NCBI GenBank assembly: GCA_963678705.1
Contig: OY783223.1
Location: forward strand, 682,001 to 746,000
Direction of reading: 5' to 3'
Source: Panorpa germanica
Lineage: Eukaryota; Arthropoda; Insecta; Mecoptera; Panorpidae
Length of the DNA stretch: 64,000 nucleotides
In this document: piece after piece, positions 1 through 64,000 of the stretch
How positions within the stretch are numbered: position 1 is the first letter of the stretch
How the letters are laid out: the number at the start of each line of letters is the position of its first letter
Position numbers and translations under genes: made by a program
Notes under the pieces: model-generated
The model's input: the letters and a program-made list of their open reading frames with translations, nothing else
What the model was told of the DNA's origin: nothing
The model's database searches: none

Positions 1-885
1 TTGAGAATCTTTATTTGAATCATAATTGGACATATATTTATTATTTGCAATTCCATGTCTGTGAGAGCATTGTGATATTCCACCTCTTATACCTTTTTTA
101 ATAAAATGTAACATATCAATATCTGTTAAAAGTTCTAATTCAATACATGTATAATTTAACATAGCATCCCAAGAAAGTCCTGGTGCTGTATAATATTGAC
201 AGGGATCTAAATTATATGTTTTATAGCACACATCTCGAAAATTTTCAAAAATATCTGTTAACAACAGAACATCGATCTTTAAATATAAGTCTGAATATTC
301 CCCTAATGTTTTCATTTCAAATGCATACCAACCCATTTTGGCATGATTGTAATCATCGTCAGATATATTACAGCCATTAAGTGAGCTATAAAAATTATTT
401 TGAGATGGCAAGTCAGATTCATTAAGCATATCCCTACTATTTACATATTCATAAGGAAATACACCTTTACGTTTTAATAAATTGAAATGATTTTCATTCG
501 GATAGAATTTTTTAAATTCGAAAAATTGTTCTGATAATAAATTTTTTGCAAGTGTTTCTAAACTAGAATGCATAAATCGTAAAGAATCAATAAATCTAAG
601 TTTAATATAGCAGTTATGAACTTTATCATTTTTATCGGCTTTTGATATTTTCAGATTATTTTTAAGACATTGCTTTAACGATCTATTGTGAAGCACATAA
701 TTATACTTGTTATTTAGATTTGGTATTAATTTAACGTCATTTGTTTTAATGCAAGGTGGTTTAATATTTTCGGCACAGAAAGGTAGATCATTGTGTTCAT
801 CGTGCAAATAATTATGATATCTTAAATCGACTTCTAATATATAACCAACATCTGAGTTATCTTCAATAGCTTTAGTTATTTGCAT
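1..885 (-). pseudogene. Type-B DNA polymerase fragment, tandem unit 1 (cut by window edge)
   Basis: This is the minus-strand unit nearest the window start. It repeats the downstream part of the polymerase fragment described at 872-1786 (starting with the same MQITKAIEDNSD residues at 885), then re-enters the exonuclease-side segment. It is incomplete because the window ends. As in the other units, the region that should follow polymerase motif A is missing and the join between units breaks the frame, so it cannot make a working enzyme. Confidence 0.7.
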
Positions 886-1786
886 CCCAATACATTAAAT
901 ATTGAGAATCTTTATTTGAATCATAATTGGACATATATTTATTATTTGCAATTCCATGTCTGTGAGAGCATTGTGATATTCCACCTCTTATACCTTTTTT
1001 AATAAAATGTAACATATCAATATCTGTTAAAAGTTCTAATTCAATACATGTATAATTTAACATAGCATCCCAAGAAAGTCCTGGTGCTGTATAATATTGA
1101 CAGGGATCTAAATTATATGTTTTATAGCACACATCTCGAAAATTTTCAAAAATATCTGTTAACAACAGAACATCGATCTTTAAATATAAGTCTGAATATT
1201 CCCCTAATGTTTTCATTTCAAATGCATACCAACCCATTTTGGCATGATTGTAATCATCGTCAGATATATTACAGCCATTAAGTGAGCTATAAAAATTATT
1301 TTGAGATGGCAAGTCAGATTCATTAAGCATATCCCTACTATTTACATATTCATAAGGAAATACACCTTTACGTTTTAATAAATTGAAATGATTTTCATTC
1401 GGATAGAATTTTTTAAATTCGAAAAATTGTTCTGATAATAAATTTTTTGCAAGTGTTTCTAAACTAGAATGCATAAATCGTAAAGAATCAATAAATCTAA
1501 GTTTAATATAGCAGTTATGAACTTTATCATTTTTATCGGCTTTTGATATTTTCAGATTATTTTTAAGACATTGCTTTAACGATCTATTGTGAAGCACATA
1601 ATTATACTTGTTATTTAGATTTGGTATTAATTTAACGTCATTTGTTTTAATGCAAGGTGGTTTAATATTTTCGGCACAGAAAGGTAGATCATTGTGTTCA
1701 TCGTGCAAATAATTATGATATCTTAAATCGACTTCTAATATATAACCAACATCTGAGTTATCTTCAATAGCTTTAGTTATTTGCAT
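872..1786 (-). pseudogene. Type-B DNA polymerase fragment, tandem unit 2
   Basis: This 304-residue minus-strand frame starts with polymerase sequence normally found downstream of motif A (DVGYILEVDL, then PNLNNKYNYVLH). After LKNNLKIS it jumps back to upstream sequence (KADKNDKVHNCYIKLRF). That backward jump is the junction of the 901-bp tandem duplication. It then repeats the Exo III-like segment (DLYLKIDVLLL) and the conserved FIKKGIRGGIS block, and ends at the motif A start YWDANN followed by a stop. Family knowledge: motif A in these enzymes normally continues with NLYG. Here that part is deleted and the frame is lost. It is a remnant, not a gene. Confidence 0.8.
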
Positions 1787-3572
1787 CCCAATACATTAAA
1801 TATTGAGAATCTTTATTTGAATCATAATTGGACATATATTTATTATTTGCAATTCCATGTCTGTGAGAGCATTGTGATATTCCACCTCTTATACCTTTTT
1901 TAATAAAATGTAACATATCAATATCTGTTAAAAGTTCTAATTCAATACATGTATAATTTAACATAGCATCCCAAGAAAGTCCTGGTGCTGTATAATATTG
2001 ACAGGGATCTAAATTATATGTTTTATAGCACACATCTCGAAAATTTTCAAAAATATCTGTTAACAACAGAACATCGATCTTTAAATATAAGTCTGAATAT
2101 TCCCCTAATGTTTTCATTTCAAATGCATACCAACCCATTTTGGCATGATTGTAATCATCGTCAGATATATTACAGCCATTAAGTGAGCTATAAAAATTAT
2201 TTTGAGATGGCAAGTCAGATTCATTAAGCATATCCCTACTATTTACATATTCAGAAGGAAATACACCTTTACGTTTTAATAAATTGAAATGATTTTCATT
2301 CGGATAGAATTTTTTAAATTCGAAAAATTGTTCTGATAATAAATTTTTTGCAAGTGTTTCTAAACTAGAATGCATAAATCGTAAAGAATCAATAAATCTA
2401 AGTTTAATATAGCAGTTATGAACTTTATCATTTTTATCGGCTTTTGATTCCACCAAAATATGTTTCGTAAAAGATATATACTTTTCCTTATTTTCTGGAA
2501 TAACTTCAATTTTTCCACTATCATTACCTAATTCTTTTACAATTATATGGTTACAATTACTTAAGTTATGGAATATTACAGGTATAAACTTTGGAATTGT
2601 AAATTTTAAATTGCAATGATTATGAGCATCTCCTCGGTAATTACCAGTTAAATGACAATAATCTAACACTTTATCACCATTGAGGATACCTTCACAAATA
2701 TGGCAAATAGAAGCTTCATCATATTCCTGTTTTTGCCAATCAGATAATTTATTTAAGACTTTATAAATTTGTTTAGCGTCTTCAGTTATTGTTTCAATAA
2801 ATACTTTAACGCAATTAATACCTCTGTACGTAACAAACTTACTTAAGGAATCATTAAAGGAACATTTAATATAATAAGCAAAAGAATATGGTTCATGAAT
2901 TTGAATATTATTTGAAAATGATGTATTAGTTTCAGGATAACAAGTACTAATGGGTTTTAATAATGTTTCAAAATCTCCATATATCACAAATGGAACGCGT
3001 AATTGATTCTTATGATTATCGAATTTTAAAATGTTTTGAGATATCATATTACCCAATTTATCTTTAGCGTTATACTTAGAAGGAAGGATTGTATATATCT
3101 TATTGCAATCATATTCTAAATGTCTATTTAACTGATCTTCTGTGTTAAAAAATGAAAAGCATCCATCACACAAAAATTGTTTACTAGTATGCTTAGTAAA
3201 TTGACTTCTTATTAATCTTGATATATTTTTAATCCAACAATAATGTCCATTACTCAAATCTTCAATATACAATAAATTAACATGTTGTTTCTTCTTTTTA
3301 GATGTATAATGCAACGGTCCCACAATGAAATTATTTTCAAGTCCATAAACATTCACACTTATATCATTATTCTTCTCAAATGTTCTAATATCTTTTAATT
3401 TTATCGGTAATTCTATGCCATTTGAATTAAGTACTTTTGAATAATGTGGATATGATGTAACTCTATCCATACTTTTTGATGCTGTATACAATGCTGAAGT
3501 TATAGCCCACATAAAGCAAGCTTGATCATTATTTACTACATTTACTATAGCCTTTTTATCTTTAACTGACAA
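1773..3572 (-). pseudogene. Type-B DNA polymerase, N-terminal and exonuclease part (Polinton/Maverick-like)
   Basis: A 599-residue minus-strand frame. In order: an N-terminal region typical of arthropod mobile-element polymerases (NNDQACFMWAITSALY, then HVNLLYIEDL), a Cys/His cluster near residues 135-155, the exonuclease motif YGDFETLL near residue 200 (D-x-E), an endonuclease VII-like Cys/His block near 288-325 (CHICEG, DYCHLTGNYRG), the Exo II-like PVIFHNLSNCNH, the Exo III-like YLKIDVLLL, and FIKKGIRGGIS. It stops just into motif A (YWDANN), so the polymerase palm motifs B and C are absent. There is no ATG at the front: the frame opens at a TTG directly after a splice-acceptor-like TTGTCAG, so an upstream exon may have existed. 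Known role of the family: protein-primed replication of the element. This copy is decayed. Confidence 0.8.
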
Positions 3573-4773
3573 AAGAATGTTAATTATTAGGTATTATTAT
3601 ACTTTTGCTGTATATGAACATGAATTTCAAAAATAAACAATTACACAAAATAATATTTCGATTTTCTTTTTATCTAAACTAGAAACACTTTAAAGACTGC
3701 GTTCATTAACAATGTATAGTGGATTTTATTATTTCTGCAGGATGTCATCTCACTTGCTGACACTAAAGGTTATATTTGATAACCATGACTTAAAAGGCTC
3801 CTATTTTGTAACTGCTTACCTGACAGCTGATAACTTCTAACAATTTTTCAAAGGCCTATATTTTACAAATTACGCTACTCATACCAGTTCCAAGGTATAG
3901 GATCCGTGTTGCTTTTTTATTTAATGTCTTCTGATAGTTTTGTCTTAACTTACATAGCTTAATTTAGAAAATATATAGACGTCCGGTAAACAGTTAGAAA
4001 ATAGGAGCCTCATTTCTGTAAAAGTATGTTTATAAAGTTGGCTACCAGAACCTCAAATATTTAGTTATTTTTTAATATATTGCAATACAATAAGAGATAT
4101 TTACACATCTATCGTAACTATTTCAATAATTTATATATTTGTTATTTTACTATCTCTTTTATATAAGTGTCTAAAGCAAAAGATTGTACACTACAGTACA
4201 CTATGCAGAGAATCTATAGAATATTAACATCTCAACATTGTATATGATGTAGAGTAATGTATTAGAAACAAAAAGTGTTTAGCAAAAAAGGTTAACTACA
4301 AACGTGGTTTATAGTTAATAATAATTACAAACAAAGGTTTAAGTGATACAATACAGTTTATTATATAAATCAGACAAGAATATAATATTTTATTATATAT
4401 ATTTATTATTTAAATATAACTTGAGATAAAAGAATGTATCTAAAACTATTTTTTATAAGTGTATGGAACGAAACAATGTAACAACTGTCAAATGAAATAG
4501 CAAATGGCGAGAATCGACGAACTTGACCGAATCAAACCGAGTTAAACTGTTTGGTAATGGGTTTATGTACTATGTCTTAATTTCTATAAAAGTGTACTAT
4601 AAAAATTTTGTGCCCATATTTGGTTAAGTCATGCAATTTTGTATTCATATTGTTCAAGTCATGTAAATTCAATGGATGAATTAGCACCCTTATACTTTAT
4701 GAATTATCCTTATTTGGATATATTTTCTATGTACAACAAAATTTACAATCTATTAGTAATTAGTGCAATAAAA
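3573..4773. other. AT-rich non-coding stretch
   Basis: I see no supported gene here. It contains the short inverted-repeat element at 3796-4009 and relics of the MITE-1 family: about 4030-4090 resembles its GGTTCTAG...ATTATTTTTTAAT segment in reverse, and about 4555-4600 resembles its TCTTAATTTCTATAAAAGTG segment. The rest is low-complexity AT-rich DNA. Confidence 0.6.
3796..4009. mobile_element. Short inverted-repeat element (MITE), 214 bp
   Basis: The left end GGCTCCTATTTTGTAACTGC is matched in reverse complement by the right end CAGTTAGAAAATAGGAGCC. The inverted repeat is about 25 bp with two mismatches. It is non-coding. I could not find a clear target duplication (left flank TTAAAA, right flank TCATTT). 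Likely a non-autonomous DNA transposon; the superfamily is not assignable. Confidence 0.7.
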
Positions 4774-5187
4774 TTAATCATTAAGAATCCAATCAAGTGA
4801 GTCTTGGCTCTCATATCCAGGGTCTCCAAATTCAGATATAAAAAGTAACCCGGCTCTAAAAGTTTCACAGAAATTATTCTGATTGATTATAATTTCATCA
4901 AAGAATTTAAATTGATTAAACATATTTAAATCTATTAACAAATGACACTGTAATCCACAATTTAACTTTAAATCAATGCTTAAATTAAATTTATTTGGTA
5001 TATATATTATGTTTAAATATATCTTGCTTATATTATCAATTAATATCAATAATAACAATTCTTTTCTATCTAAAAATAAATTAAAATTTACTTCAATATT
5101 TAATAGTCTAGGTAAAATAAACATATGTTCACCTTCATTTATTTCAAATAATAAACGTGGAGAAAAATTTTTAATATACATTTTCAT
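4774..5187 (-). CDS. Hypothetical protein, 137 aa
   Basis: An open frame of 137 codons beginning ATG AAA ATG on the minus strand. The product is rich in Leu, Ile, Asn and Phe, with a hydrophobic stretch near residues 43-65 (ELLLLILIDNISKIYLNII) and an acidic C-terminus (ESQDSLDWILND). I do not recognise a family. It lies 70 bp downstream of another minus-strand frame (5258-5632) and on the same strand as the polymerase remnant at 1-3572, so it may be an accessory gene of the same element. That is inference from position only. AT-rich DNA can produce long frames by chance, so confidence is moderate. Confidence 0.4.
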   Translation of the reverse strand: MKMYIKNFSPRLLFEINEGEHMFILPRLLNIEVNFNLFLDRKELLLLILIDNISKIYLNIIYIPNKFNLSIDLKLNCGLQCHLLIDLNMFNQFKFFDEIIINQNNFCETFRAGLLFISEFGDPGYESQDSLDWILND

Positions 5188-5257
5188 AAAAATACGCTTA
5201 ACTTAATCTTAATACAATCAATCACTTCCAATTTTAGTACTTTTCTATAATCACTGA

Positions 5258-5632
5258 CTAACCTTCTTCTTCAGAGTCAACGATTTCTATGATTTCGTTG
5301 TTATCGTCAGATATATCAACAGTTTCTTCAATCAATTCACAATCTGAATCTAAATTTGAAATATTTTCACAGTCAGATATATAAATTTCCTCATGACCAA
5401 TGGCGATTTCTTCACAGACAGAGTCTGAAATATAACTACACACAGTTTCTTCAGTACCATTTATAAACTCTATTTCATCGTTGGATCCAGTAATATCACT
5501 TTCAAAATCACTGCACTCATCATCAGAACTTATATTTTGAATACAGTAGTTCCCCGCTTTGCATAAGAATAATTTATGAACACAAATACCCCGAGCTATG
5601 TTCAATTTGCGATGTGGGTAGCAATACAACAA
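5258..5632 (-). CDS. Hypothetical acidic protein, about 124 aa
   Basis: A minus-strand frame whose N-terminal 35 residues are Cys- and basic-rich (YCYPHRKLN, KLFLCKAGNYC). The rest is strongly acidic, with many Asp/Glu/Ser clusters (SSDDECSDFESD, EETVDISDDNNEI, VDSEEEG). The only possible starts are non-ATG in this frame, so either an upstream exon is missing or the real start is elsewhere. I do not recognise it. Its strand and spacing (70 bp before 4774-5187) fit a two-gene group with its neighbour. The acidic tail alone is not diagnostic of a function. Confidence 0.35.
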   Translation of the reverse strand: MLYCYPHRKLNIARGICVHKLFLCKAGNYCIQNISSDDECSDFESDITGSNDEIEFINGTEETVCSYISDSVCEEIAIGHEEIYISDCENISNLDSDCELIEETVDISDDNNEIIEIVDSEEEG

Positions 5633-6710
5633 AACTTGATAACAATCAATGCTTTTACAACGTCAATGATGTCTCTCGGGCTGATGTTGGTTTCTAAATT
5701 TAACAGGGTAGCACTTTACTTATTTAATACTATAATATATTTACCATCAGACTATCAATTCTTAATTCTATGATCCCCGCGCATTCAAAATAAATAAATA
5801 AAATTCTCGGGGGCCCCGACCCTTCGAGCAGTTTTATTTTAAAAAGTTCGTTTCAACTTAAGTTAGAGCTTTTGGTTTAGCTAATTGTGATTCTACTATT
5901 ATCCACAACCTATATAGCCTCATACATATGGATCAAACCGCTACCTAATAAATTTGTATAATAAAATATCCTCCTACTATTTTAACAGTTACTGTGGTGT
6001 TATAACCTCATATATGTAAAACAACACCATTGTCTGACTTATAAGACTTTATGATTATTACAACACATAAAAAAATAACTGTATGCTTTGACAATCATCA
6101 ATGATATAATGTACGTATATTATAACTTTTAGTATACTTAAATAAATAATCTAATACAACAATACCCAATCCGGCCCTACATTTAACTAAAACATAAAAT
6201 GTATAACAATACATTCGAACTAATGTATAACAAAAAATTTGTCTACGTTTGGAAAATATTCGCTTGTATTCAACACGTTCCCATAAGAATGATTTATATA
6301 TGAAGTTCTCATGATAAGTGCTGATGCCTGCTAACACGTGTGCTTCAAATTTCCGGTGAATTCGAAGGAATGCGTTATAAATACACTGTTATAAATAATT
6401 TAACACTGTCATAATCTTATAACCAATAACAAATCAAACATAAGAATTAATATCGGTATCTCACTCTTTACCATTAGATATTAATTATTACACACGTAAT
6501 AATTAATATCGCTATCTCACTCTTTTATATTATCCCAACTATTACCCCCCAACATTGTCTAGCCACGCCACCTCACTCCTTACCCCACCCTTACCCCCCT
6601 TTTACATTCTTTTAAGTCTAGCCACGCCCCCTCTGCATATCGTGACCTAAATGCATCCCCACTCCAAACTGTCCTGGAACCCGCTCTACTCATCTACTTA
6701 TATGCTATCC
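5633..6710. other. Non-coding stretch with C-rich block
   Basis: No gene is supported. Notable composition: a GC-rich patch near 5800-5825 containing the palindrome CGGGGGCCCCG, and a C-rich block at about 6535-6665 (ACCCCCCAACATT, CTTACCCCCC, AGCCACGCCCCC) inside otherwise AT-rich DNA. The segment repeats the motif TATCTCACTCTTT twice near 6459 and 6514. Confidence 0.55.
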
Positions 6711-6989
6711 TTTTTCAACAAATATTTCTTTAATGGTAATAAACAGACGCTGTCTCCCTCAATCCCCGAGGATAAACGAAGATCTATTCAGCGTTGTTAA
6801 GACAGAGGTTTTAAACCTAAAGCAGACCTGCCGATCGTAGATTTTTAAATCACCAGAACAATGTAAAAAACTAATATAACCAGAATTGTTAAAGATGAAA
6901 AATATTCATTAAAAAAATCACGATCCGTATTAAAGATTACATCAATTTATTTCTTAATTTAAATATTTATATTTTGCAAACTTTAAAAA

Positions 6990-7094
6990 ATGGAATTCAT
7001 TATGTTTTATACCCCTGATCATCCCCAACAAGTGGAACAACTGCGCCAACTAGCGATAACAAATACTCGTCCTAACTATTATCTCTGGTCCTAG
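6990..7094 (+). CDS. Short conserved ORF in element X (34 aa)
   Basis: ATG to TAG, 34 codons, starting MEFIMFYTPDHPQQ and ending PNYYLWS. It is less AT-rich than its surroundings and is kept open in the second X copy (44798-44902), with just two amino-acid differences (M5K, T27A). No family is recognised. It could be a captured host exon or a small element-encoded peptide. Being kept open in two copies is only weak evidence because the copies are similar throughout. Confidence 0.25.
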   Translation: MEFIMFYTPDHPQQVEQLRQLAITNTRPNYYLWS

Positions 7095-7232
7095 TGTCCT
7101 GTCAGTTACTAAGTTTCTTTGTGTAATATTTTGATAGTTTTGTGAAATAATATATGTTCTTAATCAGTTTTAATACTGCATTAAAAAAACAATAATATAA
7201 AATAGTGTTCAAAGAAATTATAAGTTTCTTAA

Positions 7233-7448
7233 ATTAAATGTTTGGTAAGTTATACATATATATTCAGTCGCCATTTTATGAAGCATCTTATATTCGTTTC
7301 TTCATCTACATATATTTCAACATTTTTCATTCAGAAATTTGTTTTAATTTTTCTCTTATATTTCAGACACAAAATTAGACGGTACCCAAAAATTGTTGTA
7401 AGGAGAAATAAGAAGAACTTAACTACAAATCAAGATTTGATCTACTGA
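7233..7448 (+). other. Possible small spliced exon pair in element X
   Basis: An ATGTTTG followed by a donor-like GTAAGT (about 7241-7247) and, about 120 bp on, an acceptor-like TTATATTTCAG at about 7356-7366. The following sequence is open to a stop near 7448 in one frame and encodes basic residues (HKIRRYPKIVVRRNKKN). The same arrangement is present at about 45043-45275. The phase joining the ATG exon to the basic frame does not fit, so a real transcript is uncertain. Confidence 0.2.
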
Positions 7449-8065
7449 TTTGATTTGATTACTGGTAAATAAAATGGTATCCTTACAAGATATTATATAT
7501 AAGAGTTATTACTATATAACTATGTAAAGTACATGTAATTTCATTTTCAGAAACTGTCTCCTAGATAAAACTAAAGCTAAAGTTCAAGCCCAGTGTATAT
7601 TCAAGTATATAGAATAGTTAGTATATGATTATTTAATGTTTAACAATGTAGACTAATGTTATATTAACAATTGATCAAAAATAATGCTGTAAATAAATGA
7701 AATTTAATAAAATATTAATAAAATTCTTACATAAAGTTATTGTTTTTTTTCATTATAAATTTGTTTTCTAATAAAAATCGATTTTATTTTTCAAAATAAA
7801 TACTCTCTTTAAACTTCCCGTTTAATTTTATTGTAATATCCCTGACCAATCACAGCAGGGCATAAATTATAATTTATAACTCCGGTCATAAATCATAAAC
7901 CGACTCCGCTTTTAATTCAGCAGTGAACCGTCGTTGCAATGTCTGTAGCTCATAAATAGGGCCTTTCCTATGAACGACTGAATAGAAAACGAACACGTTC
8001 CAGACAAAAAACTCATGATATGTAATAGAAATTAAGTAGAACTTACTCCAAAATGTTTACTGGGT

Positions 8066-8858
8066 TATTTTTTAATAATTATTCGATAAGATAAATGCTT
8101 GATAAAATTAATTTTCACTCATTTCAATGTAAACCTACTAATTACATCAATTCATTTATGTTTTTAAGAAGGCCTAGCGGTTCGCTTCTAATAATCTCAT
8201 CTCTAGCCCTTATCCTTCCCGTTATTACAATTTCGAGCACATATTCTGCAACACGGTTACCTCACAGAGCCATTATAATCTATCGCCACTACTTTTAACA
8301 CCACCGTTACTTAGTACTGAACCCATAGCGCCACCCTGTCCTTCAATCAGGCACTACTAATTCGATATTACAGCAATTCATTTACATAATTAAAACTGCA
8401 CTGTAATCTTACGTTCTAATTTTCGTATTTATATTTACGATATATTATTAGTCTCCCCATTAATCCCCGCTCCTGAAATAAAATTGTCAAATTTTAGGCA
8501 TAGCAATCTATTTTGCTCGTAACAATTCTCTCTACCATTATAACCTTTGACTACCTCTACTTTTATATATGATCGAAATGTCAAAATTGAGCTCTTTGGC
8601 AAAGCTTTTCCCGCCCCCACTTCCCCAATTTCACGCCGCTACTAAGGGTAAATTTATTTTCGCAAATATGCACATGCATAATTTCTATTTTTTTAATTTG
8701 ATATTTGGGGCTCTTAACTATTTTCCCCCTATCCCTCTCACTCCTGTTCGTTTTCGCAGCACAACAAACGCAAATCAATCCAATTCTACTACTAAATGAA
8801 ATTTGACTATCTAACTTGTGCTTCTATTTAATATTCTACATGCAAAATATCATCGTTG
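8066..8858. repeat. Repeat R, copy 1, abutting CUB exon
   Basis: Starts TTATTTTTTAATAATTATTC and matches 26389 onward and 56954-57717. It ends with TGCAAAATATCATCGTTG at about 8858. The longer copy ends the same way near 28065 (ATATCATTGTTG), which marks the repeat boundary. Immediately after it, coding sequence of a CUB domain begins in mid-exon. R is C-rich for this genome and contains the recurring phrase CGCCGCTACT. The type of element is unknown. Confidence 0.7.
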
Positions 8859-11800
8859 TAATTCCTCCAAAGATTCGAACCAAGAACAAAGTGTCGCTGC
8901 TCTTCTTAACCGATAAATGGGTTCAACGGAAGGGATTCAAAATAGAGTACAGCGTTGATTGTAAGAAAATCTTTATTGAATTTTATTAGAGAAGATAAGT
9001 GGTGGCAGTTTGTGGTGGAGCTGTTAACACAAAGAAGACAATTCAGTCCGTACCTGGGAATGAAGGCAATAGTTATGGGTCTTACATGAACTGCGTGTGG
9101 AATATAACTGCGCCAGAAAACAAACAAATAGTTCTTCGGTAATGTTTATATCTTTGCTAAACCGAACAACAATTCCTACACATGAAAATTTCCGTATTAG
9201 GGACCATCCATAACAATTTTAATGCTATTCTATTAATGACCAATATGTTTTTAAGTCTCACATACATTTTTTAAAACTTACTACTAATTTTTCAGTTTTT
9301 AAAGAAATAGTAACTTTTTTTAGATTTTATTACCCTGTTTCACTTTTTATATTTGAGATTGCATGTAATATCACAAAAATTTCTAAAATCCCTTCTCCCA
9401 CTTTCTTTGCGAGGTACGTAATTAGGTTGTGAACCTAATATTGACAAAGTTTTCTGTCAAAACCTCAAATATCTAATTATTTTTATTTAATGGGCGAATC
9501 GATTTTTCAATTGTTGATTGAAATTGATGTTAATAAATGTGTATTGGCGTGTCTATTTTATTAAATATCTAAATATTGACGGAGATACAGCAATTAAAAG
9601 TTTGAATTATAGTTTTAACGCTAGAAATGGTCGGCCATATTTGTATGACGTGAAATGCATTTTAAAGTCAGTTATTTGTTGAGTAGGTCAGTGCTGTGGT
9701 ATTGTTCTGTAGCTGTTGGTAGTCAAATAATGAAGTCAAGTCAAAGAATAGTAAGTTTTTATCTTATTTAACCCTGCCAAGGCAAACATAATATTGGAAT
9801 TTTATTGTTCCTTGAAATGACTGAAAATAATATTTGATATTTTGTTATATAAATACATTTAGCAGAGATTTATGAGCTGTAAGGTTGGTAACCTTACAAA
9901 AGGATTGTCATGTCACATGCACTTGGAATTTGTACAACGCTGAATCCCTATAATAATTAAAGAGACAAAATGACTTTTTTAATTGTTAATATCCCAACAT
10001 ATTTTGAGTTATTAAAAACTAATTGAACATTTGAGGTTCTAGTGACCCACTTTATCAATATATTGTACACTTTGATAGAAATTAAGACAAAGGACACAAG
10101 CCCATTCGCAATATTATAAAAGTTATAAACGATTCTAAACTAGTCATTTTTGTCCTTTTAATAATTAAAGAGCGTAGACATTTATAAAAAACGATTTACT
10201 ATTCGACGACATTGCTTCTTCACTTTCCCATTACTATTTACCAACCTTTATCATCACTCTTAAACAAGAGAAAAGCAAAAGAGATGCAGAACTAAACGTC
10301 AAAGCTATAGCAGCTGTTGCACCAACCCATAATGTGTAATATAAAACATAAAATAAATAACATCAACTTCTAACCGGAATATTACGCAGTAAAACAAAAT
10401 TCAAACGTATTTAATAAATTAAACACGACAATATACGTTTATTAATTAATATTTCAATAAAGAATTAAGAAATCAACGTCTAAAAATCAGTCCACAATTT
10501 AATTAATGGATGGTCTCTTATTTGAAAAGAAAAATACCTTTAGTATGTTATTGTAGTAAATAGATCTTGTTATATCTATTAAGTTTTATAAACAAAAACT
10601 TTTTATCTTTACAACAACTTTAATTCCCTTTCAGGTTCAATGTTTTCGAATTGGAGCACAACTCTCAATGTATTTTCGATTCTCTCTCTGTCTACAATGG
10701 CTTCCAAGCAAACCAAACCATGAGATTGGCTCACATTTGTGGAAATATGACCAACAATCTACCATTATTGAAATCAACCAGTAACAAAATGTCCGTGGTG
10801 TTGAAGACTGATGGCAGCAATCACTTCAGAGGATTCAGCGCTAATGTTATCTTCACATACGGTAATAAAAACATGTGGAATAAGGTTTACTGAGTTAGTG
10901 AAATTAGCAGAGGTGTGCGTTTTTAAATACATATACTCAAAATGCAAATACAAAATAGTAAATACCTATTTTCTATTTTGTATTTAAATATCTTTTGAGA
11001 GAATAGAATTTTATATTTTATTTAAAAAACTTTTACAAACCTATTTGGAAAATACGAAAATACTTTTTTCATTTTTGTTACTTCATAGTGTTAATCAGTA
11101 AATATTATTTTTTGAATATAAACTTAAAACCCCACCAACATTAGCACCATCTATGATCTAAAAGTATCTGCACAATTGTCTTAATATTTCTAATTTAAAA
11201 TGATAGATGTGCCTATTATTTTATTATTCTTCCTGTTACCCCAACCATAAGACATCTGATTTTCGTTTACCTAAATTCGTTTATCATATTTTCTCGTTCA
11301 TTATTTGTCTTACCACAAGACAATCACTCCACTACATTCCTTACTGAAATATATATACATACTACCCCCACATGCGACATCCAACATTTATATATTTTCA
11401 TTCATAAGTTGACATTATTTAGGCATGTGTTGTACTTTTAACGTACAGACTAGTGCGACATAAACATGCGACACTAATAAAACCCTTACTTTTGCTATTT
11501 TTAAAATTGTATTATATTTATTATAAGTATATTATATTTGTATTTTTATGAAACAAAAATGTTTCAAAACAACGACGGTCTTTATCAAAGAGAATTCTCA
11601 GAATTATTAAAAAAATAACATTTATATTAGTAACATAAAGAGTATTCTATTTTCTCAAAAGTATTTTGTATTTAAATACTAACATGAAATTTATTTTTTA
11701 TTTTGTATTTGAAATAGAAAAATAACGAGGTATTTACATTTTGTATTTAAATGCTTTTAAAAAGCATTTGTGCACATCTCTGTAAATTAGCTTACTAATA

Positions 11801-14800
11801 ATCGATGATAATTTCTTACAGGTGAGAGCGCTGGATGCGGTGGTACCATCCGATTGAACACAACGGCGAAGATATTTGAGCTACCAAGTAATTTAAAAGA
11901 CTCCAGTGGATATTTCCTGAATTTGGATTGTCACTGGGTTGTTACCAGCTTACCTGGTACTAACATCCAATTCACTTTTAACGAACTGCATTTAGCTCCT
12001 TGTCCAAACCACACCAGAAACGCCACTGAATGCACTTGCGACTTTGTAGAGGTAATATATTAATACCATCAGATTTAAAAGTTAAAGATACGCATGATTT
12101 TATGTATTGATAATATTTTAAGATTCGTGACGGAATGGGACCCTTCTCCGAACTTATTGGACGCTACTGTGGACACAACTTACCGACCAGTGTCTTGACT
12201 TCGTCTTCATCAGCTTGGATACGATTCACAAGTGACGGCGTGTCCACCAGCAACGGGTTCAAAATCACCATGGAGAACGTTCCTTGTAAGAAATTGAAAT
12301 TCTACATTATAGGCGCTTTAGGTTTTCACTTGGTTCGATTGGCATGACAAAGAAACATTGATATTTACAAATTTATAGCGTAATAGATTAAGAGTCGGTT
12401 GCTGAATTCATGATGTGAAATAATAGTATGCCAATCGTGATTCTGCTACAATATTTGTAGAGAGAATTTATTGTTATGACCGTAATCATAATATAAGGTC
12501 ACTATAGTCCTTAAAAAAGGTTATAACAGCAGTATAAATCTATAATACGACAATGAATTTTATCTTTTTCGTTTCTATACACATTATAGAAAAATAAGTG
12601 ATTCAGTGCTTTTTAGTTATATCCGCAGTTATACTCCATAACTTGTTTTAAGTATGAGTCGCCGCCGAACTCTCGTAATTTGAACTATACCTTCTTCATA
12701 CGTTAACAAAAACTCTTTTAATTTTGTTTTTTAATGATTTTAATTCTTTTAATTGTAATGAGCTTGTGAACCATATCTTAATTTCTAAAAGAAACTGTAC
12801 TACATATTGATAAAGTGGGCTAGTACATCTATTTAATCCTTAATAACTTCTATAATATTTCTAATTGAATAAAAATAATTGAATATTTAAGGTTTTTAAA
12901 ACCAACTTTATCAACACACAGTGCAAGATTAATAAAATCGATTACTTATTATTCTAGACTTCAATTTTAACTGTAAAACAGAATTTCAAATTTTAAAAAG
13001 CTGCTTAATGTCAATAATAATACATAATTCATAAATAATAATTTCTAATCTGTTTAATCTTTCGGATATTTAAAGAATAGAAATGTATTAGCATATGTTT
13101 CGTAGATATATTTATTAGTTAATAATCCGATTCTGATCAAAATTGTGAAAATAAAGCGCTTATATTCATTAATCTATCTAATCTAACAAAAGTTACATAG
13201 TACGTCAAATACGTAAAATAAATCTAACCTTTTGCGTATTAGTATACTTATAAAATTGTTTATGGATTATAAAATTTGAAGAACACATTTTTTAATAATT
13301 AAAGGCATGAAATAAGACCTTTTTGGATTAAATATTAGTAGGTATTGTTGTAAGTAAAATATTACAGGGAATGTTATGCCGGTTTCACACCAGAGAGACA
13401 GTTTTGAAAACAGTTTTGTTGTCAAAAAACAAAACAAAAACATGTTTTGTTTTATTTTAAAACAGTTCTGCTTTTCGAATACAGACTGTTCACAGTGAAC
13501 AGACTGGTTTTGTTTTTAGTGTTTTTCTGTGTGTCTCATAAAAATTATAAACATGATAAACAACTGACAAGCGCAAATGTTCACAAAAAACAAAACTGCG
13601 TGTTAAACCAAGCAGACTAAAAAACAACAACAAACGTGTTTTCCTTTGATCTTACCGACTCCAGATAAGAATGTGTTTTGTTTACAAAAACAGCAACAAA
13701 AGACAAAAATGTTTTAATAACTGTCTCTTTGGTGTAAACATTGATGTTTTTAGCGGGTATCTATAGGGTCTTTCAATAATAGCGATCATTTTATATCAAT
13801 AGAGAAACACAATATTTCTGAGTAAAGGTGGTGATATTTTTATATTAACCTAAAGTACAAACTCTGAGGTTAGCAACGAAACACAATATCTGCCAAATGT
13901 CAGCGAAATATTGCGTTTTTCTAGTGATTTAAAATAACCGCTCTTGTTGAAAGTCTTTGTAACATTATATATCTAGATACAGCTTCAGATACTATTGTAT
14001 CTATATATTAAATGTATCTTATTTACAGCGATGTGCGGGCCAGTCATTCTGAATGCTACAACCTCTGTGCAAGTACTTAAATCACCCAACTATCCTAACA
14101 AGTATTCCCCAAATACGCGATGCATCTGGAGCATTATTGGACCTCCAGAAAAACGTTTGCATATCCACATCAAGAATCTAGATCTTCAAGGAGTAGATCC
14201 TGATGGACAATGCTCTCATGATGCCTTAATACTGGCAGAAAAATCAGTAAGTAGTTTTCAAAATAGCATCTTTCTTTATTTAAATTTATTTATTTCGAAT
14301 TCTTTTAGCATACCAATATGATCGAAGAAGGATTGGGAGAAGATTTAGTGTTCGGTGGTGGACAGACGTATAACTCACCCTCTTCCTTTTACATGGTAAG
14401 TCACAGTATATGCGCAGTAGCATTGGATTCAACGGCATTAATGCTATTTCTTTTGTTTCATTTAACAGGGATCACGCAATCCAACTCACAAGCATTATTT
14501 ATGTGGCAATAATCGTCCAACCGCTGATTATTATTTGGGGTATGATTCAAGAGTGACTTTTGTGACAGATGGAGATACAGAACAAACAGGATTCGAACTG
14601 GAGTACTCAGCAGCAGGTTCTGTACTCCTTTTTCCTCCACATTTATGTTTCCATGTTTCGTTTTATCTAAATAATTACAAAACCTATGCAATAAAATAAC
14701 TCTTTATACCAGTAAACATTTTGGAGTCACTTTGCTTCTGTCATGAAAGAATGGGCTTGTGTCCTCATTTTTTAGTGCTCGAGTTAATGAATGTGTATTG

Positions 14801-17800
14801 GCGTGTAGTCTATGAGATATAGCAATTAAAAGTTTGAATTGTAGTTTCAGTGCTAGAAATGGTCAGCCATATTTGTATGACGTGAAATGCATTTTAACGT
14901 CAGTTATTTGTTGAGTAGGTCAGTGCTGTGGTAATGTTTTGTAGCTGTTGGTAGTCGAAATAATCAATAATTAACAGACATAATATGGGAATTTTATTGT
15001 TCCTTGAAATAGATGTAAATAATATTTGATATTTTGATATATAAATACATATAGCAGAGATTTATGAGCTGTAAGTTTGGTAACCTGTAAACTTGCTAGA
15101 GTTCTATCTTGAATATGCTTGAATATGTATAAAAGAGATAGCAACTAGCGGCTGTGATGTCACATGTAGTTGGAATGTTGTCCAACGTTGAATCCCTTTA
15201 ATAATTAAAGAGACAAAATGACTTTTTTAATTGTTAATATCTCCTGAAATATGAGGAGTTATTAAAAAATAATTGGACATTTGAGGTTCTAGTAACCCAC
15301 TTTATCAATATATTGTACACTTTTATAGAAATTAAGACATAGGGCACAAGCCCATTGAAGTGCAGTAGTGATAGAAACGTCACAAAACAGGATACTGCAC
15401 CAAATTCTTTACTGTGGAGTTACTAAATTAGATATTTTTGCAGGCTGTTCGAGGAATTACTCCAGCATTCAAGGTCGCCTGCTGAGCGACCACCTGGAGG
15501 TCTGTACCATCGTCATTACTGCACCAGAGAATCATACAATTTCTTTATTTTTCCAAAGTTTCCTTATGATGGATTCCTCCGATTGCACAACATTAGGACT
15601 CGAAGTAAGCAAACTATAATTTGTTTTTTACAACAAGTATGAACTTTTTGTAAAGTTTTTCTCTGACGTTAACATATTAACAAACAAATGAATATCACAC
15701 TTATCCAATTCCTGACGCATTACGTCAGGGAAAAAGTTACAAAATAAGGCACTGAATTGGGTCAATGAATATATTTCGTCAATGTTGCCAGTAATTAATT
15801 TTTTATCTTTTTTTCAGATTCGCGAGGGTACCAATTTAGCGCTGGTATCCAAGTTGTGCGGTTATTCAACTCCAAGCCCTGTTTTTACCGATACCTACAT
15901 CGTGCAGCTGCGCTTCTTCGGAGATAACATAGGATACGGCATGTACGACATCATCTACACAGCTACTGATAAAGGTACGCGTTTAAGGACGTGACATTAT
16001 ATGTATCGGATTCCTTAAGCATATATTCGATAATGTTTTTTGACGACACAGTTAATATATAATTATTTCTATAATTACTACATGATAAAATAATATTTAA
16101 GGGGTTACATGGGTTTCGTGTGTTCAAAAAAATTTTTTTTTTTTTGGCTTATTAATTTCTACAACATCTCAAGAATATTATACTAAATTCTCAAGTCGAT
16201 CCGAATAATAGTTTCGGAGATACAGCCTTTGGAAGGTGTGCGCTCCAAGTCAGTTTTATTGTTATTAAAAAGTTTAAACGCGTTTTTCTGGGAACCGTGT
16301 TTTCAAAGTCGGTTGTCAAATTTTCTCGAAAACTACTCAACCGATCTTGATGAAATTTTACACAGGTGTTTGAGATACAATTTACTCGTGCTTAACAGAA
16401 GGATTTTTTTTTTCAATTGCAACTATTTTAAAAAAAACAAAATATCAAGCAAATTTACCGAAATTTTCATTTTTTTGGAAAAATGTATGCCAAAACTCCA
16501 ATTTTTACTTTTTTTTTCTTTCCTTCTGTTAAGCACGAGTTTATGGTCTTACCTAAAACACTTATTTTTGTTTTTTCAGTTTAGATAATCCTGTCAGGAG
16601 TTATGCTGACAACGCGGAAGCACCTTTTTTTCGAGGCGTCACCGGAAATGACGTCACAATAGAGGAGTTTTAATTTTTTTTTTTTGAAAATTTCAGAAAT
16701 TATTCTTTAAATATGTATCTATAAGACAGAAAAAAGTTTGAATTAAATAAATAATTTTTTACATAGAAAAAAAAAATATTGAAAATAGGCCTTTTTTTAC
16801 CCCACGAAACCCATGTAACCCCTTAAAGAATACTTTGTGATATTCTCATAAATAAATATCAAGAAATGAGGCATTGACAGCGAATCTCCGCTGACGTCAC
16901 AAAAAAACTCATAACTCATCACTGGATTATTTAAAACCAAAAAACCAAAATGATTTCACTAGTTGATAAGCTTCTGCGGGTAACCCTGTCGAGTTTTTCT
17001 TTTTTTTTTATTGATTTTTCAATTTTCTACAGCACTTTAAAATCAAAATACCGATCAAAAATTTTGTTATATAAAATTAAAAAATAAAATAAAACTCGAT
17101 AGCGTTACCTCGGCATTTATGTAAAGAAAGAGTGTGCAAAATTTCAAAAGGAACGCTCCAGTAGATTTTGAGCTAGAGAGGGCACCGACTCTGAAAAAGC
17201 TAAGTGTGAGTAAAACGCGTTTAAAAGTGTCAAAGAAAGACGAAACCAGGCCAGAGGGGTAAAGACTTAGAACTCTATATCTCCGACAGTTTTACTCCAA
17301 TCGACTTTAAATTTTCACACAATAAACTTAATATATTGTACATTAATATAATTAAAAGAAAAAAATACTGTTTTAATTGTTAATATCTCGTAAAATATAG
17401 AGAGTTATTTGAGGTCCTGGTAGCCAACTTTATCAATATATTGCAAAGTTTTATAGAAATTCATGAACTGTTTCAGGAAAAGGCTGTGGAGGCACATTGT
17501 TCAACTACGGAGGCATCTTCACCAGCCCCATGTACCCAGCAAGCTATCGAGAGGAGAAGGATTGCAGATGGGATGTTGCAGTGCCCCACGGTTCGGTGGT
17601 TGTCCTAAAGTTCGATATGTTTGACCTAGGATCAGCAGAATTGTGTGAAACAAATTACCTTGAACTCATAGAAGTGCACCGGGAAACTGGCAGCGAGATT
17701 ATGAAGACCAGATACTGTGGAGGGGTAAGTTTAACGTATTGGTATTATTATTTATTATTACTCGGCTTATTTATTTGAATAATTTTTAGGATACGCCTGC

Positions 17801-18925
17801 AAACTTCTATAGCGCAACCAATGAATTGGCGGTTCGCTATGTAACGACTGTTAATAACGGCGGAACCGGATGGACTGCTACTTTCATAGCGACGCTACCA
17901 GGTACGGATGTTGTCTCACGACAGTACTACTTTCTTTGACTATCAGGTTATCTATACGGCGACAGAAGAAATTCGTCTTGCAGTGTCGCATAGTATTATG
18001 CGGTATCTTTCACACGGCGTGACTTTTATCGAATAGTAACCGAACAAGTGTTCAGTGCCGAAGTGTCATTTACACGTGTTTCAAGTTTATTATTAGAAAA
18101 TATTCAGCGAATCTTTTATAGATAATGATTTATTGATTTCATTGATGAAACAAAAGTCCGTTTTGTGAGATAACGCTATGGAATTATATAAAAATCGCGT
18201 TGCAACTCAAGCGGCGTTGCAACTTAATCAACAATAATTCGGCTACTGTAAATTCTAGCAGTACAAATCTAACAACACCGAAATCTATTGATACGTATAG
18301 TTTAAGAGATAGTTACTACTTTTCACGGTAGCATAAAATCAATGCATCACGCGTTAAGTAGACGAACTGCCTTGATATTTATATTAACGTTTTTATTTCT
18401 TTAAATATTTAAAAGTTCACAAAACTGTAATTCATCAAATTTGAATACAGTTTTACCGCTTGTTTTAGATATGCATAATACGTCATAGAAAAAATAAGTA
18501 ATCGAGTATATTTTTCCTTTTTCTCAACCTTTGTAAAATAAAACTTGATGGGATACACAACGCAATTGTTAGTAGTAAATGAGGTATTGCACAATCCGAC
18601 ACACGTATGCATCTCTGTAAAGAAATATATATAATAAAGAATATAAATAAAAGAAATTGCAAATCTGAGAACGTTACGTACAATGCATTAGAATTTTCTA
18701 TAACGTTGAACCCCTTTCATAATTAAAGAGACAAAATGCTTTTCTTAATTCTTAATATCTCCTTGAGTTATTTGAGGTCCTGAGAGCCAACTTTATCAAT
18801 AGTACAGTTTAATAGAAATTTGGTCATGATTTACAAATCCATTTTTGTTTTTTCATGATTGTTGTTTACATAACTGTTTTAAGTAAAATTATATTTTTTC
18901 AGGAGCTGAAGTTTCAACATGGTAA
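8859..18925 (+). CDS. Cubilin-like multi-CUB protein, copy A (5'-truncated, 13 exons)
   Basis: Exons: <8859-8960, 9009-9138, 10635-10861, 11822-12051, 12123-12285, 14029-14246, 14309-14395, 14469-14616, 15444-15604, 15818-15974, 17477-17724, 17790-17901, 18903-18925 (stop TAA). All introns are GT-AG. The joined frame is open and encodes the C-terminal half of one CUB domain (GFKIEYS) and five full ones, then a short tail GAEVSTW. Every domain boundary is a phase-1 intron, typical of shuffled extracellular modules. Each domain starts with a Cys near Gly (VCGGAV, AGCGGT, MCGPVI, GCSRNY, KGCGGT). Domains 2-4 keep the Cys-x-x-Asp of calcium-binding CUB domains (CIFD, CTCD, CSHD); the last two do not. 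CUB domains bind proteins outside the cell, as in the endocytic receptor cubilin. No start or signal peptide is visible because a repeat replaces the upstream gene. Whether it is expressed is unknown. Confidence 0.8.
9489..10106 (+). mobile_element. MITE-1 copy in CUB-A intron 2
   Basis: MITE-1 family: about 630 bp with 16-bp perfect terminal inverted repeats, AATGGGCTTGTGTCCT and its complement. This copy keeps the right end (AGGACACAAGCCCATT, to 10106), but its left end is damaged, reading AATGGGCGAATCG instead of the full repeat. Its interior holds the family landmarks TGACGTGAAATGC, TTTATTGTTCCTTGAAAT and CCCTATAATAATTAAAGAGA. Non-coding, no target duplication resolved. Confidence 0.8.
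10908..11782. mobile_element. hAT-like MITE in CUB-A intron 3, 875 bp
   Basis: It begins CAGAGGTGTGC and ends GCACATCTCTG, matching the hAT terminal pattern CAGNGNTGTGC. The flanks are near-identical 8-mers: GAAATTAG at 10900-10907 and TAAATTAG at 11783-11790, consistent with the 8-bp target duplication of hAT elements. The interior is AT-rich with repeated TATTTAAATAC motifs and no transposase. Confidence 0.85.
13381..13740. mobile_element. MITE with GGTTTCACACC termini, copy in CUB-A intron 5
   Basis: The left end GGTTTCACACCAGAGAGACAG pairs imperfectly with the right end CTGTCTCTTTGGTGTAAAC. The interior is dominated by AAAACA/TGTTTT tracts. The same element lies in the equivalent intron-side position of CUB copy B (31557-31894), so it was present before the duplication. 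Confidence 0.75.
13767..13956. mobile_element. Small MITE, about 190 bp, next to exon 6 of CUB-A
   Basis: Long imperfect inverted repeat: GGTCTTTCAATAATAGCG at the left and CGCTCTTGTTGAAAGTC at the right, with further pairing of ACACAATATTTC against GAAATATTGCGT. Also present before copy B exon 1 at 31921-32109. Almost the entire element can fold on itself. Confidence 0.7.
14709..15416. mobile_element. MITE-5 copy split by a nested MITE-1 (CUB-A intron 8)
   Basis: The left part CCAGTAAACATTTTGGAGTC (14709) and the right part CACCAAATTCTTTACTG (to about 15413) are the two ends of MITE-5, described intact at 37705-37957. Between them lies a MITE-1 insertion at 14750-15356, bounded by AATGGGCTTGTGTCCT and GGGCACAAGCCCATT. 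The same nested arrangement occurs in copy B (about 32857-33617). Confidence 0.75.
14750..15356 (+). mobile_element. MITE-1 copy in CUB-A intron 8
   Basis: Bounded by AATGGGCTTGTGTCCT and, one base different, AGGGCACAAGCCCATT. It differs internally from the intron-2 copy: it has a segment TAAACTTGCTAGAGTTCTATC absent there. That difference lets the crossover in copy C be mapped. Confidence 0.85.
16101..16822. mobile_element. piggyBac-like MITE, 722 bp, CUB-A intron 10
   Basis: Starts GGGGTTACATGGGTTTCGTG and ends CACGAAACCCATGTAACCCC, a 20-bp perfect terminal inverted repeat. It is flanked by TTAA on both sides (16097-16100 and 16823-16826), the piggyBac target. Copies B and C keep the empty single TTAA at 34338-34341 and 59764-59767, so the insertion is later than the duplications. 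It holds no transposase; a 119-codon frame inside is accidental. Confidence 0.92.
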
Positions 18926-19150
18926 AATAATGTTCCAAGATATTTTGTTTAGATGGCGGTGACTTGAATTGAAAAAATGAAAATTAATTTTATTAATAGT
19001 TTATTAGTTATTAAAAATTATAATTTAAAAATATCAATCAATATACTATAAAGTTCTTTTATTTATGTGTTATTATTACTCTCTTTTTGGAATGGTAAAA
19101 CTTTCCTTTCCCTATCATTCTAAAATGGCCTGGTATCCATGAAAATATGC

Positions 19151-19344
19151 AATGGGCTTGTGTACTTATTTTTTAGTGGTCGATTTTTCAATTATTGATT
19201 GAAATTGATGTTAATAAATATGTATTGGCGTGTCTATTTTATTAAATATCCAAATGTTGACGGAGATATAGCAATTAAAAATTTGAATTGTAGTTTTAAC
19301 GCTAGAAATGGTCGGCCATATTTATGACGTAACATGTCTGTACT
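19151..19344 (+). mobile_element. MITE-1, left part only
   Basis: Starts AATGGGCTTGTGTACTT and follows the family as far as the TATTTATGACGTAAC segment, where it is replaced by the next element at 19350. Equivalent truncated copies follow CUB-B (37244-37430) and CUB-C (62213-62398), so this is an ancestral truncation. Confidence 0.7.
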
Positions 19345-19349
19345 ATTAA

Positions 19350-19991
19350 GGGGTGGTCTAGAGCTTATAATAAATGTAATGAAAAACGATATTTGAATTT
19401 TTTAGGCTTATTATTACACTTATTCTACATACAAAAAAACATTTATGAAATGGAAAAGAATGGTTAATTATTTTTAAAACCTGGACGGTGTTACCGATTT
19501 TGGCTCTTCCATTTATCTGATAAATAAATACCAAGAAAATTAATTATTAGTATGAGTATAGTTATGGTCGGAACTAGAGAAAAAGAAATAATTAAAAATT
19601 GACAAAATGGCGCTCTTTTTAAATTGAAGTTCTAAAAACCGGGTTTTTTTTACCAGTAATTTAATGAAAAAAATACGAAATTATTGAAATAAAAAAATGA
19701 TTCTAGTTCCAACGATAGCTATTGATGTTGTGAGTAACATATTAAAATTTCAGACGATTCGGTTAAAAAGCTTTTTTTCTACCTCATCATCATGCCGAAA
19801 AAAGTAGCTTTGAGATAAATGGGATTAAAGTTTTAAGTATGGATGTTGCTATATGGTGTATCCTATGGCTATATGGCTATTGATATATGCTAAAACGGCT
19901 GTAGAAACGAAATTATTCTTAAAAGGCTTTACTTTCGAAATATCAAAAAAAAAAAAAAGAAAAACTATTTTGGGAAAATTCTAGACCAACT
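19350..19991. mobile_element. Element with GGGGTGGTCTAGA termini, copy A
   Basis: Preceded by TTAA, it starts GGGGTGGTCTAGAGC and ends near TTCTAGACCAACTTC; copy B reads TTCTAGACCACCTTC (37431-38388). The inverted ends are about 11-13 bp. The left TTAA is not matched on the right, so the type is unsure. In copy A this element preserves the empty site (TATGAGTATAG, TG at 19553-19554) of the MITE-5 insertion seen in copy B. Confidence 0.6.
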
Positions 19992-20202
19992 TCTTTTCTA
20001 TGGATAAGAGCTCTGTGTTGAATATGCTATCTCTTTTACGCTCTGTTGTATGAAAGAGATGACAACCTAGCGGACGCGATGTTACATGTGTTGATAAAAG
20101 AAATTGGACATTTCAGGTTCTAATACCCAACTTTATCAATATATAGTACAGTTTTATAGAAGTTAAGGCATAAGACACTTGGCCATTTAATAATTAGTTA
20201 TT

Positions 20203-20785
20203 TAAATTGGCTTGTGTCCTATGTCTTAATTTCTATAAAAGTGTACTATATATTGATAAAGTGGGTTACTAGAACCTGAAATGTTCAATTATTTTTTAAT
20301 AACTCCTTATATGTTAAGAGATATTAAGAATTAAAAAAGTCATTTTGTCTCTTTAATTATTAAAGGGATTCAACGTTGTACACATTCCAAGTGAATGTGA
20401 CATCACAATCATAGTGTAAGGTTACCAACCTTACAGCTCATAACTATCAAATATTATTTACAGCTATTTCAAGGAACAATAAAATTTCAATATTATGTCT
20501 GCCTTAGCAGGGTTAAATAAAATAAAAATTTATTATTCTTTGACTTGACTTGATTATAGACTACCAACAGCTACAAAAAATTACCACAGCACTGACCTGC
20601 TCAACAAATAACTGACGTTAAAATGCATTTCTAGCGCTAAAACTACAATTCAAACTTTTAATTGCTATATCTCTGTCAACATTTAGATATTTAATAAAAT
20701 AGACACGCCAATACACATTTATTAACATCAAGTTCAATCAACAATTGAAAAATCGACCACTACAAAATGAGAACACAAGCCCATT
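20203..20785 (-). mobile_element. MITE-1 copy, reverse orientation
   Basis: The reverse-oriented family text runs from TTGGCTTGTGTCCTATG to GAACACAAGCCCATT. It lies between the end of CUB-A and the leader of ZNF1. A partial relic of the same family precedes it at about 20095-20190. Confidence 0.8.
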
Positions 20786-20813
20786 TCATACTACCCATAT
20801 TGCAGATTGTAGA

Positions 20814-21150
20814 TTATTAACTCGGTCGATAACAAAGAAGACTGTGCTGTCAAAGTATACTTTCCTTAATATCATCTTTAATTAATATAAATTCAGTTAT
20901 GACAGAACCAAATTATTCGTCAATAAAATGTACATTTGTTGTTGAAATAATAAACAATTTAGTATATGTGTTTAAGTCGTTGATGGGTCGTAGAATGACT
21001 GATGTGTGCAAAGTGACGCTAGATGGTATCACTGATAACAGAAATTGCTGATGCTATAGGTACTGCTAATGGATGTGTAAAACATGGCCGATTATAATCT
21101 AGTGATAGTGTCATTGCAAACAACAAACAGAACCTTTATCAGTTGTGCAC
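20814..21150 (+). promoter_or_regulatory. Conserved ZNF upstream region, copy 1
   Basis: Sequence from TAGATTATTAACTCGGTCG through TGGCCGATTATAATC is shared with 38688-39010 and 52022-52350, always the same distance class ahead of a ZNF start codon. It is where the promoter and leader of these genes would lie. No TATA box or initiator is certain. It contains a short upstream ORF starting ATGGCCGATTATAAT. Confidence 0.4.
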
Positions 21151-21251
21151 TGGTGAATCTTAAGAGAATTGAACTGTGTAAAAGGATCAAAGTGCAAATG
21201 TTAAATATTTCCTTGTATCAAATATACGAACGTCTATTAAACAAAATATAT

Positions 21252-22056
21252 GGTAATTATTGGATGCGACTATACATTTTTGTTTTTCACTTTGTAAAAA
21301 AACTACTGCATTTTTATATGTTTTATTATGCTTATTTATTCTCAAAACATGTCAAATTCACTGCGTAATAATTATTTTACCACTTTTAATTAATAAATAG
21401 GAGATATTGAGGGTTAAAGTTGAAATTTCAAAATTGAGGTTATGTCACACTGTTATGTGTATCAATTGACAGATATTTTGCTTAATACTGGCTTATTTAG
21501 ATTCAAACCAAATGTTCTATTAAACGTAAATCTCTTTAAATACATATAACTTATATATAATTATTAAATTAGAAACATGTAAAATTAAGTATATAGAATG
21601 AGAAATTTTTATTTGTTATAAGAAAAGGCGGTTTTGGTATAAAAAAAAACAAAACCGCCTTTTCTTATAACAAAAAAAAAATTCTCACTGTAAATACCTA
21701 ATTTTACATCGTAATTATATTTAAATATGTCAATATATTTAAACCTTTTGTTAATTTATTTTATCATATTCTCAAACCCATCACATATATTTTTAATTTT
21801 TTGGAATCTTGGGAAGTAAGTATTACACTGGCCAATACTAATGAAATTATGCGTAAATAAATGTCAAATGTCACATTTTTAGGTCAACTTTAACCCTCAA
21901 TATCTCCTATTTATTAATTAAAAGTGGTAAAATAATTATTACGTAGTGATTTTGACATGTTTTGAAAATACAATAAGCATAATAAAACATATAAAAATGC
22001 AGTAGTTTTTTTACAAAGAGAAAATCAAAAGTGTATAGTCGCATCCAATAATTACC
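21252..22056. mobile_element. Fold-back element, 805 bp, in the ZNF1 leader
   Basis: Both ends carry a long inverted repeat, beginning GGTAATTATTGGATGCGACT on the left; pairing extends about 170 bp to the TTGAGGGTTAAAG / CTTTAACCCTCAA region. It is flanked by an 8-bp duplication AAATATAT (21244-21251 and 22057-22064). ZNF copy 3 shows the unoccupied site once (CGAAATATATACAGCC). At its centre (21620-21675) sits a separate perfect hairpin, TTATAAGAAAAGGCGGTTTT against AAAACCGCCTTTTCTTATAA, with a short A-rich loop. The 8-bp duplication suggests a hAT-type origin, though the ends lack the CAG start. Confidence 0.88.
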
Positions 22057-22155
22057 AAATATATACAGCCATCTCTCGTCATTATGTTCCGTCGAATAAC
22101 TTGTTCTTTATTTTTTATTAATTAGTGGAAATTTCAATATTATTTTACATTGGAA

Positions 22156-25100
22156 ATGGAAAATATATATGATAACATGGAGGCTGCTTCTGAAATAGCG
22201 TCTGACATCCAGGAAGACGATCAACAAGTTTCTGACACATTTTCTGAAAACGAAAACATTGATATGAAAATAGAAACTGAGGAGAGTACTGTAGTGTTCT
22301 CTCATGTGGGTAATATTAAAACAGAAATAAAAGAAGAATCGATTGAACCAGGAAGTGCAAGATATGAATCAATTACTGCCTATATAAAATATGAGGAGCC
22401 AGATTCCTCGAAAGCAATATACTGCGACAACTGCTACACTTCCTGTCAAAACGAGGATACTCTACAGGAACACCTAAATCAATCTGTTAATCCTGGATGC
22501 AAAAAGAAATATACCCGTAATGAAGGCAACCAGAGTGTTGATAAAGATATTGCTGTTTACAATTTACAGGATGCCAGCTCTAGAATTGACGTGCTCCAGC
22601 AACCTGGTGAACTTGTTGATAAAGATCGTCATGTAGACACAAACCCTGATGATAATTGCAGTGATCCTAAACTTGGCGTTAGATCATGTGTTAAATTGAT
22701 TAAAATTGGATCAAGGGGTAACTGCAACTTAGCAATACCATTTTATACCTGTGACGTTTGTCAACAATCTTTTACTATAAAGACAAGTTTAATTAAACAT
22801 GTTAATAGTCATACGGAACGAAGACTCTTTCCATGTGACGTGTGCGACAGGAGTTTTAGTCAAAAGAGTAACTTAACTACACATAAACTAATTCACAGTG
22901 GAACACGTCTGTTTTTATGTGACGTGTGTGACAAGAGTTTTAGTCAAAAGTGTAACTTAACTACACATAAACTAATTCACTGTAGGAAACGCCCGTTTTC
23001 ATGTGACGTGTGTAACAAGAGTTTTAATTATAAGTGTAACTTAACTACACATAAACTAATTCACACTGGAAAACGCCCGTTTTCATGTGACGTGTGTAAC
23101 AAGAGTTTTAATTATAAGTGTAACTTAACTACACATAAACTAATTCACACTGGAAAACGCCCGTTTTCATGTGACGTGTGTAACAAGAGTTTTAATTATA
23201 AGTGTAACTTAACTACACATAAACTAATTCACACTGGAAAACGCCCATTTTCATGTGACGTGTGTATAAGAGTTTTAATTATAAGTGTAACTTAACTACA
23301 CATAAACTAATTCACAGTGGAAAACGTCTGTTTTCATGTGACGTGTGTAAGAGGAGTTTTAGTCGAAAGGGTTACTTAACTACACATAAACTAATTCACA
23401 GTGGAAAACGTCTGTTTTTATGTGACATCTGTGACAAGAGTTTTAGTCAAAAGTGTAACTTAACTACACATAAACTAATTCACTGTGGGAAACGCCCGTT
23501 TTCATGTGACGTGTGTAACAAGAGTTTTAGTCAAAAGTATACCTTAACTACACATAAACTAATTCACAGTGGGAGACGCCCGTTTTCATGTGACGTGTGT
23601 GACAAGCGTTTTAATTGTAAGTCTAACCTAACTAAACATAAACGAATTCACAGTGAGAAACGCCCTTTTTTATGTGACGTGTGTGACAAGAGTTTTAGTC
23701 AAAAGTGTAACTTAACTACACATAAACTAACTCACAGTGGGAAACGCCCGTTTTCATGTGACGTGTGTCACAAGAGTTTTAGTCAAAAGTGTAACTTAAC
23801 TACACATAAACTAATTCACAGTGGGAAACGCCCGTTTTCATGTGACGTGTGTGACAAGAGTTTTAGTCAAAAGTGTAGCTTAACTACACATAAACTAATT
23901 CACAGTGGAAAACGCCCGTTTTCATGTGATGTGTGACAAGAGTTTTAGTCAAAAGTGTAACTTAACTACACATAAACTAATTCACAGTGGGAAACGCCCG
24001 TTTTTATGTGACGTGTGCAACAAGAGTTTTAGTCTTAAGTATACCTTAACTACACATAAACAAATTCACAGTGGGAAACGCCCGTTTTTATGTGACGTGT
24101 GTGACAAGAGTTTTAATTGTAAGTGTAACTTACCTAAACAGAAACTAATTCACAGTGGGAAACGCCCGTTTTCATGTGACGTGTGTGACAAGAGTTTTAT
24201 TTATAAGTGTAACTTAACTACACATAAACTAATTCACAGTAAAAAACGTCTGTTTTTGTGTGACGTGTGTGACAAGAGTTTTAGTCAAAAGGGTAAATTA
24301 ACTAAACATAAACTAATTCACAGTGGAAATCGTCAGTTTTAGTCATACTTAACTACGTGTGTGACAAGAGTTTTCGTCAAAAGGGTAACTTAACTAAACA
24401 TAAACTAATTCACAGTGGAAATCGTCAGTTTTCATGTGACGTGTGTAACAAGCGTTTTAGTCAAAAGTATAACTTAGCTACATATAAACTAATTCACAGT
24501 GGAAAACGCCCGTTTTAGTCATACTTAACTACGTGTGTGACAAGAGTTTTAATTATAAGTATAACTTAACTACACATAAACTAATTCACAGTGGACAACG
24601 CCCGTTTTAGTCATACTTAACTACGTGTGTAACAAGAGTTTTATTTATAAGTGTAACTTATCTACACATAAACTAATTCACAGTGGAAAGCACCCGTTTT
24701 AGTCATACTTAACTACGTGTGTGACAAGAGTTTTAATTATAAGTGTAACTTAACTACAGATAAACTAATTCAAAGTGGAAAACGCCCGTTTTAGTCATAC
24801 TTAACTACGTGTGTGACAAGAGTTTTAGTCAAAAGTATAACTTAACTACACATATACTAAATCACAGTGGAAAACGCCCGTTTTAGTCATACCTAAGTAT
24901 GTGTGTGACAAGAGTTTTAAATATAAGTAAAACTTAACTACACATAAACTAATGCACAGTGGAAAACGCCCGTTTTAGTCATACTTAACTACGTGTGTGA
25001 CAAGAGTTTTAGTCAAAAGTATAACCTAACTACACATATACTAAATCACAGTGGAAAACGCCCGTTTTAGTCATACCTAACTACGTGTGTGAGAAGAGTT

Positions 25101-25606
25101 TTAATTATAAGTGTAACTTAACTACACATAAACTAATTCACAGTGGAAAACGTCCGTTTTAGTCATACCTAACTACGTGTGTAACAAGAGTGTTAGTCAA
25201 AAGTATAACTTAACTAGACATATACTAAATCACAGTGGAAAGCGCCCGTTTTAGTCATACCTAACTACGTGTGTAACAAGAGTTTTAATTATAAGTGTAA
25301 CTTAACTACACATAAAGTAATTCACAGTGGACAACGTCTGTTTTCATGTGCCGTGTGTGACAAGAGTTTTAGTCAAAAGTGTAACTTAACTACACATAAA
25401 CTAATTCACAGTGGAAACCGCCCGTTTTCATGCGACGTGTGTGACAAGAGTTTTAGTCAAAAGTGTAACTTCACTACATATAAACTAATTCACAGTGGAA
25501 AACGCCCGTTTTAGTCATACTTAACTACGTGTGTGACAAGAGTTTTAATTTTAAGTGTAATCTAACTGTACATAAAGAGGTGCATTCAAGAAATAATAGA
25601 CAGTGA
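22156..25606 (+). pseudogene. C2H2 zinc-finger array gene, copy 1 (frameshifted, decayed 3' half)
   Basis: ATG at 22156 opens 380 codons: an acidic N-terminus of about 195 residues, one divergent finger (YTCDVCQQSF) and then 28-residue fingers of the type CDVCNKSFNYKCNLTTH with the linker HSGKRP in place of the common TGEKP. A one-base loss at about 23270 (GTGTATAAGAG for GTGTAACAAGAG) shifts the frame; about eight fingers continue in the new frame to 23936. A two-base loss there restores the original frame for five more fingers, which end at a TAG at 24340. From there to 25606 most repeat units carry stops. Sequence-specific DNA binding in the nucleus is the family role. A protein of about six fingers is the most this copy could give from its own ATG. 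Confidence 0.8.
24513..25340 (+). repeat. 92-bp tandem repeat of frame-breaking finger units
   Basis: The phrase TTTTAGTCATAC occurs at 24513, 24605, 24697, 24789, 24881, 24973, 25065, 25157 and 25249, a strict 92-bp spacing. Each unit is the usual 84-bp finger in which TCATGTGAC has been replaced by TAGTCATACTTAACTAC, adding 8 bp and a stop. One or three such units also occur at the ends of copies 3 and 2. Confidence 0.95.
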
Positions 25607-26388
25607 ACTTATTCAACTTATTTTGTTTTATAGTTATTTGTTTTATCCCAAGTCTCATTACATTGTCAGATATTTTTTATTTTTTTATTTATGGTTTCTC
25701 GAGCTTCCTATAAATGTTAGACTAGATGGAACTTTTGTTTTTATTTGAAAATCTCTAAAATGTAAATACTAATTTTATTTCATAGTTATTTTTAATGGTC
25801 CTATTTTCTTTATGTTGAAATGCGTTGAAAGTTATTTGTTATTTGATCTCTTACATCACCTCTTGGCTCCATGCTCTCTTACGTTTCCGAACTTTTAATT
25901 AGATTTTCTCTAAACTTCCGCCATGGATCGCCTTCTTCCTTCAGCACTCTGTATCACTCTTCCCTGAGCATCGTCGGTCCTTAGAGTACTTTCACAGCGC
26001 CCCCACTTTAGCGCTATAATTAAATAATCCTTCGCTTCCTCCTCCCTGCGTAAAATTATCATTTACCATAATGAAGCACAGTATTGAACAATGTCCACTG
26101 CCCCGCCCCTAAACACCAATCATCACCTCTAGGGTCCATGCTCTGTATCGTTCTCGGATTTTCAATTGTATTCCTCTGCACTTCTGCCACAATGCGCCTA
26201 CTTGCAACACCACAGCCCACCTGAGTATCACCGCTCATTAGGGCACTTTCCTATCGCCCCTGTTTTAGCGCAATCATTAAATAATCTTGCGCTTCCACCC
26301 CCTGTGTACTAATATCTTAACAATTAGTTGTCAAAATTAATACTATACTGGCAACCCACATAATAAATTTCATCCTTTGAAGTACATT
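25607..26388. other. ZNF1 3' flank and partial composite-element repeat
   Basis: 25607-25850 is shared with the 3' flanks of ZNF2 and ZNF3 (TTATTTTGTTTTATAG and TTCCTATAAATGTTAGACT) and is probably 3' UTR and flank. From about 25860 (CATCACCTCTTGGCTCCATG) to 26388 it matches the C-rich part of the composite element at 43513-44040. No gene is seen. Confidence 0.6.
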
Positions 26389-28980
26389 ATTTTTTAATAA
26401 TTATTCGATAAGATAAATGCTTGATTAAATTAATTTTTACTCATTTTAATGTAAACCTACTAAATACTTCAATTCATTTATGTTTTTAAGAAAGCCTAGC
26501 GGTTTGCTCCTAATAATCTCATCCCTAGCCCTAATCCTTCCCGTTGGTGCACTTTCGATTTAATCCCCATACACCGCCGCCCACACTTCCAGCACAAAAG
26601 CACATATTCTGCAACACGGCTACGTCTCAGAGTTATTATAATCTGTGGCTACTACTTCTAACACCACAGCTACTACTTCTACCCTCTCCTCTAATCAGAC
26701 ACTACCAATTCGATATTACAGCAATTCATTTACATAATTAAAACTGCACTGTAATCTTACGTTCTAATTTTCGTATTTACATTTACGATATAATATTAGT
26801 CTCCCCATTAATTATTGCTCCTGAAATAAAATTGTCAAATTTTAGGCATAGCAATCTATTTTGCTCGTAACAATTCTCTCTACCTTTATAACCTTTATCT
26901 ACCTCTACTTTTATAAATGATCGAAATTTTAAAATTAAGCTCTTTGGCAAAGCCTTTATCTAAAAGCCTTTGCCCCCAAAAAATCACGCCGCTACTGAAT
27001 AAAATATGTAATTTTCCAATTATTGGCAAATATAATCATATCGCAAGTTAAAATTGTCTTTATTCTAAATTTCTAGATTTTACGATCTCAACTCCCGCTT
27101 TCACAGAAAATTTAGGTTTCCTTTTTTTTATAAATTATGTCTACAGAGGGCTTACCTGCCAAATTTAAATATTCTAACTCTATTCTTATATTGCCCCAGA
27201 AATTCGTGTCGCTAATGAATTATAAATTTGGTGTTCTAATTATTGGCGATAATGCACAATTAGTGAATCCATACATGTCCCAAGTTAACATTTCCTTTAT
27301 TAAATATTATTAGATTTTAGGATTTCAACTCCCACCGCCACTGGAAATTTGAAGTTTTAAATTTTTTTCCCTTAATTAGGATTACTGCACTTCCACCACC
27401 TTGTGTACCAATCTCTAAACAATTAATTTGCCAAATATATTCTTTTCTGTTAATCGCTCTGCATCGCCACCCACACTTTAAGAACTCTTGCAGAGCAGCT
27501 ACATTCTACCTCCCCTACTTTAAGCGTCAGCCCGACTTAGCGTACTGACCCCCAGCGCCTCTACCCCTCTCGCTGAAGCACTTTCAATTCGATACTACAG
27601 CCATTCATTTACATAATTAATGCTGCACTGTAAACCTACATTCTATTTTTCCTATTTATATTTACGATATAATATTAGTCTCCTCATTTACCCTCGCTAC
27701 TGAAGTAAAATTGTCAAATTTTAGTCATATAAATTTATTTTGTTCGTACCAAATATTCTCACTACCTATTATATATGACCGTTTATAGAGACTCTCTACA
27801 TACTAAATTTCAAAATTGAGCCGTATTGCAAAGCTAGTCTTGCCATCACTTGCCCCAAATTCGCGCCGCTACTGAGGTTAACTTTTTTTCGTAATTATGG
27901 CAAATATGCACATACATAGTTTTCAAATCGCTTACTCTTCTTCCTCTCGCCCGATTTCGTAGCACTTTGCCTACAAACTCACCAAATATCAATCTAAATC
28001 TGCTACTGTATAAAATTGGAATATCTAAAATTGATTATTTATTTAATATTCTACATGCAAAATATCATTGTTGAACCCCTACATTGGTATTATACTCGGT
28101 TTATCACCCCCTGCTCTAATGGTACACATAAGAAAATGTAGTTTCTTTATATTTTCGTTATTAATATGTTAATCTATATCTGCATACTAAATTTCAGCTT
28201 TGTATTTATATTTTGGCATTAGTACCCCCCACATACCTCCGCTACTGAAAAAGTTTGTCAAATATTAGCACAGGGATCTATTTTGTTTGTACCTAAGAAC
28301 ATATATTCTAAACTATAGCCATTCATCTCTATATATTTCATATTTCTGGTTTTTGGCCCTTAGCGCCCGCCGCCTCTGGAAAGTTGCAGTTTTCTATAGT
28401 TTGTCTTTAATGACACTTTATATAGGGCCTACGTTCTACATATCAACTTTCTACCTCTATTGCGACATTGCCCCCAAAAAATCACGCCGCTACTGAATTA
28501 AAATTTTGGTAATCCAATTATTGGCTTACATGCGCAATTAGTGTCTCAATACATAGCCTAAGTTTTATTACTACTTTTTCAATATTTCTGGCTTTTACTG
28601 TCTCAACTCCCGCCGCCACTGGAAATTTGGGGCTGTTTATTTTTTTTCTTTAATGACTGTCTAGAGCGAGCATACTAACATATTAAACATATTAAATTTG
28701 AACGTCCTAACTCTATTCTAACATTGCCCCCGAAAATTCTCGCCGCTACTGATCTCAAATTTCAAATTTCCAACTATTGGCAAATGTGCACGATTATGAT
28801 CTCAATACACATACCAAATTTCAGTTTTCTATCTCTTCTAGTTCGTCAGATATTTGTAAAAGTATTTTTTCGAATTTTGCAGTTTTTCCTGAATAAATTT
28901 TTCCACGGAAATTCAGGGACGTAGAAAGTCTTAGAAATTCGTCCTTTACATAATATCAAAATTTAAAAAACTTTGTAGGC
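26389..28980. repeat. Repeat R, long copy with internal repetition
   Basis: Starts with the R beginning and reaches the R end near 28065, then continues with related material. A diverged module recurs with the core CGCCGCTACTGA at about 26982, 27861, 28482 and 28740, with weaker forms near 27200 and 28240. It is often preceded by ATTGCCCCC and followed by AATTATTGGCAAAT. This looks like an old tandem expansion inside R. No coding potential seen. Confidence 0.6.
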
Positions 28981-29086
28981 GCCGTTTAGAAGATACCATA
29001 TACGATTTTGTTACCGCATATATATATATATACAGGGTGTCCCAAAACTCAACGATAAGCCGGCACCAGAAGGTGGTGATTAGATA

Positions 29087-30156
29087 GATACTGGTAGTGA
29101 TTTATCAGCAGTGCGCGAAGACTATTTTAAAACATTAAAGAATGTTAAATTATATGACTCTGTTATAACGATACGAGGTTTGTCAAACTCTCGAGTAAAT
29201 TCTCTAGGTAGAATAAAATTGGACATTGAAATTGATTCAGAACATTACGCTAGTTATTTTGAAGTGTTACCATCACAGGCGATGCATATGAACATGGTGA
29301 TAGGTTTGGACATTATAGCTAAAGCTAAAGTAATTATTGATAACACAGGTGTTAAATTTCATAAACTTTATAACGATAAAGATGAAAATGAAAGTGAAGT
29401 TAAACAATTAATGACATTAAAAATAGACTATGGTGATAAAGAAAGTGAACTAGACTTATCTCATATAAACGATAAAAGTGCTGTTAATAAAATACACGAG
29501 TTAGTGGACAATGACAAACCAAAAGAGTATTACAACTCTGAAATTCAAATGACAATTACATTGAAAGATGATACTCCCATATTTTCTAGACCGCTTAAAC
29601 TACCACCTGCAGATCGACTAGATGTTCAAGAGCAGCTGGATGAAGGGTTAGAAAAGGATGTCATACAGGCAGCCCAGGAAATGAACGACCTAGGTTATGT
29701 AATTAAACAAGACACTGTTCGTCCCTCTAGGATAAGGTCAAAGCCGTCAAGCATTTTCCGAAGCCGAAGAAGACAATACAAGCAAAGAAATATGCAGGAA
29801 AGTATATAATAGAAAATGAATTATTATACAGGTTAAAAGACGATCAAAAGCTGTTAGTAGTACCAAGTAACATGCAAGCAGAAATAATACATAAAGCACA
29901 GGACATAGGACATTGTGGCTTGAATAAATGTCAAGAAATAATTAACAGAGAATTTTGGATCAAGGATTTAGCTAAAAAGATTAACAACTGTATAGATAAT
30001 TGCATGGAATGTATACGAGCAACCAGAAAAGTAGGACCATACAAAATAACGAAAATTAAAGGAAATGATCGTTATGACGTGGAGAAAGCAGGAGAGTGTG
30101 AAGGACCAATAAGGACTTCTACATCAGCAGATATGATGAACCCATGGGCAGGATGA
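29087..30156 (+). pseudogene. Ty3/Gypsy retrotransposon pol, internally deleted
   Basis: It opens at the protease active site DTGSDLSAV (29087), directly after a stop codon, so the 5' part (gag, protease start) is gone. After the protease comes the N-terminal edge of reverse transcriptase (RPLKLPPADRLDVQEQLDEG, residues about 165-185). The sequence then jumps to GYVIKQDTVRPSRIRSK, late in the same domain, and stops at 29809; the palm with the catalytic aspartates is missing. After a frame change, integrase Zn-binding residues follow (GHCGLNKCQE, CIDNCMECI), then a second jump to a C-terminal KITKIKGNDRYDV segment. The integrase catalytic core is absent. The order is pol-like and collinear, so this is a deletion derivative. 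Confidence 0.85.
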
Positions 30157-30197
30157 TTGTAGCAACTGAGGACAGTTACTAGTCAGGAGAGGCCGAG

Positions 30198-31021
30198 TGT
30201 GGGATATTTTTTAAGATTAGATATAATTAGTTTTTAAGAAATAATAATTATAAAGAACTCTATAAATTAGGTTAAGAACTTTGCTAGCATGAGGTTGTGT
30301 TTGGGTTGTGAGTGTAAATGTTTTAAATTGTTTTTTAAACCCCGTACTCTCGACAAGAGACGCTAACTAGCTTTGCTTTTAAATTGTTTTGTAAACCCCG
30401 AACTCTTGACACCAGACGCTCGCTGCAACGTGTGACGAGGCATGTTCAACAGGCAAGATATAGTAAGAAAATGGCGAATACAGAGCATACACAGTTTGTA
30501 TGGAGGTCATTTGTGAATTCAGGAATATGGTATTTTAACTAGTTGTTAATATCATTGAGAATTGTAATCAGTATCGCTAGTTGTGATATTTGATATTGTT
30601 ATAGGCGTAAATAGTGGAGTGTTTGCATAAAAGTATAGTGTTAAATGTTAGGTTATTTTTATCATTATAAACGTGTGAATGTACTATTTTTATTGCGCAT
30701 TATTTTGTAATATACAATCATTGTAATAAGGTCTTCAAACCTAAGCATTGTATATAAACAAGTGTTATTATTATTGTGAACTCTCTTTTGATAAATTAAC
30801 TTTATTGTGATGTAATTGTTTTTCTTTGTGGAATAATTAAATGAACTATTATTAAACACAAGTTATGTGTTAACTTTATTTTTAATAAACTATAATGTTA
30901 ATGGGGGCTCAACTTAAGGATTGATATCATTAAACTGCTAAATTGAAACATAAACAAGGATAGGATTATTGTCACCCCACACTTGAGGCGTCAACCAGGA
31001 CTTATTTTTATTTCTACCCCA
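30198..31021 (+). mobile_element. 3' LTR of the Gypsy element
   Basis: Starts TGTGGGATATTTTT right after a purine-rich tract (CAGGAGAGGCCGAG), the position of a polypurine tract, and ends ACCCCACA at 31021, giving TG...CA with the short inverted repeat TGTGGG/CCCACA. The end is fixed by the join: from 31022 the sequence is the interior of MITE-1 (TACATATAGCAGAG). An earlier CCCCACA at 30975-30981 is the alternative end. No matching 5' LTR is in the window. Confidence 0.7.
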
Positions 31022-31263
31022 CATACATATAGCAGAGATTTAGTAACCTTACACAAGGATTGTGATGTCACATGCATTTGGAATGTGTACAACGTTGAAT
31101 CCCTTTAATAATTAAAGAGAGAAAATGACTTTTTTAATTGTTAATATCTCTTAACATATAAGGAGTTATTAAAAAATAATTGAACATTTGAGGTCCTAGT
31201 AACCCACTTTATTAATATATAGTACATTTTTATAAAAATTAAGACATAGGACACATGCCCATT
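31022..31263 (+). mobile_element. MITE-1, right part only
   Basis: Begins inside the family at TACATATAGCAGAGATT and runs to the right terminus, here ACACATGCCCATT. The Gypsy LTR abuts it directly on the left. Confidence 0.8.
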
Positions 31264-32182
31264 CTGATCACAATTGTGAAAATAAAGCGCTTATATTCAT
31301 TAATCTATCTAATCTATCAAAAGTTACCTAGTACGTAAACAATTTTACCTAATATACAACGTTTTCTGATAAATTTTAGTACCTTTTTAAAAAATAAATC
31401 TAACCTTTTGCGTATTAGTATACTTATAAAACTGTTTACGGATTATAAAATTTGAAGAACACATTTTTTAATAATTAAAGGCATGAAATAAGACCTTTTT
31501 GGATTAAATATTAGTAGGTATTGTTGTAAGTAAAATATTATAGGGAATGTTATGCCGGTTTCACACCAGAGAGACAGTTTTGAAAACAGTTTTTATTTAA
31601 GTTTTATTTTAAAACAGTTCTGATTTTCAAAAACAAACTGTTCACATTGAACAGACTGGTTTTGTTTTTAGTGTTTCTGTATGTCTCATAAAAATTATAA
31701 ACATGATAAACAACAACTGACAAGCGCAAATGTTCACAAAAAACAAAACTGCGTGTTCAAACCAAGCAGACTAAAAAACAACAACAAACGTGTTTTCTTT
31801 TAATCTTACCGACTCCAGATAAGAATGTGTTTTGTTTACTAAAACAGCAACAAAAGACAAAATTGTTTTAAGAACTGTCTCTTTGGTGTAAACATTGATG
31901 TTTTTAGCGGGTATCTATATGGTCTTTCAATAATAGCGATCATTTCATATCAATAGAGAAACACAATATTTCTGAGTAAAAGTGGTGATATTTTTATTTT
32001 AATCTAAAGTACAAACTCTGAGGTTAGCAACGAAACACAATATCTGCCAAATGTCAGCGAAATATTGCGTTTTTCTATTGGTTTAAAATAACCGCTCTTG
32101 TTGAAAGTCTTTGTAACATTTTATATCTAGATACAGTTCCAGATACTATTGTATCTATATATTAAATGTATCTTATTTACAG
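31264..32182. other. Duplicated intron sequence ahead of CUB-B, with two MITEs
   Basis: Matches CUB-A intron 5 from about 13134 onward (TCTGATCACAATTGTGAAAAT). It includes the GGTTTCACACC MITE (31557-31894) and the small GGTCTTTCAA MITE (31921-32109). This places the left breakpoint of the copy B duplication inside that intron. No gene of its own. Confidence 0.75.
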
Positions 32183-35100
32183 CGATGTGTGGGCCAGTCA
32201 TTCTGAATCCTACAACCTCTCTGCAAGTACTTAAATCACCCAACTATCCTAACAAGTATTCCCCAAATACGCGATGCATCTGGAGCATTGTTGGACCTCC
32301 AGAAAAACGTTTGCACATCCACATCAAGAATCTAGATCTTCAAGGAGTAGATCCTGATGGACTATGCTTTCATGATGCCTTAATACTGGCAGAAAAATCA
32401 GTAAGTAGTTTTCAAAATAGCATCTTTCTTTATTTAAATTTATTTATTTCGAATTCTTTTAGCATACCAATATGGTCGAAGAAGGATTGGGAGAAGATTT
32501 AGTGTTCGGTGGTGGACAGACGTATAACTCACCCTCTTCCTTTTACATGGTAAGTCACAGTATATGCGCAGTAGCATTGGATTCAACGGCATTAATGCTA
32601 TTTCTTTTGTTTCATTTAACAGGGATCACGCAATCCAACACACAAGCATTATTTATGTGGCAATAATCGTCCAACCGCTGATTATTATTTGGGGTATGAT
32701 GCAAGAGTGACTTTTGTGACAGATGGAGATACAGAACAAACAGGATTCGAACTGGAGTACTCAGCAGCAGGTTCTGTACTTTGTTTTCCACTGCTTCCAA
32801 GTTTCTTTTTATCAAACTAAATACAAAACCTATGAAATAAAATAACTCTTTATACGAGAAAACATTTTGGAGTCATTTTGCATTATCATATTGAAGATGC
32901 GTATGATTATTCTGTCATAAAAGAATGGGCTTGTGTCCTCATTTTTTAGTGCTCGATTTTTCAATTGTTGATTGAAATTGATGTTAATAAATGTGTATTG
33001 GCGTGTAGTGTATGAGATATAGCAATTAAAATTTTGAATTGTAGTTTCAGTGCTAGAAATGGTCGGCCATATTTGTATGACGTGAAATGCATTTTAACGT
33101 CAGTTATTTGTTGAGTAGGTCAGTGCTGTGGTAATGTTTTGTAGCTGTTGGTAGTCGAAATAATCAATAATTAACAGACATAATATGGGAATTTTATTGT
33201 TCCTTGAAATAGCTGTAAATAATATTTGATATTTTGATATATAAATACATATAGCAGAGATTTATGAGCTGTAAGGTTGGTAACCTGTAAACTTGCTAGA
33301 GTTCTATCTTGAATATGCTTGAATATGTATAAAAGAGATAGCAACTAGCGGCTGTGATGTCACATGTAGTTGGAATGTTGTCTAACGTTGAATCCCTTTA
33401 ATAATTAAAGAGACAAAATGACTTTTTTAATTGTTAATATCTCCTGAAATATGAGGAGTTATTAAAAAATAATTGGACATTTGAGGTTCTAGTAACCAAC
33501 TTTATTAATATATAGTACAGTTTTATTGAAATTAAGACATAGGACACAAGCCCATTGAAGTGCAGTAGTGATAGAAACGTCACAAAACAAGACACTTCAC
33601 CAAATTGTTTACTGTGGTTTTGCTAAATGATATATTTTTGCAGGCTGTTCGAGGAATTACTCCAGCATTCAAGGTCGCCTGCTGAGCGACCACCTGGAGG
33701 TCTGTACCATCGTCATTACTGCACCAGAGAATCATACAATTTCACTATTTTTCCAAAGTTTCCTTATGATGGATTCCTCCGATTGCACAACGTTAGGACT
33801 CGAAGTAAGAAAACTATAATGTGTTTTTTATAACAAGTATTGACTTGTACTAAACTTTTTCTCTGACGTTATGCGTCATGAATTAAATTAAGTTTTTATT
33901 TACAAATATTAACAAACAAATGAATATCATATTAGTTCAATTCATGACGCATAACATCAGAGAGAAAGTTATAAAATAAGGTCCTTAATTTGTTAAATTT
34001 GGACAATGAATATATTTCGTCAATGTTGCCAGTAATTAATTTTCTATCTTTTTTTCAGATTCGCGAAGGTACCAATCTAGCGCTGGTATCCAAGTTGTGC
34101 GGTTACTCAACTCCCAGCCCTGTTTTTACTGATACCAACATCGTGCAGCTGCGCTTCTTCGGAGATAACATAGGATACGGCATGTACGACATCATCTACA
34201 CGGCCACTGATAAAGGTACTCGTTTAAGGACGTGACATTATATGTATCGGATTCCTTAAGCATATATTCGATAATGTTTTTTAACGACACAGTTAATATA
34301 TAATTATTTCAATAATTACTACATGATAAAATAACATTTAAAGAATACTTTGTGATATTCTTATAAATAAATATCAAGAAATGAAGCATTGACAGCGAAT
34401 CTCCGCTGACGTCACAAAAAAACTCATAACTCATCAATGGATTATTTAAAATCAAAAAACCAAAATGATTTCATTAGTTGATAAGCTTCTGCAGGTAACC
34501 CTGTCGAGTTTTTCTTTTTTTTTTATTGATTTTTCAATTTTCTACAGCACTTTAAAATCAAAATACCGATCAGAAACTTTGTTATTTTAAAATACGTTAA
34601 AATTAAAAAATAAAATAAAACTCGATAGCGTTACCTCGGCATTTACGTAAAGAAAGAGTGTGCAAAATTTCAAATGGAACGCTCCAGTAGATTTTGAGCT
34701 AGAGAGGGCACCGACTCTGAAAAAGCTAAGTGTGAGTAAAACGCGTTTAAAAGTGTCAAAGAAAGACGAAACCAGGCCAGAGGGGTAAAGACTTAGAACT
34801 CTATATCTCCGACAGTTTTACTCCAATCGACTTTAAATTTTCACACAATAAACTTAATATATTGTACATTAATATAATTAAAAGAAAAAAATACTGTTTT
34901 AATTGTTAATATCTCGTAAAATATAGAGAGTTATTTGAGGTCCTGGTAGCCAACTTTATCAATATATTGCAAAGTTTTATAGAAATTCATGAACTGTTTC
35001 AGGAAAAGGCTGTGGAGGCACATTGTTCAACTACGGAGGCATCTTCACCAGCCCCATGTACCCAGCAAGCTATCGAGAGGAGAAGGATTGCAGATGGGAT

Positions 35101-36967
35101 GTTGCAGTGCCCCACGGTTCGGTGGTTGTCCTAAAGTTCGATATGTTTGACCTAGGATCAGCAGAATTGTGTGAAACAAATTACCTTGAACTCATAGAAG
35201 TGCACCGGGAAACTGGCAGCGAGATTATGAAGACCAGATACTGCGGAGGGGTAAGTTTAGCGTATTGGTATTATTATTTATTATTATTCGGTTTATTTAT
35301 TTGAATAATTTTTAGGATACGCCTGCAAACTTCTATAGCGCAACCAATGAATTGGCGGTTCGCTATGTAACGACTGTTAATAACGGCGGAACCGGATGGA
35401 CTGCTACTTTCATAGCGTCGCTACCAGGTACGGATGTTGTCTCACGACAGTACTACTTTCTTGTAACTGTCGCGGTAATACTGTTGGCTATCAGGTTATC
35501 TATACGGCGACAAAAGAAATTCACCTTGCAGGGGCACATAGTTTTATGCGGTATCTTTCACACGGCGTGACTTTTATCGAATAGTAACCGAACAAGAGTT
35601 TAGTGGTGAAGTATCATTTGCACGTGTTTCAAGTTTATTATTAGAAAATATTCAGCGAATCTTTTATAGATAATGATTTATTGATTTCTTTGATGAAACA
35701 AAAGTCCGTTTTGTGAGATAACGCTATGGAATTATATAAAAATCGCGTTGCAACTCAAGCGGCGTCCCAGACAATATTTTATCCAATAATTTCAAATCAA
35801 CAATAATTCGGCTACTGTAAATTCTAGCAGTACAAATCTAACAACACAGAAATCTATTGATACAGATAGTTTCAGAGATAGTTACTACTTTTCACGGTAG
35901 CATAAAATCAATGCATCACGCGTTAAGTAGACGAACTGCCTTGATATTTATATTAACGTTTTTATTTCTTTAAATATTTAAAAGTTCACAAAACTGTAAT
36001 TCATCAAATTTGAATACAGTTGTGCCGCTTGTTTTAGATATGCATAATACGTCATAGAAGAAATAAGTAATAAGTATATTTTTCCTTTTTCTCAACCTTT
36101 GTAAAATAAAACTTGATGGGATACACAACGCAACTGTTAGTAGTAAATGATGTATCACACAAACACAAAAGAAATTGCAAATCTGAGAACGTTACGTACA
36201 ATGCATTGGAATTTTCTATAACGTTGGATTCCTTTAATAATTAAAGAGACAAAATGCTTTTCTTAATTCTTAATATCTCCTTGAGTTATTTGAGATCGTG
36301 ATAGCCAACTTAAGGTAGTTGTATCGTGGAATGACTTTTCAAAGGATTTTAATAAAACTTCATTTAATTGCTCTTTAATTAATTATAAGACATATTGACC
36401 TCAGGTCGATTAAAATTTACGACTCCATTATTGAGAAAAACGATATTAAAGTTTTGTTATTTTAACACAGGCTCTTATGGGAAATAGTAATTTCAATGTT
36501 ATTTTTATCGAATAAAATAAAAACGATTCAAAGGAATTCAATAAAAATTTAATATATTATAGAAACAGTAGTTATTAATCACATAAAAAAAAATGGAAAT
36601 TATTGTCCACGCCATTACAGAAATAAAATTTTGTAAACATTGAAAATTTTTATAAAATCAAGAAATGACTGTGTATGTGTATGTACGTGTATGTACGTGT
36701 AGATACTATTTACATGTAGTGAGAACAGTGAGACTGTACTTTCACAAAAGTTTTTAACGAGACTATTTGACACTAACGTTTCAGCTACATTATAATTTTA
36801 GGTTGCTGAGTTATACTTTTGAGCATGACTATCACGATACAACTACCTTAAGAAATAAGATAGAAATTTGGTCATGATTCACAAGTCCATTATTATTTTT
36901 TTCATAATTGTTTCTTCTGTTTATGTAAAATTTTATTTTTTCAGGAGCTGAAGTTTCAACATGGTAA
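32183..36967 (+). CDS. Cubilin-like multi-CUB protein, copy B (last three CUB domains)
   Basis: Exons 32183-32400, 32463-32549, 32623-32770, 33644-33804, 34059-34215, 35003-35250, 35316-35427, 36945-36967 (TAA) have exactly the same lengths, phases and splice sites as the last eight exons of copy A. The frame is open. It encodes three full CUB domains and the same GAEVSTW tail. The first exon begins at a phase-1 domain boundary, so there is no start codon, and the sequence further left is intron and transposon. It could only be expressed if joined to an upstream exon outside this block. Differences from copy A are few and mostly silent; the exon at 35003 has one change in 248 bp. Intron 6 of this copy lacks the piggyBac-like MITE of copy A. 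Confidence 0.75.
32924..33556 (+). mobile_element. MITE-1 copy in CUB-B intron 3
   Basis: Complete, with both 16-bp ends AATGGGCTTGTGTCCT and AGGACACAAGCCCATT. It sits in the MITE-5 remnant exactly as in copy A, so the nesting predates the A/B split. Confidence 0.88.
36314..36847. mobile_element. TTAA-flanked MITE in CUB-B last intron, 534 bp
   Basis: Starts GGTAGTTGTATCGTG and ends CACGATACAACTACC, with TTAA on both sides (36310-36313, 36848-36851). It is absent from the same intron in copies A and C. Inside lies a small tandem run of GTGTATGTAC near 36670-36700. Either a piggyBac-like TTAA or a TA target would fit; a few flanking bases were lost relative to the other copies. Confidence 0.75.
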
Positions 36968-37430
36968 AATAATGTTCCAAGATAATCTGTTTAGATGGCG
37001 GCGACTTGAATTGAAAAAATGAAAATTAATTTTATTAATAGTTTATTAGTTATTAAAAATTATAATTTAAAAAATATCAATCAATATACAAATTAAAGTT
37101 CTTTTATTTATGTGTTATTATTATAAGTTGGAAACAGCACAACCTGGCACCATTTTCCATTTATTTCGAAGTTTGCAAAACTCTTTTTGGAAACTTTTCT
37201 TTCCTTGTAATTCCAAATTGGCCAGGTATCCATGGAAATATGCAATGGGCCTGTGCACTCATTTTTAGTGGTCGATTTTTCAATTATTGATGTTAATAAA
37301 TGTGTATTGGCGTGTCTAATTTATTGAATGTCTAAATGGTGACCGAGATATAGCAATTAAAAGTTTGAATTGTAGTTTTAGCGCTACAGATGTCGGCCAT
37401 ATTTATGACGTAACATGTCTGTACTATTAA

Positions 37431-38388
37431 GGGGTGGTCTAGAGCTCGGAAATTTAAGTTATTTTGAGGATTGTTTTTTTTATAATAAAAATAATGAAAA
37501 ACGATATTTTAACTTTTTAGGCTTATTATTACACTTATCTAGATACAAAGAAATCATTTTTGAAACTTAAAAAAATTGTTAATTATTTTAAAGATGGCGC
37601 TGAAGTAGACCCTGTCAATAAATTGGATCTGGACGGTGCTACCGATTTTGGCTCTTCTATTTATTTGAAAAATTTGAAAACCAAGCAAATTATTAATTAG
37701 TATGCCCAGTAAACATTTTGGAGTGACTTTGACATCATATTGAAGATGGGTCATGATTTTTTTATCATAAAAGAGTTCATTTATAGTTCAGCTTCTCACA
37801 TTTTTTCATATAAAATGTCTACTTTATCGGCTACAAATGGCGAAATTACTCCACCTGTCGGAATACAAATGAAGATAAAGTTGATGCGAACTATAATTGA
37901 AGTTAAATAGTGATAGAAACGACACTAAATAGGGCACTCACCAAATTGTTTACTGGGTGAGTATAGTTCTGGTCAGGACTAGAGAAAAAAAATAATTGAA
38001 AATTGACAAAATGACGTTTTTGAAATCGAAATTCTAATAAACCGGGTTTTTTTTACCAGTAATTTAATGAAAGAAATACGAAATTATTGAAATAAAAAAA
38101 TGAATATAGTTCCAACGATAGCTATTGATGTTGTGAGTAACATATTAAAATTTCAGACGATTCGGGTAAAAAGCTTTTTCTACCTCATCATCATGCCGAA
38201 AAAAGTACCTTTGAGATAAATGAGATTAAAGTTTGAAGTATAGATATTGCTATATGGTGTATGCTATGGCTTTATGGCTATTGATATATGCTAAAATGGC
38301 TGCAGAAACGAAACTTTAAAAGACTTTACTTTCGAAATATCAAAAAAAAAAAAAAAAAACTATTTTTGGAAAATTCTAGACCACCTTC
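37431..38388. mobile_element. Element with GGGGTGGTCTAGA termini, copy B, carrying a nested MITE-5
   Basis: Left end GGGGTGGTCTAGAGC after TTAA, right end TTCTAGACCACCTTC. It contains an intact MITE-5 at 37705-37957 and otherwise follows copy A (19350-19991). Confidence 0.65.
37705..37957. mobile_element. MITE-5, intact, 253 bp
   Basis: Ends CCCAGTAAACATTTTGG and CCAAATTGTTTACTGGG form an imperfect 17-bp inverted repeat. It is flanked by TG on both sides (37703-37704 and 37958-37959), and copy A has the uninterrupted TATGAGTATAG. The CCCAGTAAACA end is shared with element X, so MITE-5 may be a deletion derivative of that family. Confidence 0.85.
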
Positions 38389-38591
38389 TTTCTATGGGTA
38401 AGAGTTCTGTGTTGCATATGCTATCTCTTTTACGCTCTGTTGTTTGAAAGAGATAGCAACTTAGCGGACGCGATGTTACATGTGTTGATAAAAGTAATTG
38501 GACATTTCAGGTTCTAATACCAAACTTTATCAATATATAGTACAGTTTTATAGAAATTAAGACATAGGACACTAGGCCATTTATTAATTAC

Positions 38592-38660
38592 TTGGGCTTG
38601 TGTCCTATTAACATCGAGTTCAATCAACAAACCACTAAACAATGAGGACACAAGCCCATT
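38592..38660. mobile_element. Minimal MITE-1, about 70 bp
   Basis: Only the two ends remain: TTGGGCTTGTGTCCT, about 40 bp of interior, then AGGACACAAGCCCATT. It lies directly ahead of the ZNF2 upstream region, at the place where ZNF1 and ZNF3 have long copies (20203-20785 and 51372-52003). Confidence 0.75.
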
Positions 38661-38687
38661 TCATACTACCTATATGTAGATTGTAGA

Positions 38688-39010
38688 TTATTAACTCGGT
38701 CGATAACAAAGAAGACTGTGCTGTCAAAGTATACTTTCCTTAATATCATCTTTAATTAATATAAATTCAGTTATGACAGAACCAAATTATTCGTCAATAA
38801 AATGTACATTTGTTGTTGAAATAATAAACAATTTAGTATATTAGTTTAAGTCGTTGATGGGTCGTAGAATGATTGATGTGTGCAAAGTGGCGCTAGATGG
38901 CATCACTGATAACAAAAATTGCTGATGCTATAGGTACTGCTAATGGATGTGTAAAACATGGCCGATTATAATCTAGTGATAGTGTCATTGCAAACAACAA
39001 ACAGAACTTT
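38688..39010 (+). promoter_or_regulatory. Conserved ZNF upstream region, copy 2
   Basis: Counterpart of 20814-21150 and 52022-52350. It lies just before ZNF2 and includes the start of the shared upstream ORF (ATG at 38958). In this copy roughly 195 bp that separate it from the main ATG in copy 3 have been lost, at an AATT microhomology near 39016-39020. Confidence 0.4.
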
Positions 39011-39020
39011 TATCAATTAG
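38958..39020 (+). other. Upstream ORF (20 codons) before ZNF2
   Basis: ATGGCCGATTATAATC opens a 20-codon frame (MADYNLVIVS) ending TAG at 39020, 30 bp before the ZNF2 ATG at 39051. The same start exists ahead of ZNF1 (21084) and ZNF3 (52301-52402), with different lengths because the sequence after it differs. If it lies in the transcript it would reduce initiation at the main ATG. Confidence 0.3.
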
Positions 39021-39050
39021 TGGAAATTTCAATATTATTTTACATTGAAA

Positions 39051-40883
39051 ATGGAAAATATATATGATAACATGGAGGCTGCTTCTGAAATAGCGTCTGA
39101 CATCGAGGAAGACGATCAACAAGTTTCTGACACATTTTCTGAAAACGAAAACATTGATATGAAAATAGAAACTGAAGAGAGTACTGTAGTGTTCTCTGAT
39201 GTGGCTAATATTAAAACAGAAATAAAAGAAGAATCGATTGAACCAGGAAGTGCAAGATATGAATCAATTACTGCCTATATAAAATATGAGGAGACAGATT
39301 CCTCGAAAGCAATATACTGCGAAAACTGCTACACTTCCTGTCAAAACGAGGATACTCTACAGGAACACCTAAATCAATCTGTCAATCCTGGATGCAAAAA
39401 GAAATATACCCGTAATGAAGGCAACCAGAGTGTTGATAAAGATATTGCTGTTTACAATTTACAGGATGCCAGCTCTAGAATTGACGTGCTCCAGCAACTT
39501 GGTGAACTTGTTGATAAAGATCGTCATGTAGACACAAACCCTGATGATAATTGCAATGATCCTAAACTTGGCGTTAGATCATGTGTTAAATTGATTAAAA
39601 TTGGATCAAGGGGTAACTGCAACTTAGCAATACCATTTTATACCTGTGACGTTTGTCAACAATCTTTTACTATAAAGACAAGTTTAATTAAACATATTTA
39701 TAGTCATACGGAACGGAGACTCTTTCCATGTGACGTGTGTGACAAGAGTTTTAGTCAAAAGTGTAGCTTAACTACACATAAACTAATTCACAGTGGAAAA
39801 CGCCCGTTTTCATGTGACGTGTGTGACAAGAGTTTTAGTCAAATGTGTAACTTAACTACACATAAACTAATTCACAGTGGACAACGTCTGTTTTTATGTG
39901 ACGTGTGTGACAAGAGTTTTAGTCAAAAGTGTAGCTTAACTACACATAAACTAATTCACAGTGGAAAACGTCTGTTTTCATGTGATGTGTGTGACAAGAG
40001 TTTTAGTCAAAAGTGTAGCTTAACTACACATAAACTAATTCACAGTGGAAAACGTCCGTTTTTATGTGACATGTGTGACAAGAGTTTTAGTCAAAAGAGT
40101 AACTTAACTACACATAAACTAATTCACAGTGGAAAACGCCCGTTTTCATGTGACGTGTGTGACAAGAGTTTTAGTAAAAAGGATAACTTAACTACACATA
40201 AACTAATTCACAGTGGAAAACGCCCGTTTCCATGTGACGTGTGTGACAAGAGTTTTAGTCAAAAGAGTAACTTAACTACACATAAACTAATTCACAGTGG
40301 AAAACGCCCGTTTTCATGTGACGTGTGTGACAAGAGTTTCAGTAAAAAGGATAACTTAACTACACATAAACTAATTCACAGTGGAAAACGTCCGTTTTTA
40401 TGTGACATGTGTGACAAGAGTTTTAGTCAAAAGAGTAACTTAACTACACATAAACTAATTCACAGTGGAAAACGCCCGTTTTCATGTGACGTGTGTGACA
40501 AGAGTTTTAGTCAAAAGAGTAACTTAACTACACATAAACTAATTCACAGTGGAAAACGCCCGTTTTCATGTGACGTGTGTCACAAGAGTTTTAATTATAA
40601 GTGTAACTTAACTATACATAAACTAATTCACAGTGGAAAACGCCCGTTTTCATGCGACGTGTGTGACAAGAGTTTTAATTATAAGTGTAACTTAACTATA
40701 CATAAACTAATTCACAGTGGGAAACGCCCGTTTTCATGTGACGTGTGTCACAAGAGTTTTAATTATAAGTGTAACTTAACTATACATAAACTAATTCACT
40801 GTGGAAAACGCCCGTTTTCATGTGATGTGTGTAACAAAAGTTTTAATTATAAGTGTAACTTAACTAGACATAAACTAGCTTAG
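39051..40883 (+). CDS. C2H2 zinc-finger protein, copy 2 (about 610 aa)
   Basis: ATG at 39051 (MENIYDNMEAAS) opens the longest intact frame of the family. Residues 1-195: acidic, with four psi-K-x-E sites (MKIE, IKTE, IKEE, IKYE) that fit SUMO attachment consensus, plus a Cys-x2-Cys (YCENCYTSC) that may form a lone non-standard zinc site. Then a divergent finger (YTCDVCQQSF) and thirteen regular 28-residue C2H2 fingers (CDVCDKSFSQKCSLTTH...H) joined by HSGKRP. The last finger is cut at HKLA by a TAG where other units read CAC, so its final His is missing. Likely role: nuclear sequence-specific DNA binding, probably with a regulated N-terminal domain. The fingers differ little at the contact positions. 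Confidence 0.75.
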   Translation: MENIYDNMEAASEIASDIEEDDQQVSDTFSENENIDMKIETEESTVVFSDVANIKTEIKEESIEPGSARYESITAYIKYEETDSSKAIYCENCYTSCQNEDTLQEHLNQSVNPGCKKKYTRNEGNQSVDKDIAVYNLQDASSRIDVLQQLGELVDKDRHVDTNPDDNCNDPKLGVRSCVKLIKIGSRGNCNLAIPFYTCDVCQQSFTIKTSLIKHIYSHTERRLFPCDVCDKSFSQKCSLTTHKLIHSGKRPFSCDVCDKSFSQMCNLTTHKLIHSGQRLFLCDVCDKSFSQKCSLTTHKLIHSGKRLFSCDVCDKSFSQKCSLTTHKLIHSGKRPFLCDMCDKSFSQKSNLTTHKLIHSGKRPFSCDVCDKSFSKKDNLTTHKLIHSGKRPFPCDVCDKSFSQKSNLTTHKLIHSGKRPFSCDVCDKSFSKKDNLTTHKLIHSGKRPFLCDMCDKSFSQKSNLTTHKLIHSGKRPFSCDVCDKSFSQKSNLTTHKLIHSGKRPFSCDVCHKSFNYKCNLTIHKLIHSGKRPFSCDVCDKSFNYKCNLTIHKLIHSGKRPFSCDVCHKSFNYKCNLTIHKLIHCGKRPFSCDVCNKSFNYKCNLTRHKLA

Positions 40884-41950
40884 AGTGGAAAACGCGTGTT
40901 TTTATGTGACGTGTGTAACAAGAGTTTTAGTCAAAAGTATAACTTAACTAGACATATACTAAATCACAGTGGAAAACGCTCGTTTTAGTCATACCTAACT
41001 ACGTGTGTGACAAGCGTTTTAATTATAAGTGTGACTTAACTACACATAAACAAATTCACTACACACAGTGGAAAACGCCCGTTTTAGTCATACCTAACTA
41101 CGTGTGTGACAAGCGTTTTAATTATAAGTGTGACTTAACTACACATAAACTAATTCACAACACACAGTGGAAAACGTCCGTTTTCATGCGACGTGTGTGA
41201 CAAGAGTTTTATTTATATATATAACCTAACTAGACATAAACTAGCTCACAGTGGAAAACGCGTGTTTTCATGTGACTTGTGTGACAAGAGTTTTAGTCAA
41301 AAGTGTAACCTAACTACACATAAACTAATTCACAGTGGAAAACGCCCGTTTTCATGCGACGTGTGTGACAAGAGTTTTATTTATAAATATAACCTAACTA
41401 GATATAAACTAGCTCACAGTGGAAAACGCGTGTTTTCATGTGACGTGTGTGACAAGAGTTTTAGTCAAAAGTGTAACTTAACTACACATAAACTAATTCA
41501 CAGTAGAAAACGCCCGTTTTCATGCGACGTGTGCGACAAGAGTTTAAGTCAAAAATGTGACTTAACTACACATAAACTAATTCACAGTGTAAAACGCCCG
41601 TTTTTATGTGACGTGTGTGACAAGAGTTTTAGTCAAAAGTGTGACTTAACTACACATAAACTAATTCACAGTGGAAAACGCCCGTTTTCATGCGACGTGT
41701 GCGACAAGAGTTTTAGTCAAAAGTGTGACTTAACTACACATAAACTAATTCACAGTGTAAAACGCCCGTTTTCATGTGACGTGTGTGACAAGAGTTTTAG
41801 TCAAAAGTGTGACTTAACTACACATAAACTAATTCACAGTGGAAAACGCCCGTTTTAGTCCTACTTAACTACGTGTGCGACAAGAGTTTTAATTATAAGT
41901 GTAATCTAACTGTACATAAAGAGGTGCATTCAAGAAATAATAGACAGTGA
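40884..41950 (+). pseudogene. Zinc-finger array remainder of ZNF2
   Basis: Repeat units continue beyond the stop. Two carry the TTTTAGTCATAC stop form (40983, 41082) with extra CACTACACA insertions. From about 41163 eight in-frame fingers follow to a TAG at 41858, in the same frame as the upstream gene but with defects: one has Tyr for the first His (RYKLAH) and one has Leu for the conserved Phe (KSLSQK). The last unit ends at TGA 41950 after HSRNNRQ. Without the stops the array would be longer by about a dozen fingers. Confidence 0.75.
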
Positions 41951-42358
41951 ACTTATTCAACTTATTTTGTTTTATAGTTATTTGTTTTATCCTTAACTCT
42001 CATTACATTGTCAGATATTTTTTATTTATGGTTTCTCCAGCTTCCTATAAATGTTAGACTAGATGGAACTTTTGTTTTTATTTGAAAATCTCTAAAATGT
42101 AAATACTAATTTTATTTCATAATTATTTTCATAGTTATTTTTAATGGTCCTATTTTCTTTATGTTGAAATGCGTTGAAAGTTATTTGTTATTTGAGACAA
42201 TATAATATTAGATTCATTTGATATTTCAACTCACCATGACAAAGATATAAATATTACGTAATCATATGTTAACTCACATATGGCACATCCGTGCAAGTAG
42301 AATTCTATGTGTAAAACTATTGTTAAATGCCTATACAACAGAAGGCAATATAAATATT

Positions 42359-43288
42359 CTAGAGTTTACCCCCGTCGCAATGCGACGTCTTTTTGGCTTG
42401 TATGATTTGAATACAATAAAATAATTCGTAATTACATTTAATATTTAATTCTATTTTTAAATTGAAATAATAAACTCGTACACATATACATAAATATATT
42501 TTTTTATCAAAATAAAAAATATTTTCAATTTATGCGTTATTTGACCAACTTTTTTTCAAAATTTGGGATTTTTTTTTTCGATTCGTAAATAAGTTACCAA
42601 GGTTAGCCTATATACAAAATTTCAACTTTGTAGCACAATTTTTACTCTCGGCAAATACTGCCCCCCGTGCCCCCAAATAAAATTTTGAATTTTTTTTTTA
42701 TTAATAATATACTTAATTATTCTAGAATCCAGAATATGAACTTGCTCCAAAGTTCCCTACCGGGCTCCCAATTTTTTTAACGCCCCCTTTTTCAATTTTT
42801 GAATTTCTAATTTTTGAAAAATATCAGCATTGACCATTATAATACACCTGTAAAATTTCACTTTTCCCCCGTGCCCACAAATAAAAGTTTGAAATTTTGA
42901 AATTTCTTTTATTAATAATATACTTAATTATTCTAGAATACAGAATATGAACTTTCTCTAACGTTCCCTACCTTGCCCCCGAATTTCTTCAACCCCCTCT
43001 TTTTCAATTTTTGAATTTCTAATTTTTGAAAAATATCAGCATTGACCATGATAATACACATGCAAAATTGCACCTTTCTATCTTTTACGAATAAAAAGTA
43101 ATACAGCAAAAAAGAGCCCAACTTTTTTTCAGTTTTTCCAAAATTACGGGTTTCCAGGAAATTCAGGGAAAAATCCAAGGACGCCAAAAGTATTAAAAAA
43201 AATTTCTCTACGAAATAGGAAATTTTCAAAAACATTGACGGAGCCATTTTCGAGCTACCATACAAAATTCAGTACCAAACATATAAGA
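42359..43288 (-). mobile_element. Non-autonomous Helitron-like element (part 1 of composite)
   Basis: Read on the minus strand it ends ...GTCGCATTGCGACGG...CTAG: a perfect GTCGC/GCGAC hairpin (42374-42386) about 11 bp before CTAG (42359-42362), the Helitron 3'-end layout. The presumed 5' end TCTTATATGTTTGGTAC lies at 43288. The second copy is 55465-56212. The left flank is T here and A in the other copy, so the expected A/T target is only partly supported. No genes; a 110-codon frame inside is not conserved as protein. Confidence 0.6.
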
Positions 43289-43291
43289 ATA

Positions 43292-44050
43292 CTAGCGCTT
43301 CGCCGCGTTGCAAAGCGACGTGTATATAATATTTGTGAATAAATAAAAGTTATTTGCTAAATTGAAAATAATGCAAAATATTATTTTTAAGTAATTTTCG
43401 CTAAAATATATCATTTTTTAAATGTATGTTTTCTTATTTTGTTATAATTCTTTCATTTACAGTAATTAAGCACTATATTGACCAGTCTCCAGTGCCCCCG
43501 CCCATAAGCCCCAATCATCACCTCTTGGCTCCATGCTCTCTTACGTTTCCGAACTTTTAATTAGATTCCTCTAAACTTCCGCCATGGATCGCCTTCTTCC
43601 TTCAGCACTCTGTTTTGCTTCTTCTCTGAGCATCGTCGGTCCTTAGAGTACTTTCACAGCGCCCCCACTTTAGCGCTATAATTAAATAATCCTTCGCTTC
43701 CTCCTCCCTGCGTAAAATTATCATTTGCCCTAATGAAGCACAGTATTGAACAATGTCCACTGCCCCGCCCCTAAACACCAATCATCACTTCTTGGCTCCA
43801 TGCTCTGTATCGTTCTCGCACTTTCAACTTTATTTCTTTGCACCTCTGCTACAATACGCCTACTTGCAACACCACAGCCCACCTGAGCATCATCGCTCAT
43901 TAGGGCACTTTCCTATCGCCCTTGTTTTAGCGCAATCATTAAATAATCCTGCGCTTACACCCCCTGCGTACTAATCTCTTAACAATTAGTTTTCAAAATT
44001 AATACTTTACTGGCAACCTACATACTAAATTTGATCCTTAGAAGAACATT
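43292..44050 (-). mobile_element. Non-autonomous Helitron-like element (part 2 of composite)
   Basis: On the minus strand it ends with a hairpin (CGCTT...AAGCG, 43296-43317) and CTAG (43292-43295). Its body holds a diverged dimer: CCAATCATCACCTCTTGG near 43512 recurs as CCAATCATCACTTCTTGG about 267 bp later. Its right boundary, near GAAGAACATT where element X begins, is not resolved. Copies: 56215-56953 and, inverted, 62927-63661; part also at 25860-26388. Confidence 0.6.
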
Positions 44051-44797
44051 CCCAGTAAACAATTTGGTGAAGTGCCCTATTTAGTAAAGTTCGAGTCACT
44101 CGTACAATTTTATTCTAACGCTTTACAAGTTCGAAGCAACAACACAGAAACCAATTTTAGTTAAAATTTATTCCCTACCTGTCAAGATTTTGTGAAATAA
44201 AATCTGATGTATGTATAGTATTAGCAAGTTCGTTAATAGTTCAAAAGTGGTACACAAAAGTCGCTTTTAGTTTAAATTCATTCTCTACCTGTCACAGATT
44301 TTTCATAATGATATTCTTTCTTTTTCCAACATCATTCATTAAGTATTTCTGTTCCTTTCACACATCGATATATTTTTTATAACTTCACATTCATTTCATT
44401 TATTACAAAGTGAGAGAGAAACGAGATGTGTTAGACAAGCAAAATATATTTTTCACCGTTACACTTGTATACTTGTAAAGTATTTCGTTCAGGACAGATG
44501 TTTAAAGTATATGCTATCCTTTTTCAACAAATATTTCTTTAATGGTAATAAAGAGACGCTGTCTCCCTCAATCCCCGAGGATAAACGAAGATCTATCCAG
44601 CGTTGTTAAGACAGAGGTTTTAAACCTAACGCAGACCTGCCGATCGTAGATTTTTGAATCACCAGAACAATGTAAAAAACTAATATAACCAGAATTGTTA
44701 AAGATAAAAATATTCATTAAAAAAATCACGATCCGTACTAAAGATTACATCAATTTATTTCTTAATTTAAATATTTATATTTTGCATACTTTAAAAA

Positions 44798-44902
44798 ATG
44801 GAATTCATTAAGTTTTATACCCCTGATCATCCCCAACAAGTGGAACAACTGCGCCAACTAGCGATAACAAATGCTCGTCCTAACTATTATCTCTGGTCCT
44901 AG
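44798..44902 (+). CDS. Short conserved ORF in element X, second copy (34 aa)
   Basis: Same length and stop as 6990-7094; it begins MEFIKFYTPDHPQQ. Two residues differ between copies. Function unknown. Confidence 0.25.
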   Translation: MEFIKFYTPDHPQQVEQLRQLAITNARPNYYLWS

Positions 44903-45347
44903 GTCCTGTCAGTTACTAAGTTTCTTTGTGTAATATTTTGATAGTTTTGTGAAATAATATATGTTCTTAATCAGTTTTAATACTGCATTAAAAAAACAAT
45001 AATATAAAATAGTGTTCAAAGAAATTATAAGTTTCTTAAATTAAATGTTTGGTAAGTACACATTTACATATTTACATAATACATATATATTCAGTCGCCA
45101 TTTTATGAAGCATCTTATATACGTTTCTTCATCTACATATATTTCAACATTTTTCATTCAGAAATTTGTTTTAATTTTTCTCTTATATTTCAGACACAAA
45201 ATTAGACGGTACCCAAAAATTGTTGTAAGGAGAAATAAGAAGAACTTAATTACAAATCAAGATTTGATCTACTGATTTGTTTTGATTACTGGTAAATAAA
45301 ATGGTATCCTTACAAGATATTATTTATAAGAGTTACTAGCTGACCCG

Positions 45348-45365
45348 GCCACGCGTTGCTGTGGC
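45348..45365 (-). terminator. Helitron 3' hairpin
   Basis: GGCCACGCGTTGCTGTGGC: a 5-bp stem GCCAC/GTGGC with an 8-base loop, 8 bp inside the terminal CTAG. In Helitrons this hairpin marks the 3' end for the transposase; it is a transposition end signal, not a proven transcription terminator. Confidence 0.85.
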
Positions 45366-45834
45366 TAACGTTTTTGGCATATTACATTGTTGTAAACTAT
45401 TTAAGAGGAACGGTAGGAGAACATCAGACATGGGCACTACCATGCTTCTTTACATAGATGTCATTTGTAAAAAAAACATGGCGACCTTCATGACTGATTT
45501 TATACTACCGTTACCCCTTATTACAATGAAATTATTATTTACGAACGAAGACGAAAACGTTAAAGCTGGTATAAAAATTTACTGGTTTGGGATTTGAAGG
45601 GGAAGGACTTTAAACACAATTCATTAAAATTTTCGTATAGTTGATTTAAAGCAAAAATCAATACAAAAGAATTAAATTCAAAATTCATTATCATTTTTAT
45701 TCAAGTTTGTAACAAATGAGTACATTACGAAGTTTTTAGTAAATAACATGTAACACTCAAACTTATAAATGAGGTAGGTAGGGTGGCAACAATAATATTT
45801 ATTATTCTGAATTATAAATACTTTCAATTTCAAT

Positions 45835-48800
45835 TTAATGTAGCACCAATTGGTGCACAATATTTTTGGTTAACCTGTCTTTAGCTAACACAAATAGGTT
45901 TGACGGTTTTCCTACACGTGAACATGCAACATATAGCTGCCCATGAGAAAAACATGGATTTTCCAAATGTAAACCACAAATGGACATTGTTTGGCCTTGA
46001 GACTTATTTATAGACATGGCAAAAGCTAAACGAATTGGAAACTGTAATCTTCTAAAGGGTATGGTAGAATCTGACGGTATCATTGGAATACGTGGCAATA
46101 GGACCACTTTCCCTTTAAACTTTCCACTTAAAATAGTTGCTTCAATAATATTTCCGGTGATCTTTTTGATGACCAAACGCGTACCGTTGCATAATTGAGG
46201 TGGATTCAAATTACGCAGGAGAATAATAGGTGAACCAATCTTTAATCGAAGATTATGTGGTGGCATTCCAGGTATATCTAGTGAATTTAAAAATTCAATT
46301 GGAAAATTTACACTATCATTTTCATTAACAACAGTATCTATTGATTTGAAAGACATCAGATTGCCTGGTAACAACTGTTGTATCTGGAAGTTAATTTCGT
46401 CAACATCAACATTTTTGGCTGCCAAAATAACCCGATGACTGAGCCAGTTATGATTTAAGTAATTACTCTGTATATCCGGAAAAATACTCTGAATCAATTC
46501 ATTTTTTCCCTGAAAAACAGTGCAGAAATTGTCTGGCAGTTTAATGCATTGCGTATTTGGTTGCAGTTCTATTTTACCGTTCCCAATATCTAGTAATTGT
46601 TCGGAAAATATTTGTGCTGATGGATCATTTTGCAATCGTACGCGCATGTTTATGGTCAATGGAAGTGTTTCAACATTTCGCCATAAGAATGATTGTTTCA
46701 AACATGCATTAATTTCATCCGTGAAAGTGGAGCGAGGTATAACTGGTAGGGTCTGGCGGAAATCACCAGACAAAAGTAAAAGAGCACCACCGAAAAGTTT
46801 ATCATTGCCGTTTAAATCTTGCATAGTTCTATGCAATGCTTCGAGTGAATATTTGTGAGCCATTGTGCACTCATCCCAAATTATAATTGAACTCTTCCGC
46901 AACACTGCAGCTATTCCACTATTTTTTTTCATGATACATATTGCATTTGGTTTATGATGAATGTCCAATGGCAGCTTGAATGTTGAATGTGCCGTTCGTC
47001 CACCATCTAGCAAAGTAGCCGCAATGCCTGACGATGCAACTGCCAATGCAATTTTCTGTTGTGACCGTATTTTGGCAAGAATCAACGATATTAAAAATGT
47101 CTTACCGGTTCCACCTGGTGCGTCCAAGAAAAAAAACCGCCTTGTTCAGCAGCAACAGCCAGCATAATCCGATCATAAATAATTTTTTGTTCTGCTGTCA
47201 GTAATGGCTCGCTCTTCGCGATAATTGTTGCTAAATTACCTTGGTCAAATTGTTTTTCTCGTTGTAAATCGGTGTTGACTAAATCCATGGCTGGGCGATC
47301 AGGTGATGGCATACCATAATGATTAAGTGGTAAATTTGAAATTAAAACACATAAATCCTCGATTAACAGTAACGCTTCATTATACATCTCTGGCGTATAA
47401 TCTATGTTTTGGTATTGATCTGTTTGTCTAATTCGGTGCAATATGTCTTCTGTCATACAATTTTTATATTTTTCCCACAAAGTTTGTGCTTGCGATGGAT
47501 AACATGTCGTCAAAATAATTGCAAACAGCTGACGAATATTATTGGGCGTTGATGTTAACGCAGCATCAGCAAGCGTTAAGTCCCAATGGTTATCATCTTC
47601 TAGCAATTGCAGTTCACGACATGCATCTTTGTATGTATTGAATACTCGACCATTAACTGTTCGCAGAAATTCAAAAGACGTTGGTCCGGGAACATTCACC
47701 AATAACAAACGTAAATAGAAGCACTCGCTTTGCTTTGGATGTACCGTGTAAAGTCGCCCCAATGTCTTAGCTTTGAATATGCCTGTGATGGAAGAATGTG
47801 GTTTTCCTTGCTTTCGTGGTTCCCATTTTTTACCGGATTTGTTCCATGTGAAATAACGCGGAACATCACTATATTTCAATGTTTTTGCGAATTGGCCAAA
47901 AATATCAGATTGTTGACACAATGTAAAAATGTTAGTGTCGTTTTTGGAGCCTCAAGCGCTCTTTGGAGAACATTTCCTTCAGTAAAGTATACACGTTGAC
48001 CGTTTTCAAGATGTATTGCTAGATGCTGGACAGAAGGGTCTCTTTCGTGTATGGGAAAGCTAAGAATATGCCAAATAGCTTCGTTGCTGCTAATGTACCT
48101 ACCCATTTGGTATCGTACTATTTCGTCATTTTTATTTACATTCTGTACTTCAAATATAGCTAAATCATTGCCTTTATTTACATATTTACAAATGTACTTA
48201 ATAGATTTTACAGAACTGCAAAGCTCAACATTGATATGAGCCTGATAAGTTTTTGAAAGTAATGGTGAGTATGGTACCACCCACTGATTATCAAGTTCAA
48301 CTTGATTTGTAAAATTCGGCAGTCGTATTGTGAATGTGTGGCCATCATTCTCAGTATTTCTACGGCGATACATTGGATAGCCGTCAATATCCGTGATAGT
48401 GTCATTCGTGTTCGGCTTTGGGAAATTTTTCTTACATTTTCCATTTTCCATGCATGGTGACGTTATGTTGAAAGCACCGCACGGCCCGTGGATCATGTGT
48501 TTGGTAACAATATCAAATAATTCTTGATCAATTGATGGGTCTGGAATTTCGGCTGATATTATTTGATCAATTTCTTCTGGACGGATTTTATCTTGAAGCC
48601 AAATTAAAATGTGGGCATGAGGCAAACCTCGCTTTTGCCACTCAATCGAATACAGCCAACAACGTGTGATACCAAAAACTGAATATTTAACAATAAAATC
48701 AATTAAGGATTTCAATTTTTGTTTAAACACACGTGCAGTTATATCATGACGATGAAGTGCTTGTTGTCCTGGTGATAGTAAAGTTTGTATCTCTTTCCAA

Positions 48801-50389
48801 TTTGGATTACATGTGAATGTAATAAACAAATCCGGTCGGCCGTAATGACGTACGTAAGTCATCGCATCTTGTATGTATTCCTGCATGTTCCGTGGACTGC
48901 CGATGTAGCTTGAAGGTAAAATGAAAGCATTACCGATGTCATTGGGGTTTAAATTTCCGTCGATGTTTCCAACAACAGCATCTCGTAAGTGAATGTATTC
49001 TTCTGATCGTAATTTAGCCTGGTTATATCGAAGAAATCGCAAGCGTTCGCTTTCAACCTTAGCATACATATCAACAATGTACTGATGGAATAGCTGACGA
49101 TATCGAAGGATATAGTTGTCCTGATTTAGTCTAACCATCAATCGGTGTGCGTAGTAGTTCATAGAACTAACTTTTTTATTTCCATTAGCGCCTAAAAAAA
49201 TAAAGAATAAAATGAAAAAAGAAATCAAAATCCGTTCATACAGTTAGGAAATACATAGTTAATAGTCAAATTTACCGGTATTTGGATCACACTGTTTGAT
49301 ATTAATATGATATTCATCCTGTCCTTGCCAAAATATTAATGGATATTGTAGTGCATCATATGAACGGTGAAGATCTGAAATCGTACTGACAGTGTTGTCT
49401 CGCCGTGTAATTTTTATAGCTCTGTTGTCAACTGGATCACCAACCATAATAACAGCAACCTTGTCAACAGTTGGAGAATTGAATCTACCAGCATTTTCAC
49501 CTAATGGTACTTTGTCGGCTTTTATGACGATTTGATAGTTGTCATTTTGCAATCGTGGCGAAACTCTTTTAAACAATCGAATTAGTTGATTCTGATCTTC
49601 TAAAAAAAATTCCAGCAACATCACGATTGCTCTTTCCTCTGCTTGTTCAATGAAATTATACTGGCACCGAGTTGTTACGCGCTCTTCACAATTGCCCATA
49701 AAATAAATTTGGAGAAATTTCGAATCATTATCAGGCATCGGCATCAATGATCCGATTTTATGGTACACTTGGCCTTGTATTTTGAATGTAGTTTCAAAAT
49801 TACGTCCATGGGATGCGAGATCGCAAATTTTAGTTGCCCCAAATGACGTCATTTGGAAGCAAGAATTAAATTTGCGTATCTTACGCAAAAATAATTTTGA
49901 ATCATCTGAATCACCAGCAAGAAGGGATAATAAAGGTTCCGGCGGAGTGGGTAGAGGTGACAGCACAACTTTTCCCGATGCGCAGCACATGCCGGGTGTT
50001 TCATTTCGAAATTTCAATGCCTGACAATATTAGCATACTTTATCCATTGCACCGATAGCAATTTTTGAATGCGCAGAGTAGTTAATATCTGGTGCATATT
50101 CGAAAGCAAGACGAACAAATGATGCACGTGTTAATGAGCGGCTGATCCGCTGCCTCTGTCGTTCTCGTACTCGTGCTGTAGCTATGTTTCGTTCTCGTGC
50201 CGCTCTTGTTCTTGCAATATTCTGTCGCAGACGTTCGTCACGCTGTTCTTGACATTCTTGTGCACGACGCTCTACATTTGCTGCATTTCTTATTGTGATT
50301 TGTTCTGCCGACTGATGAGCTCTTTCAACGCGTTTGCGTCGTGCCTTTGTGCTCCTCGCGTTGTTGAGGTTAGATTTCTTCGGTGGCAT
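45835..50389 (-). pseudogene. Helitron Rep/helicase (RepHel) with one stop and two frameshifts
   Basis: Starts ATG at 50389 with a basic Arg-rich N-terminus (MPPKKSNLNN). Then the Rep part: FITFTCNPNW, the HUH motif GLPHAHILIW near 48612, and the two-Tyr motif YICKYVNKG near 48190. Then a PIF1-like helicase: Walker A GGTGKT near 47105, Walker B IIIWDEC, SGDFRQTLPVIP, and the C-terminal SINKSQGQT and YVACSRVG. Three defects: TAA at 50030 where the family has a Gln in CQYC; loss of one T in a T-run near 47931; loss of one T in a T-run near 47126. The break at 49192-49275 is instead an 84-bp GT-AG intron that joins in frame. Role: HUH nuclease and helicase for rolling-circle transposition. Confidence 0.92.
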
Positions 50390-50930
50390 TTGACTGAAAA
50401 AAAAAATATAGAAAAAAAGAAGAAAAAAAAACTGAAAAACACGCTATTATAGCGCATTGAAACAATATATATAATGATAAATTATGTGATAATACTTACA
50501 TGTAAAATTCACTGTATTTCGCTTTACTACAAACTAAATTTAACCTGTACTTTAGACGTTTGAGATTAATACAATATGTTTAAAGATTATATATATAGGT
50601 TACAACTGTTTACTATTTAATATCATGCGACTAATATAAGTATAAACAATAATATGCAGTTTCTGGTAGTAAACATGTGTCAGCGTTCTTAGATCTTAGT
50701 GCCGTGTGACTATGAGTCATCCATTACGCATCGGGTGGCTGGTATTTGGATATAACAAATAATTAATAGACAAATAATTAGCAATAAGCTAAATAAATTG
50801 AGATTTAAGGTATCCTATCTTTCAAGCTGGGTCAAACTGCACACGGTGTACAAATTTCATTAAAATCGGTGAAGTAGTTTAGGAGTCCATCGAGGACAAC
50901 ACAGTGACACGTAATTTATATATATTAAGA

Positions 50931-51371
50931 TTACTATATAAATATGTAAAGTACATGTAATTTCATTTTCAGAAACTGTCTCCTAGATAAAACTAAAGCT
51001 AAAGTTCAAGCCCAGTGTATATTCAAGTATATAGAATAGTTAGTGTATGATTATTTAATGTTTAACAATGTAGACTAATGTTATATTAACAATTGATCAA
51101 AAATAATGCTGTAAATAAATTAAATTTAATAAAATATTATTACAATTCTTACATAAAGTTATTGTTTTATCATGATATGTAATAGAAATTAAGTAGAATT
51201 TACTCCAAAATGTTTACTGGGATAGCAACTTAGCGGACGCGATGTTACATGTGTTGATAAAAGTAATTGGACATTTCTGGTTCTAATACCCAACTTTATC
51301 AATATAAATATAGTACACTTTTATAGAAATTAAGACATAGGACACTAGGCCATTTATTAATTAGTTTTTTC
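50931..51371. other. Remainder of element X and junk ahead of ZNF3
   Basis: 50931-51221 is the right part of X, after the Helitron. 51222-51371 resembles the segment after the GGGGTGGTCTAGA element near ZNF1 and ZNF2 (TAGCAACTTAGCGGACGCGATG) and includes a partial MITE-1 relic. No gene. Confidence 0.6.
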
Positions 51372-52003
51372 AATGGGCTTGTGTCCTATGTCTTAATTTC
51401 TATAAAAGTGTACTATATATTGATAAAGTGGATTACTAGAACCTCAAATGTTCAATTATTTTTTAATAACTCCTTATATGTTAAGAGATATTAACAATTA
51501 AAAAAGTCATTTTGTTTCTTTCATTATTAAAGGGTTTCAACGTTGCACACATTCCAAGTACATGTGACATCACAATCCTTGTGTAAGGTTACCAACCTTA
51601 CAAATCGTAAATCTCCGCTATATGTATTTATATAATATAAATATCAAATATTATTTACAGCTATTTCAAGGAACAATAAAATTTCAATATTATGTCTGCC
51701 TTAGCAGGGTTAAATAAAATAAAAACTTTTTATTCTTTGATTTGACTTGATATTTCGACTACCAACAGCTACAGAACATTACCACAGCACTGACCTACTC
51801 AACAAATAACTGACGTTAAATGCATTTCACATCATACAAATATGGCCGGCCATTTCTAGCGCTAAAACTACAATTCAAACTTTTAATTGCTATATCTCTA
51901 ATTGTCAATATTTAGATATTTAATAAAATAGACACGCCAATACACATTTATTAACATCAACTTCAATCAACAAACCACTAAACAATGAGGACACAAGCCC
52001 ATT
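51372..52003 (-). mobile_element. MITE-1 copy, reverse orientation, before ZNF3
   Basis: Ends AATGGGCTTGTGTCCT and AGGACACAAGCCCATT are both perfect. Equivalent in position to 20203-20785. Confidence 0.88.
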
Positions 52004-52021
52004 TCATACAACCAATATGAA

Positions 52022-52350
52022 GATTGTAGATAATTAACTCGGTCGATAACAAAGAAGACTGTGCTGTCAAAGTATACTTTCCTTAATATCATATTTAATT
52101 AATATAAATTCAGTTATGACAGAACCAAATTATTCGTCAATAAAATGTACATTTGTTGTTGAAATAATAAACAATTCAGTATATTTGTTGAAGTCGTCGA
52201 TGGGTCGTAGAATGGTTGATGTGTGCAAAGTGGCGCTAGATGGTATCACTGATAACAGAAATTGCTGATGCTATAGGTACTGCTAATGGATGTGTAAAAC
52301 ATGGCCGATTATAATCTAGTGATAGTGTCATTGCAAACAACAAACAGAAC
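52022..52350 (+). promoter_or_regulatory. Conserved ZNF upstream region, copy 3
   Basis: Third copy of the shared upstream block, from AGATAATTAACTCGGTCG to the upstream ORF region. This copy has neither the fold-back insertion of copy 1 nor the deletion of copy 2, so it is the best representative of the ancestral leader. Confidence 0.4.
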
Positions 52351-52402
52351 TTTTATCAATTGTGCACCTATATTATCTCTGTTGTGCACTGATGAATCTT
52401 AA
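52301..52402 (+). other. Upstream ORF (33 codons) before ZNF3
   Basis: ATG at 52301 starts the same MADYNLVIVS frame as in the other copies and ends TAA at 52402, about 180 bp before the main ATG at 52582. Its first 19 codons are shared by all three copies, the rest is not. Confidence 0.3.
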
Positions 52403-52581
52403 GAGGATTGAACTGTGTAAAAGGATCAAAGTGCAAATGTTAAATATTTCCTTGTATCAAATATACGAACGTCTATTAAACGAAATATATACAGCCATCT
52501 CTCGTCATTATGTTCCGTCGAATAACTTATTCTTTATTTTTTATTAATTAGAGGAAATTTCAATATTATTTTACATTGGAA

Positions 52582-52992
52582 ATGGAAAATATATATGATA
52601 ACATGGAGGCTGCTTCTGAAATAGCGTCTGACATCGAGGAAGACGATCAACAAGTTTCTGACACATTTTCTGAAAACGAAAACATTGATATGAAAATTGA
52701 AACTGAAGCGAGTACTGTAGTGTTCTCTGATGTGGCTAATATTAAAACAGAAATAAAAGAAGAATCGATTGAACCAGGAAGTGCAAGATATGAATCAATT
52801 ACTGCCTATATAAAATATGAGGAGACAGATTCCTCGAAAGCAATATACTGCGAAAACTGCTACACTTCCTGTCAAAACGAGGATACTCTACAGGAACACC
52901 TAAATCAATCTGTTAATCCTGGATGCAAAAAGAAATATACCCATAATGAAGGCAACCTCGAAGGCAAATATACCCATAACAAAGAGTGTTGA
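52582..52992 (+). CDS. ZNF copy 3, N-terminal module only (136 aa)
   Basis: ATG at 52582 gives the same acidic N-terminus as copies 1 and 2, with MKIE, IKTE, IKEE and IKYE sites and the YCENCYTSC pair. A 25-bp insertion near 52958-52982 (a local duplication of AAATATACCCATAA and neighbours) shifts the frame, and translation stops after HNKEC at 52992. The product would be a finger-less acidic protein. Confidence 0.5.
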   Translation: MENIYDNMEAASEIASDIEEDDQQVSDTFSENENIDMKIETEASTVVFSDVANIKTEIKEESIEPGSARYESITAYIKYEETDSSKAIYCENCYTSCQNEDTLQEHLNQSVNPGCKKKYTHNEGNLEGKYTHNKEC

Positions 52993-54805
52993 TAAAGATA
53001 TTGCTGTTTACAATTTAAAGGATGCCAGCTCTAGAATTGACGTGCTCCAGCAACCTGGTGAACTTGTTGATAAAGATCGTCATGTAGACACAAACCCTGA
53101 TGATAATTGCAATGATCCTAAACTTGGCGTTAGATCATGTGTTAAATTGATTAAAATTGGATCAAGCGGTAACTGCAACTTAGCAATACCTATTTATACC
53201 TGCGACGTTTGTCAACAATCTTTTACTATAAAGACAAGTTTATTTAAACATGTTAAAAGTCATACGGAACAACGTGGAAAACGTCTGTTTTCTTGTGACG
53301 TGTGTGACAAGAGTTTTAATTATAAGTGTCACTTAACTACACATAAACTAATTCACAGTGGAAAACGCGTGTTTTCATGTGACGTGTGTGACAAGAGTTT
53401 TAATCAAAAGTGTAACTTAACTTCACATAAACTAATTCACAGTGGGAAACGCCCGTTTTCATGTGACGTGTGTGACAAGAGTTTTAATTATAAGTGTCAC
53501 TTAACTAAACATAAGCTAATTCACAGTGGGAAACGCCCGTTTTCATGTGACGTGTGTGACAAGAGTTTTATTTATAAGTGTAACTTAACTACACATACAC
53601 TAATTCACAGTGGAAAACGTCTGTTTTTATGTGACGTGTGTGACAAGAGTTTTAGTCAAAAGGGTAACTTAACTAAACATAAACTAATTCACAGTGGAAA
53701 ACGTCTGTTTTTATGTGACGTGTGTGACAAGAGTTTTAATCAAAAGGGTAACTTAACTAAACATAAACTAATTCACAGTGGAAAACGCCCGTTTTCATGT
53801 GACGTGTGTGACAAGAGTTTTAGTCAAAAGGGTAACTTAACTACACATACACTAATTCACAGTGGAAAACGCGTGTTTTCATGTGACGTGTGTGACAAGA
53901 GTTTTAATCAAAAGTGTAACTTAACTTCACATAAACTAATTCACAGTGGGAAACGCCCGTTTTCATGTGACGTGTGTGACAAGAGTTTTAATTATAAGTG
54001 TCACTTAACTAAACATAAGCTAATTCACAGTGGGAAACGCCCGTTTTCATGTGACGTGTGTGACAAGAGTTTTATTTATAAGAGTAACTTAACTACACAT
54101 AAACTAATTCACAGTGGAAAACGTCTGTTTTTATGTGACGTGTGTGACAAGAGTTTTAGTCAAAAGGGTAACTTAACTAAACATAAACTAATTCACAGTG
54201 GAAAACGCCCGTTTTCATGTGACGTGTGTGACAAGAGTTTTAGTCAAAAGGGTAACTTAACTACACATACACTAATTCACAGTGGGAAACGCCCGTTTTC
54301 ATGTGACGTGTGTGACAAGAGTTTTAATTATAAGTGTCACTTAACTAAACATAAGCTAATTCACAGTGGGAAACGCCCGTTTTCATGTGACGTGTGTGAC
54401 AAGAGTTTTAGTCAAAAGTATCACTTAACTACACATAAACTAAATCACAGTGGAAAACGCCCATTTTCATGTGACGTGTGTGACAAGAGTTTTAATTATA
54501 AGTGTCACTTAACTAAACATAAACTAATTCACAGTGGGAAACGCCCGTTTTCATGTGACGTGTGTGACAAGAGTTTTATTTATAAGTGTAACTTAACTGC
54601 ACATACACTAATTCACAGTGGAAAGCGTCTGTTTTTATGTGGCGTGTGTGACAAGAGTTTTATTTATAAGTGTCACTTAACTAAACATAAACTAGCTCAC
54701 AGTGGAAAACGGTCGTTTTCATGTGACGTGTGTGACAAGAGTTTTAGTCAAAAGTGTAACTTTACTACACATAAACTAATTCACAGTGGAAAACGCCCGT
54801 TTTAG
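52946..54805 (+). CDS. ZNF copy 3, C2H2 finger array (619 aa)
   Basis: An ATG at 52946, out of frame in copies 1 and 2, is placed in frame with the fingers by the 25-bp insertion and opens 619 codons. After about 90 residues comes the divergent finger (YTCDVCQQSF), then eighteen regular fingers, 19 in all, ending GKRPF and TAG. All fingers keep both Cys and both His; one has Gly for Asp (FLCGVCDKSF). A higher-order pattern repeats: NQKCNLTSH, NYKCHLTKH, IYKxNLTTH, SQKGNLTKH in this order at fingers 3-6 and 9-12. This is the longest uninterrupted finger array of the three copies. DNA binding is likely; it would lack the acidic N-terminus unless the frameshift is bypassed. Confidence 0.65.
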   Translation: MKATSKANIPITKSVDKDIAVYNLKDASSRIDVLQQPGELVDKDRHVDTNPDDNCNDPKLGVRSCVKLIKIGSSGNCNLAIPIYTCDVCQQSFTIKTSLFKHVKSHTEQRGKRLFSCDVCDKSFNYKCHLTTHKLIHSGKRVFSCDVCDKSFNQKCNLTSHKLIHSGKRPFSCDVCDKSFNYKCHLTKHKLIHSGKRPFSCDVCDKSFIYKCNLTTHTLIHSGKRLFLCDVCDKSFSQKGNLTKHKLIHSGKRLFLCDVCDKSFNQKGNLTKHKLIHSGKRPFSCDVCDKSFSQKGNLTTHTLIHSGKRVFSCDVCDKSFNQKCNLTSHKLIHSGKRPFSCDVCDKSFNYKCHLTKHKLIHSGKRPFSCDVCDKSFIYKSNLTTHKLIHSGKRLFLCDVCDKSFSQKGNLTKHKLIHSGKRPFSCDVCDKSFSQKGNLTTHTLIHSGKRPFSCDVCDKSFNYKCHLTKHKLIHSGKRPFSCDVCDKSFSQKYHLTTHKLNHSGKRPFSCDVCDKSFNYKCHLTKHKLIHSGKRPFSCDVCDKSFIYKCNLTAHTLIHSGKRLFLCGVCDKSFIYKCHLTKHKLAHSGKRSFSCDVCDKSFSQKCNFTTHKLIHSGKRPF

Positions 54806-54897
54806 TCATACTTAAGTACGTGTGTGACAAGAGTTTTAATTATAAGTGTAATCTAACTGTACATAAAAAGGTGCATTCAAGAAATAATAGACAGTGA
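54806..54897 (+). pseudogene. Terminal out-of-frame finger of ZNF3
   Basis: After the TAG the sequence TCATACTTAAGTACGTGTG leads into one more finger (SFNYKCNLTVHKKVH) ending SRNNRQ and TGA at 54897. All three copies end the same way: TTTTAGTCATAC or TTTTAGTCCTAC, then this finger. It either marks the true C-terminus at GKRPF or a shared inactivating change. Confidence 0.6.
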
Positions 54898-55464
54898 AAA
54901 ACTTATTTTGTTTTATAGTTATTTGTTTTATCCCAAGTCTCATTACATTGTCAGATATTTTTTATTTATGGTTTCTCGAGCTTCCTATAAATGTTAGACT
55001 AGATGGAACTTTTGTTTTTATTTGAAAATCTCTAAAATGTAAATACTAATTTTATTTCATAATTATTTTCATAGTTATTTTTAATGGTCCTATTTTCTTT
55101 ATGTTGAAATGCGTTGAAAGTTATTTGAGACAATATAATATTAGATTTATTTGATATTTCAACTCACCATGACAAAGATATAAATATTACGTAATCATAT
55201 GGTAACTCACATATGGCACATCTGTTCAAGTAGAATTCTATGTGTAAACCTATTGTTAATTGCCTATGTGTAAATGCAGTGACCTAAAGAATAATTATAA
55301 AATGTCATATTATTATTAATGTTAATATTATTCTACACAAATGCTTACATCAAAGTATTTATATACAGACATATCGGCACACACGTGGTACATACCGTGC
55401 AAGTAGAATTCTATGTGTAAAACTATTGTTAAATGCCTATACAACAGAATGCAATATAAATATA
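54898..55464. other. ZNF3 3' flank with a partial tandem duplication
   Basis: Shared with the ZNF2 3' flank (41951-42358). Unlike copy 2, the phrase CAAGTAGAATTCTATGTG occurs twice here (about 55226 and 55398), with about 170 bp between the two occurrences. No gene. Confidence 0.65.
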
Positions 55465-56953
55465 CTAGAGTTTGCCCCCGTCGCAATGCGACGTCTTTTT
55501 GGCGTGTATGATTTGAATACAATAAAATAATTCGTAATTACATTTCATATTTAATTCTATTTTTAAATTGAAATAATAAACTCGTACACATATACATTGA
55601 CACATAAAAATTGACTAAAAAAATATATTTTTTTATCAAAATAAAAAATATTTTCAATTTATGCGTTATTTGACCAACTTTCTTTCAAGATTTAGGATTT
55701 TTTTTTCGATTCGTAAATAAGTTACCAAGGTTAGCATATATACAAAATTTCAATTTTGTAGCACAATTTTTACTCTCGGCAAAAACTGCCCCCCGTGCCC
55801 CCAAATAAAATTTTGAAATTTTGAATTTTTTTTTATTAATAATATACTTAATTATTCTAGAATCCAGAATATGAACTTGCTCCAAAGTTCCCTACCGGGC
55901 CCCCAATTTTTTTACCGCCCCCTTTTTCAATTTTTGAATTTCAAATTTTTGAAAAATATCAGCATTGACCATTATAATACACATACAAAATTTCACCTTT
56001 CTATCTTTTACGAATAAAAAGTAATACAGCAAAAAAGAGCCCAACTTTTTTTCAGTTTTTCTAAAATTACGGGTTTCCAGGAAATTCAGGGAAAAATCCA
56101 GGAACGCCAAAAGTCTTAAAAAAATTTTCTCTACGAAATAGGAAATTTTCAAAAACATTGACGGAGCCATTTTCGAGCTACCATACAAAATTCAGTACCA
56201 AACATATAAGAATACTAGCGCTTCGCCGCGTTGCAAAGCGACGTGTATATAATATTTGTGAATAAATAAAAGTTATTTGCTAAATTGAAAATAATGCAAA
56301 ATATTATTTTTAAGTAATTTTCGCTAAAATATATCATTTTTTAAATGTATGTTTCCTTATTTTGTTATAATTCTTTCATTTACAGTAATTAAGCACAATA
56401 TGGACCAGTCTCCAGTGCCCCCGCCCATAAGCCCCAATCATCACCTCTTGGCTCCATGCTCTCTTACGTTTCCGAACTTTTAATTAGATTCCTCTAAACT
56501 TCCGCCATGGATCGCCTTCTTCCTTCAGCATTCTGTATCGCTTCTTCCCTGAGCATCGTCGGTCCTTAGAGTACTTTCACAGCGCCCCCACTTTAGCGCT
56601 ATAATTAAATAATCCTTCGCTTCCTCCTCCCTGCGTAAAATTATCATTTGTTCTAATGAAGCACAGTATTGAACAATGTCCACTGCCCCGCCCCTAAACA
56701 CCAATCATCACTTTTTGGCTCCATGCTCTGTATCGTTCTCGCACTTTCAACTTTATTCCTTTGCACCTCTGCCACAATACGCCTACTTACAACATCACAG
56801 CCCACCTGAGCATCATCGCTCATTAGGGCACTTTCCTATCGCCCTTGTTTTAGCGCAATCATTAAATAATCCTGCGCTTACATCCCCTGCGTACTAATCT
56901 CTTAACAATTAGTTTTCAAAATTAATACTTTACTGGCAACCTATTGGCAACAT
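55465..56953 (-). mobile_element. Composite Helitron-like element, second copy
   Basis: Part 1 runs from CTAG 55465 (hairpin GTCGC-AAT-GCGAC at 55480-55492) to about 56212, part 2 from CTAG 56215 to about 56953. Same order and spacing as 42359-44050, including the three-base gap between the parts. Confidence 0.65.
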
Positions 56954-57717
56954 TATTTTTTAATAATTATTCGATAAGATAAATGCTTGATAAAATTAAT
57001 TTTCACTCATTTCAATGTAAACCTACTAATTACATTAATTCATTTATGTTTTTAAGAAGGCCTAGCGGTTCGCTCCTAATAATCTCATCTCTAGCCGTTA
57101 TCCTTTCCGTTATTACAATTTCAAGCACATATTCTGCAACACGGTTACCTCACAGAGCCTTTATAATCTATCGCCACTACTTTTAACACCACCGTTACTT
57201 AGTACTGAACCCATAGCGCCACCCTGTCCTTTAATTAGGCACTACTAATTCGATACTACAGCAATTCCTTTACATAATTAAATCTGCACTGTAATCTTAC
57301 GTTCTAATTTTCGTATTTATATTTACGATATATTATTAGTCTCCCCATTAATCCCCGCTCCTGAAATAAAATTGTCAAATTTTAGGCATAGCAATCTATT
57401 TTGCTCGTAACAATTCTCTCTACCATTATAACCTTTGACTACCTCTACTTTTATAAATGATCGAAATGTCAAAATTGAGCTCTTTGGCAAAGCCTTTCCC
57501 GCCCCCACTTCCCCAATTTCGCGCCGCTACTAAGGGTAAATTTATTTTCGCAAATATGCACATGCATAGTTTCTATTTTTTCAAATTGATATTTGGGGCT
57601 CTTAACTATTTCCCCCCTATCCCTCTCCCTCCTGTTCGTTAAATGTTATTTGACTATCTAACTTATAGAGAACTATTGTGCTTCTATTTAATATTCTACA
57701 TGCAAAATATCATCGTT
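56954..57717. repeat. Repeat R, copy 3, abutting CUB-C
   Basis: Same start and same end as 8066-8858 and again followed directly by mid-exon CUB sequence (GTAATTCCTCCAAAG). The shared join shows that the R/exon fusion predates the separation of copies A and C. Confidence 0.7.
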
Positions 57718-60700
57718 GTAATTCCTCCAAAGATTCGAACCAAGAACAAAGTGTCGCTGCTCTTCTTAACCGATAAATGGGTTCAACGGAAGGGATTCAA
57801 AATAGAGTACAGCGTTGATTGTAAGAAAATCTTTATTGAATTTTATTAGAGAAGATAAGAGTGATTACTCAAATGAGATTATTTCAGTTTGTGGTGGAGC
57901 TGTTAACACACAGAAGACAATTCAGTCCGTACCTGGGAATGAAGGCAATACTTATATGTCGTACATGAACAGCGTCTGGAATATAACTGCGCCAGAAAAC
58001 AAACAAATAGTTAAACCGAACAACAATTCCTACACATGAAAATTTCCGTATTAGGGACCATCCATAACAATTTTAATGCTATTCTATTAATGACCAATAT
58101 TTTTTTAAGTCTCACATAAATTTTTGAAAACCTACTACTAATTTTTCAGTTTTTAAAGAAATAGTAACTTTTTTTAGATTTTATTACCCTGTTTCACTTT
58201 TTATATTTGAGATTGCATGTAATATCACAAAAATTTCTAAAATCCCTTCCCTCACTTTCTTTGCGAGGTACGTAATTAGGTTGTGAACCTAATATTGACA
58301 AAGTTTTCTGTCAAAACCTCAAATATCCAATTATTTTTATTCAATGGGCTTGTGTCCTCATTTTTTAGTGATCGATTTTTCAATTGTTGATTGAAATTGA
58401 TGTTAATAAATGTGTCTATTTTATTAAATATCTAAATATTGACGGAGATACAGCAATTAAAAAATTGAATTCTAGTTTAAGCGCTAGAAATGGTCGGCCA
58501 TATTTGTATGACGAGAAATGCATTTTAACGTCAGTTATTTGTTGAGTAGGTCTGTGCTGCGTTAGTGATCTGTAGCTGTTGGTAGTCAAATAATCAAGTC
58601 AAGAATAATAAGTTTTTATTTTATTTAACCCTCTTACGGCAGACATAATATTGGAATTTTATTGTTCCTTGAAATAGCTGTAAATAATATTTGATATTTT
58701 GATATATAAATACATATAGCAGAACTTTATGAGCTGTAAGGTTGGTAACCGTACACAAGGATTGTGATGTCACATGCATTTGGAATGTGTCCAACGTTGA
58801 ATCCCTTTAATAATTAAAGAGAAAAGATGACTTTTTTAATTGTTAATGTATCCAGAAATAAGTTATTAAAAAGAAGGAGTTATTAAAAAATAATTGAGCA
58901 TTTGAGGTTCTAGTAACCCACTTTATCAATATATAGTACAGTTTTATTGAAATTAAGACATAGGACACAAGCCCATTGAAGTGCAGTAGTGATAGAAACG
59001 TCACAAAACAAGACACTTCACCAAATTGTTTACTGAGAAGTTACTAAATGAAATATTTTTGCAGGCTGTTCGAGGAATTACTCCAGCATTCAAGGTCGCC
59101 TGCTGAGCGACCACCTGGAGGTCTGTACCATCGTCATTACTGCACCAGAGAATCATACAATTTCACTATTTTTCCAAAGTTTCCTTATGATGGATTCCTC
59201 CGATTGCACAACGTTAGGACTCGAAGTAAAAAAAACTATAATGTGTTTTTTAGAACAAGTATTGACTTGTACTAAACTTTTTCTCTGACGTTATACGTCA
59301 TGAATTGGATTGGTTAAGTTTTTATTTACAAATATTAACAAACAAATGAATATCATATTAGTTCAATTCATGACGCATAACATCAGAGAGAAAGTTATAA
59401 AATAAGGTCCTTAATTTGTTAAATTTGGTCTATGAATATATTTCGTCAATGTTGCCAGTAATTCATTTTCTATCTTTTTTTCAGATTCGCGAGGGTACTA
59501 ATCTAGCGCTGGTATCCAAGTTGTGCGCTTACTCAACTCCCAGCCCGGTTTTTACTGATACCAACATCGTGCAGCTGCGCTTCTTCGGAGATAACATAGG
59601 CTACGGCATGTACGACATCATCTACACGGCCACTGATAAAGGTACTCGTTTAAGGACGTGACATTATTTGAATTGGATTCCTTAAGCATATACTCGATAA
59701 TGTTTTTTGACGACACAGTTAATATATAATTATTTCAATAATTACTACATGATAAAATAACATTTAAAGAATACTTTGTGAAATTTAAATAAACAAATAT
59801 CAAGAAATGAGGCATTGACAGCGAATCTCCGCAGACGTCACAAAAAAAGTTGCATTGTGGTGCCGCTCATAACTCATCATTGGATTTTCTGAAATCGAAA
59901 AACCAAAATGATTTCATTAGTTGATAAGATTCTGCAAGTAATCCTGTCCAGTGTTTCTTTTTTTATTGATTTTTCAATTTTTTACAGCACTTAAAAGTCA
60001 AAATACCGATTTTTCATGAAAAAAATCAGAAACTTTGTTATTTTAAAACACGTTAAAATAAAAAAAATAAAAAAACCCGACAGCGTTACCACGGCATTTA
60101 TGTAAAGAAAAAGTGTGCGAAATTTCAAAAGAATCGGTGCAGTACATTTTGAACTAGAGAGGTCACCGACTCTGTAAAAGCTAAGTGTGAGAAAAACGCT
60201 TTTAAAAGTTTCAAAGAAAGACGAAACTAGACCAGAGAGGTGAAAACTTAAAACTCTATATCTCCGACAGTTTTACTCCAATCTACTTCAAATTTTCACA
60301 CAATAAATTTAATATATTGTACATTAATATAAATAAAAGAAAAATATACTATTTTAATTGTTAATATCTCGTAAAATATAGAGAGTTATTTGAGGTCCTG
60401 GTAGTCAACTTTATCAATATATTGCAAAGTTTTATAGAAATTAAGTCACCCATTCATGAACTGTTTCAGGAAAAGGCTGTGGAGGCACATTGTTCAACTA
60501 CGGGGGCATCTTCACCAGCCCCATGTACCCAGCAAGCTATCGAGAGGAGAAGGATTGCAGATGGGATGTTGCAGTGCCCCATGGTTCGGTGGTTGTCCTA
60601 AAGTTCGATATGTTTGACCTAGGATCAGCAGAATTGTGTGAAACAAATTACCTTGAACTCATAGAAGTGCACCGGGAAACTAGCAGCAAGATTATGAAGA

Positions 60701-61939
60701 CCAGATACTGTGGAGGGGTAAGTTTAACGTATTGGTATTATTATTTATTATTATTCGACTTATTTATTTGAATAATTTTTAGGATACGCCTGCAAACTTC
60801 TATAGCGCAACCAATGAATTGGCGGTTCGCTATGTAACGACTGTTAATAACGGCGGAACCGGATGGACTGCTACTTTCATAGCGACTCTACCAGGTACGG
60901 ATGTTGTCTCACGACAGTACTACTTTCATGTAACTGTCGCGATAGTACTGTTGACTATCAGGTTATCTATACGGCGCCAGAAGAAATTCGCCTTGCAGGG
61001 CCGCATAGTTTTATGCGGTATCTTTTACACGGCGTGACTTTTATCGAATAGTAACCGAACAAGTGTTTAGTGGTGAAGTATCATTTACACGTGTTTCAAG
61101 TTTATTATTAGAAAATGATTGAAGAATCTTTTATAGATAATGATTTATTGATTTCTTTGATGAAACAAAAGTCCGTTTTGTGAGATAACGCTATGGAATT
61201 ATATAAAAATCGCGTTGCAACTCAAGCGGCGTTGCAACTTAATCAACAATAATTCGGCTACTATAAATTCTAGCAGTACAAATCTAACAACACCGAAATC
61301 TATTGATACAGATATTTTAAGAGACAGTTACTACTTTTCACGGTAGCATAAAATCAATGCATCACGCGTTAAGTAGACGAACTGCCTTGATATTTATATT
61401 AACGTTTTTATTTCTTTGAATATTTAAAAGTTCACAAAACTGTAATTCATCAAATTTGAATACAGTTTTGCCGCTTGTTTTAGATATGCATAATACGTCA
61501 TAGAAGAAATAAGTAATCGAGTATATTTTTCTTTTTGGTCAACCTTTGTAAAATAAAACTTGATGGGATACACAACGCAACTGTTAGTAGTAAATGATGT
61601 ATTGCACAAACCGACACACGTATGCGTCTCTGTAAAGAAATATATATAATAAAGAATATAAATGAAAGAAATTGCAAATCTGAGAACGTTACGTACAATG
61701 CATTAGAATTTTCTATAACGTTGAATCCCTTTCATAATTAAAGAGACAAAATGCTTTTCTTAATTCTTAATATCTCCTTGAGTTATTTGAGGTCCTGATA
61801 ACCAACTTTATCAATAGTACAGTTTAATAGAAATTTGGTCATGATTCACAAGTCCATTTTTGTTTTTTCATAATTGTTGTTTACATAACTGTTTAAGTAA
61901 AATTATATTTTTTCAGGAGCTGAAGTTTCAACATGGTAA
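57718..61939 (+). pseudogene. Cubilin-like multi-CUB gene, copy C (internal deletion)
   Basis: Exons kept: <57718-57820, 57888-about 58010, 59065-59225, 59485-59641, 60470-60717, 60783-60894, 61917-61939 (TAA). Copy A exons 3-8 (10635-14616) are missing, removing half of one CUB domain and two whole ones. Exon 2 has also lost its splice donor through a 25-bp deletion: ATAGTTAAACCG replaces ATAGTTCTTCGGTAATG...CTAAACCG. The remaining 3' exons have normal lengths and phases and encode two intact CUB domains, with one Gly-to-Ala change (KLCAYS for KLCGYS). Without a start or a donor in exon 2 the full gene cannot be made; a transcript from the last five exons is possible only with a new start. 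Confidence 0.8.
58343..58977 (+). mobile_element. MITE-1, recombinant copy in CUB-C
   Basis: Both 16-bp ends are perfect. The left flank equals that of the MITE-1 in CUB-A intron 2 and the right flank equals that of the MITE-1 in CUB-A intron 8. Internally it follows the intron-2 version up to about 58760 (it has AGTCAAATAATCAAGTC and ACACAAGGATTGTG) and switches to the intron-8 version by TGTCCAACGTTGAATCC. Confidence 0.85.
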
Positions 61940-62673
61940 AATAATGTTCCAAGATATTTTGTTTAGATGGCGGTGACTTGAATTGAAAAAATGAAAAATA
62001 ATTTTATTAATAGTTTATTAGTTATTAAAAATTATAATTTAAAAATATCAATCAATATACTATAAAGTTCTTTTATTTATGTGTTATTATTATAAGTTGG
62101 AAACAGCGCAACCTGGCACCATTTTCCATTTATTTCGAAGTTTGCAAAACTCTTTTTGGAAACTTTTCTTTCCTTGTAATTCCAAATTGGCCAGGTATCC
62201 ATGGAAATATGCAATGGGCCTGTGCACTCATTTTTAGTGGTCGATTTTTCAATTATTGATGTTAATAAATGTGTATTGGCGTGTCTAATTTATTGAATGT
62301 CTAAATGGTGACCGAGATATAGCAATTAAAAGTTTGAATTGTAGTTTTAGTGCTACAGATGTCGGCCATATTTATGACGTAATATGTCTGTACTATTAAG
62401 GGGTGGTCTAGAGCTCGGAAATTTAAGTTATTTTGAGGATTGTTTTTTTTATAATAAAAATAATGAAAAACGATATTTAAACTTTTTAAGCTTATTATTA
62501 CACTTATCTAGATACAAAAAAATTATTTTTGAAACTTATAAAGATTGTTAATTATTTTTAAAATGGCGCTGAAGTAGACCCTGTCAATAAATTGGATCTG
62601 GACGGTGTTACCGATTTTGGCTCTTCTATTTATTTGAAAAATTTGAAAACCAAGTAAATTATTAATTAGTATG
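61940..62673. repeat. CUB-C 3' flank with truncated MITE-1 and GGGGTGGTCTAGA element
   Basis: Follows the 3' flanks of CUB-A and CUB-B: truncated MITE-1 at 62213-62398 and the left part of the GGGGTGGTCTAGA element from 62399. No gene. Confidence 0.7.
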
Positions 62674-62926
62674 CCCAGTAAACATTTTGGAGTCACTTTG
62701 ACATCATATTGAAGATGCGTCATGATTTTTTTGTCATGAAAGAGTTCATCTATAGTTCAGTTTCTCACATTTTTTCATACAAAATGTCTACTTTATCGGC
62801 TACCAATGGCGAAATTACTCCACCTGTCGGAATACAAATGAAGATAAAGTTGATGCGAACTATAATTGAAGTTAAATAGTGATAGAAACGACACTAAATA
62901 GGGCACTCACCAAATTGTTTACTGGG
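62674..62926. mobile_element. MITE-5 copy, 253 bp, at the CUB-C end
   Basis: Same length, ends and left flank (TATG) as 37705-37957. On the right the host sequence does not resume; the inverted composite element follows directly (AATGTTCTTC). The insertion therefore predates the B/C split and its right flank was later lost. Confidence 0.85.
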
Positions 62927-64000
62927 AATGTTCTTCTAAGGATGAAATTTAGTATGTAGGTTGCCAGTAAAGTATTAATTTTGAAAACTAATTGTTAAGA
63001 GATTAGTACGCAGGGCGTGTAAGCGCAGGATTATTTAATGATTGCGCTAAAACAAGGGCGATAGGAAAGTGCCCTAATGAGCGATGATGCTTAGGTGGGC
63101 TGTGGTGTTGCAAGTAGGCGTATTGTGGCAGAGGTGCAAAGGAATAAAGTTGAAAGTGCGAGAACGATACAGAGCATGGAGCCAAGAAGTGATGATTGGT
63201 GTTTAGGGGCGGGGCAGTAGACATTGTTCAATACTGTGCTTCATTAGGTCAAATGATAATTTTACGCAGGGAGGAGGAAGCGAAGGATTATTTAATTATA
63301 GCGCTAAAGTGGGGGCGCTGTGAAAGTACTCTAAGGACCGACGATGCTCAGGGAAGAAGCGATACAGAGTGCTGAAGGAAGAAGGCGATCCATGGCGGAA
63401 GTTTAGAGGAATCTAATTAAAAGTTCGGAAACGTAAGAGAGCATGGAGCCAAGAGGTGATGAGGGCACTTGTTAATGTAGTGCTTAATTACTGTAAATGA
63501 AAGAATTATAACAAAATAAGGAAACATACATTTAAAAAACGATATATTTTAGCGAAAATTACTTAAAAATAATATTTTACATTATTTTCAATTTAGCAAA
63601 TAACTTTTATTTATTCACAAATATTATATACACGTCGCTTTGCGACGGGGCGAAGCGCTAGTATTCTTATATATTTGGTACTGAATTTTGTATGGTAGCT
63701 CGAAAATGGCTCCGTCAATGTTTTTGAAAATTTCCTATTTCGTAGAGAAATTTTTTTTAAGACTTTTGGCGTCCCTGGATTTTTCCCTGAATTTCCTGGA
63801 AACCCGTAATTTTGGAAAAACTGAAAAAAAGTTGGGCTCTTTTTTGCTGTATTACTTTTTATTCGTAAAAGATAGAAAGGTGAAATTTTGCATGTGTATT
63901 ATAATGGTCAATGCTGATATTTTTCAAAAATTAGAAATTCAAAAATTAAAAAAGGGGGGTTGAAGAAATTCGGGGGCCAGGTAGGGAACATTAGAGAAAG
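62927..64000 (+). mobile_element. Composite Helitron-like element, inverted third copy (cut by window edge)
   Basis: Reverse complement of 43292-44050 up to CTAG at 63658-63661, with hairpin CGCTTTGC...GCGAAGCG, then three bases and TCTTATATATTTGGTAC, the start of part 1, running off the window. The order of parts is conserved in inverted form. Confidence 0.7.

Follow-up and report, generated by a model that had tools for sequence, protein, structure and literature searches.

The window, a 64,000-nucleotide stretch of Panorpa germanica DNA, holds an array of duplicated fragments of a cubilin-like gene. The CUB profile PF00431 matched five out of five domains above its cut-off, and the best sequence match of a fragment was cubilin, a multi-CUB receptor (PDB 3kq4_B). 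The fragments share tandem CUB domains with cubilin, and by our reading each of their CUB domains starts after a phase-1 intron. By contrast with cubilin, the copies in the array represent internal pieces with about five CUB domains and no normal 5' end; they begin mid-exon, on a dispersed repeat. The fragments alternate with 84-bp tandem arrays (22833-25576, 39723-41856 and 53274-54867), whose units we take to resemble C2H2 zinc-finger units. The start of the window (1-2448) is a direct repeat, 1-1547 matching 902-2448 at 99.9% identity, which gives a tandem unit of 901 bp. The exons of copies A and C considered here are as follows.

57730..57820, + strand: copy C exon 1, part of cubilin, truncated on its 5' side
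57888..58012, + strand: copy C exon 2, first half of CUB1; splice donor gone, 25 bp lost past 58012
59065..59225, + strand: copy C exon 9, first half of CUB4
59485..59641, + strand: copy C exon 10, second half of CUB4
60470..60717, + strand: copy C exon 11, first part of CUB5
60783..60894, + strand: copy C exon 12, second part of CUB5
9009..9138, + strand: copy A exon 2
10635..10861, + strand: copy A exon 3, second half of CUB1; absent in C
11822..12051, + strand: copy A exon 4, CUB2a; absent in C
12123..12285, + strand: copy A exon 5, CUB2b; absent in C
14029..14246, + strand: copy A exon 6, CUB3a; absent in C
14309..14395, + strand: copy A exon 7, CUB3b; absent in C
14469..14616, + strand: copy A exon 8, CUB3c; absent in C

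The introns on either side of exons 3-8 contain short transposons.

9489..10106, + strand: MITE-1 copy A1, in copy A intron 2
14710..14749, + strand: left half of MITE-5, copy A
14750..15356, + strand: MITE-1 copy A2, in copy A intron 8, within MITE-5
15357..15414, + strand: right half of MITE-5, copy A
58343..58977, + strand: the only MITE-1 of copy C, putatively recombinant, flanked as A1 on the left and as A2 on the right
58978..59035, + strand: right half of MITE-5, copy C; left half absent

The copy C MITE-1 has the features of a MITE: it is 635 bp long, carries the terminal inverted repeats AATGGGCTTGTGTCC and GGACACAAGCCCATT, and belongs to a family of high copy number (3523 first-look candidates in the genome, 40 of them scored). 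It has no transposase gene, the longest listed ORF overlapping 58343-58977 being 57 aa. The MITE-1 target-site duplication is probably a 2-bp AT within AATT, as read at a single site (L006) nested in another MITE-1. The terminal repeats of MITE-5 agreed at 14 out of 17 positions in copy A.

Comparison of the flanks bore out what an earlier note on this DNA had claimed about the junction: copy C has a single MITE-1 joining the left flank of the first copy to the right flank of the second, it keeps the right half of MITE-5 alone, and it has lost exons 3-8. Missing from C relative to A were these six exons (~5.26 kb in A), the right flank of A1 and the left half of MITE-5. A fresh insertion of MITE-1 into copy C was ruled out, because on the left the element occupies the site of A1 and on the right it borders the same half of MITE-5 as A2 does. 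Target-site duplications were uninformative on a recombinant origin, because A1, A2 and the copy C element all sit within AAT...ATT.

In copies A and D, both MITE-1s are retained and still enclose exons 3-8. A fuller locus, F (C20, ~1.834-1.842 Mb), has exons 1-11 in order, exons 1-10 lying within the retrieved part and exon 11 beyond it. Exon 1 of F has a splice acceptor, which exon 1 of A and of C does not, and seven weaker CUB matches lie upstream of F on the same strand (1854956-1865162, E values from 1.5e-7 to 5.7e-4); F is probably the parent gene. F carries the A2 insertion, internally shortened, between both MITE-5 halves (F2). F also has half of a MITE-1, the left one, between its exons 2 and 3 (F1); this half lies ~320 bp to the left of where A1 sits, has neither of the A1 flanks and would be the ortholog of A1 shifted by a deletion. 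With A, D and F in these states, parsimony across the copies makes two repeats the ancestral condition and the lone MITE-1 of C a derived one.

Of the explanations considered for the copy C junction, homologous exchange between A1 and A2 is by a wide margin the best, and we consider it very likely. The ancestor of C would have been a duplicated cubilin-like gene fragment whose introns 2 and 8 held A1 and A2, respectively, both pointing the same way. Recombination directed by their homology, whether by crossing over of misaligned repeats or by single-strand annealing after a break, would have left one hybrid MITE-1 and deleted ~5.3 kb with exons 3-8. As in transposon-mediated homologous deletion (NAHR or single-strand annealing), C has a single hybrid repeat bordered on each side by the outer flank of one of two direct repeats, and the two-repeat state that such a deletion starts from is found in A and D. 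The exchange point would lie to the right of 58787 and, should the element's middle represent an old allele of A1, to the left of 58826.

The interior of the element is less telling. The earlier note had reported a switch from one version to the other at about 58760-58790. A break was indeed present there, but it is weak evidence for recombination, because 19 out of 30 other MITE-1 copies broke at the same place when compared with A1 and A2 as parents; with D1 and B2 as parents, 7 out of 30 did. A suspected recombinant compared with only its two supposed parents thus sets a trap: ordinary family members can look mosaic in such a comparison, and unrelated copies are therefore needed as controls. 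Nor was the element uniformly close to one parent. Its ends fit the relatives of A1 (left) and of A2 (right), whereas its middle fits neither. Rare shared states link C to A1 relatives at the left end only and to A2 relatives at the right end only, although each of the four exclusive states is common to no more than one or two group members. Some features count against the exchange of A1 with A2. The gap of 10 bp that C has at 58412 recurs in 8 out of 28 other copies covering that site, 7 of these 8 having been retrieved for matching C's left piece, and in no A1 ortholog.

The middle (58501-58790) differs from D1 by 9% and from E1 by 5%, above the divergence of the flanks; it carries no A1-specific state and lacks the state at 58529 held by A1, D1, E1 and F1. 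A third MITE-1 may have taken part in the exchange, or gene conversion may later have replaced the middle of the hybrid with sequence of a dispersed MITE-1, leaving a three-part mosaic. We regard this as a tentative alternative. It would account for the uneven differences between C and D1, 4 out of 158 positions in 58343-58500 but 26 out of 290 in 58501-58790, and for the closest matches of the middle, which were generic copies (94%, C20:2803276), with no A1 or A2 ortholog among the 39 other matches listed. A1 (9819-9867) and D1 (C20:753370-753418) also share a divergent MITE tract without counterpart in E1: A1 and E1 differ at 10 out of 140 positions versus 18 out of 626 in the flank (p = 0.023). 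The tract may have arisen by gene conversion, either among MITEs or among copies; no donor for it was found elsewhere in the genome at two or fewer mismatches. Against a three-part mosaic, the five private states of C at 58553-58568 occurred once in the whole genome at two or fewer mismatches, in C itself, so no donor emerged; and the excess of differences between C and E1 reached just p = 0.056 when this private cluster was counted as one event.

The two partners need not have lain in one copy. An unequal crossover could have paired A1 in one array copy with A2 in another, but this is, in our judgment, clearly the less probable arrangement. The array copies are a patchwork whose nearest relatives differ segment by segment, and identity between C and A falls from 97.0% on the left to 92.1% just right of the MITE, as an exchange between two copies might produce. 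However, one D-like copy suffices and nothing demands two, because C is about as similar to D on one side as on the other (97.4% identity on the left, 95.9 and 97.1% on the right).

End joining of cuts that fell by chance inside both MITEs, with no role for homology, is improbable. Such deletions do occur in other copies: copy E (L029 near 1498, minus strand of the locus) has lost exons 6 to mid-10 at a junction of A 13966 with A 15914 that has no MITE and overlaps by ~2 bp. However, the copy C element keeps the family length and register over the join, which end joining would reach only by luck, and we saw no out-of-register junction in C. An assembly misjoin at the repeat is less probable still, because 12 substitutions private among the compared sequences, a private 12-bp insertion and small deletions show that the element is no splice of the assembled A1 and A2. 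Least credible is that C is ancestral and that copy A gained exons 3-8 by an insertion between its two MITEs. Nothing was found in favour of this reading, and the sequence contradicts it: F carries exons 3-8 in order, exon 3 completes the CUB1 domain begun by exon 2, and A2 lies between both MITE-5 halves in 7 out of 9 copies.

A search of the whole genome for the reciprocal duplication, which the earlier note had proposed, found no such product. Seven loci carried exon 8 and five carried exon 3 (48 out of 48 and 66 out of 66 candidates scored in the exon searches); every exon 8 was followed by its own exon 9, and no exon 3 in the same orientation followed an exon 8 at a distance below ~17 kb. 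The missing product excludes nothing, as a deletion need not leave one.

The earlier note had further presented the deletion as a removal of protein domains by MITEs, but the loss was not a neat one. Exon 2 of C can be neither spliced nor read in frame with exon 9, because its donor is lost and exons 3-8 total 1073 nt; the copies, moreover, start mid-exon. Copy C is a fragment whose 5' end was already cut off and which appears to be decaying, so the MITE deletion probably had no protein-level outcome and reshaped no working protein. Outside exon 1, changes private to one copy numbered 57 nonsynonymous to 35 synonymous, summed over nine copies without F (6 to 4 in C), a ratio that suggests relaxed selection without proving neutrality. 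In pairwise comparisons with F or A, pN/pS was low (0.08-0.51), probably as a legacy of a constrained parent, though the copies themselves may be under constraint. There is a slim chance that domains were lost in two steps, the exchange leaving the half-CUB of exon 2 out of frame and the 25-bp donor deletion then causing exon 2 to be skipped and exon 1 to be joined to exon 9. That join is in frame (phase 1 to phase 1), and the frame stays open through exon 12, without exactly CUB1-CUB3. If this were true and C were transcribed, it would offer a two-step route from an imprecise transposon deletion to modular domain loss.

Copy C is a clean natural case of two MITEs deleting the exons between them, with undeleted relatives and the probable parent locus in the same genome. 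Among the titles found in a search of the open-access literature, none dealt with exon deletion between MITEs in an animal gene, although such a paper may well exist; no open-access paper was found on the copy C locus, or joining cubilin, transposable elements and tandem duplication. Transposon-mediated homologous exon deletion has long been known, and copy C is a real but ordinary case of it. In the human LDL receptor gene (LDLR), excerpts of one study describe five Alu-flanked deletions, one of them removing six exons (exons 9-14, between two Alu Sq elements; PMC1523332). There, as here, two dispersed repeats in different introns removed whole exons, six in both cases; by contrast, the LDLR deletions described in those excerpts involve Alu retroelements and a functioning disease gene, whereas that of copy C involves DNA-transposon MITEs and a decaying cubilin-like duplicate. 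The formation of solo LTRs, as set out in excerpts of PMC4290129, likewise reduces direct repeats to one copy with loss of the sequence between, although there both LTRs are part of one element and flank that element alone.
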